Positions 1 to 64,000 of a DNA stretch of 64,000 nt are shown in pieces. Source of the DNA: Thermoprotei archaeon (lineage in GTDB: Archaea > Thermoproteota > Thermoprotei > Gearchaeales > WAQG01); contig JAVZOV010000001.1 of the NCBI GenBank assembly GCA_038881895.1, positions 434,001 through 498,000 on the forward strand, given 5' to 3'. The position numbers were made by a program, and so were the translations under genes. The first letter of the stretch is position 1. Each line of letters starts with the position of its first letter. Under the pieces are notes generated by a model. That model was not told where the DNA came from, did no database searches, and saw only the letters and a list, made by a program, of their open reading frames with translations.

Positions 1-110
1 TAGATTTGCTCGCACAGGTATAACCTCACTATTAACTATTACCCGGCATAAATAAAGTTATATCAAGTTTGCTCATGAGATGCGTTTTATTCCGAATTAT
101 GGTTACTAGC

Positions 111-875
111 TTAGTGGTTAATCCACTTGCAGAACATATGTTCTAATACACTGAAGAATGTATAAAACAACATGCCTAACAATGCCATTATAACTATTGC
201 TGAATACATTTCAATATAACTCACTCTTTGCCATGCATCTATTATTAAATATCCTAATCCATCGCTCGATGCAATTGATTCCACTATGAAGAGTACTGCA
301 AATGCTGTACTTGATGCAATCTTTAAAGCTGTCAATAAGGATGGTAGAGTGCTTGGTAATGTTCCATATCTTATGAGTTCATATTTTTTAGCCCCCATCG
401 CTAATAATAAGTCAACGTAATTTTTTGCCATACGCCTTGCGCTATCTCTTATCTGAATAAACAGTGGAAAAAATATAATTATTGATATCAATGCTACTTT
501 ACTAGCATTACCAAGTCCTAACCACAAAATTAAAATTGGTAAAAGGATAATATGTGGTATTGGATACAATAACATGATTAATGGTGTAAATAACGCATCT
601 AACTTATTATAATAACCCAAAACAAGGCCTAAAAATAGAGCTACCGAAACTGCTACTATGATAGAAATGATGACCCTGAAGAGACTAGCTATTATATGTG
701 GTATTATTTTTCCTGATGATATGGAATTAATAGTATAGCTTATCACGCTTAATGGATCAGGTAGAAAAATAATTCGTAAAGTTATTGATATAATCCACCA
801 TAATACTGCTATAGTAGTAAATGAGGTGAAATATGCTATTAACTTATACTTATTGATTGATAATTTGTCTGACAT
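111..875 (-). CDS. ABC transporter permease (SsuC/TauC/ThiX type)
   Basis: A 254-residue integral membrane protein with about six hydrophobic segments. It carries the cytoplasmic loop typical of binding-protein-dependent permeases around residues 145-180 (an 'A-M-G-A-x-x-x-E-L' EAA-like motif contacting the ATPase). Length and layout match permeases for nitrate, sulfonate, taurine or thiamine precursors. It is the last gene of a three-gene operon and its start overlaps the end of the ATPase gene by 26 bases, so translation is probably coupled. The substrate cannot be told from the permease. Confidence 0.9.
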   Translation of the reverse strand: MSDKLSINKYKLIAYFTSFTTIAVLWWIISITLRIIFLPDPLSVISYTINSISSGKIIPHIIASLFRVIISIIVAVSVALFLGLVLGYYNKLDALFTPLIMLLYPIPHIILLPILILWLGLGNASKVALISIIIFFPLFIQIRDSARRMAKNYVDLLLAMGAKKYELIRYGTLPSTLPSLLTALKIASSTAFAVLFIVESIASSDGLGYLIIDAWQRVSYIEMYSAIVIMALLGMLFYTFFSVLEHMFCKWINH

Positions 876-1572
876 GCTTCACCACTTTATAATACTCATC
901 TGTATCTCTATACTCATTCGTTCCTGTTCCTTTATTTTGTATTACAGCTTTAATTCTTCCAGGTCTCTCTGTGAATACGTATATTGTTTTTCCCATATAA
1001 ACAGCCTCTTCAATGTTATGGGTTACTATTAGCATAGTAAACCTTAACTGTGACCACATCTTCATGACTATATCTTGCATTTGCTCCCTAGTTAATGCGT
1101 CAAGAGCAGAAAACGGTTCATCTAAAAGAAGAACTTGTGGTTCAATAACGAGTGCGCGTGCCAATGCTGCTCTTTGTTTCATTCCGCCGCTTAGTTGTGA
1201 CGGATAATAATTACTAAAATCTTTAAGACCGACATGTGCTAATATCTCATCTACTTTTTTGGGATTTGCATTATTAGGATTATTAAATTTTAGCGCAAGC
1301 TGTACGTTCTGTCTTACTGTATACCATGGTAAAAGATTATTTTCCTGAAAAATTACTGCAACATCTTTTCTAGGACACTTTACCTGCTCTCCGCCAATCT
1401 CAATAACACCTTTATAATTTATTAAACCAGCTAGCGCTTTTATCAATGTCGTTTTTCCTGAACCACTGGGCCCAACTACAGCTACAGTTTCACCTTTCAT
1501 TACATCAATGCTAATGCTACTTAAAGCTCTTAACGGACCATAATTAACGCTTAATTCTCGAACCCTTATCAT
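850..1572 (-). CDS. ABC transporter ATP-binding protein (SsuB/TauB type)
   Basis: A 240-residue nucleotide-binding subunit powering the importer encoded on either side. The Walker A motif GPSGSGKTT lies near residues 34-42, the Q-loop is in VIFQENNLLPW, the ABC signature is LSGGMKQR, and Walker B is LLLDEPFSALD followed by a switch His in VTHN. All catalytic motifs are intact. The start overlaps the binding-protein gene by 4 bases (ATGA type) and the end overlaps the permease, so the three genes form one translationally coupled unit. The family is nitrate/sulfonate/taurine/thiamine-precursor importers. Confidence 0.95.
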   Translation of the reverse strand: MIRVRELSVNYGPLRALSSISIDVMKGETVAVVGPSGSGKTTLIKALAGLINYKGVIEIGGEQVKCPRKDVAVIFQENNLLPWYTVRQNVQLALKFNNPNNANPKKVDEILAHVGLKDFSNYYPSQLSGGMKQRAALARALVIEPQVLLLDEPFSALDALTREQMQDIVMKMWSQLRFTMLIVTHNIEEAVYMGKTIYVFTERPGRIKAVIQNKGTGTNEYRDTDEYYKVVKHVRQIINQ

Positions 1573-2534
1573 CGTGCGTTCAACACCAATTCTGTATCAA
1601 CAAAATCATTGTAATTAACAGTTTTAGTTATATAATTTTTTAACAAGAGCCAGTCCAAAACATCTTTGAAATTATCTTTCGGGTATACGCTAAGTTCTGT
1701 CCAGTATCCAATTCTGTAATAGGGTTTAAGTTCTTCAGGGAGCTTGATAAATGTTGTAATAAGGTCATTGTATTTGCTTGGATTTGAAATAATTAACTTT
1801 ATTGCTTTATTTATTGCTTTTAAGAACTTTACCATAACCTCTCTATTATTTACTAACCAATTATTATTAGCAATTAGCACACTCATAGTAATTGATTTAT
1901 TGTACGCTTTAGTTGATGCAAGAACATGAGCTCCTTTCATTATCGCTAAGCTTGCAAGCGGATCAGGTAATGTTACGGTCTCTATTTTTCCAGTCATAAG
2001 AAGTTGGTATCGTATTGGTATACTTGGAACATTGATAAACTCATAATTATTGGGATCTTCTCCAGACATCTGAATTAATCTGTATGTAACATATTCTATT
2101 ATAGTTGTTTTCGATATGCCAATCTGCCTTATCTCATGCAATGTTTTGGTTGTAGAGTTAGGCGGTGAAAGTATATAGAATACGCTTTGATTCTGATATC
2201 CACCCCACAGTACTGATACAATTCTTATAGGGAGTCCCTGAGCAAATTGAATGGTGCTCGTGATGGGATCTGACACAGCTATTTGAATTTTACCGCTTTC
2301 CAGTGCAATATCACGATCTCTAGCAGACGTAAAGAGTGTAACATTAACGTTTAATCCCTCTTGCTCAAATAATTTTTCATTCTGGGCAATTATTATGGGC
2401 GCTGAATCCTCAATAGGAAGCACACCAATATTAATCTGTGTAACCCTGTTCACAAAAAGCACATCATTTACTATCATAATACTCACAATTATTGTAACAA
2501 AAATAAACAAAAATATGATTGCTTTTAGCTTCAT
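1569..2534 (-). CDS. ABC transporter substrate-binding protein (NMT1/THI5-like)
   Basis: A 321-residue extracytoplasmic binding protein. The N-terminus has one hydrophobic segment (about residues 4-25) with no Cys lipobox, so it is probably an uncleaved membrane anchor. The body starts with the NMT1/THI5-type pattern: a strand ending GVLP, then 'APIIIAQNEKLFEQEGLNV', and later 'ESGKIQIAVSDP'. Family members bind nitrate, alkanesulfonates, taurine or the pyrimidine precursor of thiamine; the sequence does not decide between them. It is first in the operon. A GGTGGT ribosome site sits just before the ATG and a TATA-like element about 35-45 bases upstream. Confidence 0.88.
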   Translation of the reverse strand: MKLKAIIFLFIFVTIIVSIMIVNDVLFVNRVTQINIGVLPIEDSAPIIIAQNEKLFEQEGLNVNVTLFTSARDRDIALESGKIQIAVSDPITSTIQFAQGLPIRIVSVLWGGYQNQSVFYILSPPNSTTKTLHEIRQIGISKTTIIEYVTYRLIQMSGEDPNNYEFINVPSIPIRYQLLMTGKIETVTLPDPLASLAIMKGAHVLASTKAYNKSITMSVLIANNNWLVNNREVMVKFLKAINKAIKLIISNPSKYNDLITTFIKLPEELKPYYRIGYWTELSVYPKDNFKDVLDWLLLKNYITKTVNYNDFVDTELVLNAR

Positions 2535-2568
2535 ATTACCACCAAATAATGGTAACGATGACCTATAT

Positions 2569-2583
2569 TTAAATATTTATCAA
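2569..2583 (-). promoter_or_regulatory. TATA box of the ABC importer operon
   Basis: On the minus strand an A/T run reading AAATATTTAAATATA lies about 35-48 bases before the ATG at 2534. Position and composition fit an archaeal TATA element with a short leader carrying the GGTGGT ribosome site. Confidence 0.5.
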
Positions 2584-2728
2584 TATTGCTGAATTCATCT
2601 GCATAAGTTATAACCTCAAAGCAGCACTACAGAAGAATATTTAATGAACTTGTTTAATAATTAACTGGTGATTGGAGGAGAATTTTAGAAGATTTTTCAC
2701 TATAAGTTAACTAAATAGTAGCTTAAGG

Positions 2729-3505
2729 TTAGTATTTGTCGGCCGAGAGCCAGCGTTCTTCGATGTAACTTTTTAGTGCTGATACAAAAACTTTATTTTT
2801 TATAACTATTGCAATTGCTTTTTCAGTAATGTTCTCTAACATGGGGTCTGGAACTCCCATCACGAAGATGTCATCATTGATAATCATCATATCAAACATG
2901 ACATCGTTACTCTTTCTTAGCTCAACACCTAAGCTTGATGCTAACTCTATATCATCTTTATTAAGACTGATCTCACTGTGTAATAATGCTCTTATGTGGG
3001 GTAATCCTTTTCCGCTTAACTTAATTACTTGTTGCTTAAAAAACTCTTTTACTTCAATTGATTTTCTTATTAGAAGAATAACATTTTTAGCTTTTGAAAG
3101 CAGTTGCGAAAAATGTTCAACAATTACTGGGAGTCCTCTTAATATAATTATTTCTCCTTCATAAGAAGGCAAGAAGTATTTGCCGAAAATCTTTGAAAGT
3201 CTTTCAGTACTTTTTTTCATCAAATCTATTTTTTCTTCCAGCTCAGATTTGAGTTTCTTACTAGCTATTGAAAAGATAGTGTCTGGATTCAAAGGGGTGT
3301 ATCCATCGTCAGCTCTAACTACAAACCCCTTATTTTCTAAACTTGCTAAAGTGTCGTATATTCTTGGCATAGGAACATTGGAGAGTTTAGAAATTTGTTT
3401 AGGCATTCTTGCACCTCTTATTAATGCTAGGTATACTTTGGATTCATACTTGTTTAATCCGAAAACTTCTCTTAAAATTGTTTCAGCCTCTTCTAATTCG
3501 TTCAT
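2729..3505 (-). CDS. TrmB-family transcriptional regulator
   Basis: About 258 residues. The N-terminal 75 residues form the TrmB winged helix ('GLNKYESKVYLALI' then 'PMPRIYDTLASLENKGFV'), followed by a coiled-coil-like linker and a C-terminal effector-like domain. TrmB proteins control sugar or metabolite genes in archaea. I place the start at 3505 rather than the upstream ATG at 3541, because a GGTGAT ribosome site lies between the end of the UbiD gene (stop at 3517) and this ATG, and the family motif begins right after it. It sits directly behind UbiD and upstream of the ABC operon on the same strand; its target is not evident. Confidence 0.85.
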   Translation of the reverse strand: MNELEEAETILREVFGLNKYESKVYLALIRGARMPKQISKLSNVPMPRIYDTLASLENKGFVVRADDGYTPLNPDTIFSIASKKLKSELEEKIDLMKKSTERLSKIFGKYFLPSYEGEIIILRGLPVIVEHFSQLLSKAKNVILLIRKSIEVKEFFKQQVIKLSGKGLPHIRALLHSEISLNKDDIELASSLGVELRKSNDVMFDMMIINDDIFVMGVPDPMLENITEKAIAIVIKNKVFVSALKSYIEERWLSADKY

Positions 3506-3516
3506 GGCTATATCAC

Positions 3517-4977
3517 CTACTCTATACCATATTCTTTCCATCGTTCATTAACAAGTTTAACAGTTTCAACGTCAGGTTCAACAGGTTCAGGCCATACTTT
3601 TCCACATTCTTCTGGCAGTTTTTTGGTGGCATCTATTCCAATCTTACCACCGATTCCAATTATGGTGGACGCTGGATCTAAAACATCAGTGACAGCATTA
3701 TTAACAATTATCACGTCCCTAGCTGGATCAACATTAGTGGCTAGACTATAAATTACCTGATTTATATCATGTACGTTCACATCATGATCAACAACAATTA
3801 TCATTTTCGTAAGAGAAAACTGCCCAAGACCCCAAAGTCCCATTATGGTTTTACGTGCATGACCAGGATACCGCTTTTTGATAGAAACAATACTTAAACC
3901 TTGAAATAATCCATACTCGGGCAGATTTATATCCACAATTTCAGGTAATAGTACTCTAATGATCGGGAGGAACACACGTTCAATAGCTTTACCGATCCAA
4001 GCATCCTCTAAAGGTGGTTTTCCAACAACAGTGACATAATATATCGGATCGTATCTCATAGTTATGGTTTCTAGATGGAATACTGGATATTGTTCAGGTG
4101 GTGTATAATAACCCATATGATCTCCAAACGGGCCTTCCATAACTAACTCATTAGTACTGACATACCCTTCAAGAACGAGTTCAGCTCTTGCGGGAACCGG
4201 AATATCAGAGTTTTCGGAATCCACAACTTCTAAGCCCTCACCACGAACAATGCCAGCAAAAAGCAGCTTATCGATAGGATAAGGCACAGGTGCAACACCA
4301 GAAAACATAGTGCCAGGGTCAGCTCCGATAACAATTGACACATCAATCCTCTCTTTACCTAACTCCTTCATTTTCTGATAAGCTAATGCCCCTCTTTTAT
4401 GGATTTGCCAATGCATCGCAGCCCTCTTGCTATCAAGAACTTGCATTCTGTAAACACCCATGTTATTAATACCAGTTTCAGGGTCTCTAGTTATAACTAA
4501 AGGATAAGTAATATACTTACCACCATCTTTAGGCCAAATTTTTGGTATTGGTAAAAGATCAAACATAGCTTTTTCACCATCAATCTTTACATCTTTAACA
4601 GGACCAGATCTAACTTTCTTTGGTAAATACTTAGAAAAAGACAAAAATTCAGGTAATGTCTTGAGTTTATCTAACATCCCCATTGGTAAAGGTTGCATTA
4701 GTGGTTCAAGGAAACGCTTACCTATAATTTCTAGATCATTAACATCAAGAGCTTTCTTAACCATTTCAATACTACCAAACATATTACCAGCTATCCTCCA
4801 ATTGGGATAATCCTTAATGTTTTCAAATAAAAGCATAGGCCCTCTCTTATACATCACACGTCTTAAAATCTCAGCTAACTCTAAATTAAGATCAACGCTA
4901 ACTTTCACATGTTTAAGCAACCCTTCCCTTTCAAAACTACTTAACAAATCTCTAAGATCTTTATACATAATTTTCAT
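3517..4977 (-). CDS. UbiD-family decarboxylase
   Basis: A 486-residue prenylated-FMN-dependent decarboxylase of the UbiD/Fdc family, full length. The family signatures are present: 'GVYRMQ' followed by 'AMHWQIHKRGA' (cofactor and metal binding region, residues about 165-195) and 'EGPFGDHMGYY' (about 280-290, containing the conserved acidic residue). Roles in archaea include menaquinone-type quinone synthesis and the anhydromevalonate phosphate decarboxylase of the archaeal mevalonate pathway; no partner gene here decides between them. A second in-frame ATG lies three codons inside. The TrmB gene follows 11 bases later and is probably cotranscribed. Confidence 0.9.
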   Translation of the reverse strand: MKIMYKDLRDLLSSFEREGLLKHVKVSVDLNLELAEILRRVMYKRGPMLLFENIKDYPNWRIAGNMFGSIEMVKKALDVNDLEIIGKRFLEPLMQPLPMGMLDKLKTLPEFLSFSKYLPKKVRSGPVKDVKIDGEKAMFDLLPIPKIWPKDGGKYITYPLVITRDPETGINNMGVYRMQVLDSKRAAMHWQIHKRGALAYQKMKELGKERIDVSIVIGADPGTMFSGVAPVPYPIDKLLFAGIVRGEGLEVVDSENSDIPVPARAELVLEGYVSTNELVMEGPFGDHMGYYTPPEQYPVFHLETITMRYDPIYYVTVVGKPPLEDAWIGKAIERVFLPIIRVLLPEIVDINLPEYGLFQGLSIVSIKKRYPGHARKTIMGLWGLGQFSLTKMIIVVDHDVNVHDINQVIYSLATNVDPARDVIIVNNAVTDVLDPASTIIGIGGKIGIDATKKLPEECGKVWPEPVEPDVETVKLVNERWKEYGIE

Positions 4978-5199
4978 TAAAACTTAATAACATATAAGTG
5001 TTTCTGATATACTCCTTTCAAGCATCAAATCTGCAAACTGAGATCAAACTAACATCCTTGACGGTGTTTCAAGGAGTAAAATAAGGTTTTCAGTTAACTG
5101 AATTATGCAAAAACGATTAAAACAAAAACTTACCAGCATTGTCCAAGAAATTATTTAGAGATTTTTATTTAGAAAATTGCAGAAAATTGAACCAAAAGA

Positions 5200-6348
5200 T
5201 TATGTGCGAATGTGAACTACCCCTCGCTTTCGCAAGGGGCTTCCTGCTTCAACGATGAGGCTTGCTGGTATTTCTACCAGTAGAGGCTTCATCTTAGCAG
5301 GCGTCTTAGGGCTGTCCCAACCCCGCATTTTTATTCTATTCGCCGATATCCAATCCCTATAGGGATTTTCATAGCTTAGCCCTTCAGATGTACCTCTCGG
5401 GCTCACCTTCACCACCCGAACACCGGCGCTTTCAGCCTTGTATTCGAGCAGTTGAAGGAATTTTCCCCAAGAAGTATCCAATATTTTTTGGGCTAAGTTG
5501 TGGTTTCTAACCATATTTTTTATGTTTAGTTTTTCAACACAAATAACGTCATAGTTATCCACGTAGAATCTTGAAAGCTTGTGTAGGAAGTCGTTTCTCT
5601 GGTTTACGAGTTTCTCATAGGTTTTGGCAAGCTTTATTTTTTGTTTTTCTCGATTCTTTGAACCTTTCTTTTTCCTTGAAAGCCAATGCTGAAGAACTCT
5701 TATCCTTCTAAGTGTTTTCTCATAGAATCTCGGATTCTCTATTTGCCTTCCGTCACTGTCCGTGAGAAAGTGTTTTACTCCGACATCAATACCTACAACA
5801 TTTTTAGGCTCTCTCTTGATAGATTCATTTTCCTTCTCTACGCATACGCAAGCAAACCATTTACCAGAACTATACTTTTTGATTACAACTTGCTTTATTT
5901 CTCCCTCAACTAATCTATGAGCCCTTATTGGAATATCCCCAATCTTTGACAAGCGTAAAATGTCAAACCTTTTTCCAGTCTTCACCAGTTTGAAGCCTGA
6001 CTGGTTGTAGACGAACGTTTTATACCAACCTTTGCCCTTGAACCTCAACCGTCCAACTTTTTTGCCGTTCTTCTTTAGCTTTGACAATGTTTTTAGGTTT
6101 GAGTATAGCTGGTGGAGAACCATCTGCAAAACTTTTGAGTAGACCCTGTTCAACTCAGGTTTTTCCTTCTTCAGTTTAGGTAGCTGAGACTGAAGTTTAA
6201 TTCTGCTTGGTATTTTATCCTTTCCATTCCATTGGGTTAAAAAGTAGTTATAGGTCTGTCTGCATATCTTCAGAGTTTCAAGTAACTTTTCTTCTTGGCT
6301 TTTGTTTGGGTAAAGCCTGAACTTGTAGGCTATTCGGATTTTTCCCAT
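5200..6348 (-). CDS. tnpB: TnpB-like RNA-guided nuclease lacking its zinc ribbon
   Basis: A 382-residue IS605-type TnpB. The N-terminal part begins with the usual 'YKFRLYPNKSQEEKL' and the RuvC residues Asp (GIDVGVKHF) and Glu (CVEKLNIKNM) are visible. After 'SPRGTSEG', where a CxxC...CxxC zinc ribbon normally lies, the four cysteines are missing; the following RDWISANRI resembles the usual DRDxNAxxNI strand that carries the third RuvC Asp. This could be an in-frame deletion or a real zinc-less subfamily. The last few codons read out of the element into flanking DNA, so the C-terminus is probably not native. Confidence 0.85.
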   Translation of the reverse strand: MGKIRIAYKFRLYPNKSQEEKLLETLKICRQTYNYFLTQWNGKDKIPSRIKLQSQLPKLKKEKPELNRVYSKVLQMVLHQLYSNLKTLSKLKKNGKKVGRLRFKGKGWYKTFVYNQSGFKLVKTGKRFDILRLSKIGDIPIRAHRLVEGEIKQVVIKKYSSGKWFACVCVEKENESIKREPKNVVGIDVGVKHFLTDSDGRQIENPRFYEKTLRRIRVLQHWLSRKKKGSKNREKQKIKLAKTYEKLVNQRNDFLHKLSRFYVDNYDVICVEKLNIKNMVRNHNLAQKILDTSWGKFLQLLEYKAESAGVRVVKVSPRGTSEGLSYENPYRDWISANRIKMRGWDSPKTPAKMKPLLVEIPASLIVEAGSPLRKRGVVHIRT

Positions 6349-6546
6349 CTCTCAATCAACCTTTTTATCACATCTTCGTAAGTTTCCCTTGGATGAACCT
6401 TTAATCTATCAAGCTTCTCTTTCACTTCTTTAGACACGGCGATAGTAGATTTCATTATAATCCCTTATAATAGATTATAAAAGACTACATATAAACTTTT
6501 CAGCTTTCATCCCCACCCCTACGGATGGGGACTCCCCGCCGTCAAA
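5212..6546 (-). mobile_element. IS200/IS605-type TnpB element with small RHH-like gene
   Basis: An element without a TnpA transposase gene. On the minus strand the left side (6505-6546) holds a GC-rich inverted repeat in an AT-rich surrounding, and the right side (5212-5240) holds a hairpin with arms CCCCT/AGGGG ending in TAGTTCAC, as in archaeal IS605-type elements. Between them lie a 41-codon gene and tnpB, overlapping by 19 bases. Boundaries are approximate. Confidence 0.65.
6330..6455 (-). CDS. 41-residue ribbon-helix-helix/antitoxin-like protein
   Basis: A short gene starting MKSTIAVSKEVKEKLDRLK and ending RLIERWEKSE. The pattern (a short N-terminal strand, then two amphipathic helices) is that of small archaeal antitoxin-like or ribbon-helix-helix proteins such as VapB types. 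It lies upstream of tnpB on the same strand and overlaps its start by 19 bases, so the two are likely cotranslated. No toxin gene is adjacent. It may regulate the element's own promoter; that is inference from size and position. Confidence 0.6.
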   Translation of the reverse strand: MKSTIAVSKEVKEKLDRLKVHPRETYEDVIKRLIERWEKSE

Positions 6547-6685
6547 GTTAAATATCATTCATTAAAGAAAATTAGTAGCAGGTAAATTTTAATAAAGATA
6601 GCTCTAAAACTCTTATGTTTAAAAAATCACAAAGTTTACTAACATTTATTTATGAACGATTACTGGCAAATATAAGGTGAATTAG

Positions 6686-7843
6686 ATGAAAAAGCTAGCG
6701 GTCATCGGCGGCGGTTTTGTCGGAATGAACGTTGCTGTATTGGGAGCAAAACATGAGTTAGAAGTGACAGTGATCGATATAAACCCAAGAGTAGTTGACC
6801 AGATTAATAAAGGAATACCTCATATAAGAGAAAAATTCATACTTGAGAACTGGGAGAAAACGAAGAATAAAATATCGGCAACAACAGATTATTTAGCAAT
6901 CAAGAATGTTGATTACATAATAATAGCAGTGCAAACATTAAAGAATGATGACTTAGATTTCACACCATTAATTAGTGTAGTTAACGAACTAGCAAAGCAT
7001 TTACAACCATATACATTAATTTCCTCAGAGGTTACAATATTTCCTGCAGGAACAGAAAGATTAATAGTAAATCCCATTAAGGAAAAAACAGGTTTACAAC
7101 CTGATAAAGAATTGTTAGTAGTACATGCACCAGAGCGCCTCAATCCAGACGATACTGTGCATAACATAGAAACAATACCAAGGATACTTGGTGGTATAGG
7201 ACCGAACAGCACAAATCAAGGGTTTAAGTTATATGCGAAAACATTAAAGCTACAAGTAACGGTAGTAGATAATATAGAAATTGCAGAAGCAGCAAAATTA
7301 TTAGAAAATGCTTTTCGGCTCATAAATATATCATTCATAAACGAGTTAAAGCAAGGATTTGATAAATTAGGAATAGACATAAGAAAAGTTATTAATGCAG
7401 CAGCAACAAAGCCCTTTGGTTATATGCCGTTTTATCCAAGCCCATATGCGGGTGGATCATGCATACCGAAAGATAGCTTACTCTTATTAAAAGAGATAAA
7501 CTCCCAAATGCTAAGATATGCAATAGAGATAAACGAAAAACAACCAGAATACTACGTACAAAAAATAATACAAATCATAAAATCACAAAACGCTAAGAAA
7601 ATACTATTTTACAGATATGGGTTTAAACCAAACTCAAAATACGCGATAAATAGCCCAATACTGAAAATTATACACACATTAAAAAACGTAAGCAATTATG
7701 AAATAAGAAAGTACGATCCACAAATATCGGAATACAATGATTTTACAAGCGAAATAGAAGCAATAAATTGGGCAGATATCATATTTACATGGGGTGATAA
7801 ACCGAACACACAAAAACAAACATATTCAATAGAAAAATTATAG
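6686..7843 (+). CDS. UDP-glucose/UDP-N-acetylmannosamine dehydrogenase family protein
   Basis: A 385-residue NAD-dependent nucleotide-sugar 6-dehydrogenase (WecC/UGDH family) that oxidises the sugar C6 alcohol to an acid for surface glycans. The Rossmann motif GGGFVG is at residues 8-13, the substrate loop 'APERLNPDDT' is near 148, and the catalytic Cys is in GGSCIPKD near 258. The C-terminal UDP-binding domain is present but short. An AAGGTGA ribosome site precedes the ATG. It is a single gene with transposon remains on both sides and no other glycan gene nearby. Which sugar it uses is not decided by the sequence. Confidence 0.88.
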   Translation: MKKLAVIGGGFVGMNVAVLGAKHELEVTVIDINPRVVDQINKGIPHIREKFILENWEKTKNKISATTDYLAIKNVDYIIIAVQTLKNDDLDFTPLISVVNELAKHLQPYTLISSEVTIFPAGTERLIVNPIKEKTGLQPDKELLVVHAPERLNPDDTVHNIETIPRILGGIGPNSTNQGFKLYAKTLKLQVTVVDNIEIAEAAKLLENAFRLINISFINELKQGFDKLGIDIRKVINAAATKPFGYMPFYPSPYAGGSCIPKDSLLLLKEINSQMLRYAIEINEKQPEYYVQKIIQIIKSQNAKKILFYRYGFKPNSKYAINSPILKIIHTLKNVSNYEIRKYDPQISEYNDFTSEIEAINWADIIFTWGDKPNTQKQTYSIEKL

Positions 7844-7895
7844 ACAACGATTAATATCTCCGTTAAATGACGTGAAAATTTTATAAAAAAGGTGC

Positions 7896-8120
7896 TCAGA
7901 AAACCCACGTGCCTCAACTGTGGAATGAATGAACAAATTATCAAGACATGTGTATGTTTATACACGTTCTCCTGTGAGAGAACATCTCATTAAAATCTTA
8001 GTGTTTAAAATTTTTAAGAATGGGATGAGTGAGTGGTGAGCTCTCCGAACCAGAAGATGTGGTAAAGCTTAAAGCTCCAGGCGAACACTAGAAACTCCTC
8101 TCCTCAGTCATGGAGCATCT
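7896..8120 (+). repeat. IS605-derived palindrome-ended relic (copy R1)
   Basis: A non-coding block starting with 'CAGAAAACCCACG' and an inverted repeat (CCAC/GTGG), and ending with 'CTCAGTCATGGAG', a decayed IS605 right-end hairpin. The inner stretch 'GAGCTCTCCGAACCAGAAG' then 'AAAGCTCCAGGCGAACAC' is shared almost word for word with 27259-27484 and in weaker form with 60357-60607. It looks like a TnpB-less derivative that kept the ends and the 3' guide-RNA-like region. Confidence 0.65.
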
Positions 8121-8402
8121 CACTGATAAGATAATGAAAAGCATTAACTTTTTAACATATCAAAACTATATAGTACTAGCGATGATGAAGATAAAAGAAA
8201 AATGATGCGTGATTAAAGGTTCCCGGTCTGAGCCATCTAATTGTTTAATACAACATCATTTTGGCTTGACTCTGGCTCTCATCCTAAAGGATAAAGTTTG
8301 TTGTCAAATTACTTTATTACTTTATATTTCTCTTGTATATATTCATGTTTCTAAGAAAAGTTTTTATTTTCTGAGTTACTTCTATTGGGTAAGGTGTGTA
8401 TT

Positions 8403-9077
8403 ATGGGTTATGTGCGTTGGTATGGTCACGCATCCTTTGAATTATCATTGGATTCAAAGAAAATATTAATTGATCCATGGGTTTCAAATCCGCTTTCCCC
8501 GGTAAAAGTTAAGGATATAGAATCAGTTGATTTAATAGTGATAACTCACGCCCATGATGATCACGTTGGTGACGTTTTGGAAATTTTAGAAAGAAATCCA
8601 TCCGCTAAAGTTGTCTCAGTTTTTGAAATTGCTAATCATTTGTCTAATAAAGGTGCTAAGGGTGAGATGATTGGTGGTAATATTGGTGGACCAATTATTG
8701 TTAGCAATATTAAAATAGTGTTAGTCCCGGCCACTCACAGTTCTTCTGTCGGAGTCCCCACAGGTGCTGTGATTATTGGAAATGAGGCTACAATATATCA
8801 TGCTGGTGATACAGGCTTAACTGCTGAAATGAGCTTTATTGGCGAGCTTTATAAACCAAAAATTGCTTTGCTTCCTATTGGGGGACATTTTACAATGGGT
8901 CCTATTGAAGCGGCCAAAGCTGTTGAATTAATAAAACCTGAAGTCGTAATACCTATGCATTACGGTACCTTCCCGGTTTTGTGGGGTAAACCTGAAGATT
9001 TCAAGAAATATGTTGAGGATCGAAGACTTACAACCAAAGTTGTAATACTTAAACCTGGTAACGAATACCATTTTTAA
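8403..9077 (+). CDS. Metal-dependent hydrolase, beta-lactamase fold (UPF0173 type)
   Basis: About 225 residues. The metallo-beta-lactamase signature THAHDDHVGD (HxHxDH) occurs near residues 50-59, followed by AGDTG near 134 and a conserved 'IPMHYGTF' His near 185, so the di-metal site looks complete. Length and opening residues ('MGYVRWYGHASF') match the UPF0173 family of uncharacterised hydrolases. I prefer the ATG at 8403 to the one at 8385 because a GGTGTG ribosome site lies between them and homologs begin just before the 'GHxxF' strand. It stands alone. Confidence 0.88.
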   Translation: MGYVRWYGHASFELSLDSKKILIDPWVSNPLSPVKVKDIESVDLIVITHAHDDHVGDVLEILERNPSAKVVSVFEIANHLSNKGAKGEMIGGNIGGPIIVSNIKIVLVPATHSSSVGVPTGAVIIGNEATIYHAGDTGLTAEMSFIGELYKPKIALLPIGGHFTMGPIEAAKAVELIKPEVVIPMHYGTFPVLWGKPEDFKKYVEDRRLTTKVVILKPGNEYHF

Positions 9078-9406
9078 ATTTTGCTAATAACTTTTAGAAA
9101 CCTAGTTAAACTATTTTATTCTTTTGTGTTAGAACGAGGACCTTGTAAATTTTAATTTGATTATGATGTTAAAAAATACATACCCTAAGCATGCTTTTAA
9201 TTTTTAATAACAATGACAGAAATCAGACATTTAAAAATGGAAGCAGATATTTGATAGCTTACTATTTAGGACGTAGCCGGTCAGAATATGTACAAACTTC
9301 GAAAGGAAGTATTAAATCTATTACAACTTTATTTAGTTCGCTCACTGGTATTATGCGAATCGTTCCTGAAAATATAAAGGAAGAAACTGTTATGATTGTT
9401 TGATTT
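9078..9406. other. Intergenic region with no recognised feature
   Basis: The stretch between the hydrolase and the right end of the next TnpB element. A 70-codon open frame (9191-9403) exists but shows no family pattern and has no clear ribosome site, so I do not call it. Confidence 0.5.
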
Positions 9407-10492
9407 GACACTCTCCGCGGCTGAAGCCGGGAGATTCTCGGTTCCTCAGGCTTAAGCCTTCATCATACCGAGTTCTGGGCTGTGTCAAACCAGCCCCTGC
9501 CATGGACATGTAGTCCATAGCCCGCTTAAGGATGTTCGTTGCCCCATTATAGTCTGCGTTGCATTGGATTCCGCAGTTTGGGCATTTGAAGAGGCCTCCG
9601 ACTCGAAGCCCCCTAGTCCACATCTGTGACATGTTTTGGACGTGTTTCTTTCGCTTATCTTAACGACTTTGATTCCGCGCCATCTCGCCTTATACTCTAT
9701 GAATTGGCTCAGCCTATAATATGGGAATCCGTTGTTGAGCTTTCTTTTGAAGGTCCTACCTCTGCCGTTTCGTCTTATGCCCTTGAGTTTTCCAAGAACT
9801 ATCATGGAGTCGTTCGCCAAAGCTTCGTTTACTATGGCTCTGCTAATCTTATGCAGGATATCGCTAACCACTCTTCTCTCTTTACGCCCAATCTTCTTTA
9901 TGGTTCTGTAGGCCCTCTTTAAAGCTAAAGACCTTCTAAGGTAGAAGAAGTGTCCCTTAACCCTCCTAAGCTCTCTCCCATAAAATTTTGGTTTTGGATT
10001 GCTTGAGTTGACTGTTGTGGCTATCCATCGTATCCCCATATCAACTGCTAGAGCTGATTTAGGGTTTCTCTCCTCCACTTCTTTTTCAACAGTTATGTGG
10101 ACGAACCACTCACCTTTTCGCCTAACGATTTTAGCTTCTTTGCAAATCATGTCATCAGTTATTGGTTCATGGGTCTTTATAGGGACGTTTATTCCGTCTC
10201 TAACCCCATAAATTGGAATCTTGAGCCAATAAGGCGTCAACTTAGTGTCTGCTCTGTACACGTCCCTTCTAAGGATTAGCGGATATTCCTTTCCTTCCTT
10301 TGGCTTGCCAATCCGCCTCAGAAGTCTATCGGCTTGCTGCTTTGTAGCGGAATAAAGCGGAACAGACTTGTCTCCATGAAGGTATCTCTGAAAGTTCTCG
10401 TATTCACGCTTGAGAAGTTCTGCTTTACCCCTGCGTAGTTCAAGAACCTTTGCCTTAATGGTTTTCTTAGCCTTCATGAGCGACTCGCTCAA
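9390..10492 (-). pseudogene. tnpB: tnpB with a single-base frameshift in the zinc ribbon
   Basis: An IS605-type TnpB. The first frame (from 10492) covers the N-terminal domain and RuvC motifs (VDMGIRWIATT, MIVLGKLKGI) up to the first zinc pair TCHRCG. The second pair, FKCPNCG followed by NADYNGATNIL (third RuvC Asp), is in another frame. The shift lies at a run of five G (minus strand, near 9609-9613); one more G would restore the family sequence. The second RuvC acidic position reads 'VLGKLKG' where Glu is normally found, so activity is doubtful even without the shift. The final codons run past the element end. Confidence 0.82.
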
Positions 10493-10564
10493 GAAAACAT
10501 TGTTTAAGCGTTTATTTAAGCCTATCGACGATTCATCCCAGAACTAAAGTTCTGGGCTTTCTTG
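9407..10564 (-). mobile_element. IS605-type TnpB element with both terminal hairpins
   Basis: Read on the minus strand, the left end at about 10535-10564 carries the palindrome AGAACTTTAGTTCT followed by GGGATGAAT. The right end at 9407-9430 carries 'CTTCAGCCGCGGAGAGTGTC'. The same two ends occur in the internally deleted copy at 38272-38530, which supports these boundaries. The only gene is tnpB, which is frameshifted; no TnpA is present. Confidence 0.75.
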
Positions 10565-10791
10565 TCGCATTTTTGTAAAATATATTAGTTACAAAGTTAT
10601 TGTCGATCTAAACCCATTTTGTTAAAGGATGTTGGGAGAGCACTCTTACAAGAATAAAAGAAAGGGATGTTCAATGTGCTGTTAGACAAAATTTTGCTAA
10701 TTATTTTAAAGCGTATCTTAAGTGTATGAAAAATAATTTTGAATATATACCACAAGTGTGATATACTACAAAGAATTATTAAAATGATATA

Positions 10792-13014
10792 TTATTCACG
10801 AAGGCTTAAATAATATGCTTGTCCTAATGCTATTCCTCCGTCACCTGCTGGTATTCGTCTAGGTGTGAGAATTGGTATTCCTTCTGAATTATCCATTATT
10901 CCTTTGAGAATGTATTCGTTTACTGCAGCGCCTCCTGAGACAAATACTACTTGTGGGTTAAGTTTAAGTGCTGCTTTTATTAGGGCTTCTCCTAACCTAT
11001 ATTGGATTGTGAGAGCTGTATCATTAATTCTCGCATTGTTATCAAGAAGCCATTTAAATATTTCTGTAGTATCTATTTCAATGCTTTTGACTGGTATTTC
11101 CATATCAAGTATTTTGCCTCCTCTTGCACTAGCTTCGAGTTTCATTGCTGGTTCGCCTTCATAACTTCTGTATTTACATATTCCCAAATAAGCAGAAGCA
11201 GCATCGAGAACACGTCCAGTACTAGATGTCATAAGATTGGGTTTTTTGCTCATTTTTTCTAGAATTAAGAACTCTTCATTTCTCAATTTAACGATTTTCT
11301 TTATCTCATCCCATTTCATAAATGTTGAAAGTATTAGCGCCAGCATTCTTTCCGGTCTAAGAGCATTTATGTCTCCCCCAACGTAAGGAACATATTTAAG
11401 GTGATATTCTCTAAAGTACTTTATTCCAGAGAACCTTATTATTTCACCACCCCATCCGTTACCGTCGTCACCATAACCTATACCGTCTATAGCTATGCCA
11501 ACTCCTTCATCGTATCCATAATCAGCTGCAACGCTTAATACGTGAGCAAAATGATGCTGAACTTGAATAAAATCAGCTGAAAATTTTTCAGCAAATTTCA
11601 TCGCAAGTATAGTACTTTGATATGTTGGATTTTTGTCTGCTAGAATAGCTCCTGGTTTTAAGGAATATGTTTTTATAAAGAAATTTAGGTATTTCTCTAA
11701 CTCATATAAAGTTTCTAATTTGTCAGTATCTCCTATAAATTGTGTCATTACTATTTTATCATCAAAAGCCACAGCGCCAGCATTCTGAAGCTCTGCACCT
11801 ACAGCAATGATAGGGTATTTTAATCTTCTTCTTATTTTTATCCACATCGGCGCATAACCTCTTCCTCTTCTTAGTAACATAATTTTGCCAGAAGAAACTC
11901 TTACAACACTATCATCAACTCTGTTCACTATTTTTCTATTATGATAAAGCACATAATCTACAATATTCCTAAGATGTTCTCGTATACACTCCTCTGAAAT
12001 ACACATCGGGAATTCATGCCTATTTCCACTAGTCATTATGAGAACATGGTGTGGCATTTCATTAAGTAACAAATAATGTAATGGTGTATAGTAAAGAAAA
12101 AAACCCTCTCTATCTAACCCTGGGGACACATATTTGGACAAAGAAAAATCATCTCTTTTTTTAAGAAGAACAATAGGTCTTTCCGAGGAAATTAACAAAT
12201 CTCTCTCAATTTCTGATATAACTGCATATTTTTTAATGGTATCCAGATCAAGAGCCATCACAGCAAAAGGTTGTGTTAATCTGTTCTTTCTTTTCCTAAG
12301 TTCTAAAACAGCATCATCATTTAATGGATCCACAGCAATATGAAAACCACCTATACCCTTAACTGCCACTATCTTACCTTCTTTAATTAATTTTGCTGCA
12401 GTAATTATCGGATCACCATTAACTTCCTCACCATCAACAGTTTCAAGGAAAAGCTTTGGACCACATCTAGGACAACTAATACCTTGAGCATCAAACCTTC
12501 TTTCATTCCCTGAATCATAATATTCAGTTAAACAATCATCACATAATGGAAAATCATTCATTGATGTATTTTCTCTATCATAGGGTATCTCATAGATCAT
12601 AGAAAATCTTGGACCACAATGAACACAACTATTAAAAGGATATTCATGCCTCCTATTACTCGGATCAAGGACTTCCTGCATGCATTCATCACAAACTGCT
12701 ATATCCGGAGGTATTTGACTGGCCTCCATTATAACATTACCGCTCTTAAGTATCTTGAAATCATGAAAATCTTCAATATTCGTTTCCTCAACTTTTATAC
12801 TCTCTACTTTAGCAGGATAAGGAAGTTTAAGGAAAAAGAGAGAAAAGAAACGAGAAACGGCATCTCGATTTCCTTGTATCCTAATTTCTACTTCACTCCC
12901 ACCCAAATTCCTTACATAACCCTTCACATCACTTTTGACAGCAATCCTATAAACAAATGGCCTAAACCCAACACCCTGAACTAACCCTGTCACTAAAATC
13001 CTATACGAATCCAT
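10792..13014 (-). CDS. hypF: Carbamoyltransferase HypF
   Basis: A 740-residue full-length HypF, which makes the thiocarbamate on HypE that becomes the CN ligands of NiFe hydrogenases. In order: an acylphosphatase domain ([14 protein letters not shown], residues 10-23), two zinc-finger halves (CDEC...CVHCG and CDDC...CPRCG, about 107-185), a YrdC-like domain ([13 protein letters not shown], about 220), and a Kae1-like domain with 'QHHFAHVLS' near 480 and '[12 protein letters not shown]' near 690. No hydrogenase or other hyp gene is in the window, so the target enzyme lies elsewhere. It appears intact. Confidence 0.97.
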
Positions 13015-13194
13015 GACAAACTAATTATAAACACTTAATATTTATTCCTTATCCACAAAACATAATTAATACAAACAACTAGATAAACCCATAAATATAA
13101 TAAGAATCATTAAATAATAATCAAAATAGTACTATAATGAGTTCTATAGACAGAAGTATTATTGTGTATTCCAATTTGTATAGCATTAAGTACA

Positions 13195-13590
13195 GAAATA
13201 GCTTTTAGTAAGAGAGTTATCCTTGATGTATCTTATAATACTAAATCCTAACACAGGGTTCTTAGTCTATAATAGCTTCGGTTATCGGGGACAGAAAGGA
13301 TGGTTACAGGTTTTGTGAAACAGGTGCAAGAGCCCCTCAATGGGCTGTATTATTCGCGATTGCTAACAGTAGAAGAAGTACTTCAGTGTCTTCAACTGAT
13401 TTCGGAACAGAAACATTAATTTATAATGCAGCTAGTAGTACCCACAGCATCTAACTATAGAGATATAACTTCAAGAAGCAATGGAAATTATGGTTCTGCA
13501 TGTACGACAACAACTGGATACGATATTTGTTTCTGGTTTAGGCATTTTGCTAGCAAATAATTTAATACCCTATCTACAAACACATTAATT
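13195..13590 (+). pseudogene. Relic of an S53 (sedolisin/kumamolisin-type) peptidase, C-terminal part
   Basis: No long open frame exists, but successive frames translate to consecutive pieces of an S53 C-terminal domain: 'VILDVSYNT', then 'PNTGFLVYNSFGY', then 'APQWAVLFAIANS', then 'NYRDITSRSNGNYGSAC', then 'VSGLGILLANNLIPYLQT'. In live enzymes these correspond to the PDVSY strand, the GTSxxxPxWA active-site loop, the calcium site region and the C-terminal helix. At least three frameshifts and a stop separate them, and the catalytic Ser loop reads 'TGARAPQW', so Ser is gone. S53 enzymes are secreted acid peptidases. Confidence 0.75.
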
Positions 13591-14181
13591 TTTTTATTTA
13601 ATCAGGTATATTGCGAATTAAATCAAGAATTACATCTTTCTTAACTTTTGGTTTAAAATTTCTTCTGGAGAATATACTATGAGAATAAAACCATATTAGT
13701 AAGAGAACAAACAATTCTGGTAGTATAAAATACTATCACGCTCCTATACTTAAAGCTTCTGATATAAATGCATAACGTAATATGCTTTTCGGTTTATATC
13801 AGAAATGTTTTCAACTTCAAGGAAAATTAGAGTCGCTTGCAAGAATCTAGCATTTGATATGGCTAATTCTGTTTGCATGTACTACTGGCATTCAATTGGA
13901 TAGTGTATTTATGGTGATTGGGATTGAAAACCTTTTCTATTTTAGCTAGTGATTAACCTCGGTACTATGATATATATCTATAAGTAGCACAATTGGTGTA
14001 ATCTATTGGAAATATAAGCCTATCTCATGGAGTAAATCTACTATTTATTATTCATTGAATTATGCGATCACATAAAGCTTGAGAAATTCAGAACTTTTGG
14101 GATTCAGTGAAAAATTGAGGTTCATTGCTCATGATGAAGTTAATTATAAACCTTATATAGATTATATGTTCACTAAATATT
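13591..14181. other. Degenerate non-coding stretch
   Basis: About 590 bases without an intact gene. On the minus strand near 13610-13740 a short frame reads like the end of a membrane protein ('YFILPELFVLLLIWFYS' then a basic tail), interrupted by two stops, so another decayed gene is possible; I cannot name it. Near 14150-14158 a TTATATAG element lies about 30 bases before the next start codon and probably served as its TATA box. Confidence 0.4.
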
Positions 14182-14506
14182 ATGGTGAAAATGGCAAGAT
14201 TGTCTGGAGGAGAAGTTTTAAAGCGTTGTCTTCTTCAAGAAAACATAGAATATGTGTTTGGAGTACCTGGAGATCAACTTTACCCCTTTTTGGATGCTCT
14301 ATACGAAGATGACAAGATTAAATTTATCACCACTCATCATGAATCTGCAGCGGCACATGCGGCTGACGCTTGGGCACGTTTGACTGGGAAGCCTGGTGTA
14401 GTTGCTGCTACCGTAGGTCCTGGCGCAGCAAACTTAATCGGAGGTGTTTATCCTGCATTTGCAGAAGGAATACCTATGATAATAATTACCGCACAAAATC
14501 AAACAT
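14182..14506 (+). pseudogene. Thiamine-diphosphate enzyme (acetolactate synthase-like), N-terminal fragment
   Basis: The N-terminal 108 residues of an acetolactate synthase/benzoylformate decarboxylase-type enzyme: 'YVFGVPGDQLYPFLDAL', 'ITTHHESAAAHAADAWARLTG' with the conserved Glu that activates the cofactor, and 'VVAATVGPGAANLIGGVYPA'. The frame ends after 'IIITAQNQT' exactly where an IS607-type right end begins (GGGTTCTG at 14507). The rest of the gene resumes only beyond the element, so it cannot make an enzyme. Confidence 0.9.
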
Positions 14507-14516
14507 GGGTTCTGAA

Positions 14517-15728
14517 CTAAATATGGATATGTATGGATTCCATACTTAGTTCTTGAGCCTCATCCCTCTTGTCCTCCTCTGGGTTCATTGGAGGGCTCAT
14601 CGAGCTCTGCTCCCTTCGGGGTGAACCCATGAATCCCCACATCCTAAGGAACGTTTTCCAAATGTTTATTGATGCATTCTTCTGCCTATCGATTATAAAA
14701 CCGCACCTAGGGCACTTGAAGACCCCTCCTCTTAGGTCTTTATTATAATACCCGCATTTGGAGCAGGTCTTCGAGGTGCCCTTCGCATTCACATATATGG
14801 TAGCATAACCATTCCACGCAGATTTGTATTCCACGTACTTTTGCAGTTTGATGTAGTCGTGCTTGCTGTTCTGCCTGTTCATGCTCCTACTCTTCGTCCT
14901 AGCCACCCTCTCCTTGAACCCCCTCAGGTCCTCGAAGACGTTTGTCCTGCCTGAGAGCTGCTTGGCCAGCTTGTGCAGCGCGTCGTCAACCCTGTTCCTC
15001 TCCCTCGAGCGGTACTTCTCCAGGAGCCTCTTCCTCGTTTTTCCATGTAGCTTTTGGGTGACTCTTCTCTTCAGCTCGTAGATCCTGTGGATGGTGTAGA
15101 TCTCCTTCAGGTCTATGGAACAGTGATCCCGGCCGTCGAAGCCGTCCAGGGATAGGAGGTTCGTGTCCCAGGCAATCGAATTTTCGACCTTCAGCCCCAC
15201 CCTCTTCCTGACCGTCACCAGGAGCCTGTCCTGTTTGAGTATGAGTTCGCCGAGCTCCAATCCCCTTATCCTATCCCAGCACCACGTCTTCCTCAAATCT
15301 ACGGTCACGCTTTCTTCGTAAGGTTTCACTGAAATCCTGAGAATTCCATCCCTGTAGCTGTAGAGGGTTTCCTTAACTCTAACGAACTTTCTCCTCAGTT
15401 CAGGCTTTCTTCTTCCAGCCCGCCCACGTAGATATCTTTTCCTCCACGATTCAAGCACGGAATAAGCCTGCTTTATCGCGGAGTCCACGTAATGCTTGGA
15501 GTAAAACCAACCTTTAAGGTACTTGTCCCTAAGCTCCTTCCTGAAGGTCTTGTCCTTCCTAGGAAACGGTATAAGCCTCTTACCCCTTCTTTCCCATGCT
15601 ATGTTCCTCCATAAGTCATCCAAGATAGCGTTTAAGATGCGCATGTAGTCCTCTATGAGCTCACTTACCTCAAGGTTATGCGGTATCGAGTACGCTTTAA
15701 CCAACAAGGTTCCTGACACCTTCAACAA
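14517..15728 (-). CDS. tnpB: TnpB of IS607-derived group 2 element
   Basis: A 403-residue TnpB, the RNA-guided nuclease family ancestral to Cas12. RuvC residues are visible as Asp in 'IAWDTNLLSLDGF', Glu in 'NVFEDLRGF' and Asp in '[13 protein letters not shown]'; the zinc ribbon is TCSKCGYY...FKCPRCG. All look intact. The start is TTG behind GGGAGG (a GTG nine bases on is an alternative) and overlaps the upstream HTH gene. The 3' end runs into the right-end hairpin, where the guide RNA scaffold of such elements normally lies. Confidence 0.88.
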   Translation of the reverse strand: MLKVSGTLLVKAYSIPHNLEVSELIEDYMRILNAILDDLWRNIAWERRGKRLIPFPRKDKTFRKELRDKYLKGWFYSKHYVDSAIKQAYSVLESWRKRYLRGRAGRRKPELRRKFVRVKETLYSYRDGILRISVKPYEESVTVDLRKTWCWDRIRGLELGELILKQDRLLVTVRKRVGLKVENSIAWDTNLLSLDGFDGRDHCSIDLKEIYTIHRIYELKRRVTQKLHGKTRKRLLEKYRSRERNRVDDALHKLAKQLSGRTNVFEDLRGFKERVARTKSRSMNRQNSKHDYIKLQKYVEYKSAWNGYATIYVNAKGTSKTCSKCGYYNKDLRGGVFKCPRCGFIIDRQKNASINIWKTFLRMWGFMGSPRREQSSMSPPMNPEEDKRDEAQELSMESIHIHI

Positions 15729-15939
15729 CCTCCCTATACTTATGGGACCTCATGCCTACGATAATTCTTTCCTCTCTTAAACCGAGGATTCGTTTTATTT
15801 CGCTCTCAGGGATCTTCTTGCGTCCTCCAAGTGTTCTAACACACCTAATCTTACCTTGTTTATCCCATTGCTGAATAGTCCAGGTGGTGACTCCAAGAAG
15901 CTTCTTCGCCTCCTTGATTGTATAGAGCTTTTCGGACAT
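15697..15939 (-). CDS. HTH-only remnant of IS607 TnpA
   Basis: About 80 residues: a MerR-like helix-turn-helix ('YTIKEAKKLLGVTTWTIQQW' then 'TLGGRKKIPESEIKRILGL'), followed by 'EERIIVG', where the IS607 serine recombinase domain would begin (usually IVGYARVS), and then an unrelated short tail. The catalytic domain is gone. I choose ATG 15939, preceded by an AGGAG ribosome site and conserved in the derivative at 51680, over the longer frame from 15975. It overlaps tnpB by 32 bases. Confidence 0.82.
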   Translation of the reverse strand: MSEKLYTIKEAKKLLGVTTWTIQQWDKQGKIRCVRTLGGRKKIPESEIKRILGLREERIIVGMRSHKYREVVEGVRNLVG

Positions 15940-15994
15940 CAATATTCTCCTATATCTACCAATATTTAAACACATCTATTTTGAAACTGCTGAA

Positions 15995-16353
15995 AAAGGC
16001 GTCTTGGGTTGAAATTTGTATGTATAGTACTTAATGACAATGCGTAGGGAATGATTAAAGCTGGGCAAACATTATTTTATAAGAAACGATATGTAGGTGT
16101 TGATTTCAATGATACTAGATATGATAAAATTGCTGAAGCTATGGGTTGCTATGGTGAGCGAGTCATAGAACCTTCAGAAATTAGACAGGCTCTTGAAAGG
16201 GCAGTAAATTCTGGATTGCCAGCAGTATTGGATGTAAAAATTGATGGAAACATAATACCTCCCGACTTTGAATTATTAGCAGCTATTTGGTTAGAAGGCT
16301 GTGAAATACCTCCCAAGATTTCGAGTGAAGAAATTGTAATAGAAAAATCCTAA
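15995..16353 (+). pseudogene. Thiamine-diphosphate enzyme, C-terminal fragment
   Basis: The C-terminal end of the enzyme whose start is at 14182. In one frame it reads 'FVCIVLNDNA', a TAG stop at 16045-16047, then 'GMIKAGQ', 'KIAEAMGCYGERV' and 'LPAVLDVKIDGNIIPPDFE', matching the cofactor-binding C-terminal domain of acetolactate synthase-like proteins. About 340 residues of the middle are missing altogether, so deletion accompanied or followed the insertion. The stop replaces the usual Leu/Tyr of the 'NxxLGM' motif. Confidence 0.85.
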
Positions 16354-16377
16354 CTTAAAAATAATTTATTTTTTTAT

Positions 16378-16803
16378 TTAGATATTAGTTTTAAGAAATA
16401 TGTGCCGTGATCTCCATAATATTATTGGAGCTGTTATTCCTAATGTCAAGGTGTATATGTTAATTAATGTTTCAAATTGCATTTCAATGCTTGAGGATAG
16501 TAATTCGTAAAGGTTATTTTGTATATTAAATGTTATATCCATGAGTGCTAAAAATACTAGTGCACTAGATGCAAGGAGAGCAAATATGAATCCCCAAATT
16601 TTTCTTTTGAGAATCCCAATACCCGCAATTAATGATGAAAACGCCATGTACATATCAGCAGGTATGAATGCCTGTTCAAATTTTATATACCATTCTTTTT
16701 CTATAACTTGTACAGTCCTGCTTGTGAGAAAGTTTATCCAATATGCTATCGTTACTAGACTCGTAAGTATAAAGAAAAAAGATAATATTTTTAAAGTATT
16801 AAT
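16378..16803 (-). CDS. Small membrane protein with probable AUU start
   Basis: From an ATT at 16803 the frame codes 141 residues with about four hydrophobic helices; ATG first appears at 16653, inside the second helix region. The stretch before that ATG is clearly coding ('LKILSFFFILTSLVTIAYW', a membrane helix). A GGTGAG ribosome site, formed by the last codons of the SCP2 gene, lies five bases before the ATT, and no ATG, GTG or TTG is available in frame. No family recognised. It follows the SCP2 and dehydrogenase genes on the same strand. Confidence 0.6.
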   Translation of the reverse strand: MNTLKILSFFFILTSLVTIAYWINFLTSRTVQVIEKEWYIKFEQAFIPADMYMAFSSLIAGIGILKRKIWGFIFALLASSALVFLALMDITFNIQNNLYELLSSSIEMQFETLINIYTLTLGITAPIILWRSRHIFLKTNI

Positions 16804-16805
16804 GA

Positions 16806-17234
16806 TTACTCACCTTTAAGATTATATCTTGAGTATTCTCCATGAAACTCTGTTGGTATTTTTCTTAAAATTTCGAGCCAGTATTCAGTTGCTTTTGATA
16901 ACTTTAACAATTTCATTAAATTTCCTCTGACTTTAAGTTTTCTAGTTAAGAATGCTTTTGTAACACCTAAATTACCAAGTAGTATGTCAACCCAGACACC
17001 ATATTTTCCAGATATTATAAAGTCTGTATTTTTCTCCCCAAGCCATATATTTGCTATTTTACCCTGTTCCACATTATATCCTAAAATAATGGTGTTATTA
17101 ACACTCTTTTCAGGTTCTGCCTCAATAATGAATGTATAACTAGCGTTTTCTTCTTTGGCAAGTTCTAAATATTTTTGATCACTATTAGTTCTCTTTTTAA
17201 CTTCCTCTAAATATTCTAAACTTCCGAACTCCAT
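16806..17234 (-). CDS. SCP2 sterol-carrier-like protein
   Basis: 142 residues with an SCP2-like fold: a central 'YTFIIEAEPE' strand, then 'DFIISGKYGVWVDILLGNLG' and 'LKVRGNLMKLLKLS', the usual SCP2 order. Such proteins bind lipid or acyl-CoA-like ligands. It starts one base after the stop of the alcohol dehydrogenase gene and its end supplies the ribosome site of the membrane protein gene, so the three are likely one operon. Ligand unknown. Confidence 0.75.
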   Translation of the reverse strand: MEFGSLEYLEEVKKRTNSDQKYLELAKEENASYTFIIEAEPEKSVNNTIILGYNVEQGKIANIWLGEKNTDFIISGKYGVWVDILLGNLGVTKAFLTRKLKVRGNLMKLLKLSKATEYWLEILRKIPTEFHGEYSRYNLKGE

Positions 17235-17235
17235 T

Positions 17236-18258
17236 CTATTCTCCTCCGGCGAGTTTTACTACTACTTTACCTTCTTTTGCAGGTCCTATTAAAACTTTAA
17301 ATCCCTTTTCTAATAAATCTTCTAAAGAAATTATAGAGGTTATTATTTTATTTGCTGTAATATGATTATTAGCAAGCCATTCTATGGCTTTAGGATATTC
17401 ATTAAATCCGCCGTATGATCCTTTAATAGTGAGCTCATTCACTACTAGGGTAAAGAAGTCTGACATCACAGGTTCTTCAGTTATACCAATTACAATAATC
17501 TCGCCTCCTTTTTTTACTAGCGTGAAATTTGCTTCTAGTGTTGATGGTGCTCCGGTAGTATCAAATACTATGTCTACACCTTCACCTTTTGTTTCTTTTT
17601 CAATGATAGCTGGTAGATTTTCTTTAGTAGGATCAATTACTGTATCAGCACCTAATTCCATGGCTAAGATCTTTCTCTTTTCGCTTATCTCTGTAATGAA
17701 AATTTCTCCAGCTCCTGATCTTTTTAACACCTCTAGTGTTACCAACCCTATTGGGCCAGCTCCTTGAATTAGGATTGAATTTCCAGGTTTAAATCCTGAT
17801 AAATTAACTGCATGCAGTACATTAGATAAAGGATCAACCAGAGTAGCATGTAATAATGACAATTGATCTGGAAGTTTATACACAATGTGCTCAGGAAGTT
17901 TAACATATTCTGCTAACGCGCCATTTATAGTTATTCCAGTCATTTGTAGATCATCACATAGTGAAGGTTTACCTGATAAACAATATTTGCATCGGCCACA
18001 TGGTATATAACCATTTGCTGTTACACGGTCTCCCTTTCTAAACCTTTTAACATCAACACCAACCTCCTCAACAATACCAGAAAATTCATGACCAATAATG
18101 AGCCCACTAACATAATTTCCTGTTTTAAACGCGGTAACGTCAGATCCACAAATTCCGCAATATGCAACTTTTATAAGAACTTCATTGGATTCTATTTCTG
18201 GTATTTCAACATCTTCAATCCTAATATCCTCTTTACCATAAAAAATTGCAGCTTTCAT
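17236..18258 (-). CDS. Zinc-dependent alcohol/polyol dehydrogenase (threonine dehydrogenase-like)
   Basis: About 340 residues of the medium-chain dehydrogenase family, oxidising an alcohol with NAD(P). Catalytic zinc residues are Cys in AYCGICGSD and His-Glu in GHEFSG; the structural zinc cysteines are CGRCKYCLSGKPSLC; the cofactor motif is GAGPIG. I place the start at the second ATG (18258): a TTTATAAATA box lies 20-30 bases upstream, so the message probably begins there, and homologs start MKA. Substrate not deducible; neighbours (SCP2 protein, E1 dehydrogenase) suggest acyl or polyol metabolism. Confidence 0.88.
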   Translation of the reverse strand: MKAAIFYGKEDIRIEDVEIPEIESNEVLIKVAYCGICGSDVTAFKTGNYVSGLIIGHEFSGIVEEVGVDVKRFRKGDRVTANGYIPCGRCKYCLSGKPSLCDDLQMTGITINGALAEYVKLPEHIVYKLPDQLSLLHATLVDPLSNVLHAVNLSGFKPGNSILIQGAGPIGLVTLEVLKRSGAGEIFITEISEKRKILAMELGADTVIDPTKENLPAIIEKETKGEGVDIVFDTTGAPSTLEANFTLVKKGGEIIVIGITEEPVMSDFFTLVVNELTIKGSYGGFNEYPKAIEWLANNHITANKIITSIISLEDLLEKGFKVLIGPAKEGKVVVKLAGGE

Positions 18259-18364
18259 AGTATTCATAGGTTCTTAAATATTTATAAAGTTTTTCATAAA
18301 TTGAATAGAATCTCTCCATTTTATACAAGATTATTTCATAAGTTACATTATGACTGTGCGTCTT

Positions 18365-20425
18365 TCATTTAAATATCATCTTTACTTTCTTAACAATTCT
18401 GTTCACGTCTGGTAAGATCTCTTTTTCTAATGGCTCAGAGAAAGGTATTGGAACATTTGGATTTGCAATTCGCATTATTGGAGCTTTTAGTTTATCATAT
18501 AATTCTGGACTTTCAGCTATTATTGCTGAAATTTCTCCAGATAACCCATATGAAAGATAGTCCTCATCAACTATCAACACCCTTTTTGTTTTCTTAACTG
18601 ATTCTAAAATAGTTTTTACATCAAGTGGTACTAAACTTCTTAAATCTATAACTTCTACGCTAATACCTTCGTTAGCGAGCTCGTTTGCAGCTTCAAGGGC
18701 TAAATGAACAGTATACGCAATACCTATAATTGTAATATCTGTACCTTCACGTGCGATTTTTGCTTTTCCAAGAGGTATCATATAAGGTTCTTCTGGCACA
18801 TGAGTGAAAGATCCAGGTGGTAAAAAAGGAACACCATAAAGTAATTTATGCTCTAAAAATATGACTGGATTGTTACTTCTAATTGATGAGATTAGCATTC
18901 CTTTTGCATCAAAAGGATTCGACGGTGCTACAACATATAATCCTGGAATGTGCGCAAATACTGAGTATAAGACCTGAGAATGCTGTGCAGCATCACCGTA
19001 ACCTCCCCCAATAGGTGCTCTTATCACCATAGGGATTTTTAATTGACCACCTGACATATATCTCAATTTAGCTAAGTGATTTAATATCTGATCCATTGCT
19101 ACTAACGAAAAATCAACCATTTGCAGTTCAACAATAGGTCGTAAACCTGCAATAGCAGCACCAATTCCTAATCCCACAAATGCACTTTCGCTAATTGGAG
19201 TATCAAGAACTCTATTAGATCCAAATCTTTCCAAAAGATTTTGCGTGCACCAAAAAGCTCCGCCAAGCACACCAACATCCTCTCCTAGTAATATTACCCT
19301 ATCATCCCTCATCATCTCTTCTTTTATTGCTTCATTTATTGCTTCATACATTCCCAACTGTCTTTTACCTTCTCTGGCATTATACTCATCTAATGTTCTT
19401 TCCTCAACATAAATATCGGTATAGGCACTATCGGCTGCTGGGAATGGAGATTCTATTGCAAAATTTATAGCATTTTTTATATGTCTTTGAATGCCCTCTT
19501 TTATAGTTTTCAACTCTTCATCGGTGGCTATTTTTTCATTTAATATTTTATTTTCGAGTTTTAATATTGGATCATTGCTAGCCCATATTCTTTTCTCTTC
19601 ATCATTTCTATAAACCTCGCTATCAACGAGCTCAACATGTGGGCGCAAACGGTATGTTCTAACTTCTAATAATACGGGCTTCTTTTCATTTCTGACATAA
19701 CTAATAACCTTTTTTGCAATAGCTTTTACTTGTAAAACATCATTACCATCTAATATTTCATAGTTTTTTATATTATAAGCAATCCCCCGCTGAGCATTAT
19801 ATTCAACAGAAGTGCTTTTTTCTTTTGCTAAGCTGAAACCATATTTATTATCTTCAACAACAAATATTATTGGTAAGCTCCATAAGCTTGCTAAATTTAA
19901 AGTTTCGTGAAAAACTCCTTGATTAGAAGCACCATCTCCTAAAAATACTACAGTAATAGAATCGCCTCCTAAATACTTAGATGCAAACGCTAATCCTGCA
20001 CCGATGGGAATACCACCCCCCACAATTCCAGTTGTCAAAACTTTTTTACTTATATCGATTAAATGCATGTGTCCACCTTTACCTCTACATAATCCAGCTT
20101 CTTTTCCATAAATTTCAGCCACAATAAGTTTTGGATCAACACCCTTACTTAACACATGACCATGACTTCTATGAGTGCTAACTAAGTAATCAATATCTCT
20201 AAGTTCCGATACTATTCCTACTGCAACAGCTTCCTGACCAATAACTAGATGAAGTTCTCCTCTTATTTCTAAGTTTTCATAATGTCTTAAGAGCTCCTCT
20301 TCAAAAACCCTTATCATAACCATTTTTTTATAAAGATCCATTATCTCATCTTTTGAGAATTCAAATGTTCCAGTCTCTTCAATTAATTTCGGTTCAAAAC
20401 TTAAAAACTTAAAACCTACCTTCAT
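18365..20425 (-). CDS. Fused E1 alpha-beta subunit of a 2-oxoacid/acetoin dehydrogenase
   Basis: 686 residues joining two normally separate subunits. Residues 1-350 are E1 alpha: 'STHRSHGHVLSKGV', 'GKGGHMHL' and the thiamine-diphosphate motif GDGASNQG ending in EDNKYG. Residues 360-686 are E1 beta: 'LLGEDVGVLGG', 'TPISESAFVGLGIGAA' and 'APIGGGYGDAAQHSQ'. Together they decarboxylate a 2-oxoacid (pyruvate, branched-chain) or acetoin and pass the acyl group to a lipoyl E2. No E2 or E3 gene is nearby. The substrate is open. The linker around 350-360 shows no stop, so the fusion is genuine in this sequence. Confidence 0.9.
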   Translation of the reverse strand: MKVGFKFLSFEPKLIEETGTFEFSKDEIMDLYKKMVMIRVFEEELLRHYENLEIRGELHLVIGQEAVAVGIVSELRDIDYLVSTHRSHGHVLSKGVDPKLIVAEIYGKEAGLCRGKGGHMHLIDISKKVLTTGIVGGGIPIGAGLAFASKYLGGDSITVVFLGDGASNQGVFHETLNLASLWSLPIIFVVEDNKYGFSLAKEKSTSVEYNAQRGIAYNIKNYEILDGNDVLQVKAIAKKVISYVRNEKKPVLLEVRTYRLRPHVELVDSEVYRNDEEKRIWASNDPILKLENKILNEKIATDEELKTIKEGIQRHIKNAINFAIESPFPAADSAYTDIYVEERTLDEYNAREGKRQLGMYEAINEAIKEEMMRDDRVILLGEDVGVLGGAFWCTQNLLERFGSNRVLDTPISESAFVGLGIGAAIAGLRPIVELQMVDFSLVAMDQILNHLAKLRYMSGGQLKIPMVIRAPIGGGYGDAAQHSQVLYSVFAHIPGLYVVAPSNPFDAKGMLISSIRSNNPVIFLEHKLLYGVPFLPPGSFTHVPEEPYMIPLGKAKIAREGTDITIIGIAYTVHLALEAANELANEGISVEVIDLRSLVPLDVKTILESVKKTKRVLIVDEDYLSYGLSGEISAIIAESPELYDKLKAPIMRIANPNVPIPFSEPLEKEILPDVNRIVKKVKMIFK

Positions 20426-20621
20426 TTACTTAAACTGTAACGTTCAAAAGTATTTAAGCTTATTTGATTCTTATTTTCTCTTTTTATTCTTTTATCTTTT
20501 CATGAATGACTAAGGTGTAATAACTTTGTATAAATTTGGTAAAAGAGCTTAAAGATACATTTAAAACACCTGATTTTACTCGTTTTGATATAAAAAAAGT
20601 GTTTTATGTTTAAAAATCATT

Positions 20622-21371
20622 TTATTTTACGATTATTGTTCCGTACATGCCTGCCATTGCGTGTTGTGGAACAGCGCATATGTAATAGTAAGTTCCTGGT
20701 GTCGATGCTACAGTTTCTATGATCCATATTGGATAGAGATTATTCTGCGCTGGTGGTAATCCCATCATTGGCATTGGTGTAGTGGCTCCTGGAAACGCTA
20801 GGTAAGTGTGCATCATATGTATTTGTTGTGGATACGGTGGTGGCATTGTTACTATTGAAAAACTGTGTGGCATGTCTTCGTCAATATTTACGACTATTAT
20901 TCTAAGCTTTGTTCCTTGGTTTATGATTATTGTTGGGTTTATTAATCCATAGATTTCAAATGAATACATGTGTTCTTCGGGGCCTGCCAGTACTAAGATC
21001 TCTGCATTACGTGAGTTTATTATTATCGTATTGTTTTCTTTGATTACCGTGATATAATCTGGAATCTTCGATTTTAGTGTATTAAGCTGGTCTTGGGTGA
21101 TAGTTCTAAACATGTTTTGTTTTCCACATTGTGCATACATTCCTTGCATCATTCCCATTCCTTGCATCATTCTCTGCATGTTATTATAACTTTGTGGATA
21201 TATTGAATTAGGGGGTTGCGTTGATCCTATCCATTGTTGATTACATACTTGCATCATTTCTTGTAGATTGGAGGGATTATATGGTGTACCATATTGTTGT
21301 GCCATTATGAATATTGGTACCACTAATGCTGCAACTACTAGTGCGAGACCAATCATCAATGCAGTCTTCAT
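20622..21371 (-). CDS. Exported blue-copper protein (rusticyanin/plastocyanin-like)
   Basis: 249 residues. An N-terminal signal peptide or anchor (residues 4-24) is followed by a Met/Gln-rich region ('MMQGMGMMQGMYAQC', about 67-82) and a C-terminal cupredoxin domain. The type-1 copper ligands are visible: His in MPHSF, then Cys, His and Met in CAVPQHAMAGM with the C-x4-H-x4-M spacing. Such proteins carry electrons in aerobic respiration outside the membrane. Single gene. The Met-rich segment may bind additional copper; that is inference. Confidence 0.88.
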   Translation of the reverse strand: MKTALMIGLALVVAALVVPIFIMAQQYGTPYNPSNLQEMMQVCNQQWIGSTQPPNSIYPQSYNNMQRMMQGMGMMQGMYAQCGKQNMFRTITQDQLNTLKSKIPDYITVIKENNTIIINSRNAEILVLAGPEEHMYSFEIYGLINPTIIINQGTKLRIIVVNIDEDMPHSFSIVTMPPPYPQQIHMMHTYLAFPGATTPMPMMGLPPAQNNLYPIWIIETVASTPGTYYYICAVPQHAMAGMYGTIIVK

Positions 21372-21578
21372 TTCCTTTCACCAAGTTATTCTAGATATTA
21401 TTTTATATTTAAATACAGTTCACAGAGTGTATAGACTAGGTGTACATGTTAATTTATTGTGAGCATACTGCATTAAAAACAAACTTAAATAACACCTGTG
21501 TATATAATGAATACATGAACAAAAATACAATACATCATCATAACACGATTATAAATTGCACGAACAGAGGTGAATGTA

Positions 21579-22115
21579 ATGATTGACGTTGTTGGTTTAT
21601 TAACGATTATTTTGGAAGGTTTGGCTTTTTTCATAGCGTTGTTAATTGGTGCTAGATTTTTGAAAATTTATTGGACCGTGCCTGATGAACAGTTAGGCTT
21701 TCTTGGTATGGGCTTTATGTTAGTATCATTATCTTCATTTATATTTGCGTTAATACCATTAGTTGAAGAACCATTCTGGTTAATATATTTCTACCTAGCT
21801 GCAGCTCTCATGGATGCTTTTGGTTATATGATGATGGCTTTTTCGTATTTCTATAAGGGAATTAGTAAGAAATTTTACCAAATAATTCCGTTTGCTTTAG
21901 GTGCGCACTCGATTTCCCTATTTGCACTTGCAATATTATCTTATCATACACTACAACGTAAAAGTATCTTCACAGGTATTGGATTTATGATCCTTTTGGT
22001 TCAACATATAATGGATTTAAGTGGATTTTTACAATCATCACCAGATTTTCTTGTACTTTCAGAAATATTAAGGCCGTATGGACTACTGTTACTGTTAATT
22101 GGCTTACGAGAATGA
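21579..22115 (+). CDS. Six-helix membrane protein of unknown function
   Basis: 178 residues, almost entirely hydrophobic, with about six helices and few charges. I do not recognise a family. The second ATG (21579) is favoured because GAGGTGA ends five bases before it, whereas the first ATG (21570) abuts that site. A winged-helix regulator gene begins ten bases after its stop, and a membrane protein plus small regulator in one operon suggests a sensing pair; this is inference. Confidence 0.75.
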   Translation: MIDVVGLLTIILEGLAFFIALLIGARFLKIYWTVPDEQLGFLGMGFMLVSLSSFIFALIPLVEEPFWLIYFYLAAALMDAFGYMMMAFSYFYKGISKKFYQIIPFALGAHSISLFALAILSYHTLQRKSIFTGIGFMILLVQHIMDLSGFLQSSPDFLVLSEILRPYGLLLLLIGLRE

Positions 22116-22125
22116 GGGAAAGTAA

Positions 22126-22404
22126 ATGCGAAAACAGTTAAGAAGTAGAGTTGGAATTGTAAGAGACGTGCTGAAGACTATTAACGAAGAAGGAAAGACC
22201 CCTATTACGAGAATTATGTATGGTTCTAGATTGCCTTATGATCGTCTCATCACAATGCTGGATTATCTGGTTAAAAAGGGATTAGTGAAAAAAATTGAGG
22301 ATAATGAAAAAAAATATTATATACTAACAGAAAAAGGCATGAAATTATTAGATGAAATAGAACGGTTGCAAAAAATTTTAGATAAATTTGGTCTCGAAAT
22401 ATAA
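22126..22404 (+). CDS. Winged-helix transcriptional regulator
   Basis: 92 residues, one winged helix: 'IVRDVLKTINEEGKTPITRI', recognition helix 'SRLPYDRLITMLDYLVKKGLV', then wing 'KKYYILTEKGMKLLDEIERL' and a C-terminal helix that may dimerise. This is the layout of small archaeal regulators such as the Sso10a-like (HTH_45) group. It directly follows the membrane protein gene and is likely cotranscribed. Target unknown. Confidence 0.85.
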   Translation: MRKQLRSRVGIVRDVLKTINEEGKTPITRIMYGSRLPYDRLITMLDYLVKKGLVKKIEDNEKKYYILTEKGMKLLDEIERLQKILDKFGLEI

Positions 22405-22536
22405 CTTGTAGGTTAATTCTTTTGTCAATTTCCTTTTGATATGGCTAGGAGATTCTTATAATTATTTATTAGAGATGAGACATCATATTACTATTATACA
22501 GTGGTAATATTTATATACCAGGTCATTACTTTTTTT

Positions 22537-23580
22537 ATGATAAATATGAAAGCCATCATTATCAGACGTCATGGTGGGCCCGAAGTTCTTGAATTAGGAA
22601 ACGTTGAAGACCCAGTTCCAAACAGAGGTGAAGCTCTTGTGAGTATTTTGTATACTTCTGTGAATAGGATTGATACGCTCGTTAGGAATGGTTATCCTGG
22701 TGTTTTTATAAAATTTCCACATATACTTGGTAGTGATGTAGTTGGGTGTGTTGAGAAGATTGGTGATGATGTTACTAATGTGTCTGTGGGTGATATTGTA
22801 ATTGTTAATCCTGTGATCGGTTGTGGTTATTGCAGAGCATGTTTAAGGGGGTTAGAGAATATGTGTCCTAAATGGAGAATGATAGGATTTCAGGTTGATG
22901 GTAGTTATGCAGAATACATAAAAGTTCCAGCCAGATCTTTAATACGAGTCGAGTCTAATTTAGATCTTGAGAAGTTAGGAACCGTACCTCTGGCGCTGCT
23001 AACTAGTTGGAGATCATTGGTTACACTAGGAAGTATTAAGCGTGATGATGTAGTATTTATTTGGGGTGGTAGTGGTGGTGTTGGAACGTTTTCTATTCAA
23101 ATAGCAAAGTTTTTTGGTGCACGTGTTATAACAGTCACAGGTAAAGGGTGGAAGATTCAAAAAATAAAGGCATTGGGGGCTGATCTTGTGCTTAATTATA
23201 ATTCGAATGATTTAGTTAATAAAGTTAAGGAATTCACAAACTATGATGGCGTTGATATAGTTATAGATTCAATAGGCTCCACATTATCAAGATCACTAGA
23301 TTTAGATATTGTCAAAGTAGGAGGTAAGATAATTACTTTTGGTGTTAGGGATTCCGATTTACTACCAATTAATTGGAGAAAGATTTATTTAAAACACATT
23401 GAAATTATCGGCACACATACTGGAAATATATGGGAACTCATGGACGCTCTTCAATTAATAAAAAAGGGATACATACAGCCCATAGTACATAAAACCTTTA
23501 ATCTAGAAGAAATAGCTGAAGCCCATCGACTTCTGGAAAACGGTGAGGTTTTCGGAAAAATAGCGATAAAGGTGGATTAA
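22537..23580 (+). CDS. Zinc-binding medium-chain dehydrogenase/quinone reductase-like
   Basis: About 347 residues. The structural zinc cysteines are CGYCRACLRGLENMC, the cofactor loop is WGGSGGVG, and the N-terminal 'GGPEVLELG' is typical of the quinone-reductase branch. The usual catalytic Cys-His zinc pair is replaced (SVNRIDTLVR), so hydride transfer without catalytic zinc is likely. TTTATATA at 22509-22516 lies about 27 bases before this ATG, suggesting a leaderless message; the ATG at 22546 is an alternative. Its stop is directly followed by the CPBP protease gene. Confidence 0.85.
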   Translation: MINMKAIIIRRHGGPEVLELGNVEDPVPNRGEALVSILYTSVNRIDTLVRNGYPGVFIKFPHILGSDVVGCVEKIGDDVTNVSVGDIVIVNPVIGCGYCRACLRGLENMCPKWRMIGFQVDGSYAEYIKVPARSLIRVESNLDLEKLGTVPLALLTSWRSLVTLGSIKRDDVVFIWGGSGGVGTFSIQIAKFFGARVITVTGKGWKIQKIKALGADLVLNYNSNDLVNKVKEFTNYDGVDIVIDSIGSTLSRSLDLDIVKVGGKIITFGVRDSDLLPINWRKIYLKHIEIIGTHTGNIWELMDALQLIKKGYIQPIVHKTFNLEEIAEAHRLLENGEVFGKIAIKVD

Positions 23581-24204
23581 ATGGATCAAAAGAATATTTT
23601 GCGCATGCTATTGTTTGTTATTCCTTTAGCTGCATGGCCACTAGTTTTCGTAGTTCTAAAAAATATCTTCTTATATTCAATGGGCTTGTCAACAACATTT
23701 CTTGGATTAGTGACTATATTATTCTTTAAGAACGATTTAATGCATCTTTTAATTAACGGGCAAGATCAAAAATCTAAATTAAAATCCATCTTCGCTGGTG
23801 TAGTATCATCTTTTGTCCTCTATATAATTTTCTTATTGGGTGGTAAGGTTAGTTACTATCTTGGTTTTGAAAATTTAGTCTTAAGCATATATAGCATGAT
23901 TTTGGATACAAATAGAATAACTTTGAGCGCTGTATTAGTGATAATAGGCATGATGGAAGAGATTTATTGGAGAGGATTTATTCAAGGTATATTCATCAAC
24001 AACGTAGAATATCCTTGGATTCTATCATCAATATATTACTCAATGATACACATAGTCACTTTTAACTATGTACTGGTTATAGCAGCATTAATAGTAGGAC
24101 TAATCACAGGGTACATAGCTTATCGATTTGGTATCATACCATCAATAATTGCGCATATCATTTGGTTAGAACTGATTATCATCATTTTTCCTGTCTTACC
24201 ATAG
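23581..24204 (+). CDS. CPBP-family intramembrane metalloprotease (CAAX protease-like)
   Basis: 207 residues with about six to seven membrane helices. The family's catalytic motif EExxxR is present as EEIYWRG near residues 121-127, with His residues in 'MIHIVTFN' and 'IAHIIWLEL' in the expected later helices. Such proteins cleave prenylated proteins or act in immunity to peptides; the substrate here is unknown. The ATG follows the stop of the dehydrogenase without a gap and the UbiA gene begins 13 bases later, giving one operon. Confidence 0.85.
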   Translation: MDQKNILRMLLFVIPLAAWPLVFVVLKNIFLYSMGLSTTFLGLVTILFFKNDLMHLLINGQDQKSKLKSIFAGVVSSFVLYIIFLLGGKVSYYLGFENLVLSIYSMILDTNRITLSAVLVIIGMMEEIYWRGFIQGIFINNVEYPWILSSIYYSMIHIVTFNYVLVIAALIVGLITGYIAYRFGIIPSIIAHIIWLELIIIIFPVLP

Positions 24205-24217
24205 GGAAGCGATAGCA

Positions 24218-25135
24218 ATGCCAAGCTCTTTTAATAGTTTTTGGAAGCTCATTATCAATGTAATATACATAGCTAGACCTTGGAGTTTCTTAATGACTAT
24301 TGCATCAGTAACAATAGGAGTTACTTATGTTTACTATGAATTTAACATCTTTAATCTAGCTATTTATCTAATTACCTTAATAGGTGCTATTTCATTGCAT
24401 GCTTATACAAATGTGATAAACGATTATTTTGATACACTTTACGGTGTAGATAAACCTGGTGCTCCAACTACTAGGTACAGGCCACATCCCATAATATCAG
24501 GTATTTTCAAACCACATCATATTCTTAGAATATCAATAGCATACCTTTTCATAGCAGCATTGACAGGGCTTTCTTTATACTTTTTAGGAAGACCATTGAT
24601 CTTATTTTTAGGCTTAATTGGTGCATTAATATCATTAGAGTATACTGGACCGCCATTAAAATACAAATACAAGGGATTGGGAGAACTGGCCGTCTTCATA
24701 GTATGGGGACCATTAATGTTTTTAGGTTCCAATTACGCACAAACAGGACTAATTCTTTTTAAACCAGTCTTAATCTCATTCCCGATAGGACTGCTCGTAG
24801 CAGCTGTATTGCTAATCGATGAAATAAGAGATTACGAATATGATAAATTTTCAAATATAAAGACATTACCAATCATTATAGGACAACAGAATGCATTGAA
24901 ATTATACTACATATTAACAACATTACCATTTATTTTAGTTACATCGTTCGTTATTATTAATATTTTGAAAGTGTCATCACTTATAATTTTTTTGACGCTT
25001 CCAAAACTAATAGATCTCATAAAACATTTTTCAAAACAAATTCCGGATGTCGCCGCTCCACAAACATCAAAATTTACTTTATTCTTCGCTACTTTCTACA
25101 CAATCGGAATAATTCTTAGTAAGATATTCATCTAA
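24218..25135 (+). CDS. UbiA-family prenyltransferase (MenA-like)
   Basis: 305 residues, about nine membrane helices. Both aspartate-rich motifs that bind the magnesium-prenyl diphosphate are visible: 'NVINDYFDTLYGVD' (about 68-81) and 'DEIRDYEYDK' (about 205-214). Position of the motifs resembles dihydroxynaphthoate prenyltransferases that make menaquinone-type quinones; geranylgeranylglyceryl-phosphate or heme prenyltransferases are alternatives. It is last in the dehydrogenase-protease-UbiA cluster. Confidence 0.88.
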   Translation: MPSSFNSFWKLIINVIYIARPWSFLMTIASVTIGVTYVYYEFNIFNLAIYLITLIGAISLHAYTNVINDYFDTLYGVDKPGAPTTRYRPHPIISGIFKPHHILRISIAYLFIAALTGLSLYFLGRPLILFLGLIGALISLEYTGPPLKYKYKGLGELAVFIVWGPLMFLGSNYAQTGLILFKPVLISFPIGLLVAAVLLIDEIRDYEYDKFSNIKTLPIIIGQQNALKLYYILTTLPFILVTSFVIINILKVSSLIIFLTLPKLIDLIKHFSKQIPDVAAPQTSKFTLFFATFYTIGIILSKIFI

Positions 25136-25167
25136 TTGACATTTTATAAAAAAAAAGTTTAAGTAGA

Positions 25168-27168
25168 TTATTTACGTCTAACAATTATAACAAATAATAT
25201 TATTCCTATTACAACAGCTATTATCATAATAGTTAATGGATTAATGACACTAACTGGACTGGTTGTTGTTAAGGTCTTTGTGGTAGTTGTCGTAGTCGTA
25301 GTTGGTGTAGTTGTGGTAGTTACAATTGTTGTTGTAGTGGTTGTCGTAGTGAGTGTAATGCTGAAGTTTATAGGTAGAATTAATGTTGCAGTATGATCTG
25401 CCGCATCAATAATATTTATTGTGATATTAACAACAGTTCCAGGTGGAAATCCTGGCAATCTTATCTTATAGTATGGTTGTTCATATATTGATTCAATAAT
25501 GTTTTTCTTATTTTGATATGAGTATTCTGCATATACTCTTAATATGCCCCAACCTGTGTCGGATGCTTGTATGTATACTGATGTCGGAGAATTAGGTTCT
25601 GGTTGAAGTGGTAATGTGTATACTATTTTTCCTGTTGGCACATCGGTATCTTCGTATGGTGCTAATGTTATTCTTATACCACTTTTCGATGGAATGCTCA
25701 TTTTTATTGCATAATAGTTTAATCCTGCGATGCTTATACTGCTTAACAATGTTGCTGAGGCATGTGATCCATAAGAATTGGTGTACATTTTGTAGTTTGA
25801 TAATGGAACACTGCTATTTGAATTAAGTATTATTATGGAATTCAGATTAACATATGGTAGAGTATTAGTAATGTTAACTGTTACTGCTTCATTACCATAT
25901 ACAAGTTTCGCATCCAAATATCCTTGCGCCCATGTTTTATCTATAGGAATGCTGTTTGGGTATTGCTCAATTTTTCCCCATGGAGGCATGAAAGGTACAG
26001 TAACTCGACCTTCCTGGTCTATATCAATTATTCTAAAACCATTATACTCAGGTCTTCCCTCTCCTGTTGTTGTAGTGGTTATAAACCAATGCAATGACTT
26101 TGTTACTGTTGAGTTTATTACAACAATCCTATCTGTGTGTACATGACCTGCTAAGATTAATGTAATGTTAAAATCTTCTATGGTTTTAAGAAGAGCCTTT
26201 GCAATATCGGGATTGGCAGCCCAGCTGTAATATAACATTGATGTTGAAATATTTGATAATGATGTACTTAAATAACCTTGCACCCCAGTACTGAATAAAG
26301 GATGATGCATAAGGAGTATTTTAACTTTATTGCTACCATGCAATGTTAATACTTGTTGCATCCATTGCAGTGTATTGTAGGATGTAACCCCATTTTCACC
26401 TGTATCTATTCCTATTACAAGGAATTTCCCTATGTTTGTAAAGTATTGGCGGGGTCCTACATAATTATCATAGGCCGCTGTCTTAGCATCATGATTTCCA
26501 GGTATCGCAAAAATCGGTAATGTAGGCGCGAATAATGAAATTTGTCTAAAAGTTAGTTCTTGCCAATCAGCTGCAGTATCACTATCATCTCCAGTTATGA
26601 ATGCCACAGTCGAATTAAACATTTGAGCACTAATGATTCCAGTAGTAAAGAGACCTATTGCTTCAGGGACGCCTATATGGACATCAGTAAAGTGAGCTAT
26701 ACGTAGTTTATCAGGCCACTTATCAAGAAGCCACACACTTTTTTCTTGAACATATTTTAGAACAGAAGTGCCTAAATGAAAGATTATCTGAAGCGTATAA
26801 AGCCCAGGCATTGCAGTATTAGGCACATTTAAGCTTAAAGTCCACAAACCACTTGATGAATTATAATAAGTACTGATAACGTAAAATATCGTATTTAAAG
26901 ATATTAACGTATTATTTACCAGTTTAATGCCATATCCTTGTGCCGTCCAATTCAATGCATTTTGAGGAGCGTTTACCGTGACATTAAATGTGGATCCAAT
27001 TAAAGCAACTGCAGGTGATAGTGGTGTTGGAAATACTATTGCTCTGTTCGGAGGTAATAATGTTTGCTCATGAACAGGTACTTGTGTTATAAACATTAAA
27101 TTTAAGATCATTAATATAATGATCCATGCAGATGCTTTCAATTGAGACACCTCAAGAGAATTTGTCAT
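25168..27168 (-). CDS. Surface-anchored metallophosphoesterase
   Basis: About 666 residues. A signal peptide (about residues 10-34) precedes an Ig-like N-terminal region, then a calcineurin-type phosphoesterase domain with all motifs: 'AHFTDVHIG', 'ITGDDSD', 'IPGNHDA', 'LMHHPLF' and 'LAGHVHTD'. A beta-rich region follows, then a stalk of over 25 threonines broken by a few Val/Pro/Lys (encoded at 25260-25350) and a C-terminal membrane helix with a basic end (FVIIVRRK). The design places the enzyme on the outer surface on a probably glycosylated stalk. The frame opens at 27210, but the ATG at 27168 fits the signal peptide better. Confidence 0.88.
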   Translation of the reverse strand: MTNSLEVSQLKASAWIIILMILNLMFITQVPVHEQTLLPPNRAIVFPTPLSPAVALIGSTFNVTVNAPQNALNWTAQGYGIKLVNNTLISLNTIFYVISTYYNSSSGLWTLSLNVPNTAMPGLYTLQIIFHLGTSVLKYVQEKSVWLLDKWPDKLRIAHFTDVHIGVPEAIGLFTTGIISAQMFNSTVAFITGDDSDTAADWQELTFRQISLFAPTLPIFAIPGNHDAKTAAYDNYVGPRQYFTNIGKFLVIGIDTGENGVTSYNTLQWMQQVLTLHGSNKVKILLMHHPLFSTGVQGYLSTSLSNISTSMLYYSWAANPDIAKALLKTIEDFNITLILAGHVHTDRIVVINSTVTKSLHWFITTTTTGEGRPEYNGFRIIDIDQEGRVTVPFMPPWGKIEQYPNSIPIDKTWAQGYLDAKLVYGNEAVTVNITNTLPYVNLNSIIILNSNSSVPLSNYKMYTNSYGSHASATLLSSISIAGLNYYAIKMSIPSKSGIRITLAPYEDTDVPTGKIVYTLPLQPEPNSPTSVYIQASDTGWGILRVYAEYSYQNKKNIIESIYEQPYYKIRLPGFPPGTVVNITINIIDAADHTATLILPINFSITLTTTTTTTTIVTTTTTPTTTTTTTTKTLTTTSPVSVINPLTIMIIAVVIGIILFVIIVRRK

Positions 27169-27258
27169 TTTATGAATAAATAGGTATCGTAGATAGTTTT
27201 CGCAGATCAATATAGTTTTATTAATAGCATAATTTCAACTGCTAATTTATAATCAACT

Positions 27259-27484
27259 AGCCAGAAAACCTAGAACTAAAGTTCTAGAATGATACAAGGT
27301 TTAAACATTCTGAGGAGAAAATAGTCTAAGAAAACGCAGTGTTTGCGATGATGTGGGTCAAATATGAGAGCGCATGTCTTAATGAGGATGGGATAGATGA
27401 GTAGTGAGCTCTCCGAACCAAAAGATGTAACAAGGCTTTAAAGCTCCAGGCGAACACCAGAAGCTCCCAACTTAGTGAGGAATA
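27259..27484 (+). repeat. IS605-derived palindrome-ended relic (copy R2)
   Basis: Starts with 'CCAGAAAACC' and the palindrome CTAGAACTAAAGTTCTAG, then an unrelated spacer, then 'GAGCTCTCCGAACCAAAAG' and 'AAAGCTCCAGGCGAACACCA' in the same order as copy R1 at 7896-8120. No coding capacity. It is a TnpB-less IS605 derivative that kept the left palindrome and the guide-RNA-like right part. Confidence 0.65.
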
Positions 27485-27640
27485 TATCGCCGTTGTCAGC
27501 GTTTTCAAAATAGACATGTTTTATGTTGATCTCATATATTTGTATGATGTTTGAAACCTGTCCCATCTGCTCTGAAAGCCGTGGTCAACAGTTTTGGAAT
27601 AGATAGGTTTAAATATTTGTTCAACTCTATTAACTCTTTG

Positions 27641-27826
27641 ATGGAAGAAGAACTACTTAGACCAAAGGATGTTGCAAAGATATTCAACATCTCAGTTAAG
27701 ACTCTCTGGGAGTGGCAAAGGAAAGGCATTATTAGAGCAGTTAAACTTCCAACTGGCAAGCTCCGCTACCCGAGGAGCGAGGTTGAGAGATTATGGAGGC
27801 AATTAAAAGCTATAGAATTCCAGTAG
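27641..27826 (+). CDS. HTH-only IS607 TnpA derivative, copy A
   Basis: 61 residues consisting only of a MerR/excisionase-like helix-turn-helix: 'LLRPKDVAKIFNISVKTLWE' then 'LPTGKLRYPRSEVERLWRQL'. In IS607 TnpA this domain is followed by a serine recombinase, which is absent here. I start at ATG 27641 because the left-end TTTAAATA box is 25-33 bases upstream; the longer frame from 27551 would read through the left end. The last 34 bases also encode the start of TnpB. Confidence 0.82.
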   Translation: MEEELLRPKDVAKIFNISVKTLWEWQRKGIIRAVKLPTGKLRYPRSEVERLWRQLKAIEFQ

Positions 27827-28947
27827 ATGTTCCAAAAGATTTAATCGAAGAATACTTCAAAGTTAAGCGGAAGGCTTTAGACGCAATATTCTCACACGTT
27901 AAAATTTCTAAGAAGGCTCACCTCGAATTCGATAAGAAGGATAGGAGAGAGCTTAGGGATGAACTGCTACGGGAGTGGAAATACTCAAAGCATTACGTTG
28001 ATTCAGCAATGAACTCCGTTATCGGATTGGTTAAGGGCTGGATAACCCTTTATAATAGGGGGAGGGCGAATGAGCCTCCTAAGATAACTAAGAGGACAGT
28101 CTACATTAAGAGCACGCTCTTCAGCTTCAGAAACGGCATACTGAAGATAAGCGTAGAACCGAACAAACGTTATCTTGAGGTTGACTTGAGTGAGTGTTCG
28201 TGGATTCCAAAAGACTTTGATAAAGTCGGTGGACTACTTATGACTGAAAGTGAGCTGATAATCGTGATTAAAAAGGAAGTGGAGCTGAAAGCGGAAGGTT
28301 GGGCTTCCTTCGATGTTAACTTAACGAACGTGACGGCGTTCATAGACGGGAAAATAGAGCGATATGACTTTAGGGGGCTTTACCACATTCACAGAACCTA
28401 TGAGGTAAAGCGGCAGAGGATACAAAAGTTATCTAAGATTAAGCCCAATGCATCAAAGAGACTATTGGAGAAGTACTCTAAGCGTGAGAAGAATAGAGCT
28501 AAAGACTTCATGCACAAACTAACCACGCAGGTTGCGGGGAAGCTCAAGGAGAAGAACTGCGGAGCAATACTTGAAAACCTGAAAGGTGTAAAGGGGCGAA
28601 TCCTCAACGGCTCAAGGAAAAATAATAGAAAGCTCTCAAAGTGGAGCGCAAGAGCATTCCAACTCATGCTCGAATACAAGCTTAAATGGCTTAACTTACC
28701 AACAAAATACGTTAACCCAGCCAACTCATCTAAAACCTGCCCAGCCTGCTCAGGAAGCATGGCTTCCTATCTGGGCAGGATAATGAAGTGCGAAGAATGC
28801 GGATTAGCAATGGATAGGGATGTTGTAGCGGTATTGAACCTTCAGATGCGGGGAATTGGGTTCTCCCCGAGAGCCCCCGATGAGCTAATCGAGGGGGAAG
28901 GGTTAAGTAGGAATGAAAATAACAATTCACTATGCATTCCTACTTAA
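27793..28947 (+). CDS. tnpB: TnpB of group 1 element, copy A
   Basis: 384 residues. RuvC residues are present as Asp in 'ASFDVNLTNVTAF', Glu in 'AILENLKGV' and Asp in 'LAMDRDVVAVLNLQ'; the zinc ribbon is TCPACSGS...MKCEECG. The protein ends inside the right-end hairpin, so its 3' coding region and the guide RNA scaffold overlap, as in characterised TnpB systems. Nearly identical over long stretches to copy C. Expected to be an active RNA-guided nuclease. Confidence 0.9.
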   Translation: MEAIKSYRIPVDVPKDLIEEYFKVKRKALDAIFSHVKISKKAHLEFDKKDRRELRDELLREWKYSKHYVDSAMNSVIGLVKGWITLYNRGRANEPPKITKRTVYIKSTLFSFRNGILKISVEPNKRYLEVDLSECSWIPKDFDKVGGLLMTESELIIVIKKEVELKAEGWASFDVNLTNVTAFIDGKIERYDFRGLYHIHRTYEVKRQRIQKLSKIKPNASKRLLEKYSKREKNRAKDFMHKLTTQVAGKLKEKNCGAILENLKGVKGRILNGSRKNNRKLSKWSARAFQLMLEYKLKWLNLPTKYVNPANSSKTCPACSGSMASYLGRIMKCEECGLAMDRDVVAVLNLQMRGIGFSPRAPDELIEGEGLSRNENNNSLCIPT

Positions 28948-29166
28948 CTCAGAACCCTAACTTCATATAGGAGCAGGTTGATGAGGTGTGGAAAACTTCG
29001 AATGTGTAGATTCATGGGTTCACACTGAAAACCCTCCATGAAACGTTAACGCAGAGAAGGAAGAACTAAGTATGGATATGTATGGAATCTCCATACTTAG
29101 TATTAGAAACTTCCATATAAGTTGTTTTACGAAAATTTTGGATGAGATATTGCTGATTATCTAGCT

Positions 29167-30615
29167 TTAGTTGTGGAGAGAGTTTAGATCCCTATACCAA
29201 CCTAATGGATTTTTGTGTTGGAGAATAGGCAGAACATAAGTATTAATCATCGTGTATATTAAAACCTTTAGCATTGTTATTCGTTTTAGTAAGTATTTTG
29301 GTCTTAGATAAAATCTTAGGTATGCCTCTCTAAGCATTTTTGAGACTATGCTTTTGCTTAATCCTAATTTTTCATATTCTATAACTGGGTCTAATACTGT
29401 GTATTTATCCCAATCTTCTGTAGCAATCAATCCTTTTTGTTTAAGTTCATAGTATATTGGTGTTCCAGGATATGGTGTAAGTATAGAAAATTGTACATAA
29501 TCTGGATCAAGCTTTATAGAGAATTTTATAGTAGCCCACATTTCGTCAATAGTTTCACCTGGATAACCTAATATGAATGATGCTAGCGTACTAACACCAA
29601 TGCTTTTAGTTTCATTTATAGCTTTCTCTGCTTGTGATAAAGTGATTCTTTTATTCATTAGCTCTAAAACGCGCTCTGAGCCTGATTCTACACCGTAGTA
29701 CATTGTTGAAAGTCCAGCCTTTTTTAATTCTATTAACAATTCACGATCTATAGTATCAACTCTAGATGATGCAACAAATTTTATGTCAAGTTTTCTAGAA
29801 CGTATTTCTTCAGCAATTTTTAGTGCACGCTTCTTGTTTAAAGTGAAAATATCATCGATAAATTCGATTGTATCAACATTATATTTATATGCTAATTCTT
29901 CGATTTCATCGACTACATTTTTTGGACTGCGTGCCCGAAACATTCTTCCCATTAAATGTGAGGACGAACAATAATTACATGCAAAAACACAGCCCCTACT
30001 TGTGATCATACTACCTATCGGTGTATCCTTATTAAACAGTTTATATTCGTTGAATGGTGTCAAATGACGGGCTGGAAATGGTATTAGGTCTAGATTTTTA
30101 ATAAAAGGTCGTGGGGGCGTGATTTTTATCTTACTCGAATCATGATCCTTTATCCTATATGCTACTCCTCTTACATTAGAAAGCCACTCTGGACTATTTT
30201 TCTCATAAGATTCCGCTATTTCAACAATAGTTTCTTCACCTTCGCCTATAACTACCGCATCTAAATCTTTTGACGCACTCAGTGTTTCTATTGGAAGAAA
30301 GGTACTGTGTGGACCACCTATTACAGTAAATACGTTTGATATAGCCTTTTTAATTTCTGATACATAGCGTAAAGCAGTTTTTATAGTAGCAGTTACAGCT
30401 GTTAAACCAATAATATCAGGTTTAAGCCCTCTTATTATTCTTACTATTTGATTTGGCGATATATTGTAAAGATTAGCGTCTATAATTTTTACATAGAATC
30501 CAGCTTTTTCAAGCGCAGCAGCAAGATACATTAAATTTAATGGCGGTGCTTTTACTCCAAGCCTATTAACAATCTGAGTTCTATCTATAGGATTTATAAG
30601 AATAATACGCGTCAT
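29167..30615 (-). CDS. B12-binding-domain radical SAM protein
   Basis: 482 residues. Residues 1-140 form a cobalamin-binding-like Rossmann domain ('[18 protein letters not shown]', 'VIGGPHSTF'), followed by a radical SAM barrel with the cluster motif CVFACNYC near 207-214 and the SAM-binding 'EFIDDIF' and '[15 protein letters not shown]'. Class B radical SAM enzymes methylate or link unreactive carbons; archaeal examples include the tetraether-lipid ring synthases, but no residue here proves that role. It overlaps the upstream SPASM protein gene by 4 bases. Confidence 0.85.
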
Positions 30616-32111
30616 AGTTCATCATTTATTTTTATGAGAATATTACCCGCTGAAGTTTCCATCGCATGATATTTAACGACCAATTCAGATCTTAATTTGT
30701 TCCATTCTTTAGAATTAAAAATGCAACCCGGATCAGGTGCTAATACGTTACCAAAATAGTTATATGCACGAGCTCGACATCCACCGCATGTATATCTAAA
30801 TGGACACTTGCCACAGAATCCTTCTAAAACATCTTTATTCCGTAATTTCCATAATAATTCATGTTCTCTCCAAAGTTTTTCAAAATCATCTTTTAATAAG
30901 TTACCAATTTTTACCTCATCTGTATGTGGGAAGAATACGCATGGGTATATATCACCATTTGGTTCAATCGATAAATAAAACCTTCCAGCACCACAACCAC
31001 CAATAAATTCTGCCAATTGACGTATTGTTAAATCATTATATTCAGGATTATAAAAATGAGTCGGTATAATGTTCTTACCATTTTTGTTAAACATCTGTGC
31101 AACAGCAGCATATTGAGGAGCTGTAGAAAGTACCTGCAAACTATTATTTGTCTCTGAATAAGCTAATTTTAAGAGATCAAAACGTTCTCTCGGCGAAAGA
31201 TCACTTTCTATGATTTCTCTTCCACGTCCTGTAGGAACAAAGTTATATAGCATAAACCAATTAGCTTTAAGATTACTAACAAATTTAATCATTTCAGGTA
31301 TTTCGTTAATATTGTATTTCGTAACTGTGGTAGCCACTTCAACGAACAAACCTTCTTCCACACTATTTTTTATTGCTTGGACAGCATGCTCCCAAGCGCC
31401 ACTCACTCTTCTAAATGAATCGTGAGTAGTTGGGTTTAGACCATCTAGACTGATCTGTACATATCCTAAACCTGCATTTTTTAATTTTCTTACAATATGT
31501 TTGTTCGCTAGAACATAGCCATTAGTAGCAATAGCTACGTACATTCCTCTCTCATAAGCATGACTAATAAATTCTACTATGTTAGGATGTATAGTTGGTT
31601 CACCTCCAGAGAATGCCAAGATAGTTACACCAGCATCAGCAAGAATGTCTATTCCCTGATGAATTTGCTCGGAAGTAAGCTCATCATTGCCCTTTACACC
31701 AGCGTTCTCATAACAATGCAAACAATTCATATTACATGCTCTAGTTATATTCCACACAATTTGAAACGGAGCACCTGGTACAAACGGTTTACGAACACCA
31801 AAAAATGCTATTCCTTTAAGCACGCTAATAAGGCCTCTTCTCCAATATGAATCTTTCATAGTATTTCTTAACTGATCCTCACTAACACCAAAACTTTTTG
31901 CCCCCTTTCTAACAATATAACTAACAATCTTGGAAGCAGATCGACAAGAAAAACACGCATTTTTTCTAATTCCTAAGTAAAGTTCAAGAGCAACTTCTAA
32001 CCGATTCTCATGATCTTTACTACAATAACCGGTTAAATATCTTAATAAGTGCTTACCTAACGGATTATCTACAATACCCTCAAATGATTTTATAGTATTA
32101 ATAGAGGACAT
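30612..32111 (-). CDS. Radical SAM protein with SPASM domain
   Basis: 499 residues. An N-terminal helical region of about 125 residues, then a radical SAM barrel with CNMNCLHC near 131-138 and '[11 protein letters not shown]', then a SPASM region with clustered cysteines: [16 protein letters not shown], '[19 protein letters not shown]' and PGC, enough for auxiliary iron-sulfur clusters. Relatives modify peptides or act in heme and cofactor synthesis. First gene of a two-gene operon with the B12-binding protein. A TATA-like AT stretch and a TetR-type palindrome lie just upstream. Confidence 0.87.
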
Positions 32112-32153
32112 AATCTCTTCCTTAATATATTTCTTTAAAGATATTTATATTTT

Positions 32154-32171
32154 TGACTGACTAGTTAGCCA
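32154..32171. promoter_or_regulatory. Probable TetR-family operator between divergent genes
   Basis: TGACTGACTAGTTAGCCA is an imperfect palindrome (7 of 9 pairs) centred at 32162/32163. It lies in the 88-base gap between the radical SAM operon and the TetR gene, flanked by an AT-rich TATA-like stretch on each side (about 32139-32152 and 32174-32184). Classical TetR-family operators share the TGACTGACTAGTCAGTCA-like pattern. Confidence 0.6.
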
Positions 32172-32199
32172 TAAAGTATATAACCATGCAGAATTAAGT

Positions 32200-32778
32200 A
32201 TGTATAGGGTTATGAGGAATAGTAATAATGAGAAAAAGAAATTAATTATTATGTCCGCGCGTCAAATATTCGCTGATAAAGGGTTTGACCTAGCTACAGT
32301 AGATGAAATAATGGAAAAAGCTAAACTTTCTAAAGGCACATTTTATACATATTTTTCAAGCAAAGAGCAACTAATTAAAGAGATTGCTATTAGCGTCTCA
32401 CCAGTTGAAGTACTAAATAGTGTAATAGAAAAAGAGTATAACAATGTTAAAGAAATGCTTAATGATTTGGCATTAAAATATATTTTAAAATATAGCAATC
32501 TTACTGAAAGAAAACTTTTTCTCTATTCCATAGGAATAGCAAATAGATATAATGAAATTAAAGAAATTTTCAAAAAAATTTACCACATGAACTATATCAA
32601 ATTAAAAGAAAAAATACAGAACTTAACCGGAAAAATGGTTGATGAAATTTATTTAAAAATATTTCTCGGAAGTTTATTTTATTATGTTATTTCCATGAAT
32701 TTTGCTGAGCGTATAGAGCAGCCTTATGAATATGTACAGAAGATTGTAGATCTCTTATTAAGCTCGATGATTGTATAA
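32200..32778 (+). CDS. TetR-family transcriptional regulator
   Basis: 192 residues. The N-terminal TetR HTH is clear: 'IIMSARQIFADKGFDLATVDEIMEKAKLSKGTFYTYFSSKEQLIKEI' spans about residues 16-62 (given here as the known motif order, GFD...TV...SKGTFYTYF). The rest is an all-helical ligand-binding domain. It is divergent from the radical SAM operon, with a palindrome between them, so it probably represses both. Ligand unknown. The ATG lies about 24 bases from a GTATATAA box, so the message may be leaderless. Confidence 0.88.
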   Translation: MYRVMRNSNNEKKKLIIMSARQIFADKGFDLATVDEIMEKAKLSKGTFYTYFSSKEQLIKEIAISVSPVEVLNSVIEKEYNNVKEMLNDLALKYILKYSNLTERKLFLYSIGIANRYNEIKEIFKKIYHMNYIKLKEKIQNLTGKMVDEIYLKIFLGSLFYYVISMNFAERIEQPYEYVQKIVDLLLSSMIV

Positions 32779-33067
32779 AGTGAGTGTAAAAATTTACATT
32801 AGAAAGAAACTTAATACAAAAGAAAAAGGAGTTGACTGAAAGAAAAATGCTATTCCTGTCACTAAAATACATTTTTGATAATTCAGGATCATTGAGCCGC
32901 TCCCTTGATTCACCTTCATAAACTTTTTGCCACCAACTAGTACGCAAGCGGGGTTCTGTGCACAGCCAGGGATACTTCTGCCGGAAATAAATCCTATAGC
33001 TCGATTAATATGTAAAGAGAATAATTTGATTTTTAAACTTATTAGTATCGTGTATTATTATGCTATT

Positions 33068-34429
33068 GTGTACAATGAGATTTTGGATATTTTAAATAGT
33101 AAGATATTGTACGATAGTGATGTAGGGTTTATTGTAGAACGTACAAATGGTGATGTGATATTTCAGTATAATGCTGATGAGTTATTAATACCTGCATCTA
33201 ATATGAAAATCTTAACAGGATTAGCTGGATTGCTTTATTTAGGTCCTGATTTTAAATTCAGGACAAAGTTTCTTATAGAGAGGTCTGATGACGATAGGGT
33301 TCTGAACATGTATATAATAGGTTCTGGGGATCCTACTCTTGTTGATTATGAAACATTTGCAATATGGAATAAATTAGCGATTACTTATGGATCTGAAAGT
33401 ATTATTGATGGTTCATTATTTAATGATATTAAAAAAGTGTTAGGTGATATAATTATTGATGACCATTTGTTTGATAATGAGAGTTATAATAGAACATGGG
33501 ATTTCAATGATATAACCCAACCCTACGCTGCCCAAGTTTCTGCATTCACTATTAATAGAAACACAACATTATTGAAAATTAAGTCTGATGATATTACAGT
33601 AAACATTGAAGAAATACCTAACATAGGATATTTACGTATTTTTAATCTATTAAAAATTTCCAATACAGAGGAAATAAAAGTAGAGCGAAATATTAACACT
33701 AATGATGTTTATCTAAGAGGTACTATATTACCTAACACGCTAAAATACTATAACATCGCAGTTCATGATCCAACACTTTATGGGGGTCATATTCTAAAGT
33801 ACATAGCTCACAAAAGTGGAGTAGTCGTACGTGGAAAAGTGCGAAAAGGTCGTAGTCCCAAACAAAATTCTGGCATGATAGTTAAAAGTATAGAATCGCA
33901 GACACTATCTATCATAGTAAGAGACATGATGAAATTTAGCATAAATTTATATGCTGATAATATAGCTAAGCTTATTGGTGCAAAACTTTTTAACGATGGT
34001 TCATGGAGATCTTGGAAAATTGTTGTACATAATATGCTAAAAGAGTTGAAAATTTCTTCTGATAACATAATTGTCATGGATGGCTCTGGCATATCACACA
34101 AAAATCGTCTTTCGCCAAGGATTATTGCAGAAATTCTTAGGAAAATCCATACAGAGCTCCCAGAAAATATTAGAGAATCATTTATTAATTCACTTCCAAT
34201 ATTAGGTGTAGATGGTACACTTAAGGAACGTATGAAAGGCACCCCAGCAGAAGGAAGAGTAAAAGCAAAAACTGGTACACTTCATAATGTAAGTTCGTTA
34301 TCAGGTTATGTAAAAACATTAAATAACGAAACATTAATTTTTTCATTCATAGCAAACAACATAACTTCCCCAGAAAAAGTAAAGGCATTAGAAGATCAGA
34401 TTCTTAACATTCTAGTTAAAATAAAGTAG
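33068..34429 (+). CDS. S13-type D-Ala-D-Ala carboxypeptidase-like protein (PBP4-like)
   Basis: About 454 residues with the three penicillin-binding motifs of the S13 family: SxxK as PASNMK near residues 42-47, an SxN-like 'MDGSGISHKNRL' and KTG as 'KAKTGTLHN'. The PBP4-like insert between motifs one and two is present. Archaea have no murein, so the substrate may be another peptide or pseudopeptide. The frame is open from 32927; I take GTG 33068, about 30 bases after a TTTTTAAAC box. If a start near 33027 is used instead, a hydrophobic anchor would precede the domain. Confidence 0.8.
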   Translation: MYNEILDILNSKILYDSDVGFIVERTNGDVIFQYNADELLIPASNMKILTGLAGLLYLGPDFKFRTKFLIERSDDDRVLNMYIIGSGDPTLVDYETFAIWNKLAITYGSESIIDGSLFNDIKKVLGDIIIDDHLFDNESYNRTWDFNDITQPYAAQVSAFTINRNTTLLKIKSDDITVNIEEIPNIGYLRIFNLLKISNTEEIKVERNINTNDVYLRGTILPNTLKYYNIAVHDPTLYGGHILKYIAHKSGVVVRGKVRKGRSPKQNSGMIVKSIESQTLSIIVRDMMKFSINLYADNIAKLIGAKLFNDGSWRSWKIVVHNMLKELKISSDNIIVMDGSGISHKNRLSPRIIAEILRKIHTELPENIRESFINSLPILGVDGTLKERMKGTPAEGRVKAKTGTLHNVSSLSGYVKTLNNETLIFSFIANNITSPEKVKALEDQILNILVKIK

Positions 34430-34501
34430 ATACTTTTAATTACATGATTTGTGCATAATCCTGTAGTCAGAAAATTTCATTCTAGTAGGTTTACAGCTTA
34501 G

Positions 34502-34966
34502 CTATTTAATAATCATTATACTGCATGGTGTATTTTTTATTATTTTATTTATAAGATCTGCCCCAATACCTTTTACACCTTTTGGTTTATTAGAACTTAT
34601 TACTATTAAATCATAGTCTCCTTGCAATGCTTCTCTAACTATTTCATCTGCGGGTGAACCAATAGTAACTTTTGTTTCCAAATTAATGTTCATCCCACTC
34701 ATCGTGACTATTTCTTTACCCCACTTAAGAACTTCATAACCTCGCTTCATATCAATGATTTTTGAATCTCTAGACATGGTGATTATTGGCGCGATCGTTG
34801 GTAATGTATCATAACGTTGAGTCGCTGAGTTCAGTATTACAGGCTCAATTACATGAAGAAGAGTTAATAAAGCATTTTCATTAACTTTTATTATATTCAA
34901 TGCTGTCTTTATGGCTTTTTCTGAAGATGAGGAACCATCTATTGGAACTAATATTTTTTTAAACAT
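34502..34966 (-). CDS. Universal stress protein (UspA family)
   Basis: 154 residues: the opening 'FKKILVPIDGSSSSEKAI' and the closing nucleotide-binding stretch 'GVKGIGADLINKIIKNTPCSIMII' are typical of the UspA fold. In between, 'DLIVISSNKPKG' replaces the more usual GxRG loop. Usp proteins dimerise and many bind ATP; the function here is unknown. The ATG at 34966 is preferred to the TTG at 34975 because homologs begin one or two residues before the KILVP strand. Single gene. Confidence 0.88.
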   Translation of the reverse strand: MFKKILVPIDGSSSSEKAIKTALNIIKVNENALLTLLHVIEPVILNSATQRYDTLPTIAPIITMSRDSKIIDMKRGYEVLKWGKEIVTMSGMNINLETKVTIGSPADEIVREALQGDYDLIVISSNKPKGVKGIGADLINKIIKNTPCSIMIIK

Positions 34967-35336
34967 ATGTACCAAATTGTTTAATATTAACTTAACTTAA
35001 TAAGTATTTCTTAAATATGTTTTGTTACATGATTTATACATGATCTTGTGAAAGATACAGAAAAATTTTCTTAAATGAGCATAAATTTAAAGTTGTCGTA
35101 ATGGAAAACTTAATGAACGAGAAAAATGATCTTTCTATTCAAAAGCTAATAAAAACTTAATAACCGAGAATAAAGAACAGTCATATATCATAAATTATAC
35201 AACAAAACGTGAACATGATCTTTTTGTCTGAGTTATAGATCAAAAATCTTTATTTGGGATTGCTTCAGAGTACTAGAAATACTTTAATAATTCTCTTTCA
35301 TATAATCGGTCCATATGGTATTTTATTTCTTCATTA
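34967..35336. other. Intergenic region with no recognised feature
   Basis: About 370 AT-rich bases between the UspA gene and the MFS gene, both on the minus strand. I see no coding pattern, RNA gene or transposon end. Confidence 0.5.
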
Positions 35337-36704
35337 TCATCTGCTCTTATAATGCATCTTATTGGTTATCTTAGTAAATTCGCTAAATATTGTCTCAGGG
35401 AATTTCATTACATCCTTTATTTTAAGAAACATTAATGCTGTGCCAGCCCGTCCTATGGCTGAAATTAAATATGTGTACATAAGACCATTACGTAAACCAA
35501 ATTTTTCAATCATAACATTTCCTATATATCCACCTAATAATGATCCAAAAAATGCACCAGTTCCATTTGCTGCATTATATAATGCAATATAAGATGCCCG
35601 CTCCATTGGATCTGATATATCTATAACATAAGCTATGAAAGCAACATTACCCATCGCAATCAGAATACCAGTAGACAAACCTGATACATAAAGTATGGAC
35701 ATATCTGGAGCAAAAGCATAAAATAAAGGAACCGACACGAGACCGAAACGATTTATCAATATTATTGGGCGCCTTCCTACTTTATCCGTAAGTTTTCCTA
35801 CATATCTTTGAAATGCAAATGTTGAAAACCCACTTATTACAGATAAAATAGCTATTTCTAACATTGTAGCATTAAGTAGCTCAATAGTAGTAATGTTAAA
35901 TAGAGGCCATGAAATTGCCATCATAAAGTTTGATAAAAACGACGCACCAATAAACACCTTGAATGTTTCATTTCTAAGAGGTGAAAAAAGATTATATCTG
36001 AAAAGATCTTTTGTTTTTATGCTTTTGCTTGTTCTATCAACACTCCTCATTTTTAACATTAATAACGATCCTGCGATACCAGCTACTGATGCCATAATAA
36101 ATGGTATTACGAAGACATCTGAGGTTAAGGATATTTGCATTATGAAACCTGAGATTAATGTAGCAGTTAATGAACTGACAGCACCCATTGTATTAATTAT
36201 TCCTATTACTACTCCACGTTGCATTGTTGGTGAGAGTTCTGCTATCAATGCCGAAAGTGCTGGTGCGCTCATTGATGCCAAAAATGATTGTAGAGCTATG
36301 ATTAGTATAAATAATTCCGGTGATCTAACACCTATAATAAAAGCCCAAAGAATTGATGACAAAATACTTCCTATAACTATAAACATGATCCTCTTTCCAG
36401 TAACATCACTTAGCCTACCCCAGAATATTTGGGCAGTATTAGTAAAAAAGTTTGTTATGGCCTGAAACCAGCCAAGATCAGATGCAGAACCTCCAATTTT
36501 AATAAGATAAACGCTAAGAAAAGGTGAAACCATACCATTCCCAAACGATGTAATAAGTTGTTGACCATACAAAATCCTAAGTAATTTCTGTCTCTCTTCA
36601 GCTTTAGATTCTGCTTTGCTCACTATTTTTACTGCTTCAGATTGAACATCAATCGATGCATTATTTTGCGACTTTACTAAATCGTCCTCGTTCTTATCAT
36701 TCAT
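35337..36704 (-). CDS. MFS transporter
   Basis: 455 residues with about twelve membrane helices in two halves. The conserved MFS loop between helices 2 and 3 reads 'GRLSDVTGKRIMF', and its counterpart in the second half reads 'GKLTDKVGRRPIIL'. A charged N-terminal tail of about 35 residues precedes helix 1. Substrate unknown; drug efflux or sugar/organic acid transport are possible. No obvious operon partner. Confidence 0.88.
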   Translation of the reverse strand: MNDKNEDDLVKSQNNASIDVQSEAVKIVSKAESKAEERQKLLRILYGQQLITSFGNGMVSPFLSVYLIKIGGSASDLGWFQAITNFFTNTAQIFWGRLSDVTGKRIMFIVIGSILSSILWAFIIGVRSPELFILIIALQSFLASMSAPALSALIAELSPTMQRGVVIGIINTMGAVSSLTATLISGFIMQISLTSDVFVIPFIMASVAGIAGSLLMLKMRSVDRTSKSIKTKDLFRYNLFSPLRNETFKVFIGASFLSNFMMAISWPLFNITTIELLNATMLEIAILSVISGFSTFAFQRYVGKLTDKVGRRPIILINRFGLVSVPLFYAFAPDMSILYVSGLSTGILIAMGNVAFIAYVIDISDPMERASYIALYNAANGTGAFFGSLLGGYIGNVMIEKFGLRNGLMYTYLISAIGRAGTALMFLKIKDVMKFPETIFSEFTKITNKMHYKSR

Positions 36705-36801
36705 ATCAGCGCTTTAAAATCCAATCCCAAATATATGTCTAACCTTAAACAGAAAAGTTATGAAATAATGTGCTCATAATAATCGAATAATTTAAGATGA
36801 T

Positions 36802-37999
36802 TCAAAACTTAGAAACATCAATTCTTCTGCAGAGGGTTCTGAGTTGAGTAGGAATGCATAGTGAATTGCTATTTTCATTCCTACTTAACCCTTCCCCCTC
36901 GATTAATTCGTTGAGGGCTCTCGGGGAGAACCCAATTCCCCGCATCTGAAGGTTCAACACCGCTATGATATCCCTATCCATTGTTAACCCGCATTCTTCA
37001 CACTTCATTATCCTGCCCAGATAGGAAGCCATACTTCCGGAGCAGGCTGGGCAGGTTTTAGATGAGTTGGCTGGATTAACGTATTTTGTTGGTAAGTTAA
37101 GCCATTTAAGCTTGTATTCAAGCATGAACTGGAACGTCCTCGCATTCCACTTTGAGAGCTTTCTGTTCATGTCTTTAGACTTGTTGAGGATTCGCCCCTT
37201 TACACCTTTCAGGTTTTCAAGTATTGCTCCGCAGTTCCTCTCCTTGAGCTCCCCCGCAACCTGCGTGGTTAACTTGTGCATGAAGTCCTTGGCTCTATTC
37301 TTCTCACGCTTAGAGTACTTCTTGAGGAGCATCTTTGATACATTGGGCTTAATCTTAGATAACTTTTGTATCCTCTGCCGCTTAGTTTCATAGGTTCTGT
37401 GAATATGGTAGAGCTCTCTTAAGTCATAGCACTTAATCTCGCCACCTATGAACGCCGTTATGTTCGTTAAGTTAACATCGAAGGAAGCCCACTTCTCAGC
37501 CTTTGGCTCAACCCTCTTCTTAACCGTAATTATCAGCTCCTTCTCAGTCATAAGTAGCCCACCGACTTTATCAAAGTCTTTTGGAATCCACGAACACTTA
37601 CTTAAGTCGACCTCAAGATACTGCTTATTAGGCTCAATGCTTACCCTCAGTATACCATTTCTGAAGCTGAAGAGCGTGCTCTTAATGTAAACGGTTTTTT
37701 TTAGTTATCTCAGGCTTACCTTCAGCTTTCCCCTTGTTATAAAGGGTTATCCAGCCCTTAACCAATCCGATGACGGAGTTCATTGCTGAATCAACGTAAT
37801 GCTTTGAGTATTTCCACTCTCGTAGCAGTTCATCCCTAAGCTCTCTCCTATCCTCAGCTTTCAAGTTAAGGTGGGCCTTCTCGGAAATTTTAACGTGTGA
37901 GAAGATTGCGTCTAAAGCCTTCTGCTTAACTTTGAAGTATTCTTCGATTAAATCCTTCGGAGCCTCTACTGGGACCCTGTAGCTCTTAACTACCTCCAT
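36802..37999 (-). pseudogene. tnpB: tnpB of group 1 copy B, frameshifted
   Basis: Residues 1-105 read from 37999; the remainder continues in another frame from about 37690. The cause is visible: an A run of eight (minus strand, at 37693-37700) where copy C has seven. RuvC residues and the zinc ribbon downstream remain intact (ASFDVNL, AILENLKGV, TCPACSGS, MKCEECG). The normal stop TAA has become CAA in the right-end hairpin, so the frame runs about 14 codons into flanking DNA. Confidence 0.85.
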
Positions 38000-38214
38000 A
38001 GCCTCTCAACCTCGCTTTTGGGATAGCGGAGCTTGCCAGTTGGGAGTTTAACTGCTCTAATAATGCCTTTCTTCTGCCACTTCCAGAGCGTTTTAACTGA
38101 GATACCGAACTTCTTTGCGACATCTTTTGGTCTAAGTAGTTCTTTTTCCATCAAAGAGTTAATAGAGTTAAACAAATATTTAAACCTATCTATTCCAAAA
38201 CTGTTGACCACGGC
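36834..38214 (-). mobile_element. IS607-derived element, group 1 copy B (damaged)
   Basis: Minus-strand copy with the group left end (GTCAACAG at 38201-38208, then AATAGATAGGTTTAAATA) and right end (CAGAACCC, read as GGGTTCTG at 36834). Both genes carry damage: an early stop in the HTH gene and a frameshift plus lost stop in tnpB. The flank at 38272 holds another IS605 relic. Confidence 0.85.
37990..38151 (-). CDS. HTH-only IS607 TnpA derivative, copy B
   Basis: 53 residues: 'LLRPKDVAKKFGISVKTLWK' and 'LPTGKLRYPKSEVERLWR'. A TAG replaces the Gln codon found at this point in copies A, C and D, shortening the protein by about eight residues, but the whole helix-turn-helix remains. Overlap with the tnpB start is therefore 10 bases rather than 34. 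Start chosen at the ATG about 30 bases from the left-end TTTAAATA box. Confidence 0.75.
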   Translation of the reverse strand: MEKELLRPKDVAKKFGISVKTLWKWQKKGIIRAVKLPTGKLRYPKSEVERLWR

Positions 38215-38271
38215 GTATAGGGGGAGTATCAGTCTATAACACTGAAACTTTACACAGAATTCGGCAAGAGA

Positions 38272-38530
38272 GCTTAGAACTTCAGTTCTGGGATGAATTG
38301 CTGAAAGGTTTAAATATGATGAGCTCTCCTTTGTTTGAGCGCATCGCTCGAATGTGGCTCGGATGTCCAAAATAAGGCTCCGAGCTGAAGTTTAGAAAGA
38401 AGTTCCAGCAAGCGGGGCATGGGCTATACGTCCATAGCAGGAGCTGAATTGGCACAGCCCTTAACTCGGTAGGATGGATGGGCATCCACGACAAACCGAG
38501 AATCTCCCAGCTCTAGCCGCGGAGAACGTC
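38272..38530 (+). repeat. Internally deleted derivative of the 9407-10564 IS605 element (copy R3)
   Basis: Starts with the palindrome AGAACTTCAGTTCT followed by GGGATGAATTG, as at the left end of the 9407-10564 element. It ends with 'ACTCGGTAGGATGGATG', 'ACCGAGAATCTCCCAGC' and 'AGCCGCGGAGAACGTC', matching that element's tnpB tail and right end. The middle, nearly all of tnpB, is missing. It keeps what a transposase in trans and a guide RNA would need. Confidence 0.8.
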
Positions 38531-38611
38531 AATTTCAAGATAAATAACTACATAAAAAGTAAAGGGAAGCATTTTTAAATAAATCTCTTTTTATCCTAAT
38601 TAGGGATAAGC

Positions 38612-39925
38612 GTGACTAGTTTAGATGAAATATTAAAGAGGCATTCCAATCTTCATGTATTTGATGATGAATTGTTAATGAGAAATTTTTCACTTTCTAA
38701 AATTGCTGAGGAGTATGGGACACCTTTGTATGTCGTCGATAGTAATTTAATTGTAGAACGGTATAGAGAAATGAAGAATGCGTTTTTATCTGAGAATTGC
38801 AATGCATTAATTGCATATGCTTATAAAGCAAATTCGCTTTTAGCAATAACAAAATTACTTGCGAAGGAAGGAGCGGGAGCAACAGTAGTATCAGCATATG
38901 GGATTAAGCTAGCATTACTATCAGGCGTTAAAAGCGAAAAAATAGTACTCGTTGGTCCAAGTAAATCGTATTATGATTTAATAGAGGCAGTGAAGAACAA
39001 TATAGGACTTATTAACATAGAATCTGAACAAGAACTTACAGAAATAAACAAAATCGCTGAAAAAACAGGAAATAAAGTAAATATCGGCATACGTGTTAAT
39101 TTAGGCTTAAGTGCTGGTGCGCACCCAAAAATTAGAACAGGTGGAAGAAAACATAAATTTGGAGTTGATGAAAAGACAGCAATAAAACTTTATAAATACG
39201 CCTCAAAAATGAAAGGAATAAAACCTATAGCTCTTCATGCTCATATTGGATCACAAATCACAGACCTCAAGGTATTTCAACTAGAAGCACAAAGATTGGC
39301 ATTACTAGCATCAATAATATATAAGCAGTATAAATTAGATGTTCCTGTCCTAGATTTAGGAGGAGGTTTAGGAATCCCATATACCAGCAGCGGAGAACGA
39401 ATACCTTACAAAGAATTTGTAAAGATCATAAGCAAAGCTATAAACGAGGTTTATGAAAACGCAAGATTACAAAAACCTATGATGATTGTGGAACCTGGCA
39501 GATATTTAGTGGCTGACTCAACACTCTTACTAATGAAAGTAAATTACATAAAACGTCTCGGAAGAAAAATTTGGATACTAGTAGATACTGGTATGAACGA
39601 CTTCATAAGAACTGCTATGTACAACGCATATCACGAAATCATCCCAGTTAAAATTAGAAATAAAAAAGAGACATATAACATAGGAGGACCCATATGTGAA
39701 AGTTCAGATGTCTTCGCTATCAATAGAGAATTGCCAGAAGTTAAAAAGAACGATTTACTTGCACTGCTTGACGCAGGTGCATATGGTATATCGATGTCAA
39801 GTACTTATAATATACGACCACGCCCTGCGGCAGTAATGCTATTTGACAACAAATTATATCTAATAAGAGAACGTGAGACATTCGAGGACATTATTAAGCA
39901 CGATAAAACATTACCAGACTGTTGA
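38612..39925 (+). CDS. lysA: Diaminopimelate decarboxylase
   Basis: 437 residues, a fold-III PLP enzyme converting meso-diaminopimelate to lysine. The PLP lysine is in 'AYAYKANSLLA' near residue 73, followed by 'HAHIGSQI', the phosphate loop 'GGGLGIPY', 'EPGRYLVA', the active-site Cys in 'GPICESSDVF' and 'DAGAYGISMSSTYN'. The start is GTG; TTTTTAAATA lies about 40 bases upstream. Arginine or ornithine decarboxylases are less likely given the 'CESSD' motif. No other lysine gene is adjacent. Confidence 0.93.
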   Translation: MTSLDEILKRHSNLHVFDDELLMRNFSLSKIAEEYGTPLYVVDSNLIVERYREMKNAFLSENCNALIAYAYKANSLLAITKLLAKEGAGATVVSAYGIKLALLSGVKSEKIVLVGPSKSYYDLIEAVKNNIGLINIESEQELTEINKIAEKTGNKVNIGIRVNLGLSAGAHPKIRTGGRKHKFGVDEKTAIKLYKYASKMKGIKPIALHAHIGSQITDLKVFQLEAQRLALLASIIYKQYKLDVPVLDLGGGLGIPYTSSGERIPYKEFVKIISKAINEVYENARLQKPMMIVEPGRYLVADSTLLLMKVNYIKRLGRKIWILVDTGMNDFIRTAMYNAYHEIIPVKIRNKKETYNIGGPICESSDVFAINRELPEVKKNDLLALLDAGAYGISMSSTYNIRPRPAAVMLFDNKLYLIRERETFEDIIKHDKTLPDC

Positions 39926-40160
39926 CACTCTTCAAATGTTACACGTTCACAACTTTTGCTTCATTCCAAATTCTTATTAGGTATTCTAATTCTAAATTTT
40001 AACCTCAAGGCGATAATTCATTATTGCTAAAAACAAAAAGAAAACACAAGATACTAAAAATAATTATTAAGGTGCAAATGATGATTTCAAGAACTTTCTT
40101 AATTATCTTTTTTGTTATTTTATTATCATCCTCCCTATTCCTTTTTATTAAAATTAAAGG

Positions 40161-41404
40161 GTAAGGCAACTGTTTCTAAATAGATAGATTTTTATAGACG
40201 TTTAGTGTATACTCTATTTGTGGAAATAGTCCTCAGCGTTCCATTCGTTTATGAAGTGAACGACGAAGTTAGAAAGCTCCTAGAGGACTTCAGAGATATG
40301 GTGAACTTCTGCATAGGCTTTGCAGTTGAGAGGAGGATAACCTCTTACGCTAAACTTAGGAAGAGCGTTTATGAAGAGTGGAAGGGGAGGTGGGATTACT
40401 CTACACATTTTTGCCATTCAGCATGTAAAATAGCCTTAGCCATGCTCAAGAGCTTTAGGAGGCTTAAACGTAAGGGATTAGCTAAAGGTGATAGACCTGA
40501 GGCTAGAAAGCTCTTCATGCAACTCGACCCGCAACTGTACAAGTTCTACGGCGATAGGATCAGAATATCCGTTAAGCCCAGAAGATTTCTCTTCATAGAT
40601 TTGAAGTACGGTGAATATCAAAGAAGATTTATAGATGCTTGGAGAGAGGGGAAGCTGAGGACCGGCGAAATCACCATAAACGAGACGAAGATAATCGTAC
40701 CGTTCAAGAAGGACGTAGACCTGTCCAATCCAAGCGACTGGATAGCAATAGATGTTAACGAGTCTAATGTCACTGGAGTAAGCACGAACCCACACGTCAT
40801 GAGGGTTGAAAGCAACTTGAGGACGATCCACACGACCTACTTCAATATCATCAGAAGAATCCAAAGGTTGAAGAAGTTTAAGCCCAAGACTGCTGAGGAA
40901 CTGCTTAAGAAGTATTCTGGTAGAAGGAAGCGCAAGGCTAAAGATGAATGTCACAAAATATCTAGAAAGATCGTAGACTTTGCCAAGCGACATAAAGTTG
41001 GTGTAATAATGGAGGACCTCAAAGGAATTAGAAAAAGAATCAATTTCTCCAAGAACCTCAACCGCAGATTGCACTCATGGAACTTCAGGAGGCTGCAATC
41101 CTACATTGAATATAAGGCTAAACTTGAAGGTTTGCCAGTCGTATACGTCAATCCTAAAAACACTTCAAGCCTATGCCCGATGTGTGGCGGCAGGCTAGCG
41201 CCGAATGGGTATAGGCTCGTGAAATGTGAATGCGGTTACGAAAGCGATAGAGACGTGACCGCGTGCTTAAACATGCTCAGGATGAGGGGAGCCCCGTTGC
41301 CCCAGAAAGCCCTCTATGAGCCTCAAATAATCGAGGTGAGAGGGAAGGGACGAAAGTCTATGAATCCCACAACGGTAATTCAACTATGCATAAAACCAAT
41401 ATGA
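40161..41404 (+). mobile_element. Solo tnpB element related to IS607 (copy E)
   Basis: Left end 'GCAACTGTTTCTAAATAGATAG' (40165-40186 region) followed by TTTTTATAG aligns with the left end of the group 1 elements, but the HTH gene is absent and tnpB begins about 30 bases later. I cannot find the CAGAACCC right end, so the 3' boundary is taken as the tnpB stop. Confidence 0.55.
40205..41404 (+). CDS. tnpB: TnpB, diverged, without an HTH partner (copy E)
   Basis: Up to 399 residues, clearly different in sequence from groups 1 and 2 but with the same order of motifs: Asp in 'IAIDVNESNVTGV', Glu in 'VIMEDLKGI', zinc ribbon CPMCGG...VKCECG and Asp in 'YESDRDVTACLNML'. The frame opens with GTG 40205; GTG 40220 is about 27 bases after the TATA-like TTTTTATA and may be the real start. 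It is expected to retain nuclease activity. Confidence 0.85.
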   Translation: MYTLFVEIVLSVPFVYEVNDEVRKLLEDFRDMVNFCIGFAVERRITSYAKLRKSVYEEWKGRWDYSTHFCHSACKIALAMLKSFRRLKRKGLAKGDRPEARKLFMQLDPQLYKFYGDRIRISVKPRRFLFIDLKYGEYQRRFIDAWREGKLRTGEITINETKIIVPFKKDVDLSNPSDWIAIDVNESNVTGVSTNPHVMRVESNLRTIHTTYFNIIRRIQRLKKFKPKTAEELLKKYSGRRKRKAKDECHKISRKIVDFAKRHKVGVIMEDLKGIRKRINFSKNLNRRLHSWNFRRLQSYIEYKAKLEGLPVVYVNPKNTSSLCPMCGGRLAPNGYRLVKCECGYESDRDVTACLNMLRMRGAPLPQKALYEPQIIEVRGKGRKSMNPTTVIQLCIKPI

Positions 41405-41948
41405 TAGATCTGAGAGTATGAAACTGATTAATATCAAATATTATTGAAGCTTTTTCTATTGTGTCCAATTTGTTTATGTTAATATTCTGTAAAGTCAAAC
41501 AAATAGTATCCATCTATATTGAGATTAAACTAGCATACACCTAAGTATTAATAAAATTAACTACATAAAAACTGCTGAACTACCCAAAATTTCCTAAGCA
41601 ACTATGAAATTTCTTCAAATCAATTAGACTGGATACTCCCGTTTATCTTAATGTAGTTAACTTCATGGCGGTTTCTAGAAATGTTTTAGAATTTATATAA
41701 ATAGTACAGAAAAGGAGAAGAAATAGGTAGTGCTGAAGAAACACTGCTACCAGCTGAAAAGAAATTGATTCTTTGGAGTTTATTTTATATTATGTAGTAT
41801 ACTAAATTATTTTAATATGGATGTCATACGCATTCTTCTTGCTATCATAATATTAAATTATTTTTGTTTCGTATTTTATTATAATTTTTAAACAGAGTAC
41901 TGCATAAAGTATTTAAGTATGTACGTTAATTAAGGAAAAGAGTTAAAA
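41405..41948. other. Intergenic region with a possible small-protein relic
   Basis: Mostly AT-rich without features. At 41727-41797 a short frame reads 'SAEETLLPAEKKLILWSLFYIM', resembling the start of a small membrane protein cut short; a TTTATATAA box lies just upstream at about 41692. No start codon fits well. Near 41911-41920 ATTTAAGTAT is a likely TATA box for the operon beginning at 41949. Confidence 0.4.
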
Positions 41949-42242
41949 ATGACCCTGGGTTTAAATAAGGAATCAAAAAAGGAGAGTAAAGTAGGTGTTT
42001 CGCGTGCTCTTAAAGATATGGTGTATGGAATGGCGCTTCACGGTCAAGTTTCAGCTTTACTAAGAACGAGAATGTATATAGAGCACTTATTTATGCTGAT
42101 GACATTAGGTGATATGCTAGGTTTTCCGTTATTACCACCTTATTATTCGTTAAGATTATTACCGTATGCTGTGCCTAATATTAAGTCGTGGAAGGCTAGG
42201 ATGTTTAGGGAGCACGATTTTACTGATATAATTACTCAATAA
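41949..42242 (+). CDS. Small protein paired with ArsA-like ATPases, paralog 1
   Basis: 97 residues, no known family recognised. The C-terminal half, 'GDMLGFPLLPPYYSLRLLPY' then 'WKARMFREHDF', matches the same region of the 96-residue protein at 44267 ('GEFLGVPLLSNYYTLRLISY' then 'WKKKQMTEKDL'), so the two are paralogs. The middle is amphipathic to hydrophobic, not a clear membrane helix. It is first in an operon whose next two genes are ArsA-like ATPases; a role as adaptor or cargo-binding subunit is inference. Confidence 0.78.
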   Translation: MTLGLNKESKKESKVGVSRALKDMVYGMALHGQVSALLRTRMYIEHLFMLMTLGDMLGFPLLPPYYSLRLLPYAVPNIKSWKARMFREHDFTDIITQ

Positions 42243-42255
42243 AAAGGTGAGTTTA

Positions 42256-43245
42256 TTGGTTGGTTTAAGAGAATTTTTTGAAAAGAATCTTGACGTACGT
42301 GTTGTTATTTTTGCTGGTAAGGGTGGCTTAGGTAAGACCACTTCTAGTGCTGCGTTATCATATTATATGGCTAAGCAGGGTAAGAAGGTGTTATGTTTTA
42401 GTACTGATCCTCAGGCATCGTTGAGTGATATATTTGAGCGTAATATTTATGGAAAAGGTGTTATAGAGTTAGCTCCCAACTTACACGTGATTGAGATTGA
42501 TGCAGATAAAAAGATTGCTGATTATCAGGAGGAGATTAGAAAGAAAATTAAGGATATGTACAAAATTGACGAGATACCTAAAGAAATTGATGAATACATT
42601 TCATCTGCTGCTGCTGAACCTGCTATGTATGAATCTGCGACTTATGATGCTATGGCTGATTTAGTAGCTAAGGGTGAATATGATCTGTATGTTTTCGATA
42701 TGCCACCATTTGGTCATGGTGTAAGAATGGTTGCCATGGCTGAAATATTGGGCAAATGGGTAGAGAAGATTATGGAGGCGCGAAAAATGGCGAAAGAATA
42801 TGAGGAGATTGCTGCAAATTTACGTGGCGGTACCATAAGTGAGGATTTAATACTTAAAGAGCTTCAGGATATTAATAATCGAATAGGCTTGTTTACAAAG
42901 ATTCTAACTGACAGAGCACGCACTGCTTTCTTTATGGTCATTATTCCAGAGAAAATGGCAATTTTAGATACTGAACGTGCAATAAAAATGTTTAAAGAAT
43001 TGAATATGGAGTTATCAGGAATAGTTGTGAACCAGGTATATCCTCCCGAGCTGCTAAAGCAGCCTGGGGTTTCCGAGTTTATAGTAAATAAGATAAAAAT
43101 GCAGTCGCAATATCTTGATGAAATAAAAAGAAAGTTTGGTAAATATCTTGTAGGTCTATTGCCTATGTATTCGCGAGAGCCTAAAGGTCTTGAGATGCTG
43201 AGTAGGGTGGCTGAGGATCTTATGTTGTCACCGTTAAATATATAG
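42256..43245 (+). CDS. ArsA/Get3-like ATPase, catalytic copy
   Basis: About 330 residues of the ArsA/Get3 branch of deviant-Walker ATPases. P-loop GKGGLGKTT near residues 20-28 with the signature Lys, switch I 'STDPQAS', switch II 'DMPPFGHG'. All nucleotide-handling motifs are kept. I take TTG 42256 as start: GGTGA lies five bases upstream, whereas GTG 42247 lies inside that site. Family members form dimers that move membrane proteins or drive anion pumps; the adjacent gene encodes a second, degenerate copy. Confidence 0.88.
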   Translation: MVGLREFFEKNLDVRVVIFAGKGGLGKTTSSAALSYYMAKQGKKVLCFSTDPQASLSDIFERNIYGKGVIELAPNLHVIEIDADKKIADYQEEIRKKIKDMYKIDEIPKEIDEYISSAAAEPAMYESATYDAMADLVAKGEYDLYVFDMPPFGHGVRMVAMAEILGKWVEKIMEARKMAKEYEEIAANLRGGTISEDLILKELQDINNRIGLFTKILTDRARTAFFMVIIPEKMAILDTERAIKMFKELNMELSGIVVNQVYPPELLKQPGVSEFIVNKIKMQSQYLDEIKRKFGKYLVGLLPMYSREPKGLEMLSRVAEDLMLSPLNI

Positions 43246-43262
43246 AGGCAAAGGTGAGATTT

Positions 43263-44261
43263 GTGCAAAATTTAAAAGAGATTCTAGATAAGGGCGCAAA
43301 GTTCGCATATGTAGGCGGTAAGGGTGGTGTAGGAAAAACAGTTGTAGCAGCAGCAATAGCATATTATTATGCGGATCAAGGGCAAAAAACATTATTAGCC
43401 AGCTTAAATCCAGTACATTCGTTATCAAGTCTTTTTGATCAGGATTTATCTGGAGGACAGATTAAAAAAGTTAATGGTATAGAAAATCTTTATGCTCTTG
43501 AAGTAGAAATTGAAGATGCTATTCAACGTTACAGAGAAATGGTGACTAGAAGATTGAGGGAATTCCTAAAATGGGCTGAAATACCTATAAACCCTGAACC
43601 ATTCATAGAAATAGCAACAACAAACCCAGCTTTTGAGGAATCTGCCATGTTTGATAAAATGATGGATGTAATGCTAGAACAAGGTAAGCAATTTGATAAG
43701 ATAATCTTTGATACAGCTGCTGTAGCAAATGCAGTTCGATTAATAGGATTAAGTAAAATATATGGATTATGGCTTAATAGAATGATCGAAAGCAGAAAAA
43801 GTGCATTATCATTAAGAGAAAAATTGAGTTTTAGGAAAGACAAAGTAAAGGAAGAGATCAAAAAGGATCCGATGCTTCTAGACCTTATACAACTGAGTGA
43901 AAAATTTAATACTGCCAGAAAATTTATAGTAGATCCATCACATACTCGATTCTTCTTCGTTACATTACCTTTATCATTACCAATCTCAGTTGTCATACGT
44001 TTCATTAACATGGTAAACGCATTCGATATACCAGTTGGTGGAGTGTTCGTGAATGGTATCATATCAAAATCTGATGCAGAAAAAGATGCATCAGGTTACC
44101 TTAAAAGTAAATACAATGAACAGTTACATTACTTAAATATAGTACACAAAGAATTAGGTCCACTAGTAATAGGTTACATACCCCAGTATTCAAATGAGAT
44201 CGTTGGTATAAACATGTTAAAGAAAACTGTCGAAGACATGCTCACATACACCCCGGAGTAA
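43263..44261 (+). CDS. ArsA/Get3-like ATPase, degenerate partner
   Basis: About 333 residues, paralogous to the preceding ATPase. The P-loop GKGGVGKTV is kept, but switch I reads 'SLNPVHS' (Asn in place of Asp) and switch II 'DTAAVANAV' has lost the PTGH-like sequence. ATP binding is plausible; hydrolysis probably not. The start is GTG 43263, five to seven bases after AAAGGTGAG; GTG 43254 lies inside that site. The order small protein, ATPase, ATPase, small protein suggests an asymmetric complex. Confidence 0.86.
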   Translation: MQNLKEILDKGAKFAYVGGKGGVGKTVVAAAIAYYYADQGQKTLLASLNPVHSLSSLFDQDLSGGQIKKVNGIENLYALEVEIEDAIQRYREMVTRRLREFLKWAEIPINPEPFIEIATTNPAFEESAMFDKMMDVMLEQGKQFDKIIFDTAAVANAVRLIGLSKIYGLWLNRMIESRKSALSLREKLSFRKDKVKEEIKKDPMLLDLIQLSEKFNTARKFIVDPSHTRFFFVTLPLSLPISVVIRFINMVNAFDIPVGGVFVNGIISKSDAEKDASGYLKSKYNEQLHYLNIVHKELGPLVIGYIPQYSNEIVGINMLKKTVEDMLTYTPE

Positions 44262-44266
44262 ATGTT

Positions 44267-44557
44267 ATGGTAACATCATCACCACGTAGAAATTTAACAC
44301 TTAAACAAAAACTCCGAGACTTCTTTTTTGGAATGTTTCTCTTCGATATGCATAGAGAGTTACTGGAAACTTCTAAAAGTTATAAAGAAATTGGAGAAAT
44401 CCTTTTATTAGGAGAGTTTCTAGGTGTGCCATTACTTTCTAATTACTATACCCTCCGACTTATATCTTATTTTGTTAAAGATTTAGAGGAATGGAAGAAA
44501 AAACAAATGACGGAGAAGGATCTATTAGAAGAATTGGGTCATGCGCACATAGATTAA
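44267..44557 (+). CDS. Small protein paired with ArsA-like ATPases, paralog 2
   Basis: 96 residues, basic at the N-terminus, paralogous to the 97-residue protein at 41949 through the 'GxxLGxPLLxxYYxLRLxxY' block and the 'WK' and 'E/H-(K)D' positions after it. It starts five bases after the stop of the second ATPase, so the operon has symmetrical ends. Function not recognised. Confidence 0.78.
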   Translation: MVTSSPRRNLTLKQKLRDFFFGMFLFDMHRELLETSKSYKEIGEILLLGEFLGVPLLSNYYTLRLISYFVKDLEEWKKKQMTEKDLLEELGHAHID

Positions 44558-44631
44558 GAGAACACTATACCTTAGAAATCATTGCACAACATAAAATTTA
44601 TATAAACTATTCTTATTTAATTTCTGGCAAC

Positions 44632-45789
44632 ATGGTCAAGAATGATGAGACAAAGAAATACATCATATTATTAGCTCTTTTTAGAGTTTTAAGAAGTACA
44701 TCAGCAGGGCTCATAGCATTAGCATTTCCATACTTGGTGTTGCAAAAACTTTCGTATGGTTCATTTACGCTTGGGTTAATATATACAGCCGCAACAATAG
44801 CAACCGCAGTACTTGGTATACTTTTTGGTTTTATTGCTGACATATATGATCGAAAACAAACACTGATAATAGTAGCATTATTACTTCCTCTCAGCTCACT
44901 TCTAATCTATATATCGAATAACCTTTTCGTCTTATTTTTAGCTGCAATGTTAGGTGGATATTCTGCGACAGGTTCGTTATCAGGTGGAGGTATTGGAGGT
45001 GCAGCACAACCAATACAGAATGCACTAATCGTGGATTTAACCAAATCTGAAAACCGAACTTTTTATTTCTCAATACTTACATTCATAGGTGGCATTACGG
45101 CTGCAATTGGCTCATTAGCAGCCAGAGTATTTACAATAGATCATGCATTCTTGGTGGCAACCTTAATCTCAGCACTTTCGGTTATTGTTGTTCTTCCCAT
45201 TAAAACACATAATACAAGAGGAAAAATAAACAAACTTAAAAGTAAAGTAGTAATAGGTAAGTTTTCACTCACCGGAATGATTAACGGTTTTACACAAGGC
45301 TTAGTTACACCATTCTTAATACCGTTCTTCTACATAGTTTATAACATACCCAAATCAGAAATGTCAATTTATGCATTCATAAGTGGATTCATAGGATCTT
45401 TAGCACTTCTTCTTGCACCATATCTAGAACGTTATTTTGGCTTCGTGAAAAGTATAGCAGTAACTAGGGGTTTAGGAGCAATCTTAATAATCTTACTACC
45501 TTTAATTAGAATACTGCCTGTCTCATTAGTAATATATTTTGCATTACCAGCATTAAGGATTATGGCCTTACCAGTTCAACAGTCCACAATCGCAGAAATG
45601 GTAAGTTCAGATGAAGTAGGAAGAGCATTAGGAATAAATCAAGTAACACGTCTCGCTGCTTCATCAACTGGAATTACATTAACAGGATACTTTTTTGATA
45701 CACCAGAAATAGAGCTACCATTTTATATTTATGGCATAATGATGTTTATTAATATTTATCTCTACTTCAAATTTTTCGGAAATAAGTAA
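44632..45789 (+). CDS. MFS transporter
   Basis: About 385 residues, eleven to twelve membrane helices. The loop 'GFIADIYDRKQTL' between helices 2 and 3 is the MFS signature. I place the start at ATG 44632: TTTATATAA at about 44599-44607 lies the right distance upstream for a leaderless message, and the earlier part of the open frame overlaps the small protein gene without homology. Because it has its own promoter, it may be independent of the ATPase operon. Substrate unknown. Confidence 0.87.
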   Translation: MVKNDETKKYIILLALFRVLRSTSAGLIALAFPYLVLQKLSYGSFTLGLIYTAATIATAVLGILFGFIADIYDRKQTLIIVALLLPLSSLLIYISNNLFVLFLAAMLGGYSATGSLSGGGIGGAAQPIQNALIVDLTKSENRTFYFSILTFIGGITAAIGSLAARVFTIDHAFLVATLISALSVIVVLPIKTHNTRGKINKLKSKVVIGKFSLTGMINGFTQGLVTPFLIPFFYIVYNIPKSEMSIYAFISGFIGSLALLLAPYLERYFGFVKSIAVTRGLGAILIILLPLIRILPVSLVIYFALPALRIMALPVQQSTIAEMVSSDEVGRALGINQVTRLAASSTGITLTGYFFDTPEIELPFYIYGIMMFINIYLYFKFFGNK

Positions 45790-46037
45790 ATCACTGTATA
45801 ATCTTCATTTAGAGTGAAGTTTCTAACATAAATTTAGGATAATTTTAAATTCATTAATCCTTAAAACAATGACAACAACAATAAGCCTCACCTTTAAGAT
45901 AAAAAGTTTTATTAGCATTCTATTAACAGTAGTGACCATTAAAAGCATAAAAAACACCAAGAAATCTCACTTATCAACGTGGAAACGTGACTATATAAAA
46001 ATAGAAACTTGATAAAAATAATGGAAGTAATAAGATG

Positions 46038-46112
46038 TGGGCCCGGTGGGATTTGAACCCACGACCGCCCGGTTATGAGCCGGGCGCTCTAACCATACTA
46101 AGCTACGGGCCC
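46038..46112 (-). tRNA. tRNA with CAU anticodon (Met elongator or Ile2)
   Basis: On the minus strand a complete cloverleaf: acceptor stem GGGCCCG/CGGGCCC, anticodon stem CCCGG/CCGGG closing a 7-base loop CTCATAA with anticodon CAT, T arm GTGGG-TTCAAAT-CCCAC and discriminator A; no encoded CCA and no intron. The acceptor begins with G-C and the anticodon stem lacks the three G-C pairs of initiators, so it is not initiator tRNA. Elongator Met and lysidine/agmatidine-modified Ile2 cannot be separated by eye. Confidence 0.93.
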
Positions 46113-46323
46113 TTAGTCCACCAAAATCTTGGTATTTTTTAAGAATTTAAATTTGTCGTTATATTCGATGAAACTAAACAATGACAAAAATTATTCCTAA
46201 AAATGCTGGAGATCTTTGGTTTGTCATAGATTTCTGCTCATTGTATCGAGTTTGGGCTGTGCCGTTGTCAGCAGTTTCTGAATAGATAGGTTTAAATAGA
46301 GGTTGATTACTTTATTCTTAACG

Positions 46324-46518
46324 ATGTCTGGAGATTACGAAGAACTGCTTAGACCAAAAGATGTTGCAAAGATATTCAACATCTCAGTTAAGACTCTCTG
46401 GGAGTGGCAGAGGAAAGGCATTATTAGAGCTGTTAAACTTCCAACTGGCAAGCTCCGCTACCCGAGGAGCGAAGTTGAGAGGCTATGGAAGCAGTTAAAA
46501 GCTACAGGATCCCAGTAG
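46324..46518 (+). CDS. HTH-only IS607 TnpA derivative, copy C
   Basis: 64 residues: a short 'MSGDYEE' head, then the same helix-turn-helix as copy A ('LLRPKDVAKIFNISVKTLWE', 'LPTGKLRYPRSEVERLWKQL'). The head differs from copies A, B and D, showing this copy is an older or separate sub-branch. No recombinase domain follows. Overlap with tnpB is 34 bases; the ATG is about 30 bases after the left-end TTTAAATA box. Confidence 0.82.
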   Translation: MSGDYEELLRPKDVAKIFNISVKTLWEWQRKGIIRAVKLPTGKLRYPRSEVERLWKQLKATGSQ

Positions 46519-47633
46519 AGGCTCCAAAAGATTTAATCGAAGAATACTTCAAAGTTAAGCAGAAGGCTTTAGACGCAATATTCTCGCACGTTAAAATTTC
46601 CAAGAAGGCTCACCTTAACTTGAAAGCTGAGGATAGGAGAGAGCTTAGGGATGAACTGCTACGGGAGTGGAAATACTCAAAGCATTACGTTGACTCAGTA
46701 ATGAACTCTGTCGTAGGACTTGTTAAAAGCTGGATAACGCTCTATAACAAGGGGAAAGCTGAAGGTAAGCCTGAGATAACTAAAAAAACCGTTTACATCA
46801 AGAGCACGCTCTTCAGCTTCAGAAACGGTATACTGAAGGTAAGCATTGAGCCTAATAAGCGGTATCTTGAGGTTGACTTGAGTAAGTGTTCGTGGATTCC
46901 AAGAGACTTTGATAAAGTCGGTGGGCTACTTATGACCGAGAGGGAGTTGATAATCGTGATTAAAAAGGAGGTGGAGCTAAAAGCGGAAGGTTGGGCTTCC
47001 TTCGATGTTAACTTAACAAACATAACAACTTTCATAGACGGGAAGATAGAGCGATATGACTTAAGAGAGCTTTACCACATTCATAGAGTTTATGAGGTAA
47101 AGCGGCAGAGGATACAAAAACTCATGAAGTTTAAGCCGAAGACCTCTAAAAAACTCCTCAAAAAGTACTCTAAGCGTGAGAGGAATAGGGCTAAGGACTT
47201 CATGCACAAACTAACCACGCAGGTTGCGGGAGAGCTCAAGGAGAAGGACTGCGGAGCAATACTTGAAAACCTGAAAGGTATAAAGGGGCGAATCCTCAAC
47301 GGCTCAAGGAAAAACAATAGAAAGCTCTCAAAGTGGAACGCAAGAGCATTCCAGTTCATGCTCGAATACAAGCTGGAGTGGCTTAACTTACCAGTGAAAT
47401 ACGTTAACCCAGCTAACTCATCTAAAACCTGCCCGGCCTGCTCTGGAAGCATGGCCTCCTGTCTGGGCAGGATAATGAAGTGCGAAGAATGCGGGTTAAC
47501 AATGGATAGAGATATCATAGCAGTGTTGAACCTTCAGATGCGGGGAATTGGGTTCACCCAAAGAGCCCTCAACGAATTAATTGAGGGGGAAGGGTTAAGT
47601 AGGAATAAAAGCAACATATGCATTCCTACTTAA
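46485..47633 (+). CDS. tnpB: TnpB of group 1 element, copy C
   Basis: 382 residues, near-identical to copy A over long stretches, with RuvC residues in 'ASFDVNLTNITTF', 'AILENLKGI' and 'LTMDRDIIAVLNLQ' and zinc ribbon TCPACSGS...MKCEECG all intact. The most different part from copy A is the segment 'LMKFKPKTSKKLLKK'. Like copy A it ends within the right-end hairpin. Confidence 0.9.
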   Translation: MEAVKSYRIPVEAPKDLIEEYFKVKQKALDAIFSHVKISKKAHLNLKAEDRRELRDELLREWKYSKHYVDSVMNSVVGLVKSWITLYNKGKAEGKPEITKKTVYIKSTLFSFRNGILKVSIEPNKRYLEVDLSKCSWIPRDFDKVGGLLMTERELIIVIKKEVELKAEGWASFDVNLTNITTFIDGKIERYDLRELYHIHRVYEVKRQRIQKLMKFKPKTSKKLLKKYSKRERNRAKDFMHKLTTQVAGELKEKDCGAILENLKGIKGRILNGSRKNNRKLSKWNARAFQFMLEYKLEWLNLPVKYVNPANSSKTCPACSGSMASCLGRIMKCEECGLTMDRDIIAVLNLQMRGIGFTQRALNELIEGEGLSRNKSNICIPT

Positions 47634-47861
47634 TCCAGAACCCAATCTAGCTCCATAACTCACTTGTATGCTCATTGCACTATTTTTAGTTTAGAAGACC
47701 TCTAAACCACATCCCTAGCAACTTGCTTGGATTAAGAAATACCAATAGCTGTTTAACCTTTTGGCAATTTATGGTTAAAACTGTAGGCTCTCTTGCTGAG
47801 CTCTTGTAATTTATGGTTTTGTGAGGGTATCATTTATATAATTTGATTATTTTATAATCAT

Positions 47862-48476
47862 ATGTACCCTGGAGATGAGAGCATAAGACAGTATTATAAA
47901 AGGCTTGCGTTACTTGCGATACGTGAACTAAGTGAACGTGGTATTAGAGGTAGTTATGTAGAAAGTCGAAGTAATGCTGTAGAGGTTTTGTTTTCAATAA
48001 TACCTGATGGTGCTTCCATAATGGTGAGTGATTTAGAAATTGTCGATGAGTTAAACATATCTAAGATTCTTGAAAGTGGGAAATATAATTATTTAGGTAA
48101 GAGAGTTCATTCTGAGAGTGATCCTGAGAGAAAGTATGACCTGCTTCGTACTAGTACGATAGTTGATTATTACATTGGTAGTGTAAGTGCTCTATCCGCT
48201 ACTGGAGAAATGGTCATAATAGATGAGATTGGAGCTGAGCTGGCTAGTTATTCATATGGTGCTAAAAACGTTATTCTAATTGTTGGTATTAATAAGATTG
48301 TTCCCACTTTGGATGATGCTGTGAAACGTGCACGGACCTATGTTGCGCCAATTAAAGCTATAAAATTAAGAGCACCTACACCAACGAGTACAATAGGTAA
48401 GACGCTTATAATTGAGAGAGAAATTAAAAAAGGAAGAATAACAGTAATAATAGTGGGTGAATTTTTGGATATATAA
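47862..48476 (+). CDS. LUD-domain protein (LutC/YkgG family)
   Basis: 204 residues matching the LUD (DUF162) fold: 'ESRSNAVEVLFSIIPDGASIMVSD', 'YYIGSVSALSATGEMVIID' and 'VILIVGINKIVPTLDDAVKRA' occur in the usual order. LutC takes part in L-lactate oxidation with LutA and LutB; neither partner is here, and single LUD proteins occur widely. TTTATATAA lies about 25-30 bases before the ATG, so the message is probably leaderless. The gene end is close to, and convergent with, malate dehydrogenase. Confidence 0.85.
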   Translation: MYPGDESIRQYYKRLALLAIRELSERGIRGSYVESRSNAVEVLFSIIPDGASIMVSDLEIVDELNISKILESGKYNYLGKRVHSESDPERKYDLLRTSTIVDYYIGSVSALSATGEMVIIDEIGAELASYSYGAKNVILIVGINKIVPTLDDAVKRARTYVAPIKAIKLRAPTPTSTIGKTLIIEREIKKGRITVIIVGEFLDI

Positions 48477-48486
48477 AAAAAGAAAT

Positions 48487-49416
48487 TTATTCTAAATACT
48501 GAGGTGGGACCTGTTTAAGATTATTTCTGATGGCTTCTATACTCTTCAAGAATTTAGCTTTCTGCTCATCGTTTAGCTTTAATTCTATAATTTTTTCAAC
48601 ACCATTTTTTCCGAGTATTATTGGAACCTCAGCAAAAACATCTTTCACACCATATTCTCCATCAAGATAAACACTAGCTTCAAGCGCAATCTTTTTATCT
48701 TTCTTAATGGCCTCGCACATAACTAGCAATCCTGCACCAGGTCCCCAGTTACTGCTGAATTTTCTTAAGTTAGTTATCTCAGCACCAGCTTGTATAGTCT
48801 TAGTGACCACAGAAGTATATTGGTCAGCTGTTAAAAGTTCGATTAATGGTTTTCCATATGCCATAGACAATTCTGGAACTGGATACATGTTTTCTCCGTG
48901 TTGTCCTAAAACTACTGGAATTATAGAGCGTGGTGCTATGCCTAATACTTGAGACGAATAGAAAGCTAACCTGCTAGAATCTAATATTCCACTAAATCCA
49001 ATAACCCTGCTCCTTGGGAATTTTAGTTTCTTATAAAATACATAGACCATAGCATCTAACGGATTTGTTGTAATAATCGTTATGGCATTAGGAGCGTACT
49101 TTTTAATTTGTTCAGCGACTGTTGAAACGATTTCAGCATTTTTTGCAGCCAACTCTTCTCTAGTCATTCCAGGCTTTCTAGGAAGACCAGCAGTAACTAT
49201 AACTAAATCACTACCAGTCATATCCTCATATTTATTACTACCCTTAACAACTACGGATTTACCCAATATTGCAGCAGCATGATTGAGATCTAATGCTTCA
49301 CCCTGAGGTAGCCCCTCTATAATATCTATAAGGAGTACTTCATTATCAACCTCGTTCATCATTAGAAAAGCTGCTGTTGTCGAACCTACTTTACCGGAAC
49401 CAATTATTGTTATCAT
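48487..49416 (-). CDS. mdh: Malate dehydrogenase
   Basis: 309 residues of the lactate/malate dehydrogenase family. NAD motif GSGKVGS near residues 6-12; substrate loop 'GLPRKPGMTREEL', where the Arg at the specificity position favours malate/oxaloacetate over lactate; catalytic 'GFSGILDSSR' and His in 'LGQHGENMYP'. It reversibly oxidises malate in the TCA cycle. The window also holds isocitrate dehydrogenase, aspartase and the LUD protein, all single genes. Confidence 0.92.
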   Translation of the reverse strand: MITIIGSGKVGSTTAAFLMMNEVDNEVLLIDIIEGLPQGEALDLNHAAAILGKSVVVKGSNKYEDMTGSDLVIVTAGLPRKPGMTREELAAKNAEIVSTVAEQIKKYAPNAITIITTNPLDAMVYVFYKKLKFPRSRVIGFSGILDSSRLAFYSSQVLGIAPRSIIPVVLGQHGENMYPVPELSMAYGKPLIELLTADQYTSVVTKTIQAGAEITNLRKFSSNWGPGAGLLVMCEAIKKDKKIALEASVYLDGEYGVKDVFAEVPIILGKNGVEKIIELKLNDEQKAKFLKSIEAIRNNLKQVPPQYLE

Positions 49417-49535
49417 CTTATATCATCACTATAAGTAGTATAACTTGAGAAATATAAATCTTTGCATAAGTATAGTTATGTATAAAGATAAATTATCAAG
49501 TATATATTAAAAATTAAACATAAATAATAGCATGT

Positions 49536-49916
49536 TTATTTTCTTTTAAGCTTAAAAATATCCGGAAGTAATTTATCAAGAGTTGTCTCTCTTGTTATTC
49601 CTTTATTATTTACCATAATTATCTTAGCATGCGGATTAAACTCTGCAATAACTTGCCTACATGCCCCACACGGTGCTACAGGTTCTTCAGATTCAACAGC
49701 TATTACCACTTCCTCAATTTCTTTATCACCCTCACTAACAGCCTTAAAAATGGCTACACGCTCAGCACAGATAGTAAGTCCATATGATGAATTTTCAACA
49801 TTTACTCCAGTATATATTGACCCTTGTTTTGTTCTTACTACAGCACCAACTTTAAAATTAGAATATGGTGCATATGCATTTTTCACCGCATTCAAGGCAA
49901 TCTCAACAAGATCCAC
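49536..49916 (-). CDS. cdd: Cytidine deaminase
   Basis: 126 residues of the small tetrameric type. Opening 'AYAPYSNFKVGAVVRT', zinc site Cys-Ala-Glu in 'TICAERVAIF' and PCGACRQV, so the three Cys ligands and catalytic Glu are in place. It converts cytidine or deoxycytidine to uridine. The frame is open back to 50156, but the family starts at GTG 49916; the upstream part is divergent promoter DNA shared with the MFS gene. Confidence 0.92.
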   Translation of the reverse strand: MDLVEIALNAVKNAYAPYSNFKVGAVVRTKQGSIYTGVNVENSSYGLTICAERVAIFKAVSEGDKEIEEVVIAVESEEPVAPCGACRQVIAEFNPHAKIIMVNNKGITRETTLDKLLPDIFKLKRK

Positions 49917-50129
49917 AGTCAAACACCACAATAATAAAAAATAATGATACTTATTTGCTTTCCTAAAAGACCTCCTTTCCTTCTGAAGAACAAAAATTTT
50001 TCTGGCAATTACCAGTGCTGTTATTATAATATAAAACTTTTCCTGCTTAAAATGAACAAAAATTGATATTCGATAGTTAGCAAAATCGTGAATTACATTT
50101 ATATATTCTATACTTGTAAGTGCGTTAGC

Positions 50130-51419
50130 ATGAAAAGAAATAATGAGAATATGCATGTGAATATAAATAGTAAAAAAGATAGTACGAATCGTAATATACC
50201 AATGATGATTAAGTTTAATATTGAATTGGGTAAACTATTCCAGGGATTAAACAAAAATGTAATAATATTAATTTTGTTTCTATTAATTCTTTATTTTTCT
50301 TCTGCTTTTATTAACCTAATATATCAACTCTATTTTAAAAGTGTAGGATACTCTGCTTTTTCTATCGGAATACTCAGTACTGTTATGGGCCTCACAGTAT
50401 CAGTATTGCTTATCCCTAGTGGGATTCTTGCAGATATTTTCAATCGAAAAATAGTTATAACTATTGGAAGTTTCATATTATGCACGGGGCAAGTTCTCAT
50501 CTTTGTTTATATGAACTATACTATACAACTGATGGCAATGTTTCTTATCGGATTAGGTTCTGCATTCATTGTTTCTGCAGGTGGAGCATTTATGACTGAG
50601 ATTCTAGATGAAAAGTTTTACGATAAGGGATTTAGCTTTCTATCAAGTGCTCAAGTACTGGCAACTACTATTGCTGGAATAGTGGGCTGGCTTCCCGTAT
50701 ATTTTAATAAAAACCTCCACTATTCTGAAGTCGATTCTTATAAAATTTCAGGACTAATTATGGGCATCATTGGATTTACGTCACTCTTATTTCTATTTTT
50801 AATAAAGGAAATAAAGAAAACTAACCCAAAATCTAGATTAAGTTTAAATTTGTTCAAGGATGACAAAAATTTTATAATGAAATTTGCTTTCATCAATGTT
50901 ATCGTTGGATTGGGCGCTGGATTCTCTATTCCGCTGTTTAATTATTATTTAAGTGTTAAATTTAATGTTGATTCTGGGCCAATCGGAACATTGAATGCTT
51001 TTGCAAGTTTTACAATGATACCGTTATATATAATGATGCCACATATACGTGAATCATTTGGATATCTTCGTGCAATTGTATTGCCTCAGGCATTCTCAAT
51101 TATATTGCTTATGTTAATACCAGTCTCTCCTAATTTCATAGTTGCATCTTTATTTTATATATCAAGACAAGCACTGATGAATATCCCTAACCCTTTAGTT
51201 TCATCTTTTATGATGAGAAATATAAGTCAAAAATCGCGGGCCACCGCTAATGCGATAATCAATATGTCCTGGAGTCTACCAAATTCGATAAGCATACCAC
51301 TAGGTGGTTACATTATGGATAGATACCTGGATTTACCAATTTACATTACTTCAGTTTTTTATATGATCTATGTGATATTGCTCAACTACTTCATTAAAAG
51401 ATATGATCAAAAGATATAA
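50130..51419 (+). CDS. MFS transporter
   Basis: About 429 residues with a hydrophilic, Asn-rich head of 40 residues and about twelve membrane helices. The loop 'SGILADIFNRKIVI' is the MFS signature. Start at ATG 50130, about 27-30 bases after TTTATATA (50099-50106), suggesting a leaderless message. It is related in layout to the other two MFS proteins but not closely alike. Substrate unknown. Confidence 0.87.
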   Translation: MKRNNENMHVNINSKKDSTNRNIPMMIKFNIELGKLFQGLNKNVIILILFLLILYFSSAFINLIYQLYFKSVGYSAFSIGILSTVMGLTVSVLLIPSGILADIFNRKIVITIGSFILCTGQVLIFVYMNYTIQLMAMFLIGLGSAFIVSAGGAFMTEILDEKFYDKGFSFLSSAQVLATTIAGIVGWLPVYFNKNLHYSEVDSYKISGLIMGIIGFTSLLFLFLIKEIKKTNPKSRLSLNLFKDDKNFIMKFAFINVIVGLGAGFSIPLFNYYLSVKFNVDSGPIGTLNAFASFTMIPLYIMMPHIRESFGYLRAIVLPQAFSIILLMLIPVSPNFIVASLFYISRQALMNIPNPLVSSFMMRNISQKSRATANAIINMSWSLPNSISIPLGGYIMDRYLDLPIYITSVFYMIYVILLNYFIKRYDQKI

Positions 51420-51624
51420 TCTGGAGTTCTAGTCTGTATTTGCATGTGTGGATCTTGGTTACCATCATGCTCAATCACCTATAGGGTTTGCCAATGGTTT
51501 GTTATCACTCTCTAACACTGTTGGATCGAACCCACCATCATCTCTCTAACTCCGGTCGGGGGTCATTTATGCGACTTCTCTTGTATGTTTGCTCCTTTTT
51601 GGGCATTCATCACTCCACGCCTAT

Positions 51625-52028
51625 GTCAGCAGTTTCAAAATAGATGTGTTTAAATATTGGTGGGTATAGGAGAATATTGATGTCCGAAAAGCTCTATACA
51701 ATCATTATAAGTCTGCATGGAATGGACACACGACAGTATTTGTTAAGGCTTATGGGACATCTAAGACCTGCTCCAAATGCGGGTATTATAATAAAGACCT
51801 AAGGGGAGCAGTCTTCAAGTGCCCAAAATGCGGACTTGTAATCGATAGACAGAAGAATGCATCAACAAACATTTGGAAAACATTTCTTAGTATGTGGGGA
51901 GTCGTGGGTTCCCCCCCGAAAGGAGCTAACCCCGATGAGTCCTCCAATGAACCCTGAGGAGGACAAGAGGGATGAGGCTCAAGGACTAAGTATGGATTCC
52001 ATACATATCCATACTTAGTTCAGAACCC
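51625..52028 (+). mobile_element. Internally deleted group 2 IS607 derivative (404 bp)
   Basis: Has the same left end (GTCAGCAGTTTC then AATAGATGTG) and right end (hairpin CTAAGTATGGA/TCCATACTTAG, CAGAACCC) as 14507-15994. At 51680 the TnpA start 'MSEKLYTI' is joined to the C-terminal third of tnpB ('[15 protein letters not shown]', 'FKCPKCG'), out of frame. Everything between is deleted. No protein of the original kind can be made, but the ends and the 3' guide-RNA-like region are kept. Confidence 0.85.
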
Positions 52029-52143
52029 TGGAGCACCAACGTTCAATACAATCTAATCTCTATTTAAAACTATCAATACTGAAACCACTAACTACGGAGA
52101 TCATGATTAAAAAGTCGTATCATCATTAACAAAGAGATTGATT

Positions 52144-52803
52144 CTAAATCCATGAATTGATTTCTTCGTTCTTTTTCTTTGCTATCTTTCGTGATAATTT
52201 ATCGGCATACCATATTGGAGCTGGCAGGTTTAGTTTAAAGATATTTTCTTTAACAACTTTGATGGCATCATTTAATGTAACTCTATGCCCTATACTTATG
52301 TAAATTTTATTATTACTTTCTGTAGTTAATACTGTTCCTACTGGTTCATTATCAACTATTATTAATGGCAGGTCTGAGGACCAATCAATTTGTCCATAAA
52401 GAAGACGCCTGGCTACACCTATTGTGGGAATATTAAAAATTACGCCGATGTAACTAGCTAATCCCATTTTTCTAGGATGCGCCAGACCATGTCCATTTAC
52501 AAGGAGGACGTCCGGTTTTCTGTTAATCTGATGAAATATTTTAGATATTACCGGGACTTCTCTTAAATAAAGTAATCCTGGAATATACGGTGGTAATTTG
52601 CTAACTCTAGCATATTTAATCTCTGAAGGCTCAATAGAACCATATTGCATACTAACATATGCCGCAATTCCACTATCTCCAGAATAAGAAACATCCACGC
52701 CCCCTATGATACTATTTCTATTGATTTCTAAATGCTCAACTTTAACCATATGAGAAAGTAAACGTTGTGCGTATATTGCTTTTTCATAGTCAATCTTACT
52801 CAT
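52144..52803 (-). CDS. nfi: Endonuclease V (possible active-site change)
   Basis: About 219 residues of the endonuclease V family, which nicks DNA or RNA next to deaminated adenine (inosine). Family motifs: 'IIGGVDVSY' (first Asp), 'YIPGLLYLREVP' (Glu) and 'VLLVNGHGLAHPRKMGLAS'. In the last motif most family members have VDGHG; here Asn replaces the catalytic Asp. The ATG at 52803 is chosen over 52824 because homologs start near it and an AT-rich TTTAATAA box lies about 30 bases upstream. Confidence 0.88.
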   Translation of the reverse strand: MSKIDYEKAIYAQRLLSHMVKVEHLEINRNSIIGGVDVSYSGDSGIAAYVSMQYGSIEPSEIKYARVSKLPPYIPGLLYLREVPVISKIFHQINRKPDVLLVNGHGLAHPRKMGLASYIGVIFNIPTIGVARRLLYGQIDWSSDLPLIIVDNEPVGTVLTTESNNKIYISIGHRVTLNDAIKVVKENIFKLNLPAPIWYADKLSRKIAKKKNEEINSWI

Positions 52804-53187
52804 TACTATACGATATAATAACACAAGACGTTATTAAACTTGTAGTAACAACTATTTCCATAGATGATTAAATTTTTAAACGGCACAATAAAGATGATCA
52901 GTGTTATTAATTGTATTCCATTTATTATTCACACCTATTTTATCATCAAAAATGGCAGTATATGGAACTATAGCATTAAGAAACATATTACTAACCTATT
53001 TGAACTATCATGCTAGGTGGTTCAATAGCAAGTATAACAAGTAATACCATAACTCCTGAGAATACTTACAAATCGATTAACATGGATGAGTCATTTTTCT
53101 TTTCAGTATGCTTTAATATACAAGCTACATTCCTTGTAATATTACCATGATATAATCTCCAGAAAGCTTCCTGCTTCAGCGGAGAGC
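52804..53187. other. Intergenic region with a faint IS605 right-end relic
   Basis: Nothing coding is recognised. At 53163-53186, just before the next IS607-type left end, 'CTTCCTGCTTCAGCGGAGAG' resembles the IS605 right-end hairpin, so the younger element may have landed beside an older relic. Confidence 0.4.
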
Positions 53188-53250
53188 GCCGTGGTCAACA
53201 GTTTTGGAATAGATAGGTTTAAATATTTGTTTAACTCTATTAACTCTTTG

Positions 53251-53436
53251 ATGAAAGAAGAACTACTTAGACCAAAAGATGTTGCAAAGATATTCAACAT
53301 CTCAGTTAAAACGCTTTGGAAGTGGCAGAGGAAAGGCATTATTAGAGCAGTTAAACTTCCAACTGGCAAGCTCCGATATCCCAAGAGCGAGGTGGATAAA
53401 TTATGGAAGCAATTAAAAGCTATAGAATTCCAGTAG
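53251..53436 (+). CDS. HTH-only IS607 TnpA derivative, copy D
   Basis: 61 residues, nearly identical to copy A, with 'LLRPKDVAKIFNISVKTLWK' and 'LPTGKLRYPKSEVDKLWKQL'. The HTH frame is uninterrupted even though the tnpB behind it is broken. Start ATG about 30 bases from the left-end TTTAAATA box; the longer frame from 53191 would run through the left end. Confidence 0.8.
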   Translation: MKEELLRPKDVAKIFNISVKTLWKWQRKGIIRAVKLPTGKLRYPKSEVDKLWKQLKAIEFQ

Positions 53437-53901
53437 ATGTTCCAAAAGATTTAATCGAAGAATACTTCAAAGTTAAGCAGAAGGCTTTAGACGCAATATT
53501 CTCACACGTTAAAATTTCCAAGAAGGCTCACCTCGAATTCAATAGAGAGAATAGGAGAGAGCTTAGGGATGGACTGCTACGAGAGTGGAAATACTCCAAA
53601 CACTACGTTGATTCAGTACATGCTTGAATACAAGCTTAAATGGCTTAATTTACCAACAAAATACGTTAACCCAGCCAACTCATCTAAAACCTGCCCAGTC
53701 TGCTCAGGAAGTATGGCTTCCTATCTGGGCAGGATGATGAAATGCGAAGAATGCGGGTTAACAATGGATAGAGATATCATAGCAGTGTTGAACCTTCAGA
53801 TGCGGGGAATTGGGTTCACCCCGAGAGCCCTCAACGAATTAATCGAGGGAGAAGGGTTAAGTAGGAATAAAAGCAACAATTCACCATGCATTCCTACTTA
53901 A
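53403..53901 (+). pseudogene. tnpB: tnpB of group 1 copy D, internally deleted
   Basis: The first 72 residues ('MEAIKSYRIPVDVPKDL' to 'KHYVDS') are followed directly by the C-terminal part ('MLEYKLKWLNLPTKYV' onward) in another frame. The join is at about 53617, within 'GATTCAGTACATGCTTGAA'; intact copies have TTCA at both sides of the missing stretch, so deletion by a short direct repeat is likely. RuvC motifs one and two are lost; the zinc ribbon remains. Confidence 0.88.
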
Positions 53902-53928
53902 TCCAGAACCCAATATAATGATACCTAG

Positions 53929-55612
53929 TTAGTTTACTATAAACAGTTGTTGTAATTTTCTTTTTAGCTCGCTCAGTTTTATTTTTTTGAATAATGGCTC
54001 TGGTTTTTGTATTTCGTGTCCAGGCTCAAGTAATTGTGAAATTTGTTTCCAACTATCTTTATGGATATCATTCCTAAGATTTAGCATTCGCCAAATTTTT
54101 TCAGCGGTGAATGGTATTATTGGTTCCATGATTATTGCCAATGCTTTAACTATGTTTAATGATACATAAATAGTATTGGCAGCATTTTGAGGATTTGTTT
54201 TTATTGTGTTCCAAGGCTTCATATCGTTGAAATATTTATTTCCTGCTCTAGCTAGATCCATTGAATGATTCACAGCGTCTCTAATTCTTATAGCATCTAA
54301 ATCGTCTGCGACTAATAACGCAGTTTCATTAATTAATTTCAACATGCTCTTATCATATTCATTAAGATTTTCAGAACGAGGAACTTTACCTCCAAAATTG
54401 CTATATGTAAAGTGTAGTACTCTGTGAACAAAATTACCTAGTGTATCGTTGAGATGTGAGTTTACTATGTTCTCGAAAGTTTCAAGTGTAAAGTCAGTAT
54501 CACGACCTTCTGGTCTATTTAATAGAAGAATATATCTCCAATAATCAGGTGGTAATATTTTTAGAGCTTGATCAATCCATATTCCGTGTCTCTGACTTTT
54601 TGAAAACTTTTTTCCTTCATAAGTAAGGAATTCTGTAGAACATACATTCCATGGAAGGACGTAATTATCTCCTGTCGCTAACAGTAATCCGGGAAGTATT
54701 ATTGCATGAAAAGGTATATTATCCTTGCCTATAAAATAGAGAGTTTTTGTATCTTTATTAAACCACCATTCTTTCCAAGCATCAGGATTACCTTTCTTTT
54801 CAAAGTATTCTAGTGTTGCAGATATGTATCCTAATACTGCCTCCATCCATACGTAGATTGTTTTGTTCTCACTACCTGGAAATGGCGCTGGGATTCCCCA
54901 TTTATTATCACGAGTTATAGATCTTGGTTTTAATCCTTGTCTCATATAATTTAAACTATGGTTGCGAGTTACATCATCAAAATTAGTATTATTCATAATA
55001 TATTTTGTAATCTCAGGCTCAAACTTCCTTAAATCTAGGTACCAATGTCTAGAAGTTTTTTCAATGGGTGTTGAGCCACATATAGCGCATTTTGGATTTA
55101 TTAATGCTGTAGGTTCTAATAGATGTCCGCAATTTTCACATTGATCACCTCTAGCTTTATCATATCCACAATAAGGACAGGTCCCTAAAACGAACCTATC
55201 TGGAAGAAAATGTTGACAATTAGTACAATACAATTGCGTGTCTTCTTGATCAAAAATATAACCATTTTCATAAATCTTTAAGTAGAATTGTTGTACAAAA
55301 CGTTTATGAGTTTCTGATTCAGTCCTAGTATAGTTATCAAATGATATACCCCATTCCTTAAATAATGAACTAATTTTCTCATGCATCAGATCAGTTAAGG
55401 CTTTAGGTTCAACACCTCTCTTTATAGCTTCAACTTCTATTGGTGTGCCATGTTCATCAGAACCACTAACAAAAACAACCTCATCACTACGTATCCTATG
55501 ATAACGCGCTATAACATCAGCAGATAAAGCAGAACCTATAAGATTTCCTAGATGAGGTATATCATACGCGTATGGCCATGCACAAGTAACTAACCATTTT
55601 GCTAGCTTTCAT
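53929..55612 (-). CDS. metG: Methionyl-tRNA synthetase, start separated by one extra base
   Basis: About 560 residues, charging tRNA-Met. The HIGH-type motif is PHLGN, the KMSKS motif 'KKFSKSQRHG', and two zinc knuckles are seen (CTNC...CPYC and CENC...CAIC). The uninterrupted frame with a usual start begins only at 55386, but coding sequence continues upstream to 'WLVTCAWPYAYDIPHLG', needed for the active site. No ATG, GTG or TTG exists there in frame. ATG 55612, directly after GGTG, opens 'MKASK' in another frame; one A too many in the run at 55597-55600 separates them. Confidence 0.88.
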
Positions 55613-55751
55613 CACCTATTTCTAACTAATCTAAGAGAGAAATATAAGCGTTACTCATTCTCACAAATTTTTATTAATTCAATTGCTTTTTGAGAATAAA
55701 ACGAACAACATGTTTATTAATTCAATTACTTTTATGAAGTATTCGGGGTAG

Positions 55752-56213
55752 ATGATTATGAAATCAAATGAAATAGCGTTAACATCAATAATTACTGCCC
55801 TTTACGTTGGGCTAATTGAAATATTTCATCCTATAAGTTTTGAGGTAATACAGGTTAGGGTTGCTAATGCATTACTGGGGGTGGTTCCAGTGTTTGGTTG
55901 GCCGGCAATTGTGGGAGTGACGTTGGGTGTGTTTATAGGTAATATCACGAGTCCGCTAGGTCCTATCGACCTATTAAGCGCAATACCCACCTTCATCGGA
56001 TGCTACATAATTTATAAATTAAAAAGCACAAGCGTCCTACTAGGACTCACAACCTACACACTAATACTCTCACTCTGGGTAGGATACATCCTATGGTACG
56101 TTTTAGGATTACCCTACATAATTACTGTGGCATATCTGTTTATAGGCATTGGGATTTCAACGATCTTTTTAGGCTACATAGTTTACAAAGCATTGAGGCG
56201 TGTGATAAAATGA
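55752..56213 (+). CDS. queT: QueT-type transporter for queuosine/archaeosine precursor
   Basis: 153 residues, about five membrane helices. The family pattern is present: 'ALTSIITALYVGLIEI', 'FEVIQVRVANALLGVVP', 'GVTLGVFIGNITSPLGPIDLL'. QueT proteins are substrate subunits of ECF-type importers of the 7-deazaguanine precursor. The stop overlaps the start of queC by 4 bases (ATGA), tying it to this pathway. No ECF ATPase genes are nearby. Confidence 0.88.
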   Translation: MIMKSNEIALTSIITALYVGLIEIFHPISFEVIQVRVANALLGVVPVFGWPAIVGVTLGVFIGNITSPLGPIDLLSAIPTFIGCYIIYKLKSTSVLLGLTTYTLILSLWVGYILWYVLGLPYIITVAYLFIGIGISTIFLGYIVYKALRRVIK

Positions 56214-56941
56214 TAGACGCATTATCACAAAGAATAGATAATAAGAAAGTTGTAGCTATAATGAGCGGCGGACCTGATAGCACTGGATACGCATATATAT
56301 GGAAGGCGCGAGGATATGAAATTCACCCATTAGTATTCAACTATGGTCAAAAGGCTTCTAAAGAAGTTCAGATTGCAATAAAGCTCGCAAATAGATTAGG
56401 ATTCTCTGAACCAAAAATACTTGACATTAGTTTTATGAAGAAATTGTGGCTAGGTACTCAGCTTACTGATGAAACTGTTAGAGTTGAGAAAGAGTATACT
56501 CCTAGCGTGGTTGTTCCCATAAGGAATGCAGTATTTTTGGTGGTAGCAACAGCTTATGCATATAGTATAGGAGCAAAATATGTCATATACGGAGCGCATG
56601 CTGATGATATAAAGCCAAGACCGGATACTGGCGAACCACAATATCCTGATTGTACTCCAGAGTTCTTACTTGCCCTCCAGACAGCACTGAATATAGGTCA
56701 TTTCAGAAAAGAGCGGGGCATTGAACTGTGGAGTCCTGCGAGAGAAAACATGAGAAAGAGCCAGGTTCTTAAAAAGTTCTATGAACTTGTCGGTGACGTA
56801 GTTTACGAGACATGGAGCTGTTATCTTTCAGGTGAAAAACATTGTGGTGCATGTGAATCATGTAAAAATAGAAGAAGAGCATTCATCGATGCTGGAATAC
56901 CAGACAAAACAGAATATATAGTAGAACCCATAGTTGTTTGA
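56210..56941 (+). CDS. queC: 7-cyano-7-deazaguanine synthase
   Basis: 243 residues converting carboxy-deazaguanine to preQ0, the precursor of archaeosine in tRNA. The PP-loop ATP site SGGPDST lies near residues 18-24, and the zinc cysteines are 'CYLSGEKHCGACESC' near 203-217. The frame is open back to 56093, but the ATG at 56210 overlaps the queT stop and matches the family start. With queT it forms a small operon for making or importing the precursor. Confidence 0.93.
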   Translation: MIDALSQRIDNKKVVAIMSGGPDSTGYAYIWKARGYEIHPLVFNYGQKASKEVQIAIKLANRLGFSEPKILDISFMKKLWLGTQLTDETVRVEKEYTPSVVVPIRNAVFLVVATAYAYSIGAKYVIYGAHADDIKPRPDTGEPQYPDCTPEFLLALQTALNIGHFRKERGIELWSPARENMRKSQVLKKFYELVGDVVYETWSCYLSGEKHCGACESCKNRRRAFIDAGIPDKTEYIVEPIVV

Positions 56942-57026
56942 CTTATTCTATAAAGAATTATGGTTAAACCAATGAAGTACTGGACATATTTTTATATACT
57001 AATTAAAATGTAGATTGCGAAGCATT

Positions 57027-58430
57027 ATGTATCGAGTAGAAAAAGACTCTTTAGGAGAAATTAATGTTCCAATAAACGTATATTATGGTGTCCAAACTGT
57101 TAGAAACATTAATAACTTCAAAATTACTAACATAAAATATCCTGACGTCTTCATAAAGAGCTATGTGATGATTAAAAAAGCGTGCGCCCTTGCCAATATG
57201 GAGCTTAAAGTGTTAGATGAAATACGTGGTAGTGCCATTGTTAAGGCATGCAATGAAATTCTCGATGGAAAATTTTTAGATCAATTTGTTATAGATGCAA
57301 TAAATTCTGGAGCTGGAACCGCATTCAATATGAATGTCAATGAGGTGATCGCTAATAGAGCGTTGGAGATTCTTGGTAAGCAAAAAGGTGATTATGCGTA
57401 TCTTAGCCCTAATGATCATGTTAACATGTCACAATCAACAAATGATACATTTCCTACAGCGGCTCATTTAGCTCTCATATTAATGATAGACAATCTTATC
57501 AACGTTCTTAATGATTTACAACAAGCGTTAAGTTTTAAAGCTAAAGAGTTCAAAGGCATAATAAAAACAGGGCGAACCCACCATATGGACGCGATGCCAA
57601 TAACCCTAGGAATGGAATTCGGCACATACTCGGATATGATCAGAAAAAACATTGAGCTATTAGAATTTGCCAAGAACGAATTAAGATATGTGCCATTAGG
57701 TGGAACTGCGGTGGGTACAGGTGTGAATGCTCCTAAAGGTTTTAAAGAATTAGCTGTGGCAAAACTCAGCCAAATATCAGGTATTAAATTAAAGCACCAG
57801 AAAAATCCAATGTATGGACTACAAAGCAGAACACCATTGACTATCATATCATCTGTTCTAAAAACATTAGCATTAGATATAATAAAAATTGACAATGATA
57901 TCATGCTTATGTCATCTGGGCCAAAAACAGGATTAAACGAAATAACAGTTCAACCCGTAATGCCAGGCTCATCAATAATGCCGGGCAAAACAAATCCAAG
58001 CATATTCGAAGCGATGAATATGATAGCTTACCATATAATCGGAACCGATGTAACAGTAACAATGGCCACAAGTGATGGACTATTAGAACTAAATGTTTAT
58101 ACACCAGTAATAATTTTTGATATTCTTTTCGAACTGCAAATGTTATTAAACTTTCTACCGATATACATAGAAAAAGGTATCAGAGGAATAAAAGCTAATA
58201 AAGAAACATGTGAAAAGCATTTTAGAACAAACCCAAGTCTTGTTACAGCTTTGTCACCCTATATAGGTTATCTTAAAGCTGCTGAAATATATAAAGAGGT
58301 ATTAGCTACAGGAAAAACAATCGAAGAGATAGTAATCGAAAAAAGATTAATGAGTAAAAGGCAATTAAAGAAAATATTTAATCCAAACTCATTACTTAAA
58401 CCATCGCAAATAACAGAACAAAATAAATAG
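57027..58430 (+). CDS. aspA: Aspartate ammonia-lyase
   Basis: 467 residues of the fumarase/aspartase family. Opening 'VPINVYYGVQTVRNINNFKI', 'STNDTFPTAAHLA', 'GRTHHMDAMPITLG' and the flexible loop 'PGSSIMPGKTNPSIFE' are all present. The N-terminal YGxQTxRxxxNF and the overall length favour aspartase (aspartate to fumarate and ammonia) over fumarase. TTTTTATA lies about 30 bases before this ATG. A TTG four codons earlier is less likely to be the start. Confidence 0.88.
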   Translation: MYRVEKDSLGEINVPINVYYGVQTVRNINNFKITNIKYPDVFIKSYVMIKKACALANMELKVLDEIRGSAIVKACNEILDGKFLDQFVIDAINSGAGTAFNMNVNEVIANRALEILGKQKGDYAYLSPNDHVNMSQSTNDTFPTAAHLALILMIDNLINVLNDLQQALSFKAKEFKGIIKTGRTHHMDAMPITLGMEFGTYSDMIRKNIELLEFAKNELRYVPLGGTAVGTGVNAPKGFKELAVAKLSQISGIKLKHQKNPMYGLQSRTPLTIISSVLKTLALDIIKIDNDIMLMSSGPKTGLNEITVQPVMPGSSIMPGKTNPSIFEAMNMIAYHIIGTDVTVTMATSDGLLELNVYTPVIIFDILFELQMLLNFLPIYIEKGIRGIKANKETCEKHFRTNPSLVTALSPYIGYLKAAEIYKEVLATGKTIEEIVIEKRLMSKRQLKKIFNPNSLLKPSQITEQNK

Positions 58431-58470
58431 TCACATTTTTATCTAAGAGATTACACAAATATTTTAGAGA

Positions 58471-59580
58471 ATGAGAAGGACAGGAATAACGATACTTCCA
58501 TTACATGAGGGGGCTGTGCCAAGAAAGCTCATACTCCATATGACAAAATTATCAAACGCAATTATAAGTCTAATAATAAGAGACTATAGTCCGGACGAAG
58601 TCCTCAGAAGAATTTCAGACCCATTTTGGTTCCAAGCATTCGGTTGTGTGTTAGGATTTGACTGGCACTCATCAGGACTTACCACTGTAGTAACAGGAGT
58701 ACTTAGAAACACAATAAAACCAGAACATGGAATACTAGTTCTAGGAGGTAAAGGAGCACTATCAAGAAAAGTTCCAGAAGAATTAAAACTAGTCACAGCA
58801 CTATTTGGAATGAGCGAAAATAAACTAAACGAGCTCAAATATGCAAGCAGAATGACAGCAAAAGTTGATAGTACAGCAATACAAGATGGATACCAGCTCT
58901 ATCATCATGCATTCTTTGTCTCAGAAAAAGGCATATGGACAGTGGTACAACAAGGAATGGATGTATCTACAAAAACCGCACGACGTTATCATTGGATATC
59001 CGAGAAAATAAATAGCTTTGTCAATGAACCACACACAGGCATTGTAGGTGACATGAAAAAAGAATTCGTTCTTAATATGACAGCGAAACAGTCGGAAGAA
59101 GCACGATCCATTAGCGTAGACCTTGTAAAAGAAGGGCCAAAAAGAGTCATGAACGATTTAAAAAACATCACTAAAGGACCGCTAGATAAATGGTTAGACC
59201 TCCAACAAAATATACGCATAGATATGTTCTATCTACCTAAGAAGATCAATTGGGATGCTATAAGACGAGCTTACGAGACACAACCAAAAAATTACGAAGA
59301 ACTTCTCTCAATACAAGGCATAGGCCCAGCAGCTGTAAGAGCATTAGCACTAATTTCAGAATTAATATACGGAAAACCAGCTAGTTGGAAAGATCCAATC
59401 AAGTACACCTTCGCACATGGCGGAAAGGATGGAGTACCGTACCCCGTAGACTTTATTACATACAAGAGAACAATAAACACATTAGAGGAAGCGATCAAGG
59501 AAGCCGAACTAGGAAGGGAAGAAAAAATATCCGCATTAAAACGTCTATCAAACTTTACATATAGATTCGAGAGATCATAA
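58471..59580 (+). CDS. DUF763 family protein
   Basis: 369 residues. The opening 'MRRTGITILPLHEGAVPRKLI' and 'FGCVLGFDWHSSGLTTVVTG' are those of the DUF763 family, common in hyperthermophilic archaea and bacteria and of unknown function. A helix-hairpin-helix-like motif ('LLSIQGIGPAAVRALALI', about 275-292) suggests DNA or RNA contact. It begins 40 bases after aspartase on the same strand. Confidence 0.88.
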   Translation: MRRTGITILPLHEGAVPRKLILHMTKLSNAIISLIIRDYSPDEVLRRISDPFWFQAFGCVLGFDWHSSGLTTVVTGVLRNTIKPEHGILVLGGKGALSRKVPEELKLVTALFGMSENKLNELKYASRMTAKVDSTAIQDGYQLYHHAFFVSEKGIWTVVQQGMDVSTKTARRYHWISEKINSFVNEPHTGIVGDMKKEFVLNMTAKQSEEARSISVDLVKEGPKRVMNDLKNITKGPLDKWLDLQQNIRIDMFYLPKKINWDAIRRAYETQPKNYEELLSIQGIGPAAVRALALISELIYGKPASWKDPIKYTFAHGGKDGVPYPVDFITYKRTINTLEEAIKEAELGREEKISALKRLSNFTYRFERS

Positions 59581-59813
59581 TTCTGAATGATCTCATTAAT
59601 AACACTTTTGAGAGCTTCAACACATCAACATTTATTATGTTTCAATACGTATTACCAAATATCATGTTATTTCATTATTTCTAAAATGTATTCCGTTGCT
59701 TTGATTCTCTCCTGCATTTCGAGTTGTTAAGTTTCTCAGTCATTAATTCATGAAAAATGATGAACGAACGTTACTTTTTTATTTGTTTAAAAATTACTAA
59801 TACATGATGTAGT

Positions 59814-60185
59814 ATGCAAGAAGATTTCCTAAATGAAATAAATCATGCTATAAAACTTCTCGAGAATGCTGTAAAAATGCTTAACGCAAGAAATACCGAA
59901 GCTGCTATACATAACGTGTATGAGGCAGCCCATTTAACTGGCAGACTCATGCTACAAATGAAAGGTAAAAATATTGACAACAGTGTTTCTCTTACTGAAG
60001 TAGCATATCAGCTTTCGGATGAGAATCTTATAGATGAAGATTACTTAGATTTATTAAAGGAGATAAGTGAAATGCGTGAAATGTCTCACTATGATATCTA
60101 CGAACTCTATTCACAGAATGATTTAATACAGATTATAAAAAGAATAAGAAACTTAATCGAAAAAGCAAAACACATGCAACATTAG
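59814..60185 (+). CDS. HEPN-like small helical protein
   Basis: 123 residues, all-helical. The arrangement (N-terminal helix 'INHAIKLLENAVKML', 'AAIHNVYEAAHLTGRLML', then 'MREMSHYDIYEL') resembles HEPN domains, whose ribonuclease motif is Rx4-6H. Here Arg and His in 'REMSHY' are one residue closer than usual, so catalysis is doubtful. No nucleotidyltransferase partner gene is adjacent, as would be expected for the common MNT-HEPN pair; a TnpB-less IS605 relic follows. Confidence 0.6.
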   Translation: MQEDFLNEINHAIKLLENAVKMLNARNTEAAIHNVYEAAHLTGRLMLQMKGKNIDNSVSLTEVAYQLSDENLIDEDYLDLLKEISEMREMSHYDIYELYSQNDLIQIIKRIRNLIEKAKHMQH

Positions 60186-60356
60186 ATTTAAGCATCAATA
60201 ATTTTATTTAGAACCATTATCACTAATCATTATTAACTATTTCAACATCCATCAAGTAAGATATCTCTATATAGACTTTCATATTCCGGGAGTCCTTCAC
60301 TTTCTTTATAACATCGAACGTGTTTTAGCTTACGCTCTTTTATCTTTATATAAAGT

Positions 60357-60607
60357 TAGCCAGAAAACCCGCGCGTTTCAACCGTGGGATGAGTGGCGTA
60401 AAATTTAATGAGTCCCTCAAAGCAATCGATCTTGGACGTTCCGTGAAGAAGGTTGACGGTTGTAGGGAGGGCTTTCAACGTAGCCCATGGGGCAATGGGC
60501 TCTATAAAATGGTGGAGCTGTGAGCCCCGCAAACCAGCAGATGCAACTGGGAGCGCAAAGCTCCGGGCAAACGCTGGAGGCTCTCGGCTTCAGCCGTGGA
60601 GAGTGTC
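60357..60607 (+). repeat. IS605-derived palindrome-ended relic (copy R4)
   Basis: Left side 'TAGCCAGAAAACCCGCGCG' with the inverted repeat pattern followed by GGGATGAGTGGC; right side 'CTCTCGGCTTCAGCCGTGG' then AGAGTGTC, the best-preserved right end in the window. Between them 'GAGCTGTGAGCCCCGCAAAC', 'CAGCAGATGCAACTGG' and 'AAAGCTCCGGGCAAACGC' correspond to the blocks in R1 and R2. GC-rich compared with its surroundings. No tnpB. Confidence 0.7.
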
Positions 60608-60845
60608 GAAATCCTCTTCCAGGTTAGTGTTTTCTTAGCTGCGAATAGTATTCTTCCAAATTGCACTTCTAATTCTTATACTCGAATTCTGGGAATTCCT
60701 TAGCACGAGAGAGCGGTTTAGCTATAATTTCTCTAACTTCAAAATCTTTGAAGAAGTTCATGCTGGTTTGAGTTAAAGTATATATCTTTTATTTGTGAAA
60801 TATTTAAATAGAACAAAATAAATATACTAATATTGATGATATGAA

Positions 60846-62075
60846 ATGAGAAATAAAATATCTATGGATAAACCGGTTGTAGAGATTGACGGCGATGAAA
60901 TGACACGTGTAATGTGGGCGTGGGTTAAAGAGAAATTAATATTGCCGTATGTTGATTTGAAGACTGAATACTATGATTTACATATAAAAAAGAGAGATGA
61001 AACGAATGATCAAATAACAGTACAAGCTGCTGAAGCAATAAAGAAATGGGGAGTAGGTGTTAAATGTGCAACTATTACACCCAATGCGGAAAGAGTAAAA
61101 GAATACAATCTGAAGAAGGAGTGGCCGAGTCCTAATGCAACAATTAGGAAAATTCTTGATGGGACAATATTTAGGGCACCAGTAATTTTAAAAAACATTG
61201 TACCAGCAGTGAGATTCTGGAAGAAACCGATAGTTGTAGCAAGACACGCCTTTGGCGATATATATGATGGTGTAAGTATAAGATTCGACAGTCCAGGTGA
61301 AGCAGAGATAGTATTTAAGTCAGAAAAAGGTGAGATGAAGGCAAAATTCCCCAAGTTTTCGGGTCCAGGTGTGCTTCAAGGAATATATAACATAGATAAA
61401 TCCATAGAAAGTTTTGCGAGAGCTAGTTTCAAATATGCATTAATAAATAAGCTAGATCTTTGGTTTGCTACAAAAGATACGATTTCAAAGGTTTATGATG
61501 CTAGATTCAAAGAGATATTCCAGAAAGTTTACGAAAGTGAGTTTAAAGATGAGTTTAAGAACTTAGGCTTAACGTATAATTATTATCTCATAGATGATGC
61601 CGTAGCTAGGGTTGTAAGATCAGAGGGTGGTTTTGTTTGGGCATGTAAGAATTTTGATGGAGATGTATTTTCAGATTTTGTCTCCACGGCTTACGTGGGT
61701 ACCTTAGCTCTCATGACATCTGAGCTCTTCTCACCTGAAGGATATTATGAATCTGAAGCTGCTCATGGAACCGTTCAAAGACATTATTACAGATATATTA
61801 AAGGTGAAAAAGTTTCAACAAATCCAACAGCCATTATATTTGCTTGGACACGTGGACTTAAAAGAAGAGGAGAACTTGACAACATCACCGATCTAGTAGA
61901 GTTCAGTAACAAACTAGAAACCGCTGTAAAGATTACAATTGAAGATGATAAAATAATGACACAAGACGTCGCTAGAGTAGCGGAACCACCTATAAATGCA
62001 GTAGTCACCACTGAAGAATTCATAGATGCAGTTAAAAAGAATCTAGAAAAATTAATGTCAAAAAAGAATAAGTGA
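60846..62075 (+). CDS. icd: NADP-dependent isocitrate dehydrogenase, eukaryote-like type
   Basis: 409 residues oxidising isocitrate to 2-oxoglutarate. The opening 'VVEIDGDEMTRVMWAWVKEK', 'GVGVKCATITPNAERV', 'SPNATIRKILDGTIFRAP', 'ARHAFGDIYDG' and 'ESEAAHGTVQRHYY' are those of the homodimeric type found in eukaryotes and some bacteria, not of the type usual in bacteria and most archaea. That distribution suggests transfer. ATATTTAAATA lies about 45 bases before the ATG. Confidence 0.93.
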   Translation: MRNKISMDKPVVEIDGDEMTRVMWAWVKEKLILPYVDLKTEYYDLHIKKRDETNDQITVQAAEAIKKWGVGVKCATITPNAERVKEYNLKKEWPSPNATIRKILDGTIFRAPVILKNIVPAVRFWKKPIVVARHAFGDIYDGVSIRFDSPGEAEIVFKSEKGEMKAKFPKFSGPGVLQGIYNIDKSIESFARASFKYALINKLDLWFATKDTISKVYDARFKEIFQKVYESEFKDEFKNLGLTYNYYLIDDAVARVVRSEGGFVWACKNFDGDVFSDFVSTAYVGTLALMTSELFSPEGYYESEAAHGTVQRHYYRYIKGEKVSTNPTAIIFAWTRGLKRRGELDNITDLVEFSNKLETAVKITIEDDKIMTQDVARVAEPPINAVVTTEEFIDAVKKNLEKLMSKKNK

Positions 62076-62235
62076 ACTACCACGCGAAGAGAGTTTTCAG
62101 AATTCAAAGTAAAATGAGAGGGCTATAAGCTTCTGTTGTTAAATACTAGTTGACGTTTCGTTACTATCTGTTTCATCTTGGCTAGAGACTCATGGATAGC
62201 TTTGGGGGTAACGAAAACTCTTCATGTCTTGGTTT

Positions 62236-62500
62236 TCATAGAGTAAGGGATAAATGTAGAGTTACCAGACCAACAATATCAGAGTTTCTATCACTTATAA
62301 TCCATTTAGTTGTTCCAATAGCAATTTTATTTAAATCAATATTTTTTATGCTTTAATAAAGCTATTACAGAAGACATTTGTGCACTTCCAGCTAATAATA
62401 CATAAGCACCTGGTCTTATTATGCCATCGGTTAAACCAGCCATAGCTATTATCACAAGATCACTAACCTTACTGCAGTCCTTTAAAGTATCACCTCAGTC
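62236..62500 (-). pseudogene. Relic of an archaeal CobT-like (UPF0284) phosphoribosyltransferase
   Basis: No complete frame, but on the minus strand one frame reads 'VSDLVIIAMAGLTDGIIRPG' and 'AYVLLAGSAQMSSVIALL', and the next frame 'IDLNKIAIGTTKWIISDRNS' and 'DIVGLV'. These follow the order of the archaeal nicotinate-nucleotide/dimethylbenzimidazole phosphoribosyltransferase-like family (PVLLAGGTQM, then IAVGTTRW). At least one frameshift and the loss of the N-terminal half mark it as dead. Only about 85 codons remain. Confidence 0.55.
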
Positions 62501-62526
62501 TCGTCAACATTTAACTTAGCATCTGA

Positions 62527-62557
62527 ACATCTCTCAGCTTTAGTCGTGGAGTGTGCC
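62527..62557 (+). repeat. IS605 right-end relic (R5)
   Basis: 'CTCTCAGCTTTAGTCGTGG' then AGTGTGCC resembles the right-end hairpin seen at 60590-60607 and 9407-9430. No left end or tnpB accompanies it. It borders the decayed CobT-like sequence. Confidence 0.5.
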
Positions 62558-62647
62558 AAAAACATCATAAAGAGGATGATAAACAAAATAACAGAACTAT
62601 TTATTAGAAAGAAAAATTTTTTATTTTGATGCTATTTTTTATGAGAT

Positions 62648-63514
62648 ATGCTTGGTTCAGTATTAGCAATAGCGATTGCGCTGGTTTGGGGCTTTTCAAC
62701 TGTCCTTATTAGAAAGAATTTGACTGAGTCAAATTATTTTTCCGTTTCTCTAATTATTACCATTGTTGGTCTCATGGTTTTTGCACCTTTAGTTTTCCTC
62801 TTCATTTCTTTGAATTCTGTTAACGTTTATGGTTTGTTATTCTTCTTCCTGGCTGGAATATTTCATCCTGGTTTTGTAAGACTTCTTTACTTTAAGGGTA
62901 TGGAAAAAGTTGGTGCGTCAGTTAACGCGGCCATTTATGCTTCAAATCCCATTTTTAGTTCCTTAATTGCTGTCATTCTGTTAAATGAAAAATTAGAACT
63001 TATTGGTTGGATTGGTATTTTATGTGTTGTGTTAGGTGCCATTTTAATAGAAAATATAAACAGTGATCACCCTCAACCTAGCATAAGAAAAGGATTGGTT
63101 TACTCATTCTCAGCAGCTCTTCTTGTTGGTTTTTCTTATGTTGCCAGAAAGGAAGGTTTAATACTATGGGATTCTCCAATCATCGGTGCTACGATTAGTT
63201 ATATTGCAGCTTTACTCGTTTATAGTTGTGCCTTTCCTTTTCTCTCTAATAATGTAAATAACAGAACATTAAACAGATTAGCATTTAAATTGTTTTGGAA
63301 AGCTGGTGTTGGGATTAGCATTGGCCAGCTCCTATCTTTTTATGCACTTAAGTATAGTGATGTTTCAACTGTTGTACCATTGATACAAATAGAACCTCTC
63401 TTCATATTCCTGTTTATTCGTTATTATCTTAAAGGTATTGAAATTATATCACATAAACTTGTACTTGGCACGCTCATAATCATTTTAGGTGTTTTTCTTG
63501 TAATGTTATCATGA
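62648..63514 (+). CDS. EamA/DMT-family transporter
   Basis: 288 residues with ten membrane helices in two EamA repeats. Repeat one starts 'AIALVWGFSTVLIRKNL' and ends 'IAVILLNEKLELIGWIGILCVVLGA'; repeat two ends 'YLKGIEIISHKLVLGTLIIILGVFLVML'. The typical 'NEKL' loop after helix 4 is present. Family members export amino acids, nucleotides or sugars; substrate unknown. The upstream gap is occupied by pseudogene and transposon debris. Confidence 0.88.
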   Translation: MLGSVLAIAIALVWGFSTVLIRKNLTESNYFSVSLIITIVGLMVFAPLVFLFISLNSVNVYGLLFFFLAGIFHPGFVRLLYFKGMEKVGASVNAAIYASNPIFSSLIAVILLNEKLELIGWIGILCVVLGAILIENINSDHPQPSIRKGLVYSFSAALLVGFSYVARKEGLILWDSPIIGATISYIAALLVYSCAFPFLSNNVNNRTLNRLAFKLFWKAGVGISIGQLLSFYALKYSDVSTVVPLIQIEPLFIFLFIRYYLKGIEIISHKLVLGTLIIILGVFLVMLS

Positions 63515-63938
63515 TTCTTGAAACTTAAAGATATCATGATTAATTTGTTCAAATATCCTAAAATATTAATCCAAAATAAGAAACACATTTTATTATCCTC
63601 TCACGTTAAAATCTATGAGCGTTTTAATACTTAGTTATCAACATCACAAATAGAAAAAATGCAATAATAACTTAAGGTAATAACCATTTATCTTTTATTG
63701 ATGTCCCACGCGATAAATTATTTGAGACTAAAATCATTCAATTAAAAGCAAAATGTTATGGTCATTGTTGAAAGATAAGTTGATGATAGTATGATATTAA
63801 CAAAAATTTAATATCATCTTTAAGTCTTTATACAATTGCTCTCTCTGAAGAAGCCAGATTTTCAGTTGTAAACGTTATTGAAAATTCTAAACGGAGATAA
63901 CGTTAATAGGTTTTGAGAGATATTTTAGTGTGATTATT
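63515..63938. other. Intergenic region with no recognised feature
   Basis: About 420 AT-rich bases between the transporter and the partial gene at the window's edge. I see no coding pattern, RNA gene or transposon end. Confidence 0.5.
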
Positions 63939-64000
63939 ATGGAATATTACACTTATGTTAATAGTCTGAAAGTAAGATTTTTAAACAAAGGTAAAGGCGA
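63939..64000 (+). CDS. Partial gene at window edge
   Basis: An ATG at 63939 opens 'MEYYTYVNSLKVRFLNKGKG', cut by the window end. The 'VNSLKVRFLNKGKG' pattern resembles the first strands of an alpha/beta hydrolase, but 20 residues are too few to be sure. Confidence 0.35.
   Translation, partial: MEYYTYVNSLKVRFLNKGKG

What the first reader, a model, noticed from the sequence alone, without database searches (positions are those of the whole stretch)
27578..28957. IS607-type elements that keep only the DNA-binding half of TnpA beside an intact TnpB
In group 1 (copies A-D) and separately in group 2 (14507-15994) the TnpA gene ends right after its MerR-like helix-turn-helix. The serine recombinase domain is missing, yet the HTH frame is conserved in every copy, overlaps tnpB, and is even kept in copy D where tnpB is broken. 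TnpB keeps its three RuvC acids and zinc ribbon. Loss in two lineages, with several near-identical copies, suggests a stable HTH-TnpB class rather than random decay: moved in trans, or with the HTH acting as a repressor or end-binding factor for TnpB or its RNA.
Basis: partly seen in the sequence, partly recalled or inferred. Interest (0 to 1): 0.72.

Follow-up and report, generated by a model that had tools for sequence, protein, structure and literature searches.

The report
HTH-only TnpA kept beside TnpB
Many archaeal mobile elements have lost the DNA-cutting half of their transposase but keep, under strong selection, its small DNA-binding half next to the RNA-guided nuclease TnpB; that leftover piece looks like a self-standing regulator whose probable binding repeats in the element's own promoter are spaced 9 bp apart, instead of the 10 bp seen where the full transposase is present.

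Summary
Group 1 (copies A-D) encodes a 53-64 aa MerR/BldC-like winged helix-turn-helix (HTH) overlapping tnpB, with no recombinase. The genome holds 26 well-preserved copies (82-94% identical, not near-identical). In the TnpB tree the group-1 clade (36 sequences; Thermoproteota, Asgard archaea, Archaeoglobi and others) contains HTH-only, dead-HTH or HTH-less elements and no full TnpA. The HTH is under strong purifying selection (pN/pS 0.13; TnpB 0.24), so this is not decay. Group 2 differs: a clean in-frame deletion of full-length TnpA genes of the same genome; five short copies share one junction.

Ends are IS607-like (CC/GG core, left end shared with full-length elements), so movement in trans is plausible but unproven. 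New: HTH-only elements carry 9-bp-period direct repeats between TATA box and start codon, full-TnpA elements 10-bp-period repeats (replicated on held-out elements and after clustering). BldC, the closest solved structure by sequence and by fold, binds 9-bp direct repeats head-to-tail. Best explanation: a BldC-like autoregulator of the tnpB operon that binds the left end. DNA binding and repression are inferred, not shown. New variant of the IS607/TnpB kind.

The parts
27579..28957 (+). Group-1 element, copy A, from left CC core to right CC core
   Evidence: core inferred from the L012 insertion and IS607 literature
27608..27615 (+). TATA-like box TTTAAATA in the left end
   Evidence: sequence; conserved in all group-1 and group-2 left ends
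27617..27643 (+). Candidate operator: 9-bp direct repeats TTGTTCAAC/TCTATTAAC/TCTTTGATG between TATA box and HTH start
   Evidence: sequence; 9-bp period statistics
27641..27826 (+). HTH-only protein, 61 aa, BldC/MerR-like (copy A)
27793..28947 (+). tnpB, 384 aa, RuvC acids (FDVN, LEN, MDRD) and zinc ribbon (CPAC..CEEC) present
28896..28957 (+). Right end: hairpin AAGTAGGAATG...CATTCCTACTT then AACTCAGAACCC; likely 3' end of the guide RNA scaffold
   Evidence: sequence; guide RNA role from knowledge of TnpB, no Rfam match
36834..38213 (-). Group-1 copy B; HTH 37990-38151 open (53 aa), tnpB frameshifted
46262..47643 (+). Group-1 copy C; HTH 46324-46518 (64 aa), tnpB 46485-47633 intact
53189..53911 (+). 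Group-1 copy D; HTH 53251-53436 open, tnpB internally deleted
14507..15999 (-). Group-2 short element; tnpB 14517-15728
15697..15939 (-). Group-2 short TnpA, 80 aa: HTH joined in frame to the last 18 residues of the recombinase
51620..52028 (+). Group-2 remnant: left end and tnpB 3' part with right end, middle deleted

Best explanation
Group 1 belongs to a long-lived lineage of IS607-derived TnpB elements that dropped the serine recombinase domain of TnpA and kept the HTH as a separate ~60-aa protein. The protein most likely works like BldC: single winged-HTH units bind 9-bp direct repeats head-to-tail, here on repeats between the TATA box and the start codon of its own operon, which is also the transposon left end. 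This would repress the HTH-tnpB operon and so limit the nuclease. The element itself has no recombinase; movement, where it still happens, would be supplied in trans by full-length IS607 TnpA acting on the shared ends. Shown: architecture, phylogenetic spread, purifying selection, shared ends, 9- versus 10-bp repeat period, predicted BldC-like fold. Inferred: DNA binding, oligomerisation, repression, mobilisation in trans. Group 2 is a younger instance: one in-frame deletion of a full-length TnpA that now lives beside its autonomous relatives.
For: No full TnpA in a 36-row TnpB clade, 20 of them HTH-only, in many archaeal phyla (classification). HTH pN/pS 0.13 against 0.24 for TnpB; pS near saturation but pN 0.06-0.12 between phyla for the same HTH type. 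Short group-2 HTH also 0.13. Fold and sequence closest to BldC, which binds 9-bp direct repeats using the wHTH alone (PMC5859096). 9-bp repeat period in HTH-only left ends, 10-bp in full-TnpA left ends: z 5.9 and 9.0, held-out z 2.7 and 7.6, p 0.002, clustered p 2.6e-4 and 0.017. Repeats sit on the expected transcription start. Left ends shared with full-length elements and CC/GG core. Precedent for a MerR-type repressor of a TnpB-derived nuclease: CvkR and Cas12k (PMC9938897).
Against: No binding or expression data. The C-type left end (e.g. copy C, L007, L011) shows no clear 9-bp repeats although its HTH is nearly the same; a few full-TnpA elements (L064, L192, L297, L351) have 9-bp repeats; held-out HTH-only set is small (8). 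In G101 the HTH is dead in all nine copies examined (shared 16-nt deletion) while the TnpB element multiplied, and HTH-less sister lineages exist, so the HTH is dispensable for persistence. The first sighting of the 9-bp period was exploratory.
Confidence: 0.5

Rival explanations
1. The HTH is an end-binding helper for transposition: it coats the left end and recruits or assists a full-length TnpA supplied in trans, so it is kept for mobility, not regulation.
For: Left end and CC core shared with full-length elements; TnpA of IS1535 nucleates a filament on directly repeated left-end motifs (PMC6188088); nine intact recombinases in this genome.
Against: Recombinases in this genome have HTHs at most about 40% identical to group 1 and their own left ends have 10-bp spacing; some hosts have no detected recombinase (G137 97%, G201 95% complete); no recent transposition seen.
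Confidence: 0.2
2. The HTH is a transposition inhibitor: it occupies the left end and blocks full-length TnpA, protecting the host or the element (truncated-transposase regulator).
For: HTH-only copies coexist with full TnpA copies, notably in group 2 where short and full forms share the same HTH.
Against: Does not explain retention in genomes with no detected recombinase, nor why the repeats are re-spaced away from the 10-bp period of full-TnpA elements.
Confidence: 0.12
3. The ORF is kept as a leader cistron: on a leaderless mRNA ribosomes must start at the HTH and reach tnpB by the overlap; the protein itself does nothing.
For: TATA box about 30 bp before the HTH start, suggesting a leaderless mRNA; 34-bp overlap with tnpB conserved in many relatives.
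Against: A leader needs an open frame, not a conserved sequence: pN/pS is 0.13 outside the overlap and the HTH fold is conserved between phyla.
Confidence: 0.06
4. Plain decay: truncated TnpA remnants carried along with TnpB, without function.
For: TnpA pseudogenes are common in IS607 loci (30% of TnpAs, PMC11061315); dead HTHs and orphan TnpBs occur in the same clade.
Against: Purifying selection stronger than on TnpB, one architecture across a deep clade, and the repeat spacing.
Confidence: 0.04

Closest known systems
IS607 family (serine TnpA + TnpB)
   Same: N-terminal HTH, overlap with tnpB, CC/GG exchange core, direct repeats in the left end, TnpB with RuvC acids and zinc ribbon
   Different: The recombinase domain is missing in group 1 and deleted in group 2; left-end repeats have a 9-bp instead of a 10-bp period in HTH-only elements
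BldC family of MerR-like regulators
   Same: About 60-70 aa, winged HTH only, no dimerisation domain; best sequence and fold match; 9-bp direct repeats near the promoter
   Different: Archaeal, encoded on a mobile element in front of tnpB; binding and head-to-tail packing not tested
IS1341-type orphan TnpB
   Same: TnpB without a transposase; part of the group-1 clade lost the HTH as well
   Different: HTH-only elements keep a selected HTH gene and an IS607-type left end
CvkR (MerR-type repressor of type V-K CAST)
   Same: MerR-type regulator beside a TnpB-derived effector; leaderless mRNA; repressor
   Different: 150 aa with its own dimerisation domain, palindromic site (PMC9938897)
Non-autonomous IS derivatives
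   Same: Rely on a recombinase encoded elsewhere if they move; short group 2 fits this well
   Different: They keep two selected genes, including an active-looking nuclease

Membership tests
IS607 family | Full-length serine recombinase TnpA with N-terminal HTH | tested here: not met
   Only the HTH in group 1; in-frame deletion in group 2
IS607 family | GG/CC dinucleotide at both termini and at the target | tested here: met
   CC at both ends of the group-1 copies; one insertion read against intact tnpA genes gives target GCC
IS607 family | Directly repeated motifs near the left end | tested here: met
   9-bp period repeats in HTH-only elements as a set; not in the C-type left end
IS607 family | Transposition | not testable with these tools
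   Many copies with different flanks, but no assay
BldC family | Short protein made of a winged HTH without dimerisation domain | tested here: met
   61 aa; AlphaFold2 pLDDT 89; best PDB match BldC, TM 0.77/0.83
BldC family | Binds 9-bp direct repeats head-to-tail | tested here: inconclusive
   9-bp repeats present in left ends; binding not testable here
TnpB RNA-guided nucleases | Three RuvC acids and zinc ribbon | tested here: met
   Sequence of copy A and C; Pfam PF07282/PF01385, NCBIfam guided_TnpB above cut-off for group 1
TnpB RNA-guided nucleases | Guide RNA from the 3' end of the element | tested here: inconclusive
   Conserved right-end hairpin and CAGAACCC; no Rfam family matched
TldR-type nuclease-dead TnpB regulators | Lost RuvC acids | tested here: not met
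   RuvC acids kept in intact copies
CvkR | Dimerisation domain and palindromic operator | tested here: not met
   61 aa, wHTH only; direct repeats instead

The most novel reading that the evidence does not exclude
A recombinase-free class of TnpB elements, spread over several archaeal phyla, in which the freed transposase DNA-binding domain became a BldC-type filament repressor of the nuclease operon, with its binding sites re-spaced from 10 to 9 bp.
Probability: 0.4. Interest if true: 0.75.

Novelty: new variant of a known kind. Interest (0 to 1): 0.62.

Why it matters
How TnpB nucleases are held in check, and how they persist without a transposase, is largely open. This gives a candidate dedicated regulator encoded with TnpB, a defined operator, and a simple prediction (9-bp versus 10-bp spacing). 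It also suggests how a transposase domain can turn into a transcription factor, and it provides natural pairs (short and full group-2 copies in one genome) for testing mobilisation in trans.

Tried and rejected
Rfam gave nothing at the locus. PADLOC: the HTH matches mad1 of MADS, another stand-alone HTH, and TnpB matches Cas12f models; a defence-operon reading was not pursued. Recent transposition in a genome without recombinase was looked for: the two copies of G137 are 85% identical, so no evidence. A left-flank motif (TAM) beyond GCC: no strong preference. A first pN/pS run on group 2 was misaligned and discarded (redone, where only three of five short copies could be used). Searches of the held open-access library found no description of an HTH-only TnpB class; ISfinder and most subscription papers could not be searched.

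Full report
Observation. The four group-1 copies and the group-2 copy are as described, with corrections. Copy A runs from a CC core at 27579-27580 to a CC core at 28956-28957. Its HTH ORF (27641-27826, 61 aa) overlaps tnpB (27793-28947) by 34 bp. HTH frames are open in A-D. tnpB is intact in A and C, frameshifted in B and internally deleted in D. Domain searches find HTH_17/MerR/BldC/IS607 N-terminus and TnpB, no resolvase.

Scale in the genome. The 1.75-Mb genome holds 26 well-preserved group-1 HTH copies plus a few fragments and about 18 near-full-length TnpB copies of the group. The 17 copies with both ends recognised are 82-94% identical, median 89%, each with its own flanks. None is followed by a recombinase. 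Nine intact resolvase ORFs lie elsewhere in the genome; the HTHs of those found are at most about 40% identical to the group-1 HTH.

Group 2 is a deletion product. Full-length group-2 TnpAs in the same genome (about 202-214 codons) read ...RIIVG-YARVSS...FAGKLYG-MRSHKYREVVEGVRNLVG; the short form joins RIIVG to MRSHKY in frame. Five short copies (window, L155-L158) share the junction GTAGGCATGAG and differ by 9-15%. So one deletion spread or was copied among loci. In the three short copies that could be read automatically, the HTH has pN/pS 0.13 and the leftover tail 0.75, on few changes.

Group 1 is an old lineage. Related TnpBs were collected from GTDB genomes and classed by what lies upstream. 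In the TnpB tree the group-1 clade (36 rows, SH-aLRT 99) holds 20 HTH-only, 5 dead-HTH, 7 HTH-less, 4 unclassed and 0 full-TnpA elements. Named hosts include Brockarchaeota, Bathyarchaeota, Wolframiiraptor and Geocrenenecus, Jordarchaeia, Baldrarchaeota and Archaeoglobaceae. Other HTH-only cases (L029/L126/L177; L046/L047; L212; short group 2; new ones) lie elsewhere, so the state arose more than once. It is a quick tree, and counts of change cannot tell gain from loss.

Selection. Over codons outside the tnpB overlap, 26 copies give pS 0.34 and pN 0.045 (ratio 0.13); TnpB in 15 intact copies gives 0.24. Against relatives in other phyla with the same HTH type, synonymous sites are near saturation (pS 0.6-0.9) with pN 0.06-0.12. 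This argues strongly against decay, and against a purely frame-keeping role. The HTH is not indispensable: in G101 all nine copies examined share a 16-nt deletion in the HTH, yet the TnpB element multiplied.

Ends. HTH-only and full elements share a left end of the form GCC....TCAGCAGTTTC.GAATAGATnnGTTTAAATA and, in this genome, a right-end hairpin followed by YCAGAACCC. One copy (L012) sits in a tnpA gene; comparison with intact genes gives the target codon GCC, which fits the GG/CC exchange of IS607 (PMC6188088). TTTAAATA is an archaeal TATA-like box about 30 bp before the HTH start, so the mRNA is probably leaderless (inference).

Repeats. Between TATA box and start codon, HTH-only elements show direct repeats with a 9-bp period: z 6.2 in the first, exploratory look and z 5.9 in 18 nonredundant elements. 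Full-TnpA elements show a 10-bp period in the same place (z 9.0, 21 elements; difference p 5e-5). On elements fetched afterwards and unlike the first set, lag 9 is again best for HTH-only (z 2.7, n 8) and lag 10 for full (z 7.6, n 28), one-sided p 0.002. Averaging within clusters of similar HTHs leaves p 2.6e-4 (75% clusters) or 0.017 (60%); at 50% too few clusters remain to test. The short group-2 elements still have the 10-bp period, as expected of a younger deletion. Exceptions: the C-type left end has no clear repeats, and a few full elements have 9-bp repeats.

Fold. The HTH is modelled with good confidence (pLDDT 89). The best PDB match is BldC, by sequence and by structure (TM 0.77/0.83). 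BldC units bind 9-bp direct repeats head-to-tail with the wHTH alone (PMC5859096).

Mechanism. Together these suggest that the freed HTH binds its own promoter/left end as a small filament and represses the HTH-tnpB operon. The shared ends make transposition in trans possible. Several hosts have no detected serine recombinase (for example G137, 97% complete, and G201, 95%), which suggests the HTH does something besides helping transposition, though assemblies are incomplete. None of this has been tested at the bench.

Novelty. The held literature describes full IS607 elements, TnpA pseudogenes (PMC11061315), TnpB nucleases, and a MerR-type repressor of type V-K CAST (PMC9938897), but no selected HTH-only TnpA beside an active-looking TnpB was found there. 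ISfinder and subscription papers were out of reach, so a prior description cannot be excluded.

Noticed in passing
L005, L029, L031 right ends (compare window 28910-28950): The stretch between the two hairpin arms near the right end is found inverted in some copies (e.g. aatgcatagtgaattgttattttcatt against aatgaaaataacaattcactatgcatt), both in group 1 and in group 2; a flip between the arms.
   Followed up: no
L037 1465-3372 (G000 C3, about 48919-50826): One 635-codon frame holds a serine recombinase domain followed by a TnpB, while the HTH is damaged and lies in a separate ORF; a TnpA-TnpB fusion or loss of a stop.
   Followed up: partly
G000 C1:349274-351047 (L012, L041, L042): A group-1 element is inserted in a tnpA gene on the other strand; used here to infer the empty site.
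   Followed up: yes
L159, L160, L161 and TnpB clade; also window 40205-41404: A deep TnpB clade of 13 rows from several genomes with no TnpA or HTH in any member, including three copies in this genome; the window ORF at 40205-41404 (37% TnpB match) was not itself in the tree.
   Followed up: no
L078, L097 against L118; L083, L094, L101, L058: HTH types differ (about 40-50% identity) between elements whose TnpBs are close, which looks like exchange of the HTH module; the left-end repeat unit changes with it (TTTGG-type in the L083 group).
   Followed up: partly
Brockarchaeota genome G101 (L071-L076, L103, L165-L167): All nine group-1 copies examined share a 16-nt deletion that kills the HTH, plus in-frame TGA codons in most, while TnpB stays open in several.
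   Followed up: partly
G000 whole genome: 80 TnpB-like matches, fragments included, in 1.75 Mb, a high load.
   Followed up: no
window 27641-27826: The HTH also matches mad1 of the MADS defence system in PADLOC (E 1.5e-11), another stand-alone HTH of about 60 aa.
   Followed up: no

Follow-up and report, generated by a model that had tools for sequence, protein, structure and literature searches.

How ATPases of the ArsA family are coupled to membrane carriers is poorly understood. In the ArsAB arsenite pump the ATPase energises a carrier that also works alone; here ArsA is one fused chain with two ATPase halves, both of which have the switch I aspartate in structure 9nbl. The related Get3 ATPases are defined by a CxxC zinc motif at the face of the homodimer. 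Mycobacteria possess two ArsA-like ATPases, BagA and BagB (Rv3679-Rv3680), both of which are present in 6bs3 (chains A and B). Closest to the present locus is a system put forward by Castillo and Saier (2010), who compiled 26 instances in which cstA occurs with an arsA homologue, and proposed that CstA, the carbon-starvation transporter, draws its energy from ArsA, perhaps by way of CstX (PMC2963123). In their cluster 15 the ArsA homologues of Pyrobaculum arsenaticum and Symbiobacterium are adjacent pairs, and the former organism has two CstX. The available part of that article suggests homodimers and states that the aspartate of the SXD motif is replaceable only by N; no consequence is drawn there. 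In E. coli CstA together with YbdD imports pyruvate, and deletion of ybdD lowers pyruvate uptake to 20% of wild type (excerpts of PMC5847655). E. coli CstA alone restores pyruvate uptake, which is driven by the proton gradient (excerpts of PMC7730263). The CstA of Ignicoccus hospitalis doubles in co-culture with Nanoarchaeum (excerpts of PMC3149612).

Here we analysed a four-gene operon from a Thermoprotei archaeon. As in the Castillo-Saier operons, as far as their account was available, single-domain ArsA homologues of about 330 aa belong with cstA and cstX (about 90 aa), and ars genes are absent. Unlike them, the two ATPases differ in a fixed manner where homodimers had been suggested, and cstA is unlinked in the source genome. 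We found no report of this fixed asymmetry in the literature searched on Get3/ArsA heterodimers, CstA-ArsA and CstX, which took in only a minority of subscription papers and no bioRxiv preprints. As far as this literature shows, in which only PMC2963123 dealt with the system, what is new is that the pair's catalytic asymmetry is strictly conserved, and the rest is a variant of the system proposed in 2010. An earlier note, made from the sequence of the locus alone, had suggested a possible new variation on Get3/ArsA. Because CstA is the likely partner and an ArsA-CstA-CstX proposal is in print, we instead regard the operon as a variant of the described system and not as a new variation on Get3 targeting.

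Results

Two ATPases flanked by two small proteins

The window, i.e. the entire stretch of 64,000 nucleotides that was analysed, carries the operon at 41949-44557. Four nearly abutting genes on the plus strand code for a small protein (sA), ATPase A, ATPase B and a second small protein (sB), and thus the mirror-like layout described in the earlier note is real. Both ATPases belong to the ArsA/Get3 family. ATPase A (42247..43245, +; 332 aa; PF02374, E = 2.9e-71) has the P-loop AGKGGLGKTT with the signature lysine of the deviant Walker A motif (42313..42342, +), switch I STDPQAS with the catalytic aspartate (42400..42420, +) and switch II FDMPPFGHGVR (42694..42726, +). The paralogous ATPase B (43254..44261, +; 335 aa; PF02374, E = 2e-53) has the P-loop GGKGGVGKTV, again with the signature lysine (43314..43343, +). 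Its switch I reads SLNPVHS, asparagine replacing aspartate (43401..43421, +), and the Gly-His of switch II is lost (FDTAAVANAVR; 43707..43739, +). All Get3 signature motifs, i.e. P-loop, switch I and switch II, are therefore present in A and the P-loop alone in B. This agrees with the earlier reading of STDP and PFGHG in A, and of a retained P-loop with SLNP and AAVAN in place of the other motifs in B.

An arsenic pump was ruled out. The ATPases are encoded by separate genes, unlike the fused ArsA with an aspartate in each half, and score 100 and 97 bits against TIGR04291, which has a cut-off of 650 bits; neither arsB nor arsD was seen at the operon. The likeness to ArsAB is that of a related ATPase in a system where ArsA also has two ATPase halves. 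To BagA and BagB the pair is only distantly similar. ATPase A scored 48 bits with either and ATPase B 58 and 27 bits, whereas the equivalog models NF053622 and NF053621 require 400 bits for BagA and 521 for BagB.

Does the pair act as a targeting factor? It shares the family and the P-loop and, in ATPase A, the switch motifs with Get3/TRC40, and a Get3-like pair might deliver the hydrophobic CstX or CstA to the membrane as a targeting or assembly factor. The single-domain Get3 type fits this, the closest PDB relatives of both ATPases in a sequence search including the archaeal Get3-like proteins 3zq6 and 3ug6, and so do the small partners near most paired loci (see below). However, any CxxC was present in just one of the 60 A sequences and in none of the 62 B sequences, so the zinc motif of Get3 is missing, and CstA is polytopic and not tail-anchored. 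Two distinct paralogues and the link with a transporter also set the pair apart from Get3. We consider this explanation decidedly unlikely. As a first choice, tail-anchor targeting was set aside on account of the missing CxxC and the CstA linkage.

The catalytic asymmetry is invariant

The asymmetry was examined in 132 full-length ATPases, 60 of type A, 62 of type B and 10 single-type, with classes assigned by profile score and not by motif. The switch I aspartate was present in every ATPase A (60/60; STDPQAS or SVDPQAS). In every ATPase B its place was taken by asparagine (62/62; S[LTF]NP[VI]HS). ATPase B has also lost the second aspartate, LSD having become LSS, LSG or others. ATPase A lacks the histidine of the usual DPAHS/N. 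The P-loop was conserved in 59 of 60 A sequences, the exception being a truncated row, and in all 62 B sequences. Switch II of ATPase B occurs in grades: two archaeal sequences have DTAPVAHTYR, 12 bacterial ones DTAPTANARR and the other 48, including that of the window, AA[VI]AN. With a uniform switch I and a graded switch II, the asparagine is common to every B and the loss of Gly-His is a matter of degree.

A tree was built from 78 rows that remained after thinning at 80% identity. Each ATPase type was a single clade in it (SH-aLRT 99 apiece), and one change suffices to explain the switch from aspartate to asparagine. The sequences thus point to a single origin of the A-B duplication; the root is the weakest part of the tree because of the long branches of the single-ATPase outgroup. 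At 59 loci the mean pairwise identity was 57.2% among A and 55.8% among B sequences, and 31.7% between A and B of the same locus. In two relatives (G025 and G049; L040:2984-3984 and L048:7284-8289) ATPase A is split over two reading frames by a frameshift, a sequencing error or decay.

These data bear on the possibility that ATPase B is a decaying duplicate, or that A and B form separate homodimers. The loss of the switch I aspartate and, in the type found in the window, of the switch II Gly-His would agree with this. Yet B is nearly as conserved as A, its asparagine is never mixed with another residue, its P-loop is complete, and all 22 genomes of the phylum sample that carry B (see below) have an A-type match adjoining it. 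Hence we give very little credit to either version. A pseudogene was ruled out by the invariant asparagine and the near-equal conservation.

What does the asparagine mean? The aspartate of the STDP motif is, we take it, D57 of Get3. In yeast Get3 D57 is catalytic, and the D57N mutant binds ATP without hydrolysis (PMC12506534, available part). According to PDB alignments, the ArsA structure 9nbo differs from 9nbl by asparagine for aspartate at the switch I motif of both halves, presumably an engineered trap. From the behaviour of D57N, ATPase B is predicted to be a natural version of this hydrolysis-dead mutant; the asparagine in 9nbo is an independent pointer to it. Of the asymmetric heterodimer claimed in the earlier note, the asymmetry is borne out by the two invariant residues and their one origin; the heterodimer itself is a prediction. 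A pair with one subunit frozen as the classic hydrolysis-dead mutant would be a natural system to learn the role of each ATP site.

The small proteins are probable CstX copies

The small proteins sA (41949..42242, +; 97 aa) and sB (44267..44557, +; 96 aa) are paralogous as had been noted. A search with sB finds sA in the same genome (E = 1.1e-11), and both match the NCBIfam model NF041419, 'cory-CC-star' (E = 2.4e-8 and 5.1e-7), with scores far below its 80-bit cut-off. Those small proteins beside single-ATPase cstA operons that were tried also matched NF041419, all below the cut-off. From size and context we infer that NF041419 is CstX. At about the 90 aa of CstX, sA and sB look like two copies of it. 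The term 'cory-CC-star' was found in no paper of a literature search that reached few subscription papers and no bioRxiv preprints. A Pfam search of 29 small proteins gave nothing useful (best hit 0.0022, a nucleoporin model). CstX in the Castillo-Saier system has one transmembrane segment; in sA and sB the highest 19-residue hydropathy is 1.33 and 1.29. An AF2 model of sA has one long helix (residues 8-56) and short helices at a moderate pLDDT of 78; a PDB fold search with it returned no match under E 0.001.

Both small proteins were present in 15 of 61 genomes (the source genome and 60 relatives). In 14 of these 15 they flank the ATPase pair, and in the remaining one (G001) the contig ends before the ATPases. 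The four-gene arrangement is far beyond chance. Gene order was then compared in 63 non-redundant paired loci, the window excluded, several of them cut by contig ends. At least one small gene was nearby in 59 of these: two in 45 loci, three in 3 and one in 11, leaving 4 with none. The small proteins are thus conserved with the ATPases, which was one of the tests that the earlier note had named for its proposal. A small gene directly after ATPase B occurred in only 19 of the 63 loci. Elsewhere the second small gene is upstream in tandem, upstream of or beyond cstA, or on the opposite strand. The mirror order is lineage-specific and one of several, and it lends no support to the suggestion that each ATPase was duplicated together with its small protein.

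A CstX tree (75 rows, 89 columns) was poorly resolved, 14 of 72 inner branches being starred. Most copies adjoining ATPase A, including sA, form a slow group; the second copies, including sB, evolve fast. The tree is too short to date the duplication. Three paired loci of the Chloroflexi-phylum sample (L127, L128 and L129) have a third CstX-like gene after ATPase B.

The module is linked to CstA

In most relatives the module adjoins a protein of 550-600 aa which is CstA (PF02554, E = 6.8e-108 at locus L053). Among the 61 genomes CstA was present in 19, including all 15 with both small proteins. In the four CstA genomes without the pair (G021, G039, G057 and G059) cstA has a lone ATPase and one small protein as neighbours. 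G001, which belongs to a different genus in the family of the source genome, reads C, sB, cstA, sA up to the end of its contig (L037). Of the 63 paired loci 54 have cstA within the available sequence.

The source genome is different. Its cstA is on the same contig, 37.5 kb from the operon and outside the window (G000:C1:515520-517304). The neighbours of this cstA are the recurring genes C (about 156 aa) and D (about 200 aa, one helix), the latter probably CstY of Castillo and Saier; the operon is at the other locus. Given this distance the operon was probably separated from its usual neighbours. The earlier statement that no arsenic or tail-anchor partner gene is nearby is correct within the window but misses cstA as the likely partner.

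Protein C (L053:5739-6206, L109:13207-13686) is a beta-rich, recurring neighbour of cstA and is not among the genes described in the available part of Castillo and Saier. A model of the L053 copy had a pLDDT of 94. A PDB search ranked the Tsi3 immunity protein and PsbP-type folds highest and Mog1 below them, with E values no better than 1.6e-4 and a TM of about 0.45-0.5. Protein C has two invariant cysteines, and a C-terminal Cys-His is present in 11 of the 12 copies that were aligned. The last residue of several sB copies is His. A small protein beside a single bacterial ATPase (L137:1981-2271) ends in Cys-Cys and had the top NF041419 score of those tried, 53 bits. A C-terminal metal or thiol motif common to the small proteins and protein C is possible.

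Distribution of the pair follows CstA

In a phylum sample of 250 evenly drawn genomes ATPase B was called in 22, all of which scored at least 458 bits. The next class did not exceed 237 bits, and the threshold was chosen after this gap was seen. CstA was detected in 52 genomes (E 1e-10). It was present in all 22 genomes with ATPase B compared with 30 of 228 without (Fisher p 1.4e-17, uncorrected for phylogeny; 8 families). The cstA gene was located at most 3 kb from the module in 20 of the 22; the exceptions are the source genome and G171, which has cstA on another contig. Of the 30 CstA genomes without the pair 13 were examined (L110, L111, L138-L146, L156 and L157). In twelve of them cstA is close to an ATPase of the ArsA type; one archaeal cstA (L156; genome G087, group f16) has none beside it.

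A scan of named genomes yielded 29 loci labelled as Thermoproteota or Crenarchaeota, Nitrososphaeria, Geothermarchaeota, Bathyarchaeota, Asgard and a few bacteria, many of them from metagenome bins whose labels may be wrong. At E 1e-50 the ATPase B profile matched in 33 of 251 genomes from the phylum of the Chloroflexi locus, and in 13 of 249 from that of the Firmicutes locus, 5 of the 13 with a single match.

A putative ATPase module for CstA

With moderate confidence we propose that A and B form a heterodimer in which one site hydrolyses ATP and the other holds it, and which docks through CstX to drive or gate CstA. The operon would thus supply a CstA transporter with its cytoplasmic ATPase module; what is observed is linkage and co-occurrence, and from these we infer the interaction. 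As a co-inherited paralogue pair of this fold family, A and B would be an obligate Get3/ArsA-type heterodimer. Because both retain the P-loop with the signature lysine, both sites probably bind ATP across the dimer face. Going by the motifs, hydrolysis would take place only at the site with the aspartate of A, and the site of B would hold ATP. The one-sided cycle would be passed on to CstA by the two CstX proteins, probably as membrane-associated adaptors. In this way the module would drive or gate the import of pyruvate, peptides or a related substrate by CstA, as ArsA does for ArsB.

The E. coli system is similar in that a transporter of the CstA family is joined by a small partner protein needed for uptake, as the excerpts cited above describe it. 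It differs in that it has no ATPase module, is driven by protons and complements with CstA alone. The CstA family as such does not need an ATPase since E. coli CstA alone works on the proton gradient. This, the archaeal cstA of G087 without an ATPase and the unlinked cstA of the source genome speak against a motor. The low NF041419 scores, the moderate sA model, the long outgroup branches of the tree and the split ATPase A of G025 and G049 also count against the proposed module. Might the A-B dimer then be a gate or sensor that binds ATP and releases or blocks a proton-driven CstA according to the energy state? A non-hydrolysing half would suit a switch, and the E. coli and G087 cases fit. On the other side, the invariant hydrolysing motif of ATPase A suggests that ATP turnover is probably used, and we consider a pure gate rather unlikely.

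Within the preferred reading, a module that drives or gates CstA, we suggest tentatively that CstA is primary-active. A half-site ArsA/Get3-type heterodimer, fixed long ago with one catalytic subunit and one that holds ATP permanently, would with two CstX adaptors make an ATP-driven transporter out of a proton-driven pyruvate/peptide carrier. If true, the ArsA family would have its equivalent of those ABC transporters in which one site is degenerate, and ATP may power nutrient transporters that are widespread in archaea and bacteria. CstA also becomes the likely partner for genes otherwise annotated as arsenical pump or Get3 ATPases.

Genes around the operon

An ORF for an MFS transporter (44491-45789; PF07690, E = 8.3e-29) overlaps the end of sB. 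Its true start is probably further in, and there is no sign that it belongs to the ATPase/CstX system. The operon and this neighbour are flanked by genes for TnpB-type RNA-guided nucleases (NF040570) at 40205-41404 and 46485-47633, which are 38% identical over 343 aa. A connection between these two genes and the parting of operon and cstA is possible. A LUD-domain protein (47862-48476; PF02589, E = 3.8e-29), of a family known from lactate utilisation, is encoded nearby. The source genome has a third Get3/ArsA-family ATPase of 391 aa (G000:C1:2227-3402; L049), which with GKGGVGKS and a PSGDALK-type switch II belongs to a different subgroup.
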